This document shows positions 1-45,872 of a stretch of DNA of 45,872 nt, in pieces (positions within the stretch are counted from its first letter, which is position 1; the number at the start of each line of letters is the position of its first letter). The stretch is taken from positions 6,165 to 52,036 of the forward strand of contig JASGCL010000006.1 of NCBI GenBank assembly GCA_030054115.1, in the 5' to 3' direction. The notes beneath the pieces are model-generated. The model had not been told where the DNA came from and searched no databases. It saw only the letters and a list, made by a program, of their open reading frames with translations. This stretch comes from Hydrotalea sp. GTDB lineage: Bacteria; Pseudomonadota; Alphaproteobacteria; JASGCL01. Made by a program: the position numbers and the translations under genes.

Positions 1-55
1 CACTGCGTTACTTGAGGGCAATTTATTCTGCCCTATCACTGCGTTACTTGAGGGC
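1..55 (-). repeat. Two inverted copies of the 26-bp GCCCT...AGGGC intergenic repeat
   Basis: Positions 30-55 carry a 26-bp unit that is the reverse complement of the units at 110-205, and 1-19 carry the end of another copy cut by the window edge. The unit starts and ends with an inverted GCCCT/AGGGC pair, so it can fold. Further copies lie at 33193-33219 and 35370-35395, which makes it an interspersed family. No gene is seen in 1-286; 56-109 shows nothing recognisable. Confidence 0.75.
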
Positions 56-109
56 GATTTTCTTTTCAACATAATCGCGCTGTAGCAATTCCCATCGCCT
101 ATTTCAATC

Positions 110-205
110 GCCCTCAAGCAGCGAAGCGGTAGGGCAACATATATGCCCTCAAGCAGCGTAGCGGTAGGGCAACATATATGTCCTCAAACAGCGGAGCGGT
201 AGGGC
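110..205 (+). repeat. Three direct copies of the 26-bp repeat at a 35-bp period
   Basis: Units at 110-135, 145-170 and 180-205 share the frame GCCCTCAAgCAGCGnAGCGG followed by TAGGGC. The first two spacers are nine bases, AACATATAT. The third unit has drifted at its left end (TCCTCAAACAGC). The regular 35-bp period suggests local tandem duplication of unit plus spacer. The unit base after AGCG varies (A, T, G) while the closing GCGGTAGGGC is constant. Function unknown; a hairpin or protein-binding role is inference only. Confidence 0.85.
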
Positions 206-286
206 GAATATAAATGTCATGTTATTTCTGGCGGCTAAGTATTTCCCCTTTGCTTCGCTGGCAAGTTCTGTTAAAAGAAAGCTCTA

Positions 287-1141
287 ATGACCCTGATTGT
301 TATTTTATTATCGCTCGGCGTTATGTCGGGCTTCCTCGCCGGTTTGTTCGGCATCGGCGGCAGTATGATTATGGTGCCGTTTTTGGTGCCGCTGTTCGAC
401 CATATGAATTTGTTCGGCGACAGCACCATCAAATTCGCCATTGCCTCCGCCATGGCGGTGGTGTGTTTTACATCATTGTCGTCGATGCGCGCCCACCACG
501 CGCGTGGCGCCATCAATTGGCGGTTGGCGGCCATTTTTACAATTGGTATTTTACCCGGCGGGTTGTTGGCCAGCCTGGGGGTTTTTGGTTTTTTAAAATC
601 CAGCTGGCTTTATTTTTTATTTGGCGGCTTGGTGATTTTGTCCGGTTTGCAAATGTGGCGCGGCCACCATGCAAAACCCATTGGCAAAAAATTTAACCCC
701 AAAGACACCCTAACATTGTTACCGACCAGCCCATGGTTGGTTGCGTTTGGCGTGGTGGTTGGTTTTTTGTCGGGGTTGGTGGGGGCCGGCGGCGGTTTTT
801 TAATGGTGCCGTTTCAAACCCATTTTGGCATTCCGGTCAACCGCGCGGTTGCCAATTCGTCGGCCACCGGTTTCCCCATCGCGGCGGTTAACAGCATCGG
901 GTTTTTGCTCGCCGACAATGGTGGCCTGAGCGGCGGCATGGGGGGCGGCGTGGGCCTGTTGCAAACCATTGGTTTCGTCCATTGGCCTACAGTTTTTATT
1001 ATCGCCATGACATCGGTTTTATTTGCACCGCTTGGCGCGTGGTTGGCGCACAGCCTGCCGCTTCGCACCCTGCGCCGCGTGTTTTCGATATTTCTTTTTC
1101 TCATGGCCGGCTACATGCTGTGGCGCGGCTATCAATTATAA
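287..1141 (+). CDS. TauE/SafE family anion exporter
   Basis: A 284-residue polytopic inner-membrane protein of the TauE/SafE (DUF81) family, whose members are permeases thought to move sulfite, sulfonates or other small organic anions. The protein has two related halves. Each opens with a glycine-rich membrane segment, GFLAGLFGIGGSMIMVPF near residues 15-32 and GFLSGLVGAGGGFLMVPF near residues 164-181, the internal repeat typical of the family. Hydrophobic segments continue to the C-terminus. Length fits the family. It is followed 18 bp later by the convergent fmt gene. The substrate cannot be read from the sequence or the neighbours. The ATG at 287 has only a weak purine-rich leader. Confidence 0.88.
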   Translation: MTLIVILLSLGVMSGFLAGLFGIGGSMIMVPFLVPLFDHMNLFGDSTIKFAIASAMAVVCFTSLSSMRAHHARGAINWRLAAIFTIGILPGGLLASLGVFGFLKSSWLYFLFGGLVILSGLQMWRGHHAKPIGKKFNPKDTLTLLPTSPWLVAFGVVVGFLSGLVGAGGGFLMVPFQTHFGIPVNRAVANSSATGFPIAAVNSIGFLLADNGGLSGGMGGGVGLLQTIGFVHWPTVFIIAMTSVLFAPLGAWLAHSLPLRTLRRVFSIFLFLMAGYMLWRGYQL

Positions 1142-1159
1142 ATAATTTTTGTGAAGTGG

Positions 1160-2110
1160 TTATTGCCGCCGACCACGCCACCAATCGGCGGCGGCCATGG
1201 CGTTTTTGTTTTCCGGCTTAACGGTTAATAATTCCATCGCGCCGCCATGGCATGGCAACAGCACCCGCCCGTCGGCAAAAAAAATATCTTTTGCGTCATC
1301 ATCGCCATCATGTTTTCTTGCTGACAAAATTTGCAATCTCTTACCGCCATCGCCTTTTTCGCTCGGCAATAACAAAAATGCCTTGGGGTAGTAGCCACGA
1401 ATTTTTCGGTCGATGGCAATATTGGCTTCCTCCGTCGGGTGCAATTGATAATCGCTGGTTTTTATTTTTTGGCTATAGGTTACCCGTTGCGATTCCTGCG
1501 GCTGTAACGAAAATTCCCCCGCCAATAATATTGGCAATTGGTCGCGCAACATCGCCAGCGACAGGTTCAATAATTTTTGGCTTAGGGATTCGCGGTTGTC
1601 GTCATCGGCCACCGCTATTTGTTGCGCGGCGATAATATCGCCGGCGTCCATCGCCGCTGTCATTTTTATTAATGTCACGCCGGTTACGGCGTCGCCCGCC
1701 AACAATGCCGATTCTATCGGCGTCGCGCCGCGATGGCGCGGCAACAACGACGGGTGAATGTTCACCGCCATGATGCGGGGCACCGACAACACCGCCGCCG
1801 GCAATAACAGGCCATAGGCAACGACGATAATCAAATCGGGTTGCAACGCTGACAGCCATTGAACCTCGGCCTCATCAAATCTTTCGGGGGTGCGTATCGG
1901 GTGATTTTTTGCGCCCGCTATTTCCATAACAAATTCATGCACCGGCGTTTTTTCAATATTTTTGCCGCGATGTTTCGGCTTGGGCGGCTGGGTGTAAACC
2001 GCCACCAATTCGGCCTTGCCATCGGCAAAAAAATCATACAGATCGCGTAATGTTGCGGCGGCAAAGGGGCTTGACCCCATAAAAACAATTTTTTTCTTAT
2101 CGCTTGCCAT
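1160..2110 (-). CDS. fmt: Methionyl-tRNA formyltransferase
   Basis: Transfers a formyl group from 10-formyltetrahydrofolate to methionyl-tRNA(fMet), making the initiator tRNA. The 316-residue protein has the N-terminal hydrolase-fold start (VFMGSSPFAA, residues 9-18) and the family signature NIHPSLLPRHRGATPIE at 117-133. The catalytic triad of the family (Asn106, His108 and Asp144 in E. coli) matches N117, H119 and D155 with the same spacing. The C-terminal OB-fold region, about residue 215 onward, is present, so the gene looks complete. Unlike in many bacteria, no def gene is adjacent. It lies downstream of rpsU on the same strand, with a likely terminator in between. Confidence 0.95.
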   Translation of the reverse strand: MASDKKKIVFMGSSPFAAATLRDLYDFFADGKAELVAVYTQPPKPKHRGKNIEKTPVHEFVMEIAGAKNHPIRTPERFDEAEVQWLSALQPDLIIVVAYGLLLPAAVLSVPRIMAVNIHPSLLPRHRGATPIESALLAGDAVTGVTLIKMTAAMDAGDIIAAQQIAVADDDNRESLSQKLLNLSLAMLRDQLPILLAGEFSLQPQESQRVTYSQKIKTSDYQLHPTEEANIAIDRKIRGYYPKAFLLLPSEKGDGGKRLQILSARKHDGDDDAKDIFFADGRVLLPCHGGAMELLTVKPENKNAMAAADWWRGRRQ

Positions 2111-2173
2111 CTTGTTGCCCTATTATTTATTTACTTATTTTTTTTTGCGATGTTGCCCTAGGCATCATCTTAC

Positions 2174-2204
2174 GCTTGGCCACCATACCATCATACCGCC
2201 AAGC
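2174..2204. other. Inverted repeat between rpsU and fmt
   Basis: A perfect 7-bp inverted repeat, GCTTGGC at 2174-2180 and GCCAAGC at 2198-2204, is separated by 17 bases. It lies just downstream, in the rpsU direction, of the stronger terminator candidate at 2205-2226. It may add to an RNA structure in the fmt leader. No known riboswitch is recognised. Confidence 0.4.
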
Positions 2205-2226
2205 AAAAAAGGGGGCAAAAACCCCA
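2205..2226 (-). terminator. Probable intrinsic terminator after rpsU
   Basis: Read on the minus strand, a GGGG-TTTTTG-CCCC hairpin is followed by a run of six T residues, about 45 bp after the rpsU stop. The stem is short (four to five G:C pairs) but the T tract is strong. It would separate rpsU transcripts from fmt. Confidence 0.5.
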
Positions 2227-2271
2227 GCCAGCAATGGCTATATTTAAAATCAACCCCGCAAGGCCAGCAAA

Positions 2272-2469
2272 TTAATTATTAAAGAATTTTTTCCGTTGTA
2301 AACGGCGGGCACGGCGAACGGCCTCGGTGCCTTCGCGCTTCTTTTTTTCAGACGGCTTTTCATAATAACGCCGTTGTTTGCTTTCGCGAAAAATCCCCTC
2401 GCGCACCAGTTTCCTTTTCAAGACACGGATGGCTTGGTCGACATTGTTTTCGCGCACGTTTATTCTCAT
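2272..2469 (-). CDS. rpsU: 30S ribosomal protein S21
   Basis: A small basic protein of the 30S subunit that helps initiation by favouring 16S rRNA pairing with mRNA. I place the start at the ATG that gives [20 protein letters not shown], the standard S21 N-terminus, so the product has 65 residues. Upstream in-frame codons would add 16 residues that the family lacks. The middle and C-terminal part ([20 protein letters not shown], then Lys/Arg-rich) matches S21. It stands alone, as S21 genes in alphaproteobacteria usually do, and is followed by a likely terminator. Confidence 0.95.
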
Positions 2470-2558
2470 GGCATCTGCGTAGCAATTTTTAACCAAGATA
2501 GCAAGCCCTATCCCCAAAAAATATGCCTAAAAAAAACCGCCCCCCTAAAAACGCGCCC

Positions 2559-4310
2559 TTAAAAAGACGCCATGGTGCCCACCGTGATGGTGGCGCGGTT
2601 AAAATAACCATTGGTTTGATTATGCAAATAACCGGCGGCGTCATAACGCGGGAATTCAACATCGCCGCTGATGCCCATCGCTTGGCTATAAATAAAAAAA
2701 TTGCTCGACAGGGCGAAGGTAACACCGCCGGTCCAGATATTGGAACTGGCGGCCTGCGTTAAAAAACGCGCCGCCATGCAAGATTGCGTGTTGCAAACCC
2801 CGTAACCATAACCGCCATAGATGCTTAAAAATGCCAAGGGGCGAAGCGACAGCCCGACCGAGAACAAATTGCCATAAAGTTTGTTCCAACCCATGCCGGC
2901 CGAGATATTAAAAAAATCCCCCATTTTGTTTGTGTTTTTATCGCCGTTATCGCGGAATTGATTCTCGCCGCTGTCGGCATTGCCGTAACGCAAATCGTAA
3001 TTAACCCCGGAAAAAATATTTTCCAAACTGCGGGTGATGTTCAACGGGTTGTAACCAAATTTAAAACCAATTTGATATGCCTCCTGGTTGCTCAGGCCAA
3101 AGCTCCCCGCGCCACGCGTTATATTGGCGTAACCCAAACTTGTGCCCGCGCTGGTCGGGTCGCCATAGGTGATGTAGTTTTGATAGGCGGCCAGGGCGGT
3201 CTGCTGTGCCTGGGCTTGGGTAATGCCGGGAACCCTACTAATGGCGTCGTTCGTCACGTCATTGATAAATTTTGTTCTTAGCGCGCCGTTAAGTGTGTTA
3301 AAAAATTGGTTATTCTGATTGCTATATTCTGGCAACACCTCGGCATATTCATAACCGCCGGTTATATCGAACAAAAATTGGTGGTTGATGGTTTTTGCAT
3401 TCAGGTGATAACTTAATGCGACATCAACCTCGTTCTGGTGGGTTTTGGGGTTGTTGCCAGCCCAATTATTTTGCGACCAAAAAACCGCTTGCGGGGCATA
3501 GCTAACCGCGGCCGACAGGCCATAAACCGACGGGGTTTGATAGGCAACCTTCGCGCTGGTATCAAAATTATCGGCCGATGACCGGCCATAGCCCTCAACA
3601 ATATCATTATTTAAAACACCGCCGGCGGTGCTTTTGCCGCTAAACCATTGCCAATTTTTTATCGCACCGGGCGGCAAAATGCTCGAACCATCAATCGCGT
3701 AACGCGTCAACACGCCAAAATCCTTACCCAATGATATGATGCCAAATGGCAAATGGCCGGTCGCTGTCCATGCGCCCGCGCCCAAATAAATATAGGCGCG
3801 TTGCAATTCAAAATTGGGGAACGAAAAAAATACCAATTGCCCGCCGTAAATAATTTCATAACTGATGGTGCGGGCAACCGGGTTGAAATCGTTTTTCTCG
3901 CCATCCACCACCAGGCGGAGCAGGTTGCCCCTGCCCGATGGGCTTAATGGGAAAGACAAATAATTGCCACCACCCGCGCCAAGCACCGCGCTATATTCCG
4001 TGTTAATATCGCCGCCGACCCTTGCCACCACATTATTGCCCGGCAATAATTGCCGCGACGCCCCAAACATGGCAGATGGCGGAAAGACAAATCGTTTTTG
4101 CACCACCGTGCGGGTTACGGCCGGCGTGGCGGGTGGCGCGGGCGACGCGACTTGCGACGACGTTTGCCCCAGCGCAAGAACAGGGGTTGCCAACAACAGG
4201 CCGAGCAATAACCCACCCCGCAACAAATAACGGCGCAAACAATTGGTCAAGTCGGTTTTAAAACAGCGTAGATAATAAGTTATTATTCGATAATCTACAG
4301 TTCGGGGCAT
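2559..4310 (-). CDS. Large outer-membrane porin-like beta-barrel protein
   Basis: A 583-residue protein predicted to be exported and to form an outer-membrane beta-barrel. After about 26 residues there is a hydrophobic stretch, RGGLLLGLLLATPVLALG, with a signal-peptide pattern, then a Pro/Thr/Ala-rich linker. The body has alternating hydrophobic and polar short strands rich in Gly, Tyr and Asn, and the chain ends in Phe (TVGTMASF), the usual barrel-assembly signal. I do not recognise a specific family. The N-terminus before the signal segment is long for a signal peptide, so the true start may be downstream at a non-ATG codon; no Shine-Dalgarno site decides it. The upstream neighbour on the same strand is an ArsR-type regulator, which could control it (inference). 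Confidence 0.75.
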   Translation of the reverse strand: MPRTVDYRIITYYLRCFKTDLTNCLRRYLLRGGLLLGLLLATPVLALGQTSSQVASPAPPATPAVTRTVVQKRFVFPPSAMFGASRQLLPGNNVVARVGGDINTEYSAVLGAGGGNYLSFPLSPSGRGNLLRLVVDGEKNDFNPVARTISYEIIYGGQLVFFSFPNFELQRAYIYLGAGAWTATGHLPFGIISLGKDFGVLTRYAIDGSSILPPGAIKNWQWFSGKSTAGGVLNNDIVEGYGRSSADNFDTSAKVAYQTPSVYGLSAAVSYAPQAVFWSQNNWAGNNPKTHQNEVDVALSYHLNAKTINHQFLFDITGGYEYAEVLPEYSNQNNQFFNTLNGALRTKFINDVTNDAISRVPGITQAQAQQTALAAYQNYITYGDPTSAGTSLGYANITRGAGSFGLSNQEAYQIGFKFGYNPLNITRSLENIFSGVNYDLRYGNADSGENQFRDNGDKNTNKMGDFFNISAGMGWNKLYGNLFSVGLSLRPLAFLSIYGGYGYGVCNTQSCMAARFLTQAASSNIWTGGVTFALSSNFFIYSQAMGISGDVEFPRYDAAGYLHNQTNGYFNRATITVGTMASF

Positions 4311-4417
4311 GATAAGAAAACAATTATAAACAACAAAAATACTACTTTACAATCTATAAGGGATATATTTTTAAAAATCAATGATTATTATATAAAAATC
4401 ACTGCCACACGGCGCGT

Positions 4418-4437
4418 CGAATTCATAACGAATTCAT
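4418..4437. promoter_or_regulatory. Direct repeat CGAATTCAT with 11-bp period, possible operator
   Basis: CGAATTCAT occurs at 4418-4426 and again at 4429-4437, one helical turn apart, in the AT-rich gap between the arsR-type gene and the porin-like gene. Such spacing is common for regulator sites. It is only a candidate; no known consensus is matched. Confidence 0.3.
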
Positions 4438-4468
4438 GGCAGTCAAGCACCCTCTCGCAACGGCAAGG

Positions 4469-4930
4469 TTATTTTTTTATATTATCCTTGTTTGTCGGCT
4501 TGCTTGCCACGTCGTTCGGGTTGATGATGGCCTCGCTCAAACGGCGCGCAACACGAAACCGAATATCGGTCGCGCCAAAAAATTCCTTCATCAAAAATCT
4601 AATGGCTTGCTCGACCAAATGAAATTCGATGCAATAGATTTTCTCCCGACCTTTTTTGCGCATCTTCACCAAGCCCGATGCTTCCAACGCCCGCAAATGA
4701 AATGATAAAGTATTGGCGGGTATCGCCAGGCTTGCCGCCAAGGCGGTGGGGGTTAGGCCCAATGTCTCGCGCGCGGCCAGTGCCATCAATAACCGCAGGC
4801 GGGTTTCTTGGCTCATGGCCGAAAAAACCCCCGCCCATTTATTAATGGCGTCGGTTGCGTTATTTATGTCTTTGGGCATTATGTCTTTGGGCATGGTGGC
4901 ATGGATAAAAAATTGCAATAACCATTCCAT
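4469..4930 (-). CDS. ArsR/SmtB-type winged-helix transcriptional regulator
   Basis: A 153-residue DNA-binding protein of the ArsR/SmtB type. The core runs from about residue 32: WAGVFSAMSQETRLRLLMAL, then the helix-turn-helix LTPTALAASLAIPANTLSFH, then the wing (KMRKKGREKIYCIE). The ELCVCDL metal site of classical ArsR proteins is absent, so metal sensing is not supported. The ATG at 4930 is chosen because AAAGG lies eight bases before it. Two further in-frame ATGs come from a perfect 15-bp tandem duplication (4865-4894) that encodes MPKDI twice. It is divergent from the YnjB-like gene and upstream of a porin-like gene, both plausible targets. Confidence 0.88.
   Translation of the reverse strand: MEWLLQFFIHATMPKDIMPKDINNATDAINKWAGVFSAMSQETRLRLLMALAARETLGLTPTALAASLAIPANTLSFHLRALEASGLVKMRKKGREKIYCIEFHLVEQAIRFLMKEFFGATDIRFRVARRLSEAIINPNDVASKPTNKDNIKK
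4865..4894 (-). repeat. 15-bp perfect tandem duplication in the arsR-type coding start
   Basis: TATGTCTTTGGGCAT occurs twice with no gap, at 4865-4879 and 4880-4894. On the coding strand each copy contains an in-frame ATG and encodes MPKDI. It looks like a recent slippage event near the N-terminus, ahead of the conserved domain. Confidence 0.9.
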
Positions 4931-4938
4931 CGCCATAA

Positions 4939-4943
4939 CCTTT
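4939..4943 (-). promoter_or_regulatory. Shine-Dalgarno site that fixes the arsR-type start
   Basis: AAAGG on the minus strand sits eight bases before the ATG at 4930. It would be only two bases from the alternative ATG at 4936, so 4930 is preferred. Confidence 0.5.
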
Positions 4944-5012
4944 CATGACAATAATGCCTATCCAACATTATTCCGCTTGCCAGTTATGGAGGGGTTTGCT
5001 AAGTTCGCGCAA

Positions 5013-6245
5013 ATGTTGAAAAGATTTTTATCATCACGCGCCCTACATCTTGCCGCAAGTTTTACCTTGGGCGTCATGTTATTACTCGGGGCGCACCGCG
5101 CCGCCGCCGATTCCACCCCCACCAATTTTAACGACATCACGCAACGCGCCCGTGGCCAGGTGGTTTATTTCTATGCCTGGGGCGGGTCAGAACTTTACAA
5201 CAATTATATTTCTTGGGCGGCGGGTGAGACCTTTCGCCTTTATGGCGTGCGCGTGAAGCAGGTTCGCCTGACCGATACCGCCGTGGTGGTCAACCAAATT
5301 TTAAGCGATAAACAGGCCGGTAACAATACCGCCGGCACCGCCGACGTGGTTTGGATAAACGGCAATAATTTTAAAATAATGAAGGATAAGGATTTGCTTT
5401 ACGGCCCATTCATCAATCGCCTGCCCAATTATAAATGGTTGGCGGTCGCCAACCACCCGGAATTGCTCCGCGATTTCACCATAGCGGTCGATGGGTTGGA
5501 AATGCCATGGGGTCGCGCCTATTTCGTTTTTGTCAACGATGCGGCCACCACCCCCACCCCACCGCGCAGTGCCATTGAATTGTTGCAATTTGCCAAACAA
5601 AACCCGGGGCAAGTTTCCTATCCCGCGCCGCCCGATTTTACCGGCGTGGCATTTTTGAAGCAATTAATGCTCGACCTTGGCAACCCGCGCGATTTTCAAC
5701 TAGCCTTCAAAGACGACAATTATGCCCGCCAAAAAACCAAGGCCTTGTGGGCTTACCTTGACGCCCTGCATCCTTACCTGTGGCAACAGGGCAAGAATTT
5801 CCCGAAAAACGAATCGGACATGTTAAAAATGTTTGCCAGCAAAACCTTGCTCTTAAGTTTTTCCTACAACGCTGGTGTTGCCTCGGCGGCGATAAAGCAA
5901 AAATTGGTGCCGCCGTCGGTGCAAACCTACGCCTGGCAACGCGGCATTTTGGGCAACCAACATTACCTCGCCATCCCCTTTAATGCCCCGCATAAGGAAG
6001 GGGCGATGGTGTTTATCAATTTCTTGCTGTCGCCGGTGGCGCAGGGTAAAAAAACCAACCCCGATTTTTGGGGTGAACCATCGGTGTTGGATATTGCCAA
6101 GCTCGATGCCGCCGCCCGCCAGGATTTTCTGACCAACGCCGGCAAAAACCCGGTGCCACCAATTGCCGCCACCATTTTGCCGGAGCCTAACCCCGCCTGG
6201 ACCAGCTTCCTTGAACAGGAATGGAAAAGACGCTATTATAAATAA
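5013..6245 (+). CDS. YnjB-like periplasmic ABC-transporter solute-binding protein
   Basis: A 410-residue extracellular solute-binding protein resembling E. coli YnjB. Starting at 5013, a signal peptide (MLKRFLSSRALHLAASFTLG, ending near AHRAAADS) is followed by the binding-protein body. YnjB-like features include YFYAWGGSELYNNYISWA near residues 52-69, ADVVWINGNNFKIMKDKDLL near residues 110-129, and the late segment HYLAIPFNAPHKEGAMVFIN followed by FLLSPVAQGKK. An in-frame ATG at 4986 would add nine residues; the GGAGGGG at 4988-4994 is far from 5013 but cannot serve 4986. Codons upstream of that are antisense to the arsR-type gene. No permease or ATPase gene is nearby, so it is an orphan binding protein here. 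The ligand is unknown. Confidence 0.85.
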   Translation: MLKRFLSSRALHLAASFTLGVMLLLGAHRAAADSTPTNFNDITQRARGQVVYFYAWGGSELYNNYISWAAGETFRLYGVRVKQVRLTDTAVVVNQILSDKQAGNNTAGTADVVWINGNNFKIMKDKDLLYGPFINRLPNYKWLAVANHPELLRDFTIAVDGLEMPWGRAYFVFVNDAATTPTPPRSAIELLQFAKQNPGQVSYPAPPDFTGVAFLKQLMLDLGNPRDFQLAFKDDNYARQKTKALWAYLDALHPYLWQQGKNFPKNESDMLKMFASKTLLLSFSYNAGVASAAIKQKLVPPSVQTYAWQRGILGNQHYLAIPFNAPHKEGAMVFINFLLSPVAQGKKTNPDFWGEPSVLDIAKLDAAARQDFLTNAGKNPVPPIAATILPEPNPAWTSFLEQEWKRRYYK

Positions 6246-6281
6246 TGGCGCGCATTATATTAAAAAAAATCATCACAACAA

Positions 6282-6845
6282 ATGACACCCGATAATTTGG
6301 TGTTGCTGGCAAAAATTGGCCGCGCCCACGGGTTGCGCGGCGAATGTTACCTGCAAAGCCACACCACCCCGGCGGAGGCTGTTTTTGCCCTGCGCCCGTT
6401 GCAAACCAAAAACGGCACCGAATTGGTGGTCGAAAAATGGCGACCAACCAATAATGGTTTTTTGGTGCTGTGGCGCGGCGCGGCCGACCGCAACGCGGCC
6501 AGCCGCCTGACCAACCAAGAGGTTTTTATCAAACGCCAATTTTTACCCGCGACGGCCGCCAATCAACATTACCAACATGACCTGGTGGGTTTTGCCGTGG
6601 TGGCCACGCCCATTGCGCCCGACGATAAAAACAAAACAGCATCAACCGCCGAACCGCTTAGTCAAGTTTCAGCTGGCCAAACAATTGGCCAGGTTGTCGG
6701 CTTCACCAATTATGGCGCGGGTGATATCATGGTGATAAAGAACCATCAGGGTGAAGAGGTTTTTTTGCCGTGGCAGGCATCATCGATAATAAAAATAATC
6801 ACCGCCGAAAAGAAAATTATTGTTGCGCAAGAATTCTTATTATAG
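6282..6845 (+). CDS. rimM: Ribosome maturation factor RimM
   Basis: Assists assembly of the 30S head, binding ribosomal protein S19 during 16S rRNA processing. The 187-residue protein begins with the family motif LLAKIGRAHGLRGECYLQSH (residues 8-27). The N-terminal RimM domain is followed, after about residue 95, by a PRC-barrel half with GQVVGFTNYGAGDIMVIK and EVFLPW. Length is normal. In many proteobacteria rimM sits in rpsP-rimM-trmD-rplS; here it follows the YnjB-like gene by 36 bp and is alone. The gene ends 15 bp before the convergent rimI stop. Confidence 0.93.
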   Translation: MTPDNLVLLAKIGRAHGLRGECYLQSHTTPAEAVFALRPLQTKNGTELVVEKWRPTNNGFLVLWRGAADRNAASRLTNQEVFIKRQFLPATAANQHYQHDLVGFAVVATPIAPDDKNKTASTAEPLSQVSAGQTIGQVVGFTNYGAGDIMVIKNHQGEEVFLPWQASSIIKIITAEKKIIVAQEFLL

Positions 6846-6860
6846 AATTATTATTGTAAT

Positions 6861-7316
6861 TTATTTTTTTTCAAACATCAATAATTTGGCGGCGCGGGCA
6901 ATATCACGGCCATCATGCTGTGCCGCGCGATAATAATTGGGCCGCACCGCAACCTCACCAAAGCCCATTTTTTGATAAAGCGACAGGGCGGGGTGGTTAT
7001 CGGTTGCAACCTCCAACCACAATTTACCGCCTTGCGGCAAAAACCCCAACAGCGCGGTTACGATATGGCTGGCATAACCCCGCGCGCGATGGTCGGGGTG
7101 CGTCGCCAGGGTCAGCACGTCGGCGACATCGCCCACCATTTGTAACAAGGCAAAGGATAAAATCTTTCCGCCATCATGCGCCGCCAAGCCAAGCACCGCC
7201 GGATTTTTTAATTGTTGCGACAAAAAATTGGCCGACCATACATCGTCTCCACGGAAGCATGCCCCATGCAACGCCGCCAAATCATTGGCCAACCACGGGT
7301 TACAAAACAGCAACAT
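6861..7316 (-). CDS. rimI: GNAT acetyltransferase, RimI type
   Basis: A 151-residue GCN5-related N-acetyltransferase, most like RimI, which acetylates the N-terminal alanine of ribosomal protein S18. The acetyl-CoA loop is visible as LATHPDHRARGYASHIVTAL (about residues 70-89), and the C-terminal part has SLYQKMGFGEVAVRPNYY (about 110-127), a characteristic RimI ending. It follows tsaB by two bases on the same strand, the classical tsaB-rimI pairing, which supports the assignment. It closes the long minus-strand gene run. The exact substrate cannot be proved from sequence. Confidence 0.88.
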   Translation of the reverse strand: MLLFCNPWLANDLAALHGACFRGDDVWSANFLSQQLKNPAVLGLAAHDGGKILSFALLQMVGDVADVLTLATHPDHRARGYASHIVTALLGFLPQGGKLWLEVATDNHPALSLYQKMGFGEVAVRPNYYRAAQHDGRDIARAAKLLMFEKK

Positions 7317-7318
7317 GT

Positions 7319-8029
7319 TTATTTTATTTTTTGATTATCGCTCGGCCTTGGCAATGCCCGCGCATCGGGGTTGCGTGCATAAATCGGCATGATATGGTCG
7401 GTGATAAAATCCTGTCCATTATATTGTTGCAGGGCGGGCAATAATCGCGCAAAATCCACGTCGCCCGTAACCACCTCATCATCGGGGTGGGTTTTCAACA
7501 ATTCATCGCGCCGCGCCATCATCGGCTGTGGCATGATGGGCGCAATTTTTTTATCAGCAACATGCAATATAAAACGTTGATAAAAAATCTCATCGCGGCG
7601 GCTTTCGGCCAGCACCAAAAATTCTTTATCATCGCGATATTTTTTATCAGCAATATGCGTCAACAACATCGCCGGCAAACTGCCGATACCATGAATTTTT
7701 TTATCATCACCCGCCACGGAAAAATCCAAACCAAACCCCAAGCCAATCGCCGCCGCCACCGCCACGCGCAGGCCGGTGAATGACCCCGGCCCCAAGGTTA
7801 TAAAAATACCGCGCAGTGCGTTAAGTGGCCGTTGCGCATCATGCAATATTTTTTCAATCGCCGGCAATAATTCCTCGGCCTGGCCATGCACCATTTTTTG
7901 CCGTTCGGTCGCGATTGCGCCATCGTGTTGTGCCAAGGCCACCAACAATTGGTTGCCCGCCGTGTCAAAACACAATAATGGCTGTGGCAATGGCCATGAA
8001 AATGCCCGTGAAGAAAAATCGCCCGCCAT
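7319..8029 (-). CDS. tsaB: tRNA threonylcarbamoyladenosine synthesis protein TsaB
   Basis: Partner of TsaD and TsaE in making N6-threonylcarbamoyladenosine at position 37 of ANN-decoding tRNAs. The 236-residue protein has the ASKHA-fold start LLCFDTAGNQLLVAL (about residues 17-31) and the conserved core GIFITLGPGSFTGLRVAVAA (about 73-92). I choose the ATG at 8029, whose A overlaps the last base of the pdxJ stop codon; the longer frame would run into pdxJ. It is followed at once by rimI. Coupled translation with pdxJ and rimI is likely. Confidence 0.93.
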   Translation of the reverse strand: MAGDFSSRAFSWPLPQPLLCFDTAGNQLLVALAQHDGAIATERQKMVHGQAEELLPAIEKILHDAQRPLNALRGIFITLGPGSFTGLRVAVAAAIGLGFGLDFSVAGDDKKIHGIGSLPAMLLTHIADKKYRDDKEFLVLAESRRDEIFYQRFILHVADKKIAPIMPQPMMARRDELLKTHPDDEVVTGDVDFARLLPALQQYNGQDFITDHIMPIYARNPDARALPRPSDNQKIK

Positions 8030-8844
8030 CAGGGTTGCAACGCCTGCCGGTATTTTTTTATGGTGGCGCGAAACCCAAACCACAGGGCATCGGCGATAAG
8101 CGCGTGGCCGATGGAAACCTCCGCCAAGTTTGGCAGGTGTTTTATAAACAGCGGCAGGTTTTGCAAATTTAAATCATGGCCGGCATTCACGGCAAGGCCA
8201 CAATCCAACGCCGTTTGATAGGCCGCAACATAATTTGCCAACATCTTCTCCACCGCCATGCTGGCCGATTTGTCGGCGGGTTTGTCGCCCGCGCCATAAA
8301 TTTGCGCAACGGCATTGGCCTGGGCATAAGCATGGGCAAATGGCCCGGTGTATAATTCAACGCGGTCGGCACCAACATCGCGCGCCGCCTTTATTTCCGC
8401 CGCATCGGCTTCGCCATGGTCGGCATCAACAAACAACGACACGCGAATCGGGCCAAAGGATTTTATTTTTTTTATCGTCGCCGTCATCGCCGCCATCTTA
8501 TCGCTTAAAAAATAACCATGGTCAGATGTTTTTTGCGCCGGCGCGTCGGGCACCAACGTGGCCTGGCTGGGTTGCAATTGTTCTATCAATGATAAATACT
8601 GGTCGTCGGGGAAGCCCTCGATATTAAATTCGATATTATTTTTTTTGTGGGCTTGCCATTCGGCGGCAATTGCCACGGCGTCGCGCGTCGTGATATGCCG
8701 TTCGTCGGGTCGCGGGTGAATGGTAATGCCGTCGGCCCCGGCGGCAATAATTTCCACCATCGCCGCCAGCGGCGACGGGCTGTCGCCATCGCGGCTATTT
8801 CTTAACCATGCCACCTTGTTGATATTAACGCTTAACGCCACCAT
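8029..8844 (-). CDS. pdxJ: Pyridoxine 5'-phosphate synthase
   Basis: Condenses 1-deoxy-D-xylulose 5-phosphate with 3-amino-2-oxopropyl phosphate, the last ring-forming step of DXP-dependent vitamin B6 synthesis. With the ATG at 8844 the protein has 271 residues and starts MVALSVNINKVAWLRNSR, matching PdxJ. The motifs GADGITIHPRPDERHI (about 32-47), FNIEGFPDD and VNAGHDLNLQNL are the TIM-barrel phosphate-binding and catalytic loops of the family. An in-frame ATG nine codons upstream gives an atypical N-terminus. It sits between scpB and tsaB. No pdxA or dxs is in the window. Confidence 0.95.
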   Translation of the reverse strand: MVALSVNINKVAWLRNSRDGDSPSPLAAMVEIIAAGADGITIHPRPDERHITTRDAVAIAAEWQAHKKNNIEFNIEGFPDDQYLSLIEQLQPSQATLVPDAPAQKTSDHGYFLSDKMAAMTATIKKIKSFGPIRVSLFVDADHGEADAAEIKAARDVGADRVELYTGPFAHAYAQANAVAQIYGAGDKPADKSASMAVEKMLANYVAAYQTALDCGLAVNAGHDLNLQNLPLFIKHLPNLAEVSIGHALIADALWFGFRATIKKYRQALQP

Positions 8845-8903
8845 TTTTTTTATATAGCAGAAACCGCCCAAAAAAAACAGAATTGTAAAAAATTGTAAAA
8901 AGA

Positions 8904-9659
8904 CTATTTCTTTTTTTTGCTTTTGTTGCTCGGGGTTTCTTCGTCGGTTGGTTCGTCCATCAACAATTCGTTTTCGTTTTCATCGGCATTTTGGTCTTGG
9001 CTGAGAATATCATCGAGCGACGATTGCAACAGATCCAATTGTTCGCCCATCGATATATCCTCCTCCTCCTCGCCCATGCCGATGGACGAAAAATCATGGC
9101 CGAGGTGCAACAGCCCCATTTCTTTCAATTCCTCGACCCCGGGCAATTCTTGCAACGACGCCAAACCAAAATCGACCAAAAATTTATCGGTCGTGCCCAG
9201 CGTGATTGGGTTGCCAAGGGTTTTGCGTCGCCCCTTAAATTTAATCCAACCGGTGTCGAACAAAATATCCAATGTGCCTTTTGAAATCGCCACGCCGCGA
9301 ATCGTTTCAATCTCGGCGCGGGTTATCGGCTGGTGATAGGCAATCACCGCCAGGCTTTCCATCGCGGCGCGCGATAGTTTTTTTAACTCGACGCGAAATT
9401 GGGTAAGGTAGGGTGCCAAATCGGGCGCGGTGCGAAAATAAAAACCATCCTTGCTTTCCAATAATTGTATGCCGCGCGACTGATAATTTTTTTTCAATTG
9501 CGCCAAAATATCGTCGATGTCGGCTTTGGGTTTTTTTGGCAACATGGCAAGCAACGATTTTTTGTTGAGCGGCGCGGTGGCGGCGAAAATCGCGGCCTCA
9601 ACAATGCGGTGCGGTGCACCGGCATCATCAACTTTTTTTGATTTTTTTTCTTTGGCCAT
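8904..9659 (-). CDS. scpB: Segregation and condensation protein B
   Basis: Winged-helix kleisin-associated subunit of the Smc-ScpAB condensin complex, which compacts and helps segregate the chromosome. The 251-residue protein has the two tandem winged-helix domains: IVEAAIFAATAPLNKKSLLA (about 19-38), then SLAVIAYHQPITRAEIETIR (about 100-119) with the conserved RG(V)A, and GRRKTLGNPITLGTTDKFLV. The C-terminus is a long acidic tail ending in a Lys run (NKSKKKK), longer than in the core family. It follows scpA by 16 bp and precedes pdxJ by 59 bp. Confidence 0.94.
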   Translation of the reverse strand: MAKEKKSKKVDDAGAPHRIVEAAIFAATAPLNKKSLLAMLPKKPKADIDDILAQLKKNYQSRGIQLLESKDGFYFRTAPDLAPYLTQFRVELKKLSRAAMESLAVIAYHQPITRAEIETIRGVAISKGTLDILFDTGWIKFKGRRKTLGNPITLGTTDKFLVDFGLASLQELPGVEELKEMGLLHLGHDFSSIGMGEEEEDISMGEQLDLLQSSLDDILSQDQNADENENELLMDEPTDEETPSNKSKKKK

Positions 9660-9675
9660 GGTTTTTTATTTGCTT

Positions 9676-10578
9676 TTATTGTTGGTTGGTTTCTTGCGGT
9701 GACGTTTTTTGCCGAATTTCTAAATCCTTAAAAATGCCATTTTGGCGAATTTCAATCAACCCCTGGCGCGCCAATTCCAACGATGCAAAAAAGCTCGAGG
9801 CATAGGCCGCGCGCCATTGCAAATCATTATCAAACCCTTCGTTAAATAATTTTCCCAAGAAATTTTCCAACACCGTCCAATCGGTTAAAAACGGCAGGGC
9901 GCGGCGCAATTTTTCAATCGCCATCTCGGGCGACGTCAACTTGGTCGGCAAAATATCCAATTGCTTGACCGGTTTGGCATTTTGCGCCTCGGCATAGGCG
10001 CTTATCAATTTATTGACATCGGTCTCCCATCGGGTTTCGACCTCTTCCGGCAATTCTTCGACCATACCCTTCAAGAAAAAATCAACACCACAGCGATGGC
10101 GCGCAAATAATTCCACCGATTTTTGCCGCATCGCATCCAACATCTGCAACGCGCGGCGCGCTATCATCGCCTCGGGCGGTTCGTCCACCGCGTCAGCCGC
10201 CTGCGGCAAAAGCAATTTTGATTTCAAAAACGCCAGCCACGCCGCCATCACCAAATACTCGGCGGCGATATCGATATGGTCTTTCTTGACCCGTTCGATA
10301 AATAAAATATATTGGTCGACCAGCAACGACAAAGAAATTTCTTTCAAATCGACCTTTTGCTGGCGCGCCAAGTCAAGCAACAATTCCAACGGCCCCTCAT
10401 AATTATTCAGGCTGATTTTCAATACCTCCGACGGGTCGCGTTCGGGGTCAAGCGGCTCGCCCGCTGGCTCGGCGCGGGTGAAGGCCTCCTCGCCACTCAT
10501 CGCCTGGTGCGGCGCTTGGCCATCCGCCCCCAGCAATGCGTCGCGCGACTCATCGTCTAAAAAATTTTCGGTCATCAT
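9676..10578 (-). CDS. scpA: Segregation and condensation protein A (kleisin)
   Basis: The kleisin subunit that bridges Smc heads and binds ScpB. The 300-residue protein has an acidic N-terminal extension of about 45 residues, then the ScpA signature NNYEGPLELLLDLARQQKVD (about 58-77) and ILFIERVKKDHIDIAAEYLV (about 90-109). The C-terminal winged-helix end (FFASLELARQGLIEIRQNG) is intact. The start overlaps the nagZ stop in an ATGATGA arrangement, so the two may be translationally coupled. scpB follows directly. Confidence 0.95.
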   Translation of the reverse strand: MMTENFLDDESRDALLGADGQAPHQAMSGEEAFTRAEPAGEPLDPERDPSEVLKISLNNYEGPLELLLDLARQQKVDLKEISLSLLVDQYILFIERVKKDHIDIAAEYLVMAAWLAFLKSKLLLPQAADAVDEPPEAMIARRALQMLDAMRQKSVELFARHRCGVDFFLKGMVEELPEEVETRWETDVNKLISAYAEAQNAKPVKQLDILPTKLTSPEMAIEKLRRALPFLTDWTVLENFLGKLFNEGFDNDLQWRAAYASSFFASLELARQGLIEIRQNGIFKDLEIRQKTSPQETNQQ

Positions 10579-11717
10579 GCTTGCCAGTGTGGTGCTAATA
10601 AAGTTTTCATTGCTTGATAAATGTTTTCATTCGACAAATTTTCTTGCCTTGCTTCGGCTATGTTTTTTTCTCTCTGCCATGCTGTAGCTAGATTCGCAAG
10701 ATTTTGACAGGATTTTTTAAACCGCGCTTGTTTTTTATCATCCCACGCCGCATCGATGGCGGCGACCAACGCCGTCATTTCATCCATCTTGCCATTGCAA
10801 TGGAGCAGGATATCGCAACCCGCCAACAGCGATTCGCGGCCACGCGCCACCATGTCGCCGCTCAATGCCTGCATCGACAGGTCGTCGGTCATCAACAACC
10901 CATCGAACCCCATCCAACCCCTTATCACTTCATCGATAATTTTTTTTGACAGGGTGGCCGGCTTGTCATCGATAGCGGCATAAAGCACATGGGCTGTCAT
11001 GGCCAGGGGGATGGTTTTGGCAAAATGGCGAAAGGGCAAAAAATCGGTGCGTTGCAATTCGGCCAGGTCGGTTGTAACCACCGGCAATTCATGGTGGCTG
11101 TCGGCCAGGGCGCGGCCATGGCCGGGGATATGTTTCATCACCGGCATAATGCCCGCCGCCATCACCGCCGCTGTGTAATGACCGGCCAGGGCGATGATGT
11201 CATCACCATTATCGCCAAATGCCCGGTCGCCAATAATATCATGCGCGCCGCTAAACCGAATATCGAGCACCGGCACGCAATTGGCATTGATGCCAAGCCC
11301 AACCAATTCGGCCGATTGCAATTGCGCGTAAAGCTCGACCGCCCGCAACCCGTCATCATAGTTGCGGTGATATAAATCGACGAAGGCCGCCATCGGCGGC
11401 GCGGGTTTTACCAACGGCGGTTTCAGCCGCGCGACGCGGCCACCCTCCTGGTCTACAAATATCCAAATTTTTTCATTGTTGGTGATGGCGCGCAATTCGC
11501 GGGTCAGGGATATAACCTGCGCCGATGTTTCAATATTACGGCCGAACAAAATAAAACCAAACGGCGGGTGATTGCGGAAGAATTTTTTTTCATCGTCGCT
11601 GATGCTTGTGCCCGCCAGCCCGACAATCAATGGCAATGTGTTAGACAATGCTGTCGGTAAGAGCGTCGACAATGGGGGCGGCGAACCGGTTGGCGCAGGG
11701 TTTGGCATTTGCGTCAT
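10575..11717 (-). CDS. nagZ: Beta-N-acetylglucosaminidase NagZ (glycoside hydrolase family 3)
   Basis: Cytoplasmic enzyme that removes N-acetylglucosamine from anhydro-muropeptides during cell-wall recycling. The 380-residue protein has the family signatures WIFVDQEGGRVARLKPP (about 82-98), MKHIPGHGRALADSHHELPV (the substrate and catalytic-loop region) and LLMTDDLSMQALSGD, where the Asp of TDDLSM is the expected nucleophile. The N-terminus carries a Pro/Ser/Thr-rich lead of about 25 residues. It lies between the SPOR protein and scpA, an order common in alphaproteobacteria. Confidence 0.94.
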   Translation of the reverse strand: MTQMPNPAPTGSPPPLSTLLPTALSNTLPLIVGLAGTSISDDEKKFFRNHPPFGFILFGRNIETSAQVISLTRELRAITNNEKIWIFVDQEGGRVARLKPPLVKPAPPMAAFVDLYHRNYDDGLRAVELYAQLQSAELVGLGINANCVPVLDIRFSGAHDIIGDRAFGDNGDDIIALAGHYTAAVMAAGIMPVMKHIPGHGRALADSHHELPVVTTDLAELQRTDFLPFRHFAKTIPLAMTAHVLYAAIDDKPATLSKKIIDEVIRGWMGFDGLLMTDDLSMQALSGDMVARGRESLLAGCDILLHCNGKMDEMTALVAAIDAAWDDKKQARFKKSCQNLANLATAWQREKNIAEARQENLSNENIYQAMKTLLAPHWQA

Positions 11718-11727
11718 AAATGTTTTT

Positions 11728-12735
11728 TTAAAACGACTTCAACACCAAACAATCGGGCTTGGCCGAGGTTGCTAGTTGCGATTTTATTTTTTCGCAGGCC
11801 TCGTTGGCTTGCTCCTTGGTTTGGAAGCCAACCACCTGCGACCGATAAACATTTTGGCCGGTGCTCAACACCGCACTGCCAACGCGAAGGCTTATACCCT
11901 TGCCGCCGATAATTTTATCCAGCCGTGGCTTGATGCTGTTCAAATATTTTTGCGCCGTTGCCTCGTCGGTGAAGGAAGCCAATTGCAACACATATTTACC
12001 AGGCTGATTGGCAACATTGGTCGCAATATCCTTCGCCATTTTTTTCGCCGAATCATCGGTTGGTTTGGCGGCCGGTTTGGTGGTGGCTGTGCTGGCGGTT
12101 TTATCCGCCGGTTTGGTGGTGGCGGTTTTATCGGCGGGTTTTTTTGCTTCTTTGGTCGCTTGGCTCGGTTTTTCATTGCCGCCATTACTGCTGACCAAAT
12201 CGGCGACCGACGTCGTGGGTTTGGCGGCGGGTTTGTTCGCCGCGTTACTGGCGGCGTTGTTGACGGTCGGTTTCGCCGTCACCTTGTCATTTGGCTTATC
12301 ATTCGGTTTTTTCGCGGCGGCGGTATTATTGGTGGCTTGCTTTTTATTTTGATTGGCGGTGGCTGGTGCCGGGGTCGCTTGAGTCGATTGAGTCGCTTGA
12401 CCAGTTGCGGGCTTGCCCGCGCTGTTATCAACAATATCGCCCACCGAATTGGGTTTTTTATTGGTCGCCGTGTTCGATGACGCCGGCGGGGTTTTTTGCA
12501 ACATATCGTAAACCTTGGCGGCGGGCATCTCCCCATTTTTTTGCGAATCATCGGGAAATGTTTTCACCGCACCGCCCGGCGTTATAACAACCGGTTCGGT
12601 CGATTTACCACCGCCGCCCAAAAAACTGGCGCGGTTAAACAAAAATATCAACGCGCTAATCAACAACAACAAAAGGGTGAGGAGCAGAATAATCCGCCGC
12701 CCGGGTGAACCTTTATCCAAAATATCGTTACTCAT
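11728..12735 (-). CDS. SPOR-domain inner-membrane protein
   Basis: A 335-residue single-pass protein likely acting in the periplasm at the division septum, since SPOR domains bind peptidoglycan strands lacking stem peptides. Starting at 12735, a short cytoplasmic end (MSNDILDKGSPGRR) precedes a membrane segment (IILLLTLLLLLISALIFLF). A very long Ala/Thr/Lys/Pro linker follows, with repeated TTKPADKTA-like units. The SPOR domain fills the last 75 or so residues (GKYVLQLASFTDEATAQKYL through the VVGFQTKEQANEAC region). The upstream in-frame ATG at 12780 lies inside argS and is less likely. The gene is placed between argS and nagZ, as in related genomes. Confidence 0.9.
   Translation of the reverse strand: MSNDILDKGSPGRRIILLLTLLLLLISALIFLFNRASFLGGGGKSTEPVVITPGGAVKTFPDDSQKNGEMPAAKVYDMLQKTPPASSNTATNKKPNSVGDIVDNSAGKPATGQATQSTQATPAPATANQNKKQATNNTAAAKKPNDKPNDKVTAKPTVNNAASNAANKPAAKPTTSVADLVSSNGGNEKPSQATKEAKKPADKTATTKPADKTASTATTKPAAKPTDDSAKKMAKDIATNVANQPGKYVLQLASFTDEATAQKYLNSIKPRLDKIIGGKGISLRVGSAVLSTGQNVYRSQVVGFQTKEQANEACEKIKSQLATSAKPDCLVLKSF
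12060..12150 (-). repeat. Internal tandem repeats in the SPOR protein linker
   Basis: The linker DNA repeats GGTTTGGTGGTGGC and GCGGTTTTATC elements, giving repeated KPADKTA peptides. This is a slippage-prone, low-complexity coding stretch, and length differences between strains are expected here. Confidence 0.6.
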
Positions 12736-12754
12736 TTTTTTATTATTTATACCC

Positions 12755-14557
12755 TTATCGCAATTCGGTTTTCCATTCAATAGCCATGATGCGGCCGGCG
12801 ATTTCCATCACGCGGCAAAAACCCTTCACCAGGGCCAGGCGCGCCGCGGTCAATTGCCGGTCATCAACTTGCAAAAATTTCAGGTCGAGGTCGTCGCGCC
12901 CCGCCGTCCATAATTGGTGAAAACATGTCGCCAAATCGGCCAGGTAAAAAACAATGCGGTGCGGTTCGGCCAACAACGCCGCCTTCTCCACCATGTTTGG
13001 GAATTCGGCGATTTTTTTTATCATCTGCAATTCCAACGGATGGTTTATTTTTGCCAATGCGCCCGGCGAAAAATCGGGCGCGAGGCCGGCAAATTGCCCG
13101 TCGATAATTTTCATCAACGAATGGGCGCGGGCAAAACCATAATGCAAATAAAAAACCGGATTGTCGCGTTTGGTGGCCATCACCTCGTCATAATCAAAAT
13201 CCATCTGGCTATCGGGGCGGCGCGACAATAAATAAATACGGAGCGAATCGGCACCGACCTCGGCAATCACATCGCGCAACATGATAAAATTGCCGGCGCG
13301 TTTTGACATTTTTAACGGCGCGCCATGTTGCATAAACCGCACGACCTGCATCAACAGACATTCCAACCGCGACCGGCCGTGCGACACGGCGCGCGTCGCC
13401 GACGAAATGCGCTTGACATAACCGCCATGGTCGGCACCCAATATATTTATCAACCGCGTCGCGCCGCGTTGGCATTTGTCAAGGTGATAGGCTATGTCGT
13501 TCGCAAAATAGGTAAATGACCCATCCGATTTTTGAATCGGCCGGTCAACCTCGTCGCCATCGGCGGTGCTCCGGAATAATTTTTGTGGGCGCGGCTCCCA
13601 ATCATCGACCGTTTTGCCCTTTGGTTTTTCCAACACCCCTTCATAAATTTTATTTTCTTTTTCCAATTCTTGCAACACCTCCTGCACCTTACCGGCCGCC
13701 ACCAGTTTTTTTTCTGACGAAAAAACATCATGGGCAATGTGCATATCGGCCAAATCTTTTTTTATCTCGACCATCATTTTCCCCACCGCGTAATCGCGAA
13801 AAAAATCCAGCCAGGCGACCTCCGCTTGCCCCGCGTATTTATCACCAACTTCTTTATACAAATCCTCCGCCGGCGGGATGAGGTAATCGCCCGGGTAGCA
13901 CCCCGCCGGCGGTTCCAAATTTTTATCAACCGCGCCGGCGGATTGTTGGTAACGAAAATACAACGACCGCGCCAGGGTATCAATCTGCGCCCCGGCGTCG
14001 TTGATATAATATTCGGCGGTGACATCAAAACCGGCAAAGCGGAGTAGCCGCACCAACACATCGCCCACCACCGCGCCGCGCGCATGGCCAACATGCAACG
14101 GGCCAGTCGGGTTGGCCGAGACAAATTCGACATTGGTTTTTTCATTCGCGCCGTCAATATTTTTGCCGTAATTATCGCCGGCGTCATATATCGCGGCCAG
14201 CAACCCTTGCCAATAATTATCGGTCAAAAAAATATTGATAAACCCCGGGCCGGCAATACTGACCGATTTCACCACCTTATCTTTTTGCAATTCGCCGATA
14301 ATTTTTTCGGCAATGGCACGCGGCGGGTTGGATAAAAATTTTGTCAACACCATCGCCGCGTTGCAAGACAAATCGCCAAAAGATTCTTCCTTTGGCCGCT
14401 CGACCTGAAACGGCGGCAAGGCCCTGCCATCGACCAATTCATATTCGCGCCGAATGATATTTTCTATCTTGTGGTGAATGTCGGCAAACACATTCGGGCC
14501 ACCCATGCGGTCACCAAGGCGGCCACCAACTTGTTTGTTATTATGTGAATCGGTCAT
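12755..14557 (-). CDS. argS: Arginyl-tRNA synthetase
   Basis: Charges tRNA(Arg) with arginine; a class I synthetase. The 600-residue protein has the N-terminal Add-1 domain, the HIGH-type motif in ANPTGPLHVGHARGAVVGD (about 148-166, here HVGH), and a KMSK-type loop LKMSKRAGNFIMLRD. The DALR anticodon-binding domain runs to the C-terminus. The gene starts 79 bp after the Mth938-like gene and is followed by the SPOR gene. All hallmark elements are intact. The N-terminus has about 20 extra polar residues before the Add-1 domain. Confidence 0.96.
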   Translation of the reverse strand: MTDSHNNKQVGGRLGDRMGGPNVFADIHHKIENIIRREYELVDGRALPPFQVERPKEESFGDLSCNAAMVLTKFLSNPPRAIAEKIIGELQKDKVVKSVSIAGPGFINIFLTDNYWQGLLAAIYDAGDNYGKNIDGANEKTNVEFVSANPTGPLHVGHARGAVVGDVLVRLLRFAGFDVTAEYYINDAGAQIDTLARSLYFRYQQSAGAVDKNLEPPAGCYPGDYLIPPAEDLYKEVGDKYAGQAEVAWLDFFRDYAVGKMMVEIKKDLADMHIAHDVFSSEKKLVAAGKVQEVLQELEKENKIYEGVLEKPKGKTVDDWEPRPQKLFRSTADGDEVDRPIQKSDGSFTYFANDIAYHLDKCQRGATRLINILGADHGGYVKRISSATRAVSHGRSRLECLLMQVVRFMQHGAPLKMSKRAGNFIMLRDVIAEVGADSLRIYLLSRRPDSQMDFDYDEVMATKRDNPVFYLHYGFARAHSLMKIIDGQFAGLAPDFSPGALAKINHPLELQMIKKIAEFPNMVEKAALLAEPHRIVFYLADLATCFHQLWTAGRDDLDLKFLQVDDRQLTAARLALVKGFCRVMEIAGRIMAIEWKTELR

Positions 14558-14636
14558 GTCCCATCTCTATCAAATCCGCGCCAAAAATCAAAGCACCATA
14601 ACGGCGCCACGCCAACCACTACCGCCCGCGCTATTA

Positions 14637-15023
14637 TCATTCCACCGCCAACAACAATGCCGCCACCAACCGCCCCTCGCCCACCGCTATTTGATAGGTT
14701 CGTGCCGCCGCCGGTGTCGCCATCCATTCCACGCCGCTCGCCAATCTTTGCCAATTATCGCGTTGCAATTTTTCGGGCCGCGCCATGCGCGCGCCGGTGC
14801 CCAACAACAACAATTCCAATTTCAACGGCAACAGCGGGATAACATCGGCCAATTTTATATCGTCGAGGGTTCTATGGGTTATCGGCACCACCCCCTCGGG
14901 CTTGATAAATATCGACCCGTGCCATTTTTTTTCCGCGCCATGGGTATCCTTAATCACAAACCCGCCCCCGCCATAGGAAGCTATCGAAAACTTACCATCG
15001 GCGGAAAGGGGGAGAATATCCAT
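14637..15023 (-). CDS. Mth938-like domain protein (DUF498)
   Basis: A 128-residue protein of the Mth938-like/NDUFAF3 family. In mitochondria the family member NDUFAF3 helps assemble respiratory complex I; the bacterial role is not settled. Visible features are GGGGFVIKDTHGAEKKWHGS, then a PLKLELLLLGTGARM segment in the middle and a C-terminal TYQIAVGEGRLVAALLLAVE strand-helix. It starts 13 bp after secF, the usual alphaproteobacterial location, and it precedes argS. Confidence 0.85.
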   Translation of the reverse strand: MDILPLSADGKFSIASYGGGGFVIKDTHGAEKKWHGSIFIKPEGVVPITHRTLDDIKLADVIPLLPLKLELLLLGTGARMARPEKLQRDNWQRLASGVEWMATPAAARTYQIAVGEGRLVAALLLAVE

Positions 15024-15036
15024 TATAAACCAACCA

Positions 15037-15972
15037 TTATTTTTTCATAAATAAATCGCTATAGCCTTCGTCCTTATTATCCTTGCCCTTGGCGCGTTTT
15101 GGCTGAAAATAAGCCACCACCGGCAAGGACAAAGCAATCGACGAATAGGTGCCAACAAAAATGCCAAACACCATGGCGATGCCAAAACCCCTTATCGCCG
15201 CGCCGCCAAAAATGGCAAGGGCAACCATCGACATAAAAGTCGTGACCGAGGTCAGTAGCGTCCGCGACAGGGTGGCGTTAATCGAAACATTAATCAATTC
15301 ATCCAGCGGTTTTTTGGGCGTCAGGCGGATATTCTCGCGCAACCTATCGTAAATAACCACCGTGTCATTTATCGAATAACCGGCGATAGTCAGCAAGGCC
15401 GCGACCGACACCAAATTAAATTCTAAACCAATCAATGAAAACAGCCCCAGGGTTGCCATCACATCGTGGAACAGCGACAACATGCCGCCCAGCGCAAATT
15501 GCCATTCGAACCGCAACCAAACATAAATAAATATCATCACCAACCCGGCCAGCACCGCCCAAATCGCCGATTGTTTTAACTCGCCCCCAACCACCGGCCC
15601 GACGGTTTCTATCCGCCGATAATCAACCACCTTCGCGCCATATATCGTCTTGGCCTCGGCCAACAACGCCTCGGGCGATGATGTCTCGTCCTTATCCATG
15701 TGGATAAGCAACACATCGGGCGAACCAAATTCTTGCAACGAATAGGATTTTACCGGCAATTGCGCCGTCGCGGCGCGCATATCGCCGATGGTTACCCCGG
15801 GCGCGGTTTTAATTTCCAACAACACCCCGCCCTTAAAATCGATGCCGTAATTCAACCCCTTGGTAAAAAACAAAATACAGGAGATGACAATAATCGCCGC
15901 CGCCAGGCCAACATGCAACGGCCGGTATTTGACAAAATCAAAATGATGGGTTTGGCGTAATTTTTTCCACAT
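15037..15972 (-). CDS. secF: Protein translocase subunit SecF
   Basis: Inner-membrane partner of SecD that uses the proton gradient to pull exported proteins through SecYEG. The 311-residue protein has the first transmembrane segment near residues 22-40, the conserved GLNYGIDFKGGVLLEIK (about 43-59), and the C-terminal group of membrane helices with YSINDTVVIYDRLRENIR (about 199-216), the SecF signature. It begins 15 bp after secD. The C-terminus ends in a short charged tail. Confidence 0.96.
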   Translation of the reverse strand: MWKKLRQTHHFDFVKYRPLHVGLAAAIIVISCILFFTKGLNYGIDFKGGVLLEIKTAPGVTIGDMRAATAQLPVKSYSLQEFGSPDVLLIHMDKDETSSPEALLAEAKTIYGAKVVDYRRIETVGPVVGGELKQSAIWAVLAGLVMIFIYVWLRFEWQFALGGMLSLFHDVMATLGLFSLIGLEFNLVSVAALLTIAGYSINDTVVIYDRLRENIRLTPKKPLDELINVSINATLSRTLLTSVTTFMSMVALAIFGGAAIRGFGIAMVFGIFVGTYSSIALSLPVVAYFQPKRAKGKDNKDEGYSDLFMKK

Positions 15973-15987
15973 GTTTTTTATCCTAAT

Positions 15988-17547
15988 TTAAAAGCCAACG
16001 GTTTTCGGGTTAAATTTTCTTATCCACCACACCACCAACATACGCGTCACCATGATGGCCGAAAAAAGCGAGGTAACAATCCCCAAGGTCAAGGACAGGG
16101 CAAAACCCTTAATCGGGCCGGCACCAAAAATAAATAATAATAAGGTGCTGAGCAAATTGGTCAGGTGGCTATCCCAAATGGTGGCGAAGGCAAGGTTGAA
16201 ACCATCTTGCCAACTGGCGACCACCGATTTACCCTTCATCAATTCTTCCTTCGCCCGTTCGTAAATCAACACATTGGCGTCGACCGCAATACCCATGGTC
16301 AACACAATGCCGGCGATGCCAGGCAGGGTCAGGGTCGAATGAAACGCCGTCATCACCGCCACCAACAGAATCAAATTGCCAATCAGCGCAATACCGGCAA
16401 ACAACCCGGGAATGCGATAGATAATTACCATAATCGACAACACCGCCAAAAACCCAACCAGCGACGCAATTTGCCCGGCGCGAATGCTGTCCGCCCCCAG
16501 GCCGGCCCCGACCGAACGTTCCTCCAAAATTTTTAGCGGCGCGGGCAATGCCCCAGCCTTTAACAACAAGGCCAAGGTTTGGGTTTCGGCCACGGTGAAA
16601 TTGCCGGTGATGATACCACTGCCGCCGGTTATCGGTTGGCGGATATTTGGCGCGCTGATAATTTTACCATCAAGCACAATGAACAATGGCTTACCCACAT
16701 TGTCGGTCGTCGCCTGGCCAAAGGCACGTGCCCCCGCGCCGGAAAAACGGAAACTAACCACCGGTTGGTTTTCTGAAAATGACGCGCTGGCATCTTCCAA
16801 ATCGTCGCCACCCACCACCGGTAACAGGCCCAGGGAATAACCGCGGCCGCCCGCGTCATAAAGGGTGAAACTTTGCTCGCCCGATTTCGCCGGCAAGTAA
16901 AAAGACAATTTGGCGGTTTTGCCGATGGCGGTTTTTAAACTGGCCGAATCTTTTTCGCCCGGCACCGCGACCATCAATCGGTCGCTACCTTGCGGCGAAA
17001 CCACCGCCTCGCGGTTGCCAAGGGCATCAACCCGCCGCCGCACAATATTGGCGGCCTGGTCTTGCAATTGTTTTAACATCTGCGCCTGGCCCTGGGTGGT
17101 GTAGGACAACAACAGACCATTGCCGCTTTTTGCAATATCCAACGGGGTTTGCGCCACGCCCGTCGGCGACACCGCCGGTTGGTTGAGTTTTTTATTCAAT
17201 AATTTGCTAACCACATCAACATCGGTTGCGCGCAACGCAACCCGAACGCCATTTTCATTATGGCTGAGGGCGAGGTAACCGATATTATTTTGGCGGAGCA
17301 GGTTGCGCACATCGTCTTCCAGCCTTGCGGTTTTTTCCTGCATGAATTGCTTGCTGTCGATTTCAAGCAGAAGGTAAGCCCCGCCCTTTAAATCAAGCCC
17401 GAGGTTCATGGTCGACCCCAGGGCGAAAAATTCTTTGGCGTTTTTGTTTTGTAAACTGGGAACGAAATTCGGCACGGCGTAAACCAAGCCCAGGGCAAGA
17501 ACTATCACCACCAGCAATTTTTTCCATAGCGGATAATCGAGCACCAT
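15988..17547 (-). CDS. secD: Protein translocase subunit SecD
   Basis: Works with SecF in proton-driven late steps of Sec export. The 519-residue protein has an N-terminal membrane helix (LVVIVLALGLVYAVPNF), the D1 motif LGLDLKGGAYLLLEID (about residues 48-63), the large periplasmic P1 domain, and the C-terminal membrane helices with GIAVDANVLIYERAKEEL, the conserved SecD motif in its fourth helix. Length is normal for alphaproteobacteria. It follows yajC after 168 bp and precedes secF by 15 bp. Confidence 0.96.
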   Translation of the reverse strand: MVLDYPLWKKLLVVIVLALGLVYAVPNFVPSLQNKNAKEFFALGSTMNLGLDLKGGAYLLLEIDSKQFMQEKTARLEDDVRNLLRQNNIGYLALSHNENGVRVALRATDVDVVSKLLNKKLNQPAVSPTGVAQTPLDIAKSGNGLLLSYTTQGQAQMLKQLQDQAANIVRRRVDALGNREAVVSPQGSDRLMVAVPGEKDSASLKTAIGKTAKLSFYLPAKSGEQSFTLYDAGGRGYSLGLLPVVGGDDLEDASASFSENQPVVSFRFSGAGARAFGQATTDNVGKPLFIVLDGKIISAPNIRQPITGGSGIITGNFTVAETQTLALLLKAGALPAPLKILEERSVGAGLGADSIRAGQIASLVGFLAVLSIMVIIYRIPGLFAGIALIGNLILLVAVMTAFHSTLTLPGIAGIVLTMGIAVDANVLIYERAKEELMKGKSVVASWQDGFNLAFATIWDSHLTNLLSTLLLFIFGAGPIKGFALSLTLGIVTSLFSAIMVTRMLVVWWIRKFNPKTVGF

Positions 17548-17715
17548 GTTTTTATACCAACTTATTTAGATTTTTTATCGGCTCCGTTTGTTTGCTGGTT
17601 AGCCAAAAAAATTTTTAATGACGGGCGCCATTTATAAAACATAGCTAAAAATGATTGATGACCAATCGGTCATTGCACAAAAAATCGGCCTTGCTATTTT
17701 TTCGCTATTTTTTCC

Positions 17716-18144
17716 CTATTTTTTCTTTGCGCCAAACAACGATTTTAACGATGGTTTGTCGTCGGCCTTGGCGGCGGTCGCCACCGGCTTGGTTAAAACA
17801 TCGGCCAACATGGCCTTGGCGGCCTTGACCTTAACCCCGGGGGCAATTTCGACCTCGACCTTAACCGCGTCGACAACCTGGGTGATTTTACCATAAACGC
17901 CCGATGACAAAACAACTTCATCGCCTTTTTTCACGGCGGCGACCAAGGCCTGATGTTGTTTTTGTTTTTTCATCTGCGGTCTTATCAACAAAAACCAAAA
18001 AACGCCAAATATCAATACCAGCGGAAACAATTGCAACATGGCCGAGGACAGGTCGCCGGGCGCCGCCGCCTGCGCCACGGCAACATTGGCCATGGCTAAC
18101 GATAACAATGGGAGGGTGAGGAGGGTTGTTATAATTTTCTTCAT
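17716..18144 (-). CDS. yajC: Preprotein translocase accessory subunit YajC
   Basis: Small membrane protein that associates with SecDF. The 142-residue product has an N-terminal signal-like hydrophobic segment (TTLLTLPLLSLAMANVAVAQ), a membrane helix LFPLVLIFGVFWFLLIRPQM, and the family core VKKGDEVVLSSGVYGKITQV, followed by a Lys/Ala-rich tail. I use the ATG at 18144; a TTG two codons earlier is also in frame. It is longer than E. coli YajC (about 110) because of the extra N-terminal segment and tail. It leads the sec cluster. Confidence 0.93.
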   Translation of the reverse strand: MKKIITTLLTLPLLSLAMANVAVAQAAAPGDLSSAMLQLFPLVLIFGVFWFLLIRPQMKKQKQHQALVAAVKKGDEVVLSSGVYGKITQVVDAVKVEVEIAPGVKVKAAKAMLADVLTKPVATAAKADDKPSLKSLFGAKKK

Positions 18145-18233
18145 GGCCAATTATTAACGCAAAAAACAAAAAAAATCTAGTAAAAAAATGCCATTCGCGG
18201 TAGATAATAGGAAGCATCTGTATTTTGAAAAAC

Positions 18234-19265
18234 ATGAAAAAAGACCAACCGCTTGTTTCGGTTATCATGCCGGCCTTTAACGCCGCCTATTATATCGGCC
18301 AGTCCATCTCCTCCATCTTGGCGCAGAGCTATCACCATCTTGAATTGCTAATTATTGACGATGCCTCAACCGACAATACATTAAAAATTGTCCAGCATTA
18401 TCAAGCTCAAGACCAGCGAATAAAAATCATCCGCCACGACCGCAACCTGGGGGCTGGTGCCACGCGGCAAACCGGCATTACCAACGCGCGCGGCGAATAT
18501 ATTTTATGGCAAGACGCCGACGATTATTCATCGCCCGACCGATTGCAAATATTGTTGGCGGTGTTGCAACCGACAAAAAAATTATCAGCCCTATCGGCGG
18601 TGGGCAGTGGTTTTTACATTCGGCGCGGCCGCGATATAAAACTTGGCAAGACGCCCATTGCCTTGGCTAAATTGGCGGCGAAAAAACATGGCGACAGGCA
18701 ACCCCACAGCGACCCAGTGGGCATCCATTTCCCGACGCTGTTGGTGCGGGCCGATGCCTATCAACGGGCACCCTATCGACCATTTGCTCAGGGCGAAGAC
18801 GCCGATTGGTGTTATCGCCTGCTGGAAAAAAATGGCGTTATAAAAAACCTGCCGCAACCGCTTTATTATTATCGCAAACACGGCCACGGCCTGACCAAAA
18901 ATCATTTTCAAAAATTTGTCTGCGGCATGATGGTGCGGCTGGCGCATGAATTGCGGCAAAAAAACCTGCCCGACCCATTTGACAATTTGCCAAATATCAC
19001 GGCAAAGGATTTTCGCTTGCTTTACGCCAAGCCCGCCTACCCAGCGATAAAAAAAAATATCAGCAATGAAATAAATTGGTTTTTGTTGGAAAACACCCGG
19101 GCAATGCTGACCCGCCCGTGGTTTTTTTATAAATATATTTATGCCATCGGCCGTTTTTTTGTCTTCGCCGGCGTGCGGCATTTTTTTACCACGGCGCGGG
19201 TTTTTGTCACCCGCTGGGCAATTAATATCTTGCCCTATATTTTTGGCCGCAAGGTTATTTTTTAA
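18234..19265 (+). CDS. Family 2 glycosyltransferase
   Basis: A 343-residue GT-A glycosyltransferase that probably adds a sugar to a surface polysaccharide or lipid. The N-terminal domain has PLVSVIMPAFNAAYYIGQSI, the LLIIDDASTDNTLKIVQHY nucleotide-binding stretch and a DAD-type metal motif in LWQDADDYSSPDR (about residues 90-102). The acceptor region has the GEDADWCYRLLEKNG catalytic-site segment. The C-terminal third is basic with hydrophobic patches, suggesting membrane contact. The ATG at 18234 is used; a TTG at 18225 is better spaced from AGGAAG. It is divergent from yajC and overlaps the convergent desaturase stop by four bases. The sugar donor is unknown. Confidence 0.87.
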   Translation: MKKDQPLVSVIMPAFNAAYYIGQSISSILAQSYHHLELLIIDDASTDNTLKIVQHYQAQDQRIKIIRHDRNLGAGATRQTGITNARGEYILWQDADDYSSPDRLQILLAVLQPTKKLSALSAVGSGFYIRRGRDIKLGKTPIALAKLAAKKHGDRQPHSDPVGIHFPTLLVRADAYQRAPYRPFAQGEDADWCYRLLEKNGVIKNLPQPLYYYRKHGHGLTKNHFQKFVCGMMVRLAHELRQKNLPDPFDNLPNITAKDFRLLYAKPAYPAIKKNISNEINWFLLENTRAMLTRPWFFYKYIYAIGRFFVFAGVRHFFTTARVFVTRWAINILPYIFGRKVIF

Positions 19266-20131
19266 GCCGAGATTTTTTTCTTGGTCGAATAATCGATGCG
19301 GCGCACGTCCTTACCAATGAAATGTTCAATCATCCAGGCCGCCGGGTCCAGTTCCCATTTTTGGTGGCCTTGGCGATAGTGCGATGGAAACACATGGTGG
19401 TTGTTATGCCAACCTTCGCCGCCGCTTAACAAACTGGCCAGCCAGCTGTTGCGTGCCTCGTCCTTGCTTTCGTATGTTTTGTAACCATGCAAATGCGCGA
19501 TGGTGGTAACAGCCGACAGGCCGACATAAACGCCGCAGGCCGGCACCGCGTAGCACCAGATAACCAACGCCAGTGGGTTGGCCAACCCCATCCACATGGC
19601 AATGCCAAGCAAGGCCGCGATGTAGGTAAAAATAATCGGAAAATAAAATTTGTGCAAAATTATCAACAAGGGATCTTTCAATTCGGGGCGCACATATTTA
19701 TCGGAAATAACAACCCGTTTGTAAATATAAAACCAGGTTTTCAAAATACCATTGCGGCGCGGGTCGTGCGCGTCGTTTTCGGTGTCGGTGTTCAAATGGT
19801 GGTGGCGATGCAACCCAACCCAAGCAACGACAGTGCCGACCGAGGTCAAGGTGCCAGTGATGGCAAAAACATAATGCCAAAATTTGTTGGTTTTAAAACT
19901 GCGGTGGCAAAAATAACGATGCAGGCCAATCGTCAAACCGAATAAACCAAACCAATAATAAAAAACAAAACCAACCAGCAGATACCACGCGCTAAGTTGC
20001 GCGCTGAACACCAAATAAAACCCATAAAAAAATAAGCCAAAATTTATGGCACCAAGACCAGTGTTCAACATGTTAAACAGCGCGGGCCACAGGTCGCGGG
20101 TTTGTTTTTCAGATAAGGTAAGCAGAGACAT
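19262..20131 (-). CDS. Acyl-CoA/acyl-lipid delta-9-type fatty-acid desaturase
   Basis: A membrane di-iron enzyme that introduces a cis double bond into saturated fatty acyl chains. The 289-residue protein shows the three histidine boxes: GLHRYFCHRSF (about residue 69), LHRHHHLNTD (about 106) and GWHNNHHVFPSHYRQG (about 237). Hydrophobic segments between the boxes match the four-helix topology. Length is close to bacterial SCD1-like desaturases. Upstream, 20132-20297 holds no gene. The gene probably serves membrane-fluidity control; no regulator site is recognised. Confidence 0.9.
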   Translation of the reverse strand: MSLLTLSEKQTRDLWPALFNMLNTGLGAINFGLFFYGFYLVFSAQLSAWYLLVGFVFYYWFGLFGLTIGLHRYFCHRSFKTNKFWHYVFAITGTLTSVGTVVAWVGLHRHHHLNTDTENDAHDPRRNGILKTWFYIYKRVVISDKYVRPELKDPLLIILHKFYFPIIFTYIAALLGIAMWMGLANPLALVIWCYAVPACGVYVGLSAVTTIAHLHGYKTYESKDEARNSWLASLLSGGEGWHNNHHVFPSHYRQGHQKWELDPAAWMIEHFIGKDVRRIDYSTKKKISA

Positions 20132-20297
20132 TATTATTTTTTCCCTTTTTATTTAAGATATTCGCCGAGCGAATTGTTGTATGTTTCTATTATTTCCTAT
20201 CGCATTTGCCGCCAATAATGTCAAGCGCGAAAAAGACGGCACAAAACGACAAAGATTTTTTTATACCAAATAGTCGCGCGGTTATCACGGCCATTTG

Positions 20298-21191
20298 TTA
20301 CGCCCGCCGCAACACAACATTCAGCGGCTTAAAACCGGCGAAGGAAAATGAAATCGCCGGCTGGCTGTTGTCGCTATTGTCGGTAAAAAATTGCGTCGCA
20401 TCGGCCTTGGTAAATGGCACCGCCGTGCCCAGCAAGCACCCCAGGGTAATAACCTCGCCGCGGTTAAAATGTTCGGTCGCGGTTAGTGGGTTAAAAGGCC
20501 GGGTTTGATAAAATTGCCACAAGATATTCAGCGGGTTGCCAAAGGGCAAGGTCGCGCCGGCCGCCGTGATGTTGCGCGCGCCACAGCGAAAGCTAAAAGG
20601 TTGTTTGTGATAATCACCGTCGCTGTCGATATCGTGCAATTCATCGCCGACAATATAACCCCATTGGTGCAAATGGTCGGCCAAGATGAGCGAAAAATCG
20701 GGGCGGTTGGTTTCGTTCCACGGCAAGGGCGGCACGGCAAAACGATTGGCGAGGATTTCAATCCCCATCACCAATTTTGCACCGGCATCGCGCAGGGCGC
20801 GGGTGAAATCCTTTTCATTTTTAATCCGACTGGGCAGGTCATCGCCCCACACCACCGCCAATTCGGGTTCCAAGCCGATAAGGTTATTGGGCAAATACTG
20901 GTCGGTTTTAACCCCCTGCTGGTATATCGGTGTGGCAATCAACCCCACCCTATCATTGCGGCCAATTTTGCGACCGATGATTTTTGATTCTGGTTTCTGC
21001 TGGGGCAGGGTCGCCTTCAGGGCGCGAAACATCGCCCGCTTGATGGAAAAAGCATCATCCTCCGAAAAGCTCGGCGTGCCGGCGGCAAAGACCTCCTCGG
21101 CGATAAAGGCCGCGGCCAATTTTTCCGCCATCTGCTGATGGGCGACACTAATTTTGTGAGGCAATTCTGCCCGCTTCTGATAAGCTGTCAT
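20298..21191 (-). CDS. 2-keto-4-pentenoate hydratase-like (FAH superfamily) protein
   Basis: A 297-residue protein of the fumarylacetoacetate hydrolase superfamily, nearest to MhpD-type 2-oxopent-4-enoate hydratases and related decarboxylases. The key metal-site motif appears as IGLEPELAVVWG (about 105-116) with both glutamates in place, and the later segment FGNPLNILWQFYQ and GEVITLGCLLGTAVPF fit the C-terminal fold. The ATG at 21191 is preferred over a TTG at 21200 because GGAG lies nine bases before it. No catechol meta-cleavage genes are nearby, so its substrate is open. It lies downstream of tkt on the same strand. Confidence 0.8.
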   Translation of the reverse strand: MTAYQKRAELPHKISVAHQQMAEKLAAAFIAEEVFAAGTPSFSEDDAFSIKRAMFRALKATLPQQKPESKIIGRKIGRNDRVGLIATPIYQQGVKTDQYLPNNLIGLEPELAVVWGDDLPSRIKNEKDFTRALRDAGAKLVMGIEILANRFAVPPLPWNETNRPDFSLILADHLHQWGYIVGDELHDIDSDGDYHKQPFSFRCGARNITAAGATLPFGNPLNILWQFYQTRPFNPLTATEHFNRGEVITLGCLLGTAVPFTKADATQFFTDNSDNSQPAISFSFAGFKPLNVVLRRA

Positions 21192-21200
21192 TGCTCTCAA

Positions 21201-21204
21201 CTCC
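21201..21204 (-). promoter_or_regulatory. Shine-Dalgarno site that fixes the hydratase-like start
   Basis: GGAG, within a longer G-rich run on the minus strand, lies nine bases before the ATG at 21191 and abuts the alternative TTG. It supports the ATG. Confidence 0.5.
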
Positions 21205-21264
21205 CCCCTCTTTTAAAAAAATACCATAGCCATCACGGATATATCTATCATGGATTCAGTCTTT

Positions 21265-21380
21265 AGCGCTATATGCCCTGGTTTTTGCCCCCTTATCCCG
21301 CCTTATTGTCCCCTAAATATGCCCCTGCATCCATGGCCGTTTCCTGATATGCCCCGATATGTCCTGACATGTGCGTCCCC
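21265..21380. other. Repeated ATATGCCC / G-run leader between tkt and the hydratase-like gene
   Basis: Four ATATGCCC or ATATGTCC elements occur at about 21270, 21318, 21348 and 21358. On the minus strand this gives clustered runs of three to five G residues. The region is the 5' leader of the hydratase-like gene or the tkt 3' end. No known riboswitch or terminator is recognised. Confidence 0.35.
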
Positions 21381-21389
21381 TATTATTTA

Positions 21390-23405
21390 TTATAGCAACT
21401 TATTGGCGACCTTCAAGACATTTTCGACCGTGATGCCACGTTCGTTATAAACCTCTTGATAGGGGGCCGAGGCACCAAAATCGTCCAACCCGATGAATTC
21501 GTCGCCGAATCCATCACCGGTCCGCAACCATTCAAACCATGGTTGCTTGACCCCGGCCTCGATGGCGATGCGCGGTGCCGACCCCAATATTTTGTCGCGC
21601 GTCGCGGAATCTTGCGCGCGGAATAATTCAAACGACGGCATGGAAACCACCACGGATTTTTTGCCGTCCTTTTCCAACATTTTTGCCGCCGCCACGGCCA
21701 ATGAAACCTCCGACCCGGTGGCCAACAATGTTATCGTCCGCTGGTCTTTATTTTCATCACCATAAATAATATAACCGCCGCGCGCCGTGTGGTTGTCGCC
21801 GCTGTTGGTTGCGGTGCGGAGCAATGGCAGGTTTTGCCGCGACAGGGCGAGGATAGATGGTTGCGGGCGCGTCAGGGCAATTTCCCAGGCCTCGATGGTT
21901 TCTATCGTATCGCATGGCCGCAATACCAACAGGTGTGGCATGGCGCGCAACGCCGCCAAATGCTCGACCGGTTGGTGGGTCGGCCCATCCTCCCCCACGC
22001 CAATCGAATCATGGGTCAAAACGTAAATAACCTTTTGCTTCATAATCGCCGACAATCGCAACGCCCCGCGCAGGTAATCGCTAAACACCAAAAATGTGCC
22101 GCCATAGGGAACAAAACCGGTCAGGGCCAGACCGTTCATGGCCGCCGCCATGGCATGTTCGCGCACGCCGTAATGAATATAATTGCCGGTGAAATCGTTG
22201 CGGTTGATGATTTTGTGGTCGGGCGTTTTTGTGCCGTTCGAACCGGTCAAATCGGCCGACCCACCAACCAATTGCGGCAGGCGTTTTGTAAAAACACCAA
22301 TCGCCTGTTGGCTGGCGACCCGCGTCGCCAGGGGTTTGTTTTCTTGCAAGGTATTTTCTTTGTAATTTTTAATATCCTGTGCCAGCTCGCCCGAAAAACC
22401 CGTCATGTCATTTTTCGGGCTGTCCAAACCAGAAAATTGTTTGGCATGTTGCATAAAATCCGCGGTTTTTTGCGCCGCCACATCGGCCCAGCATTTTCGC
22501 CATTCATCGGGCAGGATAAAATCTTGCAAGAACTTATCGCTGTCGCCTATGCCCAAACCTTGCAGAACCGCCTTGGCTTCTTCCTTCCCCAGGGCGGAAC
22601 CGTGGGCAGAGGCCGTGCCCTGCTTGGTCGGTGCGCCCTTGCCGATGATCGTTCGGCAGGCAATGAAGCATGGCCGGTCCATGCCACGTGCCTCGGTCAA
22701 TGCCTTATCAATCGCCGCCGCGTCGTGGCCATCAACCGATAATGTGTGGAAACCATTGGCGCGGAATCTGGCTTCCTGGTCGGTGCGGGTTGCCATGGCG
22801 GTGTCGCCGTCGATTGAAATATGGTTGTCGTCGAACAATAAAATTAAATTGTTGAGTTGCAGGTTACCGGCGAGGGATATTGCCTCCTCCGATATCCCCT
22901 CCATCAGGCAACCATCGCCCAGCAAAACATAAACCTTTGGCATTAATTGTGGCGTTAAGTTTGGCGTTGCGGCAAATATCTTTTGCAGGCCAATCGCCAT
23001 GCCCACCGCATTGGCCAGGCCCTGGCCCAAGGGCCCGGTGGTGGTTTCGATTCCCGCCCCATGGCCATGTTCGGGGTGGCCGGCCGCCACCGAATGCAGG
23101 GCGCGAAAACGTTGCAACGCCGCCAGGGAAAAATCGTCATAACCCAACAGATGCAACAAGCTATAAAGCAAGGCCGAGCCGTGGCCGGCCGACAGAACAA
23201 ATCGGTCGCGCGCCATGTGGTTGGCGTCGCGCGGTGAACAACGTAAATGCTTGGCAAACAACACCGCGGCAATATCGGCCGACCCCAAGGGCAACCCGGG
23301 GTGGCCCGATTGCGCCCGTTCGACCATTGCGACGCTGAGGGCGCGTAATGCCGAGGAAAGAAGGCGATTCTTTTCTAATTTATCTTTTGCGGGGTTTTCT
23401 GTCAT
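21390..23405 (-). CDS. tkt: Transketolase
   Basis: Thiamine-diphosphate enzyme that moves two-carbon units between sugar phosphates in the pentose phosphate pathway. The 671-residue protein shows GHPGLPLGSADIAAVLFAKH near the N-terminus, the thiamine-binding GDGCLMEGISEEAISLAGNL (about 163-182), the pyrimidine-domain stretch GVREHAMAAAMNGLALTG, and the HDSIGVGEDGPTHQPVEHLA motif. The C-terminal domain is intact. It is transcribed divergently from the zinc-ribbon gene. It stands apart from the other glycolysis gene here (pgk). Confidence 0.96.
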   Translation of the reverse strand: MTENPAKDKLEKNRLLSSALRALSVAMVERAQSGHPGLPLGSADIAAVLFAKHLRCSPRDANHMARDRFVLSAGHGSALLYSLLHLLGYDDFSLAALQRFRALHSVAAGHPEHGHGAGIETTTGPLGQGLANAVGMAIGLQKIFAATPNLTPQLMPKVYVLLGDGCLMEGISEEAISLAGNLQLNNLILLFDDNHISIDGDTAMATRTDQEARFRANGFHTLSVDGHDAAAIDKALTEARGMDRPCFIACRTIIGKGAPTKQGTASAHGSALGKEEAKAVLQGLGIGDSDKFLQDFILPDEWRKCWADVAAQKTADFMQHAKQFSGLDSPKNDMTGFSGELAQDIKNYKENTLQENKPLATRVASQQAIGVFTKRLPQLVGGSADLTGSNGTKTPDHKIINRNDFTGNYIHYGVREHAMAAAMNGLALTGFVPYGGTFLVFSDYLRGALRLSAIMKQKVIYVLTHDSIGVGEDGPTHQPVEHLAALRAMPHLLVLRPCDTIETIEAWEIALTRPQPSILALSRQNLPLLRTATNSGDNHTARGGYIIYGDENKDQRTITLLATGSEVSLAVAAAKMLEKDGKKSVVVSMPSFELFRAQDSATRDKILGSAPRIAIEAGVKQPWFEWLRTGDGFGDEFIGLDDFGASAPYQEVYNERGITVENVLKVANKLL

Positions 23406-23471
23406 GATTTATTTTGTTACGTTTGCTTTCTGCCGATTCCATAGCCGATTCTTTATAAAAAATCCCACCTA

Positions 23472-23489
23472 TTTGTAACAAAACAAATG
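23472..23489. promoter_or_regulatory. Palindrome ATTTGT-AACAAA-ACAAAT between divergent genes
   Basis: A 6-bp inverted repeat with a six-base centre sits in the divergent gap between tkt and the zinc-ribbon gene. It could be an operator, but nothing identifies a regulator. Confidence 0.25.
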
Positions 23490-23552
23490 GCAAAAAAATT
23501 GCAATGGTTATATAAGGTATAAGCAGAGACAAAAAGGAAATAAAAGAAATAT

Positions 23553-24269
23553 ATGGTCGTTAGTTACAGGTTACCTTGCCCGGCGTGTAAAAAAAATGCC
23601 ACGGTTGCCCCCGGGTTATTGACCACCCGTTACCAACGGGTGCGTTGCCCCTATTGTTTTTATGAATGGCACGCCAATAAGGGCATGTTGGTCGCGTTGG
23701 AAACACGGCCGCCACCGCCCATCAACACGGCGTCGCCGCGCAATCGGCCCCATGATGCACCCGATAATATGCCCGATAATATAGCCGGTGCTGGCCGTCG
23801 CGCCTCGGCCCCATCACCGGTTGCGGGCGATACCATGCCGACCGGTCGCAACCCCGCCGGCGCACCATTTGCAATTAATGTCAGCGGCACGATTAAGGGC
23901 AACATGGGGGGCGATGTGGCAAACGATAACACCAGCGGTGGTTCGGCGGGCGCAACCGATATCGCCGACGACGAATTATTGTCGTTGGATTTATCGCGCA
24001 TGAACGACACCGATTACCAACAATACCAGGCCAACCAAGAACGATTAAAAAAATTCAAACGCAAAATTAAAACGCCCGGGTCATATAACGAATTGCACCG
24101 CGGGTTAGATTGGTTCAGCATCATCGGCCTTATACTGGGGTTGGTGGTGGCGGCATTTTTATTTTTGGTATTGTTGATTATTTTCCGCGACCCAATTGTT
24201 CGCCATATTCCGCAGGCCGAGGAACTATATCATTGGCTTTCATATTTCATCAACCGCCTATTGCGTTAG
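23553..24269 (+). CDS. MJ0042-type zinc-ribbon membrane protein
   Basis: A 238-residue protein with an N-terminal zinc ribbon of the MJ0042 type: CPACKK at residues 8-13 and CPYCFYEWHA at about 32-41, giving a CxxC...CxxC metal site. A long disordered Pro/Ala/Gly/Asn-rich middle follows. One transmembrane helix (FSIIGLILGLVVAAFLFLVL) lies near residues 187-206, then a short amphipathic C-terminus with RDPIVRHIPQAEELYHWLS. This layout is common among alphaproteobacterial proteins of unknown role. The ATG has AAGGAA upstream. The partner and function are not known. Confidence 0.82.
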   Translation: MVVSYRLPCPACKKNATVAPGLLTTRYQRVRCPYCFYEWHANKGMLVALETRPPPPINTASPRNRPHDAPDNMPDNIAGAGRRASAPSPVAGDTMPTGRNPAGAPFAINVSGTIKGNMGGDVANDNTSGGSAGATDIADDELLSLDLSRMNDTDYQQYQANQERLKKFKRKIKTPGSYNELHRGLDWFSIIGLILGLVVAAFLFLVLLIIFRDPIVRHIPQAEELYHWLSYFINRLLR

Positions 24270-24411
24270 GGCGCGCGGGGATAGCGATGCCGCAGTGCCT
24301 CGTCGGCGGTCTTCAGCCGCCGCTCACTCACCCCTCCCCCCCGTCATTCTCAAAATCGTTGCGGGCGATATTGCGCTTGCAAATCGATTCTGTTCACTTT
24401 ATGTTCTTTTT

Positions 24412-24894
24412 ATGAAGGATGTTATCGATTATCGCTTAACCGGTTTTGCCGTTTGTTTTGACGGCCGGGTGCACCATTGGTGGCAGGGCTGGTTGAAAAA
24501 AGGATTCTGCCATTGTTTTTTATTGGTCGAACAAACCCATGGCGTTTGTTTGGTCGACGCCCTGGCACCAAATTTTAAGGTCGTGATATTGCCGCCGCCA
24601 ATAACATTGCAAATGGCAATGGCGCATTACGAACGGTTGGGTTGTCGTATCATTTACCGCCGGTGCGGCATTTCCCTAACCCCCGCGCTGAACCCATCAA
24701 CCCCGCAACCATATCGCCCGCGCCGGTCGGGGTTGTGCTGGGGAGAGGTTTATTCCTGCGTGTCGCTGATAAAATCGTTTTTACAATTGCAACGGCCGTG
24801 TTTTACCCCATGGTTTGTCCCATGGATTATCACGCCGTGGCAATTATATAATTTTTTACAAAAAAATTTTGACCAAGAATTAGCCGAGAATTAG
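24412..24894 (+). CDS. Unrecognised 160-residue protein, possible permuted papain-like fold
   Basis: I do not recognise this family. The frame is open further upstream, but the first ATG that leaves the preceding non-coding stretch is at 24412. The protein is rich in Trp and Cys (Cys at 15, 33, 35, 46, 78, 85, 109, 116 and 130) and basic in the middle. A His in GFCHCFLLVE (H34) precedes a Cys in SCVSLIKSFL (C116). That order and spacing recall circularly permuted NlpC/P60-like cysteine hydrolases, which is inference only. No signal peptide or clear membrane helix is seen. It sits between the zinc-ribbon gene and the convergent porin. The stop codon lies inside an 11-bp tandem repeat. Confidence 0.55.
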   Translation: MKDVIDYRLTGFAVCFDGRVHHWWQGWLKKGFCHCFLLVEQTHGVCLVDALAPNFKVVILPPPITLQMAMAHYERLGCRIIYRRCGISLTPALNPSTPQPYRPRRSGLCWGEVYSCVSLIKSFLQLQRPCFTPWFVPWIITPWQLYNFLQKNFDQELAEN

Positions 24895-24904
24895 CCGAGA
24901 ATTA
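24877..24904. repeat. 11-bp tandem repeat spanning two convergent stop codons
   Basis: GAATTAGCCGA occurs at 24877-24887 and 24888-24898 and is followed by GAATTA. The TAG of the upstream gene lies in the second copy, and the TAA of the minus-strand porin lies in the partial third. Slippage here would alter the C-terminus of the 160-residue protein. Confidence 0.8.
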
Positions 24905-26083
24905 AAACGACAATTGGTTCGACAATGCCCAGCCGTAACCATTGCCGATGTCACCGGCGTTGCCGCCAAAGCCTTTATCATAGCTTAAGGTTTGGCTGAA
25001 ATTATCGCTCCAGGCGTAACCCACCCCGACCCCCAGGTGATAATTGTAAATGGCCTTGTCATTATTATCACTCGCGGTTGGTAAATCCAATGGCGCATCG
25101 CCCGCCGCAAATGGCCCTGACCTATCGCCGCGCGCAAACAACAGGCCAAGCGTCAGGCCGGAAACCCGCGGCGTGTCAAACGCCACACCAACCGACCAGG
25201 CTGAGGCCTTAGCCGCATTATGCAAATTATGGGCATGGTGATAACCACCGGCAAGTTGCACCCCGATGTTTTTGGCATCGGTGTAACGGAATTTTGCGCC
25301 GGCGGTATAGGCCACCACATGGCCAGACGAATTGCCAATCAAGTTACCATAACGCGCACCGGCCATGGCCGAAAAACTAATCGGGCCAAATTCGCCGTCG
25401 TAACGCGCCATGGCGTCGTGGGTGGCGGCCAAGTCACCAACCGCGGTGGTGTCGTTTGCGGCGTCGACCGCGTTACCGGGCGGCAGGATATAGCTGTAAC
25501 CCAAGGTAACGCCAAAAAACTTGGGCGTCACGTAGCTAACCCCCAAGGGGTTGCCGGCGGCGGTGATATCAAGAATATCTTTGTTATACAAACTGGCGGC
25601 GATGGTTTTGTTATCATTGTTATCGCTGTTTTGTGAATTGCCGGGGACAATTTCGGCCGCGTCGATTGTTTGGTTGCCAATCACCGTGCTGTCGCGCCCC
25701 AGGCTGAGTTTACCAATGGTTTTTTGCGCAATATAGACGTAGGCTTTATCCGGCCCGTCGGCACCATCGAACGGGCGATAACGTAAAAACCCGCCATAGG
25801 TTAAGCCAAATTTATCGACTTGGCCATCGACCTTCAAACTGAAAAAATTCATCCAAGATGGCAAATCGACATTGGTGCCAGCGTCTTGGTTGCCGCCGAT
25901 ATTACCGCCAATGCCGCCGCCGAACGTGGCCTTAATGCCCGATTTATCGTTATCATGCAGGCCGGACAAATCCTGCGCCCGCGCCGTGGTGGCGTGGGTC
26001 AAACCCATAACCATGGTCAGGGGTATTGCCACCAATAATAATGCGGCGGGTGAGATATTGTTTTTGTGCGATAATGATTTCAT
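24902..26083 (-). CDS. Gram-negative porin, outer-membrane diffusion channel
   Basis: A 393-residue outer-membrane porin. With the ATG at 26083 there is a clear signal peptide (hydrophobic AALLLVAIPLTMVMGLTHA, ending near ATTARAQD), and AAAAGGAA lies seven bases before the start. The mature part shows short amphipathic strands rich in Gly, Tyr and Asp, such as FGLTYGGFLRYRPFDGADG and VYIAQKTIGKLSLGRDSTV, matching the trimeric Gram-negative porin type, and it ends in Phe (SNQLSF). It differs from the larger porin-like gene at 2559-4310. It is convergent with the 160-residue gene. Confidence 0.88.
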   Translation of the reverse strand: MKSLSHKNNISPAALLLVAIPLTMVMGLTHATTARAQDLSGLHDNDKSGIKATFGGGIGGNIGGNQDAGTNVDLPSWMNFFSLKVDGQVDKFGLTYGGFLRYRPFDGADGPDKAYVYIAQKTIGKLSLGRDSTVIGNQTIDAAEIVPGNSQNSDNNDNKTIAASLYNKDILDITAAGNPLGVSYVTPKFFGVTLGYSYILPPGNAVDAANDTTAVGDLAATHDAMARYDGEFGPISFSAMAGARYGNLIGNSSGHVVAYTAGAKFRYTDAKNIGVQLAGGYHHAHNLHNAAKASAWSVGVAFDTPRVSGLTLGLLFARGDRSGPFAAGDAPLDLPTASDNNDKAIYNYHLGVGVGYAWSDNFSQTLSYDKGFGGNAGDIGNGYGWALSNQLSF

Positions 26084-26246
26084 AATGTTTTTCCTTTTTT
26101 TTTGTAACACCAGCCAACCCCATTATGTAATGGAACGCGAAGCCAGCCCCCCTCGGATTAATATTTACGCGTTTAATTAAGAACAAGGTAAGGGGTTTTA
26201 ATAAAACTTAGAATGACCAGCAAAGACATTATTTTATCGGGTAAAG

Positions 26247-26275
26247 AATGCGGCAACAGCATCGGTCGCCGCATT
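26247..26275. other. Hairpin AATGCGGC/GCCGCATT with T run on the plus side
   Basis: A perfect 8-bp stem with a 13-base loop is followed at 26283-26294 by a T-rich tract. As a plus-strand terminator it would have no gene upstream, so it may end an unseen small RNA or form part of the porin leader on the other strand. Confidence 0.35.
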
Positions 26276-26327
26276 ATTGCGCAATTATTTTTTTCTAATT
26301 ATCCTTGCTAACAATTGCATGTTTGTA

Positions 26328-26363
26328 GTATGTTTGGTGACCATCGTGTTTTTTAAAACATAC
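26328..26363. promoter_or_regulatory. Inverted repeat GTATGTTT/AAACATAC upstream of the agmatinase-family gene
   Basis: An 8-bp inverted repeat with a 20-base gap ends 34 bp before the start at 26398. Its left arm overlaps an ATGTTTG direct repeat at an 11-bp period. The site could be an operator or a transcript leader structure; no regulator is identified. Confidence 0.35.
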
Positions 26364-26397
26364 CAAGAACAGTAAAATAAAAAATAATTTATCCCCA

Positions 26398-27435
26398 ATG
26401 AAAAAAGATTATCGCTTCCCACGCAAGCCATTGCGCCCCAGCAACCAACCGGCCGAATTGGAAATGCCAAATGGCACGGGCGGCGGCGGCGACCAGGCGT
26501 TTCGCGCAACCGAAAACCTCGGCCGTAATTTTGAACAAACCTGGGCTGGCGCATTATCATTTTGCCGTCGCCGTTACAGCCGCGATTTAACCGGCGTTGA
26601 CGTGGCGGTGTCGGGCGTGCCGATTGATTTGGCCGTGACCTATCGCCCGGGCACGCGTTTGGGGCCGCGCGGCGTGCGGGCGGCGTCGGTGCAACTTTCA
26701 GAACTTGACGCTCACCCGTTTCGCTTCGACCCGTTTTCGCACCTGAATGTTGTCGATTACGGCGATTGCGAATTGGTGTTCGACCACCCCGAAACCATTC
26801 CCGATTCTATCGAAGACCATATTTTTAAAATCATCAGCCAGGGGGTGAAATCGGCGACCATCGGCGGCGATCATTTCATCACCTACCCCATTTTACGCGC
26901 CCACCATCGGGTGCATGGCGCGGTGGCGTTGTTGCATTTTGACGCCCACCCCGATACCTGGCCCGACGACGGCACGCAAATGAACCACGGCACCATGTTT
27001 GCCCGCGCGGTTAAGGATAAATTAATTATCCCCGAAAAATCGTTGCAGGTGGGGATTCGCACCGTCGCCCCCGATGTCGGGGTTAATGTTATCACCGCCG
27101 ACGACGTGCATGACATCGGGGTTAAGGGCGTGCTGACCGCGATTGCGAAAACCATCGGCAACACGCCATGTTATTTAACATTCGATATCGATTGCCTGGA
27201 CCCCAGCCACGCCCCCGGCACTGGCACGCCGGTCGCGGGCGGGTTAACATCGCGCGAGGCATTAAAAATCATTCGCGGCTTAAACGACATCGACGGGTTG
27301 AACATCGTCGGTTGTGATTTGGTCGAGGTGTCGCCGCCGTTCGACGTATCGGAAATCACCGCCCTGGCCGGGGCGCATGTTCTGCACGATATTTTGTGCC
27401 ACTGGGCCCTTAAGAAAACGGACGAGAAGAAATAA
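26398..27435 (+). CDS. speB: Agmatinase/arginase (ureohydrolase) family enzyme
   Basis: A manganese ureohydrolase, most likely agmatinase, which splits agmatine to putrescine and urea; guanidinobutyrase or similar activity is possible. The 345-residue protein shows all three metal-binding signatures: TIGGDHFITYPILRAHH (about 160-176), LLHFDAHPDTWPDDG (about 180-194) and YLTFDIDCLDPSHAPGTGTP (about 259-278). A polar N-terminal extension of about 50 residues precedes the domain. No arginine decarboxylase gene is near. The stop codon lies within a bidirectional terminator hairpin shared with the methyltransferase gene. Confidence 0.85.
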   Translation: MKKDYRFPRKPLRPSNQPAELEMPNGTGGGGDQAFRATENLGRNFEQTWAGALSFCRRRYSRDLTGVDVAVSGVPIDLAVTYRPGTRLGPRGVRAASVQLSELDAHPFRFDPFSHLNVVDYGDCELVFDHPETIPDSIEDHIFKIISQGVKSATIGGDHFITYPILRAHHRVHGAVALLHFDAHPDTWPDDGTQMNHGTMFARAVKDKLIIPEKSLQVGIRTVAPDVGVNVITADDVHDIGVKGVLTAIAKTIGNTPCYLTFDIDCLDPSHAPGTGTPVAGGLTSREALKIIRGLNDIDGLNIVGCDLVEVSPPFDVSEITALAGAHVLHDILCHWALKKTDEKK

Positions 27436-27450
27436 GTTTACTTATTTTTT
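27430..27450. terminator. Bidirectional terminator between two convergent genes
   Basis: AAATAAG-TTTA-CTTATTT (27430-27447) is a perfect 7-bp stem with a four-base loop, followed by T residues on the plus strand and preceded by A residues. It overlaps both convergent stop codons. The stem is all A:T except one G:C pair, so strength is uncertain. Confidence 0.5.
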
Positions 27451-28685
27451 AATTCGTCATCAAACTTTTTAATAAGATTAAAGACCTCGTCAATATCACC
27501 TGTCGCCACCCATTCATTGGGCGATTCGTAATGGTCGTGTATCATTTTTTCAATGACAGCGTTAAATTTTGTTTGATGGGTTTTTTCTAACCTATAACCT
27601 CTTTTGGGGTCGGATGTTTGGTAATTGTTTAGCCGCGCTTCGGGGTTTCTGGCAATACCGACCTTTAATTGTTTTCTAAATGCCTTGTTAGAGATAATAT
27701 AAATATAACCATCGTTAAGCGATATACTATCGCCGTCGTCGGTTCTTTTGGGTGGGGTCGTGCTGTAATGAATTTCTTTATCCCAACTTATAATATCATG
27801 TTTTTCTTTGCCCAATCTTTCTTTTACCAATTCATAGGCCTTAACGCTGACATCAATCCCGACCCATTTACGACCTAGCCTTTCGGCCGCCACACAAGCC
27901 GTGGCGCAACCACAAAATGGGTCAAGCACCATGTCGCCCTCTTTGCTACTGGCCTTTATTAATCTTTCTAACAAGGCCAGTGGTTTTTGCGTGGGGTAGC
28001 CTGTATGTTCTTTTGCCATGGAATTAAATTTTACATCCCACACGTCGGATGGCACTTTACCCAAAGGCATTTCTTTGCCTTTCTGTCCGCCTTTTGTATA
28101 ACGCCATTCAGTCATTTTAGACTTAAATGGTTCTAAAATTTTTTCTATATTAAAAAAATAATTTTCAGTTTTGCTATACCAAAAGATAATATCATGCTTC
28201 TTGCCAAAATTATTTTTTCCCCTCGCGCCCTGGTCATAATGCCAAATGATTTCATTCCTAAAATTCTTTTCACCAAAAATGCAATCCATCACCAATTTTA
28301 AATAATGGCTCATGGTCGGGTCGCAGTGCAAATAAACACTGCCAGTATTTTTTAATATTCGCCCTATTTCTATCAGCCTAATGGCCATATAAACGCAATA
28401 ACAATAATTATATTGGTTGCTAAAATCTTTTATGCCTTTTAACAATGAATGGAGTTCGTAATTATCGGCTTCAATTTCTTTTACCCATTCGTCTTTAATA
28501 TCCTCTTCCCTAAATATATCGCTGAATTCCGCGCCCTCGGCACTGCTACCAATCGGCGCGGTAAAAACTTTCTTTTTATTAAATGGCGGGTCTAGATAAA
28601 TTAAATCTATCGAATCGGAATTGATACCGCGCAAAACATCTATATTATCGCGACAATAAATCGTGCGATTTTTTATATTAACCAT
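27438..28685 (-). CDS. DNA methyltransferase (beta-class, DPPF) fused to a GIY-YIG/T5orf172-like domain
   Basis: A 415-residue fusion. Residues 1 to about 295 are an N6-adenine/N4-cytosine DNA methyltransferase of the beta arrangement: catalytic motif IV LIYLDPPFNKKK (28-39) comes first, and the SAM-binding motif DMVLDPFCGCATACVAAERL (251-270) comes late, with TGYPTQKPLALLERLIKA in between. Residues 326 to about 395 look like a T5orf172/Mug113-type GIY-YIG domain: GYIYIISN, then LKVGIARNPEARLNNYQ, and an EKMIHDHYE segment, so Tyr, Arg and Glu positions of that fold appear kept. The DNA is visibly more AT-rich than its neighbours, suggesting transfer. No restriction or specificity subunit is adjacent. 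The target sequence is unknown. Confidence 0.85.
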   Translation of the reverse strand: MVNIKNRTIYCRDNIDVLRGINSDSIDLIYLDPPFNKKKVFTAPIGSSAEGAEFSDIFREEDIKDEWVKEIEADNYELHSLLKGIKDFSNQYNYCYCVYMAIRLIEIGRILKNTGSVYLHCDPTMSHYLKLVMDCIFGEKNFRNEIIWHYDQGARGKNNFGKKHDIIFWYSKTENYFFNIEKILEPFKSKMTEWRYTKGGQKGKEMPLGKVPSDVWDVKFNSMAKEHTGYPTQKPLALLERLIKASSKEGDMVLDPFCGCATACVAAERLGRKWVGIDVSVKAYELVKERLGKEKHDIISWDKEIHYSTTPPKRTDDGDSISLNDGYIYIISNKAFRKQLKVGIARNPEARLNNYQTSDPKRGYRLEKTHQTKFNAVIEKMIHDHYESPNEWVATGDIDEVFNLIKKFDDELKNK

Positions 28686-28770
28686 GGCTGGTTTTTAAAC
28701 AATTTGCATCGTCATCGCAAGCGGTAAGAAATAATGAAAATTTTTCTGCAACCAAAAAATAAATTGCCCC

Positions 28771-29172
28771 CTATTGCACGGGCGAGCAAATCTCCACCAA
28801 GAAACCATTATTGTCGAGCACGTAAGCCACCACCTGACCCCAGGGTTTGGCGGCGGGTTTTTTTACCGCCCGCGCCCCATGGCGCAATGCCGCTTCATAT
28901 TGCACATCAACATTATCGGTGACGAAGGCAATTTCCGCGCCGGCCGGTGTGGCGGTGGTGCCGTCTTTTGGTAATCGGTTATTCAGGGTGGTCATGCCAT
29001 TGCTGTCGCGCAATTGCTCGCTGGCGAAGGCCAAAATCGTTTCGCCGGTTTTTAATTCGCCGTAATCGCCGCTGTCATGCAAAAATTGTTGTTGCAGGCC
29101 AAAGGCCTTTTCATAAAACGCCAAGGTCTCCGCTACATTGGGCACGTAAATAATAACATAACCCAACTTCAT
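28771..29172 (-). CDS. VOC (glyoxalase/bleomycin-resistance) superfamily protein
   Basis: A 133-residue protein of the vicinal oxygen chelate superfamily. It begins MKLGYVIIYVPNVAETLAFY, a typical first beta-alpha-beta module, and ends with a second module, WGQVVAYVLDNNGFLVEICS, whose Glu is a usual metal ligand. The family includes glyoxalase I, dioxygenases and antibiotic-binding proteins, and the substrate cannot be chosen from sequence. It follows ctaD by 18 bp on the same strand, so it may be co-transcribed with the oxidase genes, but no functional link is known. Confidence 0.85.
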   Translation of the reverse strand: MKLGYVIIYVPNVAETLAFYEKAFGLQQQFLHDSGDYGELKTGETILAFASEQLRDSNGMTTLNNRLPKDGTTATPAGAEIAFVTDNVDVQYEAALRHGARAVKKPAAKPWGQVVAYVLDNNGFLVEICSPVQ

Positions 29173-29190
29173 CTTTATGCCTTATTCCCC

Positions 29191-30837
<1,647 letters not shown>

Positions 30838-30883
30838 TTAGATGTAATTGTATTTGCTGGCAAGTTGTTTCTGATGATACCCA

Positions 30884-31756
30884 CTAGCTGGCTTTTTTAT
30901 TGTTGTTGGCGTCTGGTGCCGCCGGTGCGCCGCTTTGTGATTTTAACCAATCTTGGAATTCGCTGTCGCTGACGACATGGATTTCAATCGGCATATAGGC
31001 ATGGTTTGCGCCGCATAATTCGGTGCAAAACCCGTAATAGATGCCGGGTTGCGTTGCATTGACCCATGTTTCATTGTTGCGGCCGGGCACGGCGTCCATC
31101 TTCAACCCCAGCGGCAGAACCGAAAAACTATGCATCACATCTTGCGACGTCAATATCATCTTAACCCGTTTGTTGACCGGAATATAAAGTGCTTTATCAA
31201 CCTTTAACTTATAGAGGCTTTTTTGGTCGTCGGGCAATGAATCCTCAGGCGCGATAATCGAATCATATTTCACCGGATTGCCGTCTTCGCCGCCGTAATC
31301 TTTCACATCGGCATATTCGTAAGACCAATACCATTGGTGGCCGGTGATTTTTACCGTCATGTCTGACTTGCCAGTGGATTCCATGAAATACAAAATTTTA
31401 ATCGACGGAATAAACATCAAACCCAAAATCAACAATGGCACCGCGGTCCAAACAATTTCCAGCGGTGTGTTATGGGCAATTTTTGACGGCACCGGATTTT
31501 TCTTTTCCGAAAAACGAAAGATAATAATAAACAGCAACACCAGCACAAACAAACAAATAAAGACGATAACCGGCATCAACACCCAATTGTGAAACCATTG
31601 CACCTGCTCCGCCACCTGCGACGCGGCACCGCCCATGTTCATTTGCCACGGGCTGGCGTTACCCCATTGGTTGCCGGCGTCCTGGGCCATGGCCGGTTGG
31701 GCGATGATACCCAACAAACCAGCTAGTGATAAAAGGGCGAAAAAAATCTTACGCAT
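30884..31756 (-). CDS. ctaC: Cytochrome c oxidase subunit II
   Basis: Carries the CuA centre that takes electrons from cytochrome c. The 290-residue protein has a signal peptide (MRKIFFALLSLAGLLGIIAQ, ending near AMAQDAG), two membrane helices (about residues 55-80 and 100-120), and a periplasmic cupredoxin domain. The CuA motif is complete in GFCTELCGANHAYMPIEI, with the earlier ligand in DVMHSFSVLPLGLKMD and the aromatic patch GHQWYWSYEYAD for electron entry. The C-terminus is a short Ala/Asn/Lys tail. It lies directly upstream of ctaD. Confidence 0.96.
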   Translation of the reverse strand: MRKIFFALLSLAGLLGIIAQPAMAQDAGNQWGNASPWQMNMGGAASQVAEQVQWFHNWVLMPVIVFICLFVLVLLFIIIFRFSEKKNPVPSKIAHNTPLEIVWTAVPLLILGLMFIPSIKILYFMESTGKSDMTVKITGHQWYWSYEYADVKDYGGEDGNPVKYDSIIAPEDSLPDDQKSLYKLKVDKALYIPVNKRVKMILTSQDVMHSFSVLPLGLKMDAVPGRNNETWVNATQPGIYYGFCTELCGANHAYMPIEIHVVSDSEFQDWLKSQSGAPAAPDANNNKKAS

Positions 31757-31972
31757 GATAAGGTTGCTATCCAGTTATTATTTTTCTGTTACTATTTATT
31801 AAGTTGAAACGCAATAGGCGGCTTGTAGCGTATTTTATGCCGACGCGCAATAGGGTTTTTTGCGTCACGATTTTATTTACCTGAAGCATTCTGATGTGGC
31901 GCGAGGAGGCTCAGCCCTGCTATTGATTTTTTTACAATTATCCGCTATAGGAGAATAAGAATAAAAAATCGC

Positions 31973-32362
31973 ATGTTTACTGAATTGGTTGCCATCCTCG
32001 CCCTGTTGCAATTTTTTGGCTTTGGCCTGATGGTTGGTCGCACGCGCCGCAAAACCGGCGTTAAGGCACCGGCCACCACCGGCAACCCGATGTTTGAACG
32101 TGCCTTTCGCGTCCAGATGAATACCATGGAACTGCTGGTTATGTTCCTGCCGGCCTTGTTCTTGGCGGTGCATTATTGGTCAGATAGTTTGGTTGCGGTG
32201 CTGGGGGCGGTTTATATTCTGGGGCGTCATATTTATTGGCGCGATTACATCACCAACCCGGCGACGCGGCACCTTGGGTTTGCTTTGTCGGCATTGCCCA
32301 TTCTTATCTTGCTGGCCCTGGGCTTGATTGGCGCGGTTATGTCCTTGGTCGGCGCAATTTAA
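31973..32362 (+). CDS. MAPEG family membrane protein
   Basis: A 129-residue integral membrane protein of the MAPEG family (membrane-associated proteins in eicosanoid and glutathione metabolism). It has four hydrophobic segments. The conserved MAPEG loop appears as FERAFRVQMNTMELLVMFLP, with the Arg...Asn-x-x-Glu pattern. Length is typical. Bacterial members may have glutathione transferase-like activity, but this is not provable here. The upstream gap (31757-31972) holds a GACGC/GCGTC inverted repeat and no gene. The stop codon lies within the left copy of a 12-bp direct repeat that bounds an intergenic element. Confidence 0.85.
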   Translation: MFTELVAILALLQFFGFGLMVGRTRRKTGVKAPATTGNPMFERAFRVQMNTMELLVMFLPALFLAVHYWSDSLVAVLGAVYILGRHIYWRDYITNPATRHLGFALSALPILILLALGLIGAVMSLVGAI

Positions 32363-32371
32363 CTGATAAAA

Positions 32372-32388
32372 AAATCACTCCGTGATTT
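32372..32388 (+). terminator. Hairpin after the MAPEG gene
   Basis: AAATCAC-TCC-GTGATTT has a perfect 7-bp stem with a three-base loop. It is followed by GTTCATGAAGCAAGC and a six-T run at 32404-32409. It has the same design as the hairpins at 33157, 35236 and 35334. Confidence 0.5.
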
Positions 32389-32425
32389 GTTCATGAAGCA
32401 AGCTTTTTTATATTATTCGTGCGAA

Positions 32426-32453
32426 CCGCACTCACTTAACGAAGCGATAGGGC
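32426..32453 (+). repeat. Degenerate GCCCT...AGGGC unit in the loop of an inverted repeat
   Basis: ACTCACTTAACGAAGCGATAG then GGC aligns to the family at 35370-35395 but has lost the left GCCCT arm. It sits between the two arms of the TTCGTGCGAA inverted repeat. In the copy near 45731 the same arms are only five bases apart, which suggests that the unit inserted into the loop. Confidence 0.6.
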
Positions 32454-32478
32454 AAATTTATTGCATTCGCACGAATTC

Positions 32479-32506
32479 AAGCACCAGACTTCACTTGCTT
32501 CTATAT
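32479..32506 (+). repeat. 28-bp intergenic repeat unit (plus orientation)
   Basis: This 28-bp sequence, beginning AAGCACCAGACTTCAC, is the exact reverse complement of 33089-33116. Nineteen bases of it also occur, in the reverse orientation, at 45701-45719. It forms an imperfect hairpin through AAGCA and TGCTT. Confidence 0.9.
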
Positions 32507-32648
32507 AATTTAACTGATGAAAAATTCCGCCATGTCTTACTTGCTTTAAACGCGGCGACATTTTTCATTTGCTTTTTGTTGGCGTTTTTGCTTAAAGGGT
32601 TTTAATAAGAAATAACAAAAGAATTTTTAAAAAATTAAGGTTACCATC

Positions 32649-33035
32649 ATGCGTTCCGGCATTCACCCCGAATATCACGAAATCGTTATCGAAACCACCA
32701 ATGGTGGGGCATATACCACCCGTTCGACATGGGGTAAGGCCGGCGAAAAAATGAAATTGGAAATCGACCCCGACACCCACCCCGCCTGGACCGGCGGTAT
32801 TCAAAAAGTGTTAGAGGGCGGCCAGGTCGCCCGTTTTGGTCGCCGTTTCCAAGGCAAAACCTTCACGGCAAAGGCATCTGCGCCAGCCGCCGCCAAACCA
32901 GCGGTTGCCAAGGCAAAACCCGCGGCACCGGCGGTGAAAAAGCCCGAAGTTAAAAAAGCCGCGGAAAAACCCGCCGCTGATACCGCCGCCGCGCCAGCGG
33001 CTGATGCCGCACCCAACGCACCCAAGGCCGAATAA
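32649..33035 (+). CDS. rpmE: 50S ribosomal protein L31 with long Ala/Pro/Lys tail
   Basis: Large-subunit protein at the subunit interface (central protuberance bridge). Residues 1-74 are L31 of the zinc-free alphaproteobacterial type: MRSGIHPEYHEIVIETTNGG, then TTRSTWGKAGE and DPDTHPAWTGG, with no CxxC pairs. After about residue 74 there is a tail of some 54 residues made of Ala, Pro, Lys, Val and Glu (for example KAKPAAPAVKKPEVKKAAEK), so the protein has 128 residues against the usual 75 or so. The tail resembles histone H1-like or Alba-type disordered basic tails. A TAAGG sequence lies eight bases before the ATG. Inverted copies of an intergenic repeat flank the gene. Confidence 0.92.
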   Translation: MRSGIHPEYHEIVIETTNGGAYTTRSTWGKAGEKMKLEIDPDTHPAWTGGIQKVLEGGQVARFGRRFQGKTFTAKASAPAAAKPAVAKAKPAAPAVKKPEVKKAAEKPAADTAAAPAADAAPNAPKAE

Positions 33036-33039
33036 AATT

Positions 33040-33069
33040 GCCACGCTCATGTAGCGTCAGCGATAGGGC
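33040..33069 (+). repeat. Degenerate GCCCT...AGGGC-type unit after rpmE
   Basis: GCCACGCTCATGTAGCGTCA followed by GCGATAGGGC keeps the right half of the family unit (AGCGATAGGGCGA) with a diverged left arm. It starts five bases after the L31 stop codon. Confidence 0.6.
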
Positions 33070-33088
33070 GATTCAAATTGAGCGTAAC

Positions 33089-33116
33089 ATATAGAAGCAA
33101 GTGAAGTCTGGTGCTT
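33089..33116 (-). repeat. 28-bp intergenic repeat unit (minus orientation)
   Basis: Exact reverse complement of 32479-32506. It is followed by CACACAAATAATATAAAG, the degraded counterpart of the CTTTTTTATATTATTCGTGC segment in the other copy, so the whole element is inverted relative to the one before rpmE. Confidence 0.9.
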
Positions 33117-33149
33117 CTATTCACACAAATAATATAAAGCAAACATGTT

Positions 33150-33203
33150 CATGAACAAATCGCGGCGCGATTTTTTCATCAAATAAATTGTTGCCCTCAA
33201 GTA
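33150..33203 (+). repeat. 54-bp exact repeat, copy 1 (between rpmE and cobU)
   Basis: These 54 bases are identical to 35327-35380. They contain the terminator-like hairpin (33157-33176) and the first 11 bases of a GCCCT-type unit. Both copies lie between convergent genes and end near the stop codon of the minus-strand gene. Confidence 0.92.
33157..33176 (+). terminator. Intrinsic terminator after rpmE
   Basis: AAATCGC-GGC-GCGATTT with TTT following: a 7-bp stem, three-base loop and a total run of six T residues. It can work in both directions, between the convergent rpmE and cobU-like genes. Confidence 0.7.
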
Positions 33204-33219
33204 GCGTTAGCGATAGGGC
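33193..33219 (+). repeat. GCCCT...AGGGC intergenic repeat unit next to the cobU-like stop
   Basis: GCCCTCAAGTAGCGTTAGCG then ATAGGGC. It is one base longer than the units at 110-205 and is followed by GAATTTATTGCC, a flank shared with the copies near 32453 and 35395. It ends 14 bases before the cobU-like stop. Confidence 0.85.
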
Positions 33220-33233
33220 GAATTTATTGCCCG

Positions 33234-33758
33234 CTATTTAATCCTATGCGGGATGCCCGCCACCATCAGCTCGACATGGGTTGCGACCCGCGCCACCCGT
33301 TGATGCAATTGCCCAAGTTGCCGGCAAAATGCGCGGGTTTCGGCATCGCCCGCGACCGGTGAAAAATTTATTTCGTCGCTGACCACAATAATTGGGTGGG
33401 TCGCCGCTTCCAAGGCCGCGATTAATTGTTCGATTTCATCGGCAATGTTTTTTTGCGCGTTGATAATATTAAACAACCAAAAGGCCGCACTATCAATAAG
33501 CAAAACACCGGTCGCTGATTTTATAACATCCTGCAGGGCGATTGCTTCCTCGACCATTTGCCAATTTTTGTTGCGGGCGTGGCGTTCGGCGGCATGGGCG
33601 GTTGCCTTTTTTTTCATTTCATCATCTTGCACCACGGCGGTGGCGATGTAGGTTACGGATAGGGCGGGGGTTTTTGCAACCTGCTCCGCCACATCTAACC
33701 CACGCGCCGTCTTGCCCGATGCCTGACCGCCCAAAATGAAATAGAGATTATTTGTCAT
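33234..33758 (-). CDS. cobU: CobU-like adenosylcobinamide kinase / guanylyltransferase
   Basis: CobU phosphorylates adenosylcobinamide and then transfers GMP to it in cobalamin assembly. The 174-residue protein has the family P-loop FILGGQASGKT (residues 7-17), a His/Arg segment ATAHAAERHARNKNW that corresponds to the guanylylated-His region, LLIDSAAFWLFN, and the C-terminal end LHQRVARVATHVELMVAGIP. It is divergent: the usual SNEVG loop reads SDEIN, and the usual DCL motif reads DSA. No other cobalamin gene lies in the window. Activity is therefore uncertain, but the fold assignment is sound. Confidence 0.8.
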   Translation of the reverse strand: MTNNLYFILGGQASGKTARGLDVAEQVAKTPALSVTYIATAVVQDDEMKKKATAHAAERHARNKNWQMVEEAIALQDVIKSATGVLLIDSAAFWLFNIINAQKNIADEIEQLIAALEAATHPIIVVSDEINFSPVAGDAETRAFCRQLGQLHQRVARVATHVELMVAGIPHRIK

Positions 33759-33926
33759 ATCGCCCTTGCTTCTAGCGCGGTTGCGGGAAAGATGGCAAGC
33801 CCGATAGTCGCCCCATTGTTGGCCTGCCCTATTTGTCTTACAACTTAGCTACCGCTGGTCGTATCATTATGCTATATATTGGTGACATAAAAACAATCAC
33901 CACATCATTAAGAAAGAACCAAAAAA

Positions 33927-34523
33927 ATGACATCAACAGCATTGTCGGCTGACGGCCAAAAATTATTATTTACCGAGGCACGAACATTTCACGCTTGGCA
34001 AAAAAAACCGGTGGAGATATCCACCCTACATAAGCTTTATGACCTGATGAAATGGGCGCCAACCTCGCTCAATTCGCAACCGGCGCATTTTGTTTTTTTG
34101 ACGACCGATGCCGCCAAGGCGCGGCTTGTCCCATTTTTGCTGGCCGGGAATGTTGACCAGACCAAGGCCGCACCGGTCACCGTGATTGTTGCCTATGACA
34201 CGCGGTTTCACGAACATTTGCCAAAAACATTTCCCGCCGTGCCAACCATGAAGGACGTTTTTGAAAAAAACCCGGCCGTCGCCGAACAGGCGGCGTTTCG
34301 CAATGGGTCGATGCAGGGCGGTTATTTTATCCTGGCGGCACGCGCCCTGGGGTTAGACACCTGCGGCATGTCGGGGTTTGACAATGCGGCGGTGGATAAG
34401 GAATTTTTCCCCGACGGGCGTTTCAAATCAAACTTCCTGTGCAATATTGGTTATGGCGATGCCGGCAAGTTGCACCCGCGCGGCCACCGCCATGGGTTTG
34501 ACATCGCCTGTAAAATTTTATAA
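33927..34523 (+). CDS. Nitroreductase family protein, RutE-like
   Basis: A 198-residue FMN-dependent oxidoreductase of the nitroreductase fold, closest in outline to RutE (malonic semialdehyde reductase). The N-terminal FMN motif is ARTFHAWQKKPVEIS (about 18-32), followed by YDLMKWAPTSLNSQPAHFVF and the C-terminal stretch AARALGLDTCGMSGFD and NIGYGDAGKLHPRGHR. No other rut gene is nearby, so a role in pyrimidine breakdown is not supported by context. It is followed after nine bases by the nucleotidyltransferase gene. The upstream gap (33759-33926) contains TATGCTATATATTGG, a possible -10 region. Confidence 0.85.
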   Translation: MTSTALSADGQKLLFTEARTFHAWQKKPVEISTLHKLYDLMKWAPTSLNSQPAHFVFLTTDAAKARLVPFLLAGNVDQTKAAPVTVIVAYDTRFHEHLPKTFPAVPTMKDVFEKNPAVAEQAAFRNGSMQGGYFILAARALGLDTCGMSGFDNAAVDKEFFPDGRFKSNFLCNIGYGDAGKLHPRGHRHGFDIACKIL

Positions 34524-34532
34524 TTTTCATTG

Positions 34533-35237
34533 ATGCAGATAAATTCCGCCATGATTTTGGCGGCGGGGTTTGGCAAAAGATTGCTACCCCTGACCGACCA
34601 CACGCCCAAACCATTGGTGGCGGTGGCGGGGGTGGCGGTGTTGGCGCGGGTGTTGCGGGCGGTGAAGGATTATGGCGTAGGCCAGGTGGTTATCAACAGC
34701 CACCACCTGGCGCCGCAAATTGATTCATTCATGCGCGGTGTGGGCCGCGATATTTTGGGCAACACGCCATGCCACGTAATTTACGAACCGGATATTTTGG
34801 AAAGCGGCGGCGGGGTTAAAAATGCTTTGCCATTATTGGGCGACAAGCCATTTTTTGTTATCAACGGCGATGGTTTTTGGCAAGACGGCGATTGGTTAAA
34901 AAACCTTGCCAACAATTTTGCGCCGACCGAAATGGATGTTTTATTGGCCTTGGTGGCGCGCAATCAGCTGGTGGCGACGTCGATTACCCATGGTGATTTT
35001 TTGGTCGATGCCCATGGTTTGTTGCAACGCGACAAGGGCGAGGACGCCATGGTGTTCGCCGGCGTGCAGGTGATGACGCCGCGGGTGTTTGATGATATCA
35101 CCGACAAGTATTTTTCGTTGAATAAAATTTATGACCAGGCGATGGCACGACAAAAACTTTACGGCCTGGCCATGGCCGGCAAATTTTTCGCCATCGGCAC
35201 GCCGGACGATATAACATTGGCGGAAGGTAATTTATAA
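34533..35237 (+). CDS. MurU-like sugar-1-phosphate nucleotidyltransferase
   Basis: A 234-residue nucleotidyltransferase resembling N-acetylmuramate-1-phosphate uridylyltransferase (MurU) and mannose-1-phosphate guanylyltransferase-like enzymes. It has the nucleotide-binding motif MILAAGFGKRLLPLTDHTPK (about 7-26), the EPDILESGGGVKNALP substrate loop and FFVINGDGFW with the metal-binding Asp. MurU acts in cell-wall recycling beside NagZ, which is also in this window but far away. The usual partner kinase AmgK is not adjacent. The ATG at 34533 is used; a TTG one codon earlier is in frame. A terminator follows directly. Confidence 0.83.
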   Translation: MQINSAMILAAGFGKRLLPLTDHTPKPLVAVAGVAVLARVLRAVKDYGVGQVVINSHHLAPQIDSFMRGVGRDILGNTPCHVIYEPDILESGGGVKNALPLLGDKPFFVINGDGFWQDGDWLKNLANNFAPTEMDVLLALVARNQLVATSITHGDFLVDAHGLLQRDKGEDAMVFAGVQVMTPRVFDDITDKYFSLNKIYDQAMARQKLYGLAMAGKFFAIGTPDDITLAEGNL

Positions 35238-35258
35238 AAAATTGCGCCGCAATTTTTT
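35236..35258 (+). terminator. Strong intrinsic terminator after the MurU-like gene
   Basis: A 10-bp stem, AAAAAATTGC and GCAATTTTTT, closes a three-base GCC loop and ends in six T residues. It overlaps the stop codon by two bases. The layout matches the other three-base-loop hairpins in this region. Confidence 0.75.
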
Positions 35259-35326
35259 CATAAAATTTTTTGACATCTTGTGTGCCTTATGCGCATTCTT
35301 CAGCGAAGATAATAAAGCAATATAGC

Positions 35327-35380
35327 CATGAACAAATCGCGGCGCGATTTTTTCATCAAATAAATTGTTGCCCTCAAGTA
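35327..35380 (+). repeat. 54-bp exact repeat, copy 2 (between the MurU-like gene and pgk)
   Basis: Identical over 54 bases to 33150-33203, and again placed between convergent genes next to the minus-strand stop. The segment before it (ATAATAAAGCAATATAGC) is a shortened form of the segment before copy 1. Confidence 0.92.
35334..35353 (+). terminator. Second hairpin terminator before pgk stop
   Basis: The same AAATCGC-GGC-GCGATTT stem-loop plus T run as at 33157-33176. With the hairpin at 35236 it gives two successive terminators between the convergent MurU-like and pgk genes. Confidence 0.6.
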
Positions 35381-35395
35381 ACGAAGTGGTAGGGC
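35370..35395 (+). repeat. GCCCT...AGGGC intergenic repeat unit next to pgk stop
   Basis: GCCCTCAAGTAACGAAGTGG followed by TAGGGC, 26 bp. It ends four bases before the pgk stop codon and is followed by GGATTTATTGCC, the flank shared with the other copies. Confidence 0.88.
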
Positions 35396-35399
35396 GGAT

Positions 35400-36590
35400 T
35401 TATTGCCCTTGCAACGCGGCGACGCCGGGCAATTCCTTGCCCTCCAACCATTCCAAAAACGCGCCACCGGCGGTCGATAGATAGGTCAAATCGTCGGCCA
35501 CGCCGGCGTGGTTCATGGCCGACGCGGTGTCGCCGCCGCCCGCCACCGACAGCAATTTTTTTTCGCGGGTCAATGCCGCCGCCGCCCGCGCCACCAACAC
35601 CGTGCCACGGTCGAACGGCGCGGTTTCAAACGCGCCCAACGGCCCGTTCCATAATAATGTTTTCACCTGTTTTAACGTCGCGGTAATGTCGGCGATGGTT
35701 TTATCCCCCACGTCCAAAATCATTTCGTCATCGGCGATTGCGTTGGCGATTAGGAGTTCTTTTGTCGCCACCCTTGCGCCGGTCGCCAATTTGTCGGCCA
35801 CCACCACGTCCAGCGGTAAATGGATTTTACAATTTTTGTCGGCGGCCATGGCCATGATTTTTTGTGCCACGGGTATTTGGTCATCCTCGACCAGCGATTT
35901 GCCGACCGCCAAACCCCGCGCCCGTAAAAATGTATTGGCCATTGCCCCGCCGATAACCAAATGGTCCAGCCGTGGTAATAAAAATTCCAATATGGCAATC
36001 TTGCTGGAAATTTTTGCCCCGCCGACAATCGCCATCACTGGTTTTTGCGGCGTCACCAAAACCTTTTCCAATGCTGAAACCTCGGCCAACAGCGACGGGC
36101 CGGCGAAGGACGGCAAAAATTTTGTAATGCTATAAACAGACGCATGTTTGCGGTGGCTGACGGAAAAGGCATCGTTGATATAAACATCGCCCAACCCAGC
36201 CAGCGACGTTGCGAATCCTTCGTCATTGCCTTCCTCGCCCGCATGAAAACGCAAATTTTCGGCAAGGAAAATTTTTGCCGATGATTTTTTTATCATCGCG
36301 ATAATATCATCGCCGATGCAATCGGGCAGGAACATAACCTCCTGCGCCAATAATGCCGCCATTTTGGCGGCGATGGGTTTCAGGCTATCGCTTTCGTTTT
36401 TACCCTTTGGCCGGCCAAGATGCGACAGCACGATTATTTTGGCCGCGCCACCGGCTTGCCAATTTTTGATGGAGGGCAAGAATCGCACCAACCGCGTGTC
36501 GTCGGTTATAACGCCATTTTTTATCGGCAGGTTAAGGTCGGCCCGCACCAGCAGGTTTTTTCCGTGGTAATTTTTTGCAAGCTGTAACAT
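35400..36590 (-). CDS. pgk: Phosphoglycerate kinase
   Basis: Interconverts 1,3-bisphosphoglycerate and 3-phosphoglycerate with ATP formation in glycolysis. The 396-residue protein has LLVRADLNLPIKNGVITDDT (residues 14-33; most family members read RVDLNVP), VLSHLGRPKGKNES, AIVGGAKISSKIAILE, the hinge stretch LLWNGPLGAFE and the nucleotide loop SVAGGGDTASAMNHAG. Length is normal and all catalytic blocks are present. No gap or fba gene is adjacent. It is transcribed divergently from the antiporter gene. Confidence 0.97.
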   Translation of the reverse strand: MLQLAKNYHGKNLLVRADLNLPIKNGVITDDTRLVRFLPSIKNWQAGGAAKIIVLSHLGRPKGKNESDSLKPIAAKMAALLAQEVMFLPDCIGDDIIAMIKKSSAKIFLAENLRFHAGEEGNDEGFATSLAGLGDVYINDAFSVSHRKHASVYSITKFLPSFAGPSLLAEVSALEKVLVTPQKPVMAIVGGAKISSKIAILEFLLPRLDHLVIGGAMANTFLRARGLAVGKSLVEDDQIPVAQKIMAMAADKNCKIHLPLDVVVADKLATGARVATKELLIANAIADDEMILDVGDKTIADITATLKQVKTLLWNGPLGAFETAPFDRGTVLVARAAAALTREKKLLSVAGGGDTASAMNHAGVADDLTYLSTAGGAFLEWLEGKELPGVAALQGQ

Positions 36591-36669
36591 GATATGTTAT
36601 ATTATCGGTGTGGTTTTTGCCTTAACAATTTTGAAAACATAAAACAAGTCATCATAAAATAACAACATC

Positions 36670-38028
36670 ATGGCGGATTTTTTGGCACAATATAATTTTG
36701 GCGAATTCTTGAGCGGGGTCTTACCGGTCATGCCCTTTGCCGGGCTGTTGTTAAGCCTGGCCCTGGTGCCGTTATTTTTTCGCCACCTGTGGGACCGGCA
36801 TTTTGACAAAATAACCCTCGGCTGGGTGCTGTTGGTTTTGCCGTTATTGCTGTTGGGCGGCGGCCTGGGCGGTGCGACCCATGACTTGCTCGAAACCATG
36901 ATTCATGATTATTTGCCATTCATTATTTTGCTGGCGACATTATTTATTATTGCCGGCGGCATTGTGGTCGCGGGTTATTTCGACGGCCGGCCAATACGCA
37001 ACTTGCAATTATTATTGCTCGGCACGTTGCTGGCCAGCATCATGGGGTCAATGGGGGCGGCAATGGTGCTTATCCGCCCGTTGCTTCGCTCGGCCGCGCA
37101 AAGGAAGCACCAGGCGCATCTGGTAATATTTTTTATTATTCTGGTTGGCAATGTGGGCGGTGCCCTCAGCCCGTTGGGCGACCCGCCGCTGTTTTTGGGT
37201 TTTTTGCGCGGTGTCGATTTTTTCTGGCCGCTAAAAAACCTGTGGCAACCATTTTTGCTAACCGCCGGTTTGGTGTTGCTGATGTTTTTTCTGTTCGACA
37301 ACTATTGCTGGCGACGGGCGGGCGAACATAAAAAAACAAAAAATAAACCGAGCGGCAAATTAACCATTCGCGCCGGTTATAACGGCCTCCTCCTCCTCGG
37401 GGTTATTATCACCTTATTATGCAGTGGCTTCGCGTCAAATGCGATGGTGTTTAACCTGGGCGGCGTGCCGGTTGCCGTGACCGCGCTGTTGCGCGATGGG
37501 GCGTTGGTTCTGCTGGCGGTCATTTCCTATCGCACCACGCCGGCGGCGATTCACCGTGCCAATGGCTTCGGCTTTGCGCCATTAAGCGAATTGGCGATTT
37601 TATTTTTTGGTATTTTTGTTACATTGATTCCGGTGCTGGGGGTTTTATCCAACAATAATGACGGCAACCTGTTTGGTGGTTACCTCACCAAGCCCGATGG
37701 CACCGGCAACCCGATGGGTTATTTTTATCTAACCGGTTTTTTTTCCAGCATCCTTGACAATGCGCCAACCTATTTGGTGTTTTTTGAATTGGCCGGCGGT
37801 AACGCGGCCGAGCTGATGACCAGTCAAAAAACCATCCTGATGGCGATATCGCTTGGCGCGGTGTTTATGGGCGGCAACAGCTATATCGGCAACGCGCCTA
37901 ATTTTATGGTAAAAACCATGGCCGAACATTACAAAATAAAAACGCCGCATTTTTTTGTTTACAGCTTTTATGCCCTGTTGATTCTATTGCCTAGCTATTT
38001 ATTGATAAGTATTTTATTCTTTCGTTAA
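36670..38028 (+). CDS. NhaD/CitMHS-type sodium:proton antiporter
   Basis: A 452-residue polytopic inner-membrane protein of the ion transporter superfamily, similar to putative Na+/H+ antiporters of the CitMHS_2/NhaD group. About eleven hydrophobic segments are visible. Conserved stretches include LGTLLASIMGSMGAAMVLIR (the first inverted half's re-entrant region), VGNVGGALSPLGDPPLFLGF and SSILDNAPTYLVFFELAGG, with NAPTYL matching the second-half helix-turn motif. It probably handles sodium/proton exchange; citrate transport is an older annotation of the family. The DUF192 gene follows after 14 bp and may be co-transcribed. Confidence 0.85.
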   Translation: MADFLAQYNFGEFLSGVLPVMPFAGLLLSLALVPLFFRHLWDRHFDKITLGWVLLVLPLLLLGGGLGGATHDLLETMIHDYLPFIILLATLFIIAGGIVVAGYFDGRPIRNLQLLLLGTLLASIMGSMGAAMVLIRPLLRSAAQRKHQAHLVIFFIILVGNVGGALSPLGDPPLFLGFLRGVDFFWPLKNLWQPFLLTAGLVLLMFFLFDNYCWRRAGEHKKTKNKPSGKLTIRAGYNGLLLLGVIITLLCSGFASNAMVFNLGGVPVAVTALLRDGALVLLAVISYRTTPAAIHRANGFGFAPLSELAILFFGIFVTLIPVLGVLSNNNDGNLFGGYLTKPDGTGNPMGYFYLTGFFSSILDNAPTYLVFFELAGGNAAELMTSQKTILMAISLGAVFMGGNSYIGNAPNFMVKTMAEHYKIKTPHFFVYSFYALLILLPSYLLISILFFR

Positions 38029-38042
38029 GATAAAAAATTAAG

Positions 38043-38519
38043 ATGATAAAAAATATTTTAACCCTGTGCGTCATGGCAAGTGTCTTGGTTGCGCCGGCGG
38101 TGTGGCCGCGCCATGGCGTGGCGCAGGATATAACCCCGCTGGATAAAATAAAAATTACCTTCAACGATAAAAACACCAAGGCGGCTAAGGTTACGCTGTT
38201 GGTTGAATATGCCACCCGCGACGCCACCCGCGACCAGGGGTTAATGTTCCGCACCAGCCTGCCCGACCATGGCGGCATGTTGTTTTTGTTCGACAAACCA
38301 CAGGTCGTTTATTTTTGGATGAAAAACACCATCCTGCCGCTCGACATGGTGTTTATCGACGCCGCCGGGCGGGTGCGGCACATTGCGCGCCACGCCACAC
38401 CATACAGCGAAGACTCCATCAGCTCGCAATATCCGGTGAAATGGGTGTTGGAGGTTATGGCCGGTCAAGCGCGGCAATATGGCATCGGCCTGGGCGACCA
38501 GATGGTCATTGTGCAATAA
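38043..38519 (+). CDS. DUF192 family exported protein
   Basis: A 158-residue DUF192 protein with a signal peptide (LTLCVMASVLVAPAVWPRHG, ending near VAQD). The family core is complete: RDQGLMFRTSLPDHGGMLFL (about 62-81), FDKPQVVYFWMKNTILPLDM (about 82-101), and WVLEVMAGQARQYGIGLGD at the end. Members are small beta-rich proteins of unsettled role, usually periplasmic. It follows the antiporter closely. A TCGTTT/AAACGA inverted repeat lies 20 bp beyond its stop, between it and the convergent GNAT gene. Confidence 0.88.
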   Translation: MIKNILTLCVMASVLVAPAVWPRHGVAQDITPLDKIKITFNDKNTKAAKVTLLVEYATRDATRDQGLMFRTSLPDHGGMLFLFDKPQVVYFWMKNTILPLDMVFIDAAGRVRHIARHATPYSEDSISSQYPVKWVLEVMAGQARQYGIGLGDQMVIVQ

Positions 38520-38559
38520 TTTTGTTGTTCGTTGATAATCGTTTTCCTTAAACGAAAAA

Positions 38560-39129
38560 TTACAGCATGATGGTCAGGGCCTTGCCGGTGCTGGCAAAAC
38601 CAGCGCGTTGAAAAAATTGTTCGGCGGTAATGGGGTCGCCGCGCGCCGGCACCAACACCTCAAGCCGCGTCCAATTATTTTGCCGCGCCAGGTCTTTTAA
38701 AAAATCCATCAGGGCGCGCCCCACCCCCTTCGACCTTTCCTCGGGCGAGACATAAACCCCCATGATTTGGCCGTAACGCCCCTTCGACCGCAGGGAAACC
38801 CCCTCGACCACCGTCATCACCCCGACCGCTTGGTTATCCTCGCTATAGGCCAAAATCGCTTGGTAACGGCCGTCGCTCAAAAGATATTCGGTGGTTTGCT
38901 GGATTTCCTCGGGGCGCGGCAAATCCTCGGGGAAGAATGATTCGCGCAACAATTTATCAATCAACAACGCCACCAGGTCGGTGTCGCCGACATCGGCCAA
39001 TTCTATCCGGTAATGGGTGCGAAACAAAAAATTGCTTAGGCTGGCCATGTGCTTTCTGACACCGGTGTTGGCCGCCACCACGCCAGCCGGCAGGGCGGTG
39101 GTTGTCTTCATCTTTTTTTTATTAACCAT
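38560..39129 (-). CDS. GNAT family N-acetyltransferase
   Basis: A 189-residue GCN5-related acetyltransferase. The acetyl-CoA-binding signature is IMGVYVSPEERSKGVGRALM (about 130-149 of the product), followed by RLEVLVPARGDPITAEQFFQ and a RAGFAST end. About 35 residues before the domain are low in conservation. The start is uncertain: ATGs at 39129, 39111 and 39048 are in frame, and the domain would be intact even from 39048. It follows moaE by some 30 bp, so it may share its transcript. The substrate is unknown. Confidence 0.82.
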   Translation of the reverse strand: MVNKKKMKTTTALPAGVVAANTGVRKHMASLSNFLFRTHYRIELADVGDTDLVALLIDKLLRESFFPEDLPRPEEIQQTTEYLLSDGRYQAILAYSEDNQAVGVMTVVEGVSLRSKGRYGQIMGVYVSPEERSKGVGRALMDFLKDLARQNNWTRLEVLVPARGDPITAEQFFQRAGFASTGKALTIML

Positions 39130-39160
39130 GGTAAGCAAGCCTTGTTTTTTTTATTATTAT

Positions 39161-39637
39161 CTATTGCCATTTTTTGCGCGCCACCTGGTCGGTTGGTTTT
39201 TGCGCAACCCACAATTCATCGCCATCATTATTGTCATCCACCATTATTTCTTTTTTCCAAAATGGCGCGTCGCTTTTTAAATAATCCATCACCATTTCGG
39301 CGGCGCGAAATGCGTCATACCGATGGGTCGCCGCCACGCCAACGACAACAATGGTATCATGCGGCAAAATATCACCAACGCGGTGCAGGACAATGGTTTT
39401 GTTTATCAAAAATTTTTCTTGGGCGGCGGCGATAATCTCGGCGATGGTTGTTTCGGTCATCTTGTCGTAATGCTCCATGGTTATTTTTTTTATCGCGCCG
39501 TGTTCGTTGCGGCCACGCATCACCCCCGAAAAAACCACCAACGCGCCATTATTGTCATCGCCCGTTTGCGCCTGCAAAAATTCATAGGCCTGGGCCATGT
39601 CAATTTTTTCTTGCTGGATGATAATTTTTTGTTTCAT
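39161..39637 (-). CDS. moaE: Molybdopterin synthase catalytic subunit MoaE
   Basis: Large subunit of molybdopterin synthase, which inserts the dithiolene sulfurs into precursor Z using thiocarboxylated MoaD. The 158-residue protein has ALVVFSGVMRGRNEHGAIKK (about 32-51), VLHRVGDILPHDTIVVVGVA (about 83-102) and the late APFWKKEIMVDD with the conserved catalytic Lys pair. It follows moaD by 11 bp. With moeA upstream it forms a compact cofactor cluster, although moaA, moaC and mogA are not in the window. Confidence 0.94.
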   Translation of the reverse strand: MKQKIIIQQEKIDMAQAYEFLQAQTGDDNNGALVVFSGVMRGRNEHGAIKKITMEHYDKMTETTIAEIIAAAQEKFLINKTIVLHRVGDILPHDTIVVVGVAATHRYDAFRAAEMVMDYLKSDAPFWKKEIMVDDNNDGDELWVAQKPTDQVARKKWQ

Positions 39638-39648
39638 GTTGTTGTTCC

Positions 39649-39906
39649 TTAGCCGCCGGTCACTGGTGGGAAAATCGCCACCTCGTCGCCATTTTTTATC
39701 TGGTCGCTGGGTTTTGCAAGGCGGTAATTAAGGGCGTAGCGCAACATGCCGTTATTTTTTTTCAGTAAGGCATAATCGCCGCCGCGTTGGTCGAGCGTCG
39801 CCAGAACATCCTGCAACCGGCTGGCGTTGGCCGGCAGTTCGAGTGTTTCGCGGTCCTTTTGCAATTTTTCGCGCACCCAAGAAAAATAACGCACCTGTAT
39901 CATCAT
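39649..39906 (-). CDS. moaD: Molybdopterin synthase sulfur carrier MoaD
   Basis: Ubiquitin-like small subunit that carries sulfur as a C-terminal thiocarboxylate to MoaE. The 85-residue protein begins MMIQVRYFSWVREKLQKDRE and ends NGDEVAIFPPVTGG, with the essential terminal Gly-Gly. Two adjacent ATGs (39906 and 39903) are possible. It lies 63 bp after moeA and 11 bp before moaE. Confidence 0.95.
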   Translation of the reverse strand: MMIQVRYFSWVREKLQKDRETLELPANASRLQDVLATLDQRGGDYALLKKNNGMLRYALNYRLAKPSDQIKNGDEVAIFPPVTGG

Positions 39907-39940
39907 GGTTTTATCTGTTGTGAATTTTTTTTATCAATAT

Positions 39941-39988
39941 GCAATTCAGTGTCCCAATTAGTGTGCAATTTAATGTCCCAACAATTGT
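39941..39988. repeat. 24-bp degenerate tandem repeat over the moeA stop codon
   Basis: TGCAATTcAgTGTCCCAAtt is repeated at a 24-bp period, from about 39941 and 39965. The moeA stop (39970-39972) lies in the second copy, so the last codons of moeA are part of the duplicated sequence. The other copy fills the moeA-moaD gap. Confidence 0.7.
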
Positions 39989-41388
39989 TCGATGGGGTAA
40001 AATGGCAAGCGGTCGCCCGCGGCAATGGTGGTGACATCCTCCGCCAGGGCGACGATGCCATCGGCCTCGCTCAGCGATGATAGCACAGCCGAACCGGTTT
40101 TGGCAATTTTTGTTGCCCGCCACAAGCCGTCATTTTCGCCGGTATTTTCTTGCCTGCATTTCACCCGCAGCCATTCGCGGCGGCCAGGTTTTTTCTTCAT
40201 TGCGAAATCCACCACCGCCAGGCTGGGGCGTGCCACCACCATGCGGCCGCGCCCTTGCAACAACCCCAAGAATGGTTTTATCAAAAAAAACATACCCATC
40301 ATCACCGCCACCGGGTTGCCAGGCATGGCGAGCCATTGTTTGCCGCCGATGGTGCCAAAGCCTATCGGTCGGCCGGGTTTCATCGCCACGCCGCAAAATT
40401 GCATCGCGCTTTTTTTAATCAAGCCAGCCGCCATGTCGTAATCGCCCACCGCCATGCCGCCGCTGGTGATTATCACATCGGTGCGGCGCGCCACCGCCGT
40501 CATTTTTTTTATCATGATGGGTTCGTCATCGGGCAGAACCCCGCCATCAACCGCGTCATAACCCCAAGCCCGCAACAGCGCGATAATCATCGGCCGATTG
40601 CTGTCAAAAATTTCGCCGATTTTTAATTTGTGGTTTGCTGTCGCGCTTGATTTTATTTCATCACCGCTGGAAAAAACGCCAACCCGCAAGGCGGTGAACA
40701 CCGCCACCTGCTGAATATCTTGCGCCGCCAGCAAACCAACATGCAACGGCGTGATAATATCACCACGCGCCAACAACATTTGCCCGCGCGCCACGTCGTC
40801 GCCCGCCCGCCGCACATTGTCGCCGGCGTGAAATTTGCCAGCCATATTCGCCGGCAGGGTGATAAACATCGCGGCATTTTTATTGTCGTCAGGTTTTTTA
40901 TTACCGCGCGGCGTTTTATCCGGCGTTACCGCCACATCCTCAATCATCACCACGCTGTCGGCATTTTTGGGCATGGGCGCGCCGGTGAAAATCTGCACCG
41001 CCTGGCGCGGCGGCAATGTTGCCAGGCCAGGCCGCGGGTTGGCGGCTATCGCCCCGACCACGGGCAGGGTGACCGATAAATTTTTTGCCGCACCATTTTT
41101 TTCCATCGCCTTTTCCAATTCTTTTTCCATGGCGACAACATCGGCCAGGCGAAAGGCAAAACCATCGACTGCGCTGTTGGCAAAATGCGGCACCGGGTTT
41201 TTTGCCCACACCTCGACCGCCGCGACTCGCCCCACCGCCTCCGAAATTTTTACCATGGTTTTTTTGGCAAGGGGTTTTTTCGCCAGGGCATGCCCAAGGT
41301 TTTTTTCCAACCGCGCCAAGGCCTGTGCCAGGGTCAGCAGGCCATTGTTACCGCCCGTCGCAAAACAATCGTTATTTAATTGCACCAT
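39970..41388 (-). CDS. moeA: Molybdopterin molybdenumtransferase MoeA
   Basis: Inserts molybdate into adenylylated molybdopterin. The 472-residue protein has the N-terminal linker domain with FANSAVDGFAFR (about 69-80; the Asp and Gly of the SxMDGxA motif), the RPGLATLPPRQAVQIFTGAP stretch, and the MogA-like core with IFDSNRPMIIALLR, VIITSGGMAVGDYDM and MAMPGNPVAVMMGM. Length exceeds the usual 400 or so because of insertions near residues 165-175 and 400. It starts 70 bp after the aconitase gene and precedes moaD. Confidence 0.93.
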   Translation of the reverse strand: MVQLNNDCFATGGNNGLLTLAQALARLEKNLGHALAKKPLAKKTMVKISEAVGRVAAVEVWAKNPVPHFANSAVDGFAFRLADVVAMEKELEKAMEKNGAAKNLSVTLPVVGAIAANPRPGLATLPPRQAVQIFTGAPMPKNADSVVMIEDVAVTPDKTPRGNKKPDDNKNAAMFITLPANMAGKFHAGDNVRRAGDDVARGQMLLARGDIITPLHVGLLAAQDIQQVAVFTALRVGVFSSGDEIKSSATANHKLKIGEIFDSNRPMIIALLRAWGYDAVDGGVLPDDEPIMIKKMTAVARRTDVIITSGGMAVGDYDMAAGLIKKSAMQFCGVAMKPGRPIGFGTIGGKQWLAMPGNPVAVMMGMFFLIKPFLGLLQGRGRMVVARPSLAVVDFAMKKKPGRREWLRVKCRQENTGENDGLWRATKIAKTGSAVLSSLSEADGIVALAEDVTTIAAGDRLPFYPIEQLLGH

Positions 41389-41457
41389 AATTTTATCGCT
41401 TGCTGGTTTTGATGGCTTTCATGTCCCGATGCGCCACCACCCAGCCTAGTCCCCAGC

Positions 41458-44181
41458 TTAGGCCGCAACTTGCCCTGCCATCTGTTGCAACATGAATGGC
41501 AAGACCCCACCCTTTTTAAAATATTGTAATTCGGTGTCGTTATCGATTCGCGCCTTGACCTTGATTTCAATTTTTTTCTCGTGGCCAGAAATCACCAAGC
41601 TTACTATTTTTTGCGGCGTCAAATCGGCCAAGCCAACAATCTCAAAATTTTCCGAACCATTCAATTGTAAATTATTGTAATCATCTTCATTGACAAATTC
41701 CAACGGCACCACCCCCATGCCGATAAGGTTCGACCGATGAATCCGCTCGAAACTAACCGCCACCACCGCCTGCACCCCCAGCAACCTTACCCCCTTCGCC
41801 GCCCAATCGCGCGACGAGCCGGTGCCATATTCGCGGCCAGCAATAATAATAAGCGGTTGTTGATGTTTTTGGTAATCCATCGCCGCCTCGAATATCGTGG
41901 TTTCCTTACCATTGTATTTGGTGAAGCCGCCGGTCTTGCTCGCCAATTTATTTTTTAAACGAATGTTGGCCAGCGTGCCGCGCACCATGACCTCGTGGTT
42001 GCCACGCCGCGAACCAAAGCTATTAAAATGTTGCACCGTGACCTGATGATTCAATAGATATTCGCCGGCCGGACTTTCGGGTTTTATTGAACCAGCGGGC
42101 GATATATGGTCGGTGGTGATGGACGACCCCAACCACGCCAATATTTTCGCGCCGCGAATATCACCGCTGGCGTTCGCCGCCAATGTAAAAAACGGCGGCT
42201 GTTTGATATAGGTCGAATTGACCCCCCAATCAAAATCGGGCGAGGAGGTGTTTTTGATTTTTTGCCATTCGTCGGTGCCGGCAAAGATGTTGGCGTAACG
42301 CGCCTGGTAAATCGCCGGCGTTACAAATTCATCGACCGTTTTTTGAATCTCGGCCTCGGTCGGCCAGATGTCTTTCAAAAAAACATCCTTGCCATTTTTA
42401 TCTTGGCCGAGTGGTTCGGTGGTGATGTCGCGCGCCGTCGACCCCAACAAGGCATAGGCCACCACCAACGGCGGCGAACCCAGCCAATTGGCCTTGACCA
42501 GCGGGTGAATCCGCCCCTCGAAATTGCGATTGCCCGACAACACCGCCGCCACGGTCAGGTCGCGCCTTTTTATTTCTTCCTCGATATCTTTATCCTTCAG
42601 CGGCCCGCTGTTACCAATACAGGTGGTGCAACCAAAACCAACGATGTTAAAACCCAATTGGTCGAGCGCGACCGACAGGCCGGCATTTTGCAAATAATCG
42701 CGCACAACGCGCGACCCGGGGGCCAGTGACGTTTTAACCCACGGCTTTGGTTTAAGACCCAACGCCACCGCGCGCCGCGCCACCAACCCGGCCGCCAACA
42801 TGACAAATGGGTTCGATGTGTTGGTGCAGGACGTAATGGCGGCAATCACCACCGCATGGTCGGGCAGGGTATTTTTTTTATCGCCGAGGTCGCCCTCAAT
42901 CTTATCTTGGCCGGTTTTGCCCGTCGCCACCGGGTCGGCCAATGCGTCGGCCAATTTTTTATTTTCTTCATCCAATTGTAAACTGGCGGCCTTAACCTGG
43001 CGCAATGGCACGCGGTCTTGCGGCCGTTTTGGCCCGGCCAGTGCCGGTTCGACATCGGCCAAATCTAAGGCCAAGCTGTCGGTGAAAACCGGGTCGGCCA
43101 TGGTTTCATCGTGCCACAGGCCATTGGCCTTGGCGTAACCCTCGACCCGCGCCAATAATTCGGGTGCGCGGGCGGTGGTGGTCAGGTAACGAATCGTTTC
43201 CTTATCAATCGGGAACAGGCCGACCGTCGCGCCATATTCCGGCGCCATGTTGGCCAGGGTGGCGCGGGTTTCGGCCGACAAAAGCGCCAGCCCATCGCCA
43301 TAAAATTCGACAAATTTATTCACGACATTTTTTTTGCGCAACATCTGCGTCACCATCAACACCAAATCGGTGGCGGTCGCGCCGACCGGCAATTTACCGC
43401 TTAGCTTAAAACCAATCACCTCAGGAATAACCAGCGGTATCGGCTGGCCGAGCATCGCGGCCTCGGCCTCTATCCCCCCGACCCCGAACCCCAACACGCC
43501 CAAGCCATTGACCATGGTGGTGTGGCTGTCGGTGCCGACCAATGTGTCGGGGTAGAGCATGACATCGCCCGTTGCGCCCGATTCGCTTTTTGCAAAAATC
43601 ACCTGCGCCAGATATTCGATATTGACCTGGTGGCAAATGCCCAACCCCGGCGGCACAATGCGCAGGTTGTTGAACGATCCCTGGCCCCATTTCAAAAATT
43701 GGTAACGTTCCAAATTTTCATGGAATTCAATCGCCATGTTGTCGGATAATGAATCGGCGCGGCCAAATTCATTAACCATCACCGAATGGTCAATCACCAA
43801 ATCGACCGGAATATCGGGGTTGATAAGGCTGGGGTCGCGGCCCAAATCGCGCATCGCGTCGCGCATCGCCGCCAAATCGGCAATTGCCGGCACGCCGGTG
43901 AAATCTTGCAACAGCACCCGCGCCGGCCGAAAACCAATTTCGCGGTCGTTTTTTTGATTTTTAAGCCAGGCGATAATTTCGCGCGCCGATGTTTCATCGC
44001 CGGCCCGCACCGCATTTTCAAATAAAATTTTTAACGAACGCGGTAATTGGGTAATCTCGGTGTTGAAAACATCCTTGGCGATTTTTGCAATCGGGTAATA
44101 ATGGTAAGCCCCTGGTTGGTCGGTCGCAACCTGGAGCGTGGTTACAAAATTGGCAAAGGGATTTTTTGGTTGGTTGGTCAT
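41458..44181 (-). CDS. acnA: Aconitate hydratase A
   Basis: Interconverts citrate and isocitrate in the TCA cycle with a 4Fe-4S cluster. The 907-residue protein is of the AcnA/IRP1 type. The cluster cysteines lie in AITSCTNTSNPFVMLAAG and GFGCTTCIGNSGPL. Substrate-site stretches include VGTDSHTTMVNGLGVLGFGV and, in the swivel domain, IIAGREYGTGSSRDWAAKGV. The N-terminus (QVATDQPGAYHYYPIAKIAK) is standard. It follows ffh by 49 bp, and moeA follows it by 70 bp. No iron-responsive element is recognised. Confidence 0.97.
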   Translation of the reverse strand: MTNQPKNPFANFVTTLQVATDQPGAYHYYPIAKIAKDVFNTEITQLPRSLKILFENAVRAGDETSAREIIAWLKNQKNDREIGFRPARVLLQDFTGVPAIADLAAMRDAMRDLGRDPSLINPDIPVDLVIDHSVMVNEFGRADSLSDNMAIEFHENLERYQFLKWGQGSFNNLRIVPPGLGICHQVNIEYLAQVIFAKSESGATGDVMLYPDTLVGTDSHTTMVNGLGVLGFGVGGIEAEAAMLGQPIPLVIPEVIGFKLSGKLPVGATATDLVLMVTQMLRKKNVVNKFVEFYGDGLALLSAETRATLANMAPEYGATVGLFPIDKETIRYLTTTARAPELLARVEGYAKANGLWHDETMADPVFTDSLALDLADVEPALAGPKRPQDRVPLRQVKAASLQLDEENKKLADALADPVATGKTGQDKIEGDLGDKKNTLPDHAVVIAAITSCTNTSNPFVMLAAGLVARRAVALGLKPKPWVKTSLAPGSRVVRDYLQNAGLSVALDQLGFNIVGFGCTTCIGNSGPLKDKDIEEEIKRRDLTVAAVLSGNRNFEGRIHPLVKANWLGSPPLVVAYALLGSTARDITTEPLGQDKNGKDVFLKDIWPTEAEIQKTVDEFVTPAIYQARYANIFAGTDEWQKIKNTSSPDFDWGVNSTYIKQPPFFTLAANASGDIRGAKILAWLGSSITTDHISPAGSIKPESPAGEYLLNHQVTVQHFNSFGSRRGNHEVMVRGTLANIRLKNKLASKTGGFTKYNGKETTIFEAAMDYQKHQQPLIIIAGREYGTGSSRDWAAKGVRLLGVQAVVAVSFERIHRSNLIGMGVVPLEFVNEDDYNNLQLNGSENFEIVGLADLTPQKIVSLVISGHEKKIEIKVKARIDNDTELQYFKKGGVLPFMLQQMAGQVAA

Positions 44182-44230
44182 GTCTATATTCTCAAAAACA
44201 ATTATAACATGTTTAAGGCATTTTTACCAA

Positions 44231-45616
44231 TCAACGAAAGCCTCGCGGCATCTGCCCCTTCATCGCCTGCATCTGGCGCATCATCTGCGCCTGGTCCATC
44301 TTGCCGGCCTGCTTCATCATTTTTTGCGTGGTCATGAATTGTTTCAGCAGGCGGTTGACGTCGGCCAATTGCACGCCGGCCCCCTTGGCGATTCGGTTCT
44401 TGCGACTGGCCAAAATAATATCGGGGCGTTCGCGTTCGCGCGGCGTCATGGAATTAATAATCGCATCTTGGCGCGCAAACACCGTGTCGTCGAGGTTGGC
44501 ATTCTGCAGGTTTTTAACATTCTGCGGCAATAACCCCTGGGGCAACATGCCCAAGATTTCCTTCATGCCGCCCATTTTTTTCATCTGGCGAATTTGTTTT
44601 TGCATGTCGACCAGGGTGAAAAGGCCTTTTTTAAACCGCGCCTCCATCTCGGCCATGTCGTCTTCATCGGCGGCGTCCTGCGCCCGCTCGACCAGGGCGA
44701 CAATATCCCCCATGCCCAAAATTTGGCCGGCAACGCGCGCGCCGTCGAACAATTCCAATTTATCCGCACCCTCGCCCGTACCGACAAACCACAATGGGCA
44801 ACCAGTTTCATGCGCCAGCGACAGGGCCGCGCCGCCGCGCGCATCGCCATCCATCCGCGTCATCATCGCCCCCGACAGGGACAATGGGTCGTTAAACCCC
44901 TTAGCGGTTTGAATCGCCGATTGGCCGCTTAAACCATCAAGCACCAGCAAGATTTCTTTCGGCTTGATGGTTTTTTTCAAACCAACCAATTCGTTCATTA
45001 ATTCTTTATCCAGCGTCAGGCGACCAGCCGTGTCGAGCAGAAGATAATCGTAGCCATCTTGCTTCGCCGCCTTGACCGCGCGGTTGGCGATGGCGGTAAC
45101 CTCCTCGCCGGCGACAATTTCTAAACTGGCGACATCATTTTTTTTGGCAAAGACCGCCAATTGCTCCTGCGCCGCCGGCCGATAAATATCAAGCGACGCC
45201 ACCAGGGTTTTGCCCTTTTTATTTTTATCGAGCCATTTGGCCAATTTCACGGTGCTGGTGGTTTTGCCCGACCCTTGCAACCCGACCATCATCATAATAT
45301 GCGGTGTAGTTTTTGGGTTGAGGAGTTTGTCGCGCGCCCCCGCCCCTTCCTTAGTCGCCAATAATTTTACCAAGGAATCATGGACGATTTTAACCACCGC
45401 GTCGCCCGGGCGAATCGATGCCAACACCTTTTGGCCAATCGCCTCGCCCCTTATATCCGCCAATAGGGTTGTAACCACCGGCAGGGCGACATCGGCCTCC
45501 AACAGGGCCAACCTGACCTCGGCCAGCATGTTATCGACGTCTTTTTCTGACAGCACGCCACGGCTGGTCAGTTGGCGAAATTGCGCCTGTAATTTTTTGC
45601 CCAGATTATCAAACAT
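44231..45616 (-). CDS. ffh: Signal recognition particle protein Ffh
   Basis: GTPase that, with 4.5S RNA, recognises signal sequences on nascent chains and hands them to FtsY at the membrane. The 461-residue protein has the N domain, then the G domain with VGLQGSGKTTSTVKLAKWL (about 105-123), LLLDTAGRLTLDKELMNEL and TRMDGDARGGAALSLAHETG, and a Met-rich M domain at the end (MMKQAGKMDQAQMMRQMQAM). All GTPase motifs are present. In many proteobacteria ffh precedes rpsP-rimM; here aconitase follows it, and rimM is at the other end of the window. The ffs RNA gene was not found nearby. Confidence 0.97.
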   Translation of the reverse strand: MFDNLGKKLQAQFRQLTSRGVLSEKDVDNMLAEVRLALLEADVALPVVTTLLADIRGEAIGQKVLASIRPGDAVVKIVHDSLVKLLATKEGAGARDKLLNPKTTPHIMMMVGLQGSGKTTSTVKLAKWLDKNKKGKTLVASLDIYRPAAQEQLAVFAKKNDVASLEIVAGEEVTAIANRAVKAAKQDGYDYLLLDTAGRLTLDKELMNELVGLKKTIKPKEILLVLDGLSGQSAIQTAKGFNDPLSLSGAMMTRMDGDARGGAALSLAHETGCPLWFVGTGEGADKLELFDGARVAGQILGMGDIVALVERAQDAADEDDMAEMEARFKKGLFTLVDMQKQIRQMKKMGGMKEILGMLPQGLLPQNVKNLQNANLDDTVFARQDAIINSMTPRERERPDIILASRKNRIAKGAGVQLADVNRLLKQFMTTQKMMKQAGKMDQAQMMRQMQAMKGQMPRGFR

Positions 45617-45700
45617 AATAAGCGGTTATGCACCGAACCCAATAAAAAATCAATATCGTTGCCCGCCAAGCCAAAACCTAAATCAGCGGTTTTTGCAATA

Positions 45701-45719
45701 ATATAGAAGCAAGTGAAGT
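45701..45719 (-). repeat. Partial 28-bp intergenic repeat unit upstream of ffh
   Basis: ATATAGAAGCAAGTGAAGT matches the first 19 bases of the copy at 33089-33116. The remaining bases have diverged. Confidence 0.85.
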
Positions 45720-45730
45720 TTTATGGCCTG

Positions 45731-45758
45731 CATTCGTGCGAATTTACTTCGCACAAAT
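45731..45758. repeat. TTCGTGCGAA inverted repeat, compact form
   Basis: ATTCGTGCGAA and TTCGCACAAAT are separated by five bases, giving a nearly perfect 11-bp hairpin. The same arms at 32415-32425 and 32466-32476 are 40 bases apart because a GCCCT-type unit lies between them. AACATAAAAAAGC follows, the counterpart of GCTTTTTTATATTA at 32402. Confidence 0.8.
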
Positions 45759-45786
45759 AACATAAAAAAGCTGTGGGAGGCAAACA

Positions 45787-45872
45787 CCGCGTAAGCGGTT
45801 TTTGCAAATCATATTGCCACCGCGTAAGCGGTTTTTGCAAATCATATTGCCACCGCGTAAGCGGTTTTTGCA
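45787..45872 (+). repeat. 33-bp tandem hairpin array running off the window
   Basis: Copies start at 45787, 45820 and 45853, exactly 33 bp apart. Each has CCGC-GTAA-GCGG, a perfect 4-bp stem with a four-base loop (one more A:T pair outside), then TTTTTGCAAATCATATTGCCA. The copies are identical as far as seen, and the third is cut by the window end. A fragment, AGCGGTTTTTGCAA, also occurs at 45685-45698. The array lies upstream of ffh. Confidence 0.92.

Follow-up and report, generated by a model that had tools for sequence, protein, structure and literature searches.

The exact 12-bp direct repeat found behind a MAPEG-family gene most probably represents the starts of two neighbouring copies of a hairpin repeat, and not the footprint of a single insertion. 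As part of the same explanation, held with the same good confidence, our best reading of the repeated unit is a lineage-specific, modular palindromic repeat serving as a 3′-end or terminator element, like pneumococcal SPRITE or BOX, or REP. The window, that is, the whole 45,872-nt stretch of DNA analysed, lies on contig C6 of a 1.68 Mb genome in 91 contigs (95.5% complete).

The MAPEG-family gene (31973-32362, + strand; PF01124, E 6.5e-20) ends with a TAA stop codon at 32360-32362, inside the left edge of the unit and within the left copy of the 12-mer AATTTAACTGAT (32356-32367). The right copy is located at 32507-32518, leaving 139 bp between the two (32368-32506); repeat, spacing and stop codon are all as the original prediction described them. 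Its statement that the intervening modules recur also held, with inverted copies in the window at 33089-33190 and 35327-35367 and others across the genome, where a search with the segment gave 62 partial matches. The downstream gene encodes ribosomal protein L31 (PF01197 match), and the unit sits between co-oriented genes and not convergent ones. The L31 gene itself (32649-33035) carries an Ala/Lys/Pro-rich C-terminal extension of ~60 residues past the L31 domain. Elsewhere in the window AATTTAACTGAT was not found, even with one mismatch allowed; its expectation is 0.31, and two or more occurrences were obtained in 5 of 100 shuffles. Exact 12-mer pairs 20-300 bp apart form 26 merged families in the window, versus ~2 pairs in a first-order Markov control, and a short-range direct repeat of this length is not rare by itself in such a repeat-rich window. 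The original prediction missed that the match does not stop with the 12-mer: at both copies it goes on (AATTTAACTGATRAAAAA) and enters the left arm of a hairpin. The last two bases of the left 12-mer supply the outermost pairs of the hairpin A stem.

Searching the genome with this segment and with three other copies brought out a family of modular units. The segment itself comprises a complete A-D-C unit, whose hairpin D encloses a B palindrome, and, behind it in head-to-tail order, the start of a second A-type hairpin. In the direction of the MAPEG gene, all on the + strand, the unit begins with the head, (G)CAATTTAnnTGAT (32352-32367), which holds the left 12-mer. Hairpin A (32366-32394) resembles a terminator, its minus strand carrying a T7 run, and is supported by compensatory pairs in 16 copies; it scores 62.2 bits with R1, a covariance model of A that was built from these 16 copies, this one included. 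An AT-rich spacer leads to hairpin D (32415-32476), assigned by its sequence and by the covariation of D in other units, whose arms, ATTCGTGCGAA (32415-32425) and TTCGCACGAAT (32466-32476), are interrupted by the nested palindrome. The latter (32428-32462) is REP-like, a relative of GCCCTCAAGTAGCGAAGCGATAGGGC, and was recognized through its repeat family in the window and matches to the B core pattern. Module C, CTTCACTTGCTTCTATA (32489-32505), shares its sequence with other C ends and forms the tail of the unit, which is 103-159 bp long in the ten units measured. The second head (32503-32518) comes immediately after C and holds the right 12-mer, as a C end joins a head at six further loci. 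It leads into the second A-type hairpin (32516-32569), with arms GATGAAAAAT..CGCC and GGCG..ATTTTTCATT and an enlarged loop. On the minus strand, a second complete A-D-C unit, inverted, lies right after the L31 gene (33090-33193; R1 61.3 bits) and has no head past its C end, and a third A module, without module C, is found at 35325-35370 (R1 61.5 bits).

Across the genome, R1 found 21 strong copies of hairpin A (E up to 5e-6), a number that is a lower bound because several copies lie at contig ends or beside N runs. Most of these ~21 copies have a left edge of the kind (G)CAATTTAnnTGATGAAAAAAT, and AATTTAACTGAT is that edge. The alignment of the 16 uninterrupted A hairpins starts at the head, with comparable heads in most of them; a clear head is absent from some A copies, such as C31:235. 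A profile built from 14 other heads, a subset of those known from which the heads of the MAPEG locus were excluded, ranked the left 12-mer edge third and the right one fifth on the two strands of the window, ranks 1, 2 and 4 going to further A or A-like hairpins. Taken by itself, the outer part of the head is AT-rich and weak, and the left copy then ranks 85th in the window. GAAAAAT follows the right 12-mer, matching the head consensus, and GATGAAAAAT has a single occurrence in the window, at 32516. Since AATTTAACTGAT is the unit's own head, the direct repeat is a tandem element edge and not duplicated target DNA.

The original prediction had instead read the repeat as a target-site duplication, left when insertion of a small non-autonomous element at the MAPEG stop codon doubled 12 bp of arbitrary target. 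The description as a small, interspersed, modular element stands, and an exact 12-bp repeat flanking a segment that belongs to a dispersed family speaks for this reading; insertion with target-site duplication does not stand, the repeated sequence being the family's conserved left edge at unrelated loci, with its last bases within a hairpin stem on both sides. Unit edges were compared at 10 of the 18 known C ends (17 listed and one at C70), the others having no intact A head in the unit, lying at contig ends or being dubious (L004 at 1807, with three mismatches). Copies without flanking duplications, which the original prediction had named as evidence against itself, make up half of the ten: at C6:39354, C14:23507, C31:235, C2:46453 and C19:13719 no head follows the tail. 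The flanks share 10 nt within B modules at C19:13719 and at most 7 nt at the other four. The head and the right flank share 12-22 nt of head in four units (the MAPEG locus, C2:5814, C62:859 and C49:344), and at C1:152235 a diverged head comes after the tail, with 7 nt shared. A target duplication would be expected to vary by locus and to flank most copies; the head repeat does neither, which disfavours this reading, and where an edge is repeated it is another A-type head. No Y1 (PF01797) or DDE_Tnp_1 (PF01609) transposase was found in the genome, at its 95.5% completeness, the PF01797 search being positive in 5 of 14 control genomes. No long terminal inverted repeats were seen, just GCAAT...ATTGC at some units. 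The genus is represented by this one genome. In a search for orthologous loci, the best MAPEG reached 47% identity in 96 genomes of the class, this one included, and none of 80 L31 loci had a MAPEG match within the retrieved flanks. Duplication of an arbitrary target is considered highly improbable.

The module C end runs straight into a head at 6 of the 17 listed ends (the MAPEG locus, L002, L019, L020, L155 and L159) and at the one at C70. These seven junctions, together with two heads at C62 that match across 22 bp although different hairpins follow them, would suit units that insert site-specifically at existing A heads, so that a head is restored at either end. The two near-identical units in head-to-tail order at C49 are, however, explained by simple tandem duplication or recombination, and searches with PF01797 and PF01609 gave no recombinase candidate, so that insertion targeted to heads is regarded as unlikely. 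If the repeat marks the starts of two neighbouring copies, as we favour, such tandem copies would probably have arisen by local duplication or by recombination between heads.

The hairpins of the family are supported by covariation. Hairpin A is 95.3% paired over the 16 copies, with 22 double-change cells versus 6.5 in shuffled alignments, and slid controls reach at most 45.3%. The inner-stem pairing is partly circular, because an inner-stem filter was used to select these copies. Of 13 candidates taken without it, 12 show pairing at each of the three inner test positions and one at two, and the unfiltered outer pair (columns 19/43) is C-G in seven copies, G-C in five and unpaired in four. Hairpin D, whose copies were selected by their distance from C alone and with no pairing filter, is 81.7% paired in 11 units; in 8 of 11 pairs both partners have changed, and slid controls reach at most 42.3%. 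The compensatory changes in A and D therefore indicate that the folds are retained while the sequence changes.

Placement at gene 3′ ends, and a hairpin accompanied by A and T runs, could also be expected of ordinary bidirectional terminators in AT-rich convergent intergenic regions, alike by common design and never dispersed. The identity of the spacer, of module C and of the head is, however, well above what termination needs, and R1 gave no match, under strict filters, in the other 288 of the 289 genomes of the class that were searched, this genome alone being positive; we therefore consider independent terminators a very unlikely account of the family. At gathering thresholds, Rfam has no match in the window. 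The 17-base C motif is present in 24 viral contigs, and these matches are taken as chance because an A module is missing from all 24 loci.

The copy of hairpin A on the MAPEG side folds no better than shuffled sequences (z -0.8 on the + strand and -0.9 on the - strand). The hairpin at 32516-32569 reaches -15.5 kcal/mol (z -3.3) on the + strand and -20.1 kcal/mol (z -4.7) on the - strand; its larger loop and poor R1 score (11.3 bits, E = 5) identify it as an A-type module that has diverged and is not intact. The same bases contain an open frame with a hydrophobic end (NLTDEKFRHVLLALNAATFFICFLLAFLLKGF, 32507-32605), which would make the right 12-mer part of a small coding region severed from its start by the insertion. 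This small ORF was rejected, as it has no Pfam match and no match in 97 foreign loci (80 with L31 and 17 with MAPEG) and its bases fold as a strong palindrome; a severed coding region is accordingly extremely unlikely.

The position of the units relative to genes was counted for 22 of the 33 R1 rows, namely all 21 with E <=5e-6 and C1:131497 (E 0.013, a B-interrupted A); the 11 rows omitted are mostly the same hairpins on the opposite strand. With ORFs called crudely, by length, 10 of the 22 copies have the stop codon of a co-oriented ORF of at least 100 aa ending in the interval from 5 nt before to 14 nt past the first base of the head; positions drawn at random from these loci give 1.4%, and the tail side gives 0 of 22. 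At the MAPEG locus, the stop ends 10 nt past that base. Ten of the 22 copies lie between convergent ORFs. The stop codon falls within the head in five copies (MAPEG, C14:22195, C37:12291, C24:22394 and C1:80228), which confirms for MAPEG, and extends to four other genes, the claim of an edge that carries the stop codon. Two modules are associated with RNA genes in the same orientation: one starts 14 nt past a 5S rRNA gene and another overlaps the 3′ end of a tRNA-Ser gene (L215 1501-1678 and L214 1501-1631). The 3′-end position that characterizes intrinsic terminators is thus found at 10 of 22 copies, next to a co-oriented stop, as well as at the 5S rRNA and tRNA-Ser genes.

Regarding function, hairpin A is flanked by the T tracts TTTTTT and TTTGTT, one on each strand, and with these A and T runs it may constitute a 3′-end element acting as a bidirectional intrinsic terminator. 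Its minus-strand form, a hairpin followed by T6-7, would be the better terminator, and we propose that it would for this reason stop transcripts arriving from the opposite side, halting them at the end of the upstream gene. In Escherichia coli, termination is described as dropping from ~90% to under 10% when the terminator lies 5 bp past a stop codon (PMC4824070); as hairpin A follows the stop so closely, ribosomes translating the co-oriented gene should repress its termination. A hairpin beside the stop codon might act on that gene through 3′-end protection or ribosome interference, and REP palindromes <=15 nt from a stop codon are reported to stall ribosomes in a paper that cites earlier work for it (PMC12306157). 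For several genes, the head itself would supply the stop codon. The terminator scan left these hairpins, the MAPEG-side hairpin A included, unflagged. The proposal that the element supplied MAPEG with a terminator is therefore borne out in part: position and covariation argue for it, whereas the unflagged scan and the weak fold of this copy argue against it. The hairpin at 32516-32569 is a better candidate terminator for MAPEG than hairpin A. An extended version, in which the A-D-C unit would be a mobile 3′-end cassette that targets gene ends or existing hairpins and heads, supplies both stop codon and terminator, and itself offers further hairpin elements (B) landing sites in the A and D loops, with no transposase of the family that drives REP, seems to us rather improbable.

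Among known repeats, SPRITE and BOX are the closest by description, followed by REP/BIME and then by small MITE-like repeats. Pneumococcal SPRITE, set beside the units by description, is a dispersed repeat with a hairpin and U-rich tract resembling a terminator, enriched near the 3′ termini of coding sequences and possibly co-opted for termination (PMC3049150). It belongs to another phylum, and hairpin D, the fixed tail C, the tandem units and the nested B are features of the units described here. BOX (boxA-boxB-boxC) is likewise described as made of separate modules, one of which may be absent, present or repeated; it repeats the internal boxB (PMC3049150), whereas here whole units or heads are repeated, and the middle hairpin either shows compensatory changes or hosts B. 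REP/BIME share the short palindromes near stop codons and the composite mosaics (PMC2817692; PMC12306157), ~11% of E. coli REPs being given as <=15 nt from a stop (PMC12306157), and they are multicopy palindromes outside genes, as are A, with 21 strong matches, and B, with 94 pattern matches. They differ in the Y1-type (RAYT) transposase, which was not found in this genome, and in that A has terminator-like A/T runs, the nested B being more REP-like than A. RUP, Correia/NEMIS, RPE and YPAL are described as non-coding repeats of <200 bp with secondary structure and multi-frame stops (PMC2229807), in which they resemble the units; in contrast to MITE-type elements, no terminal inverted repeats are defined for the units and no target-site duplication was seen, and in the 4 of 10 that share >=12 nt at their edges the shared sequence is the head and not a variable target repeat. 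The unit is filed as a lineage-specific member of the modular palindromic intergenic repeats. Direct repeats on either side of a segment of bacterial intergenic DNA can thus be repeated element edges and not evidence of insertion, and the one-sided, lineage-specific abutment of head and stop codon could help in studying how repeats resembling terminators become established at the ends of genes.

The B palindrome is a separate repeat, commoner than A, with 94 matches to its core pattern in the genome and none to a reversed-pattern control. Its core, CTCAAGYARCGNAGYGRTAG, often occurs in tandem at 35-36 bp and is found in the window at 1-214, 33048-33232 and 35370-35404, as well as in the genome at large; the centre reads either GCGNAGC or ACGNAGT, which looks like a paired R/Y change flanking a short loop. 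By eye, B lies inside the loops or arms of A and D at 32428-32462 in the window and near 1530 in L027, 1501 in L016, 1624 in L002 and 1475 in L138, as if the hairpins were landing sites for it.

A second type of unit was also observed, in which A is followed by a tail around GCGTTTAATAATGCGC that replaces D and C (L024 1509-1570, L012, L013 and L181). At 45685-45872 of the window, another hairpin (CACCGCGTAAGCGG, with the head-like CAATATGATTTGC) forms a 33-bp tandem array beside the end of a C-D unit, and the genome sequence enters an N run just past it. Finally, three short direct repeats, TTTTTTTATCA / TTTTTTATCAGCAA, which resemble the run in the A head, are present in apparent coding sequence at 7544-7706.
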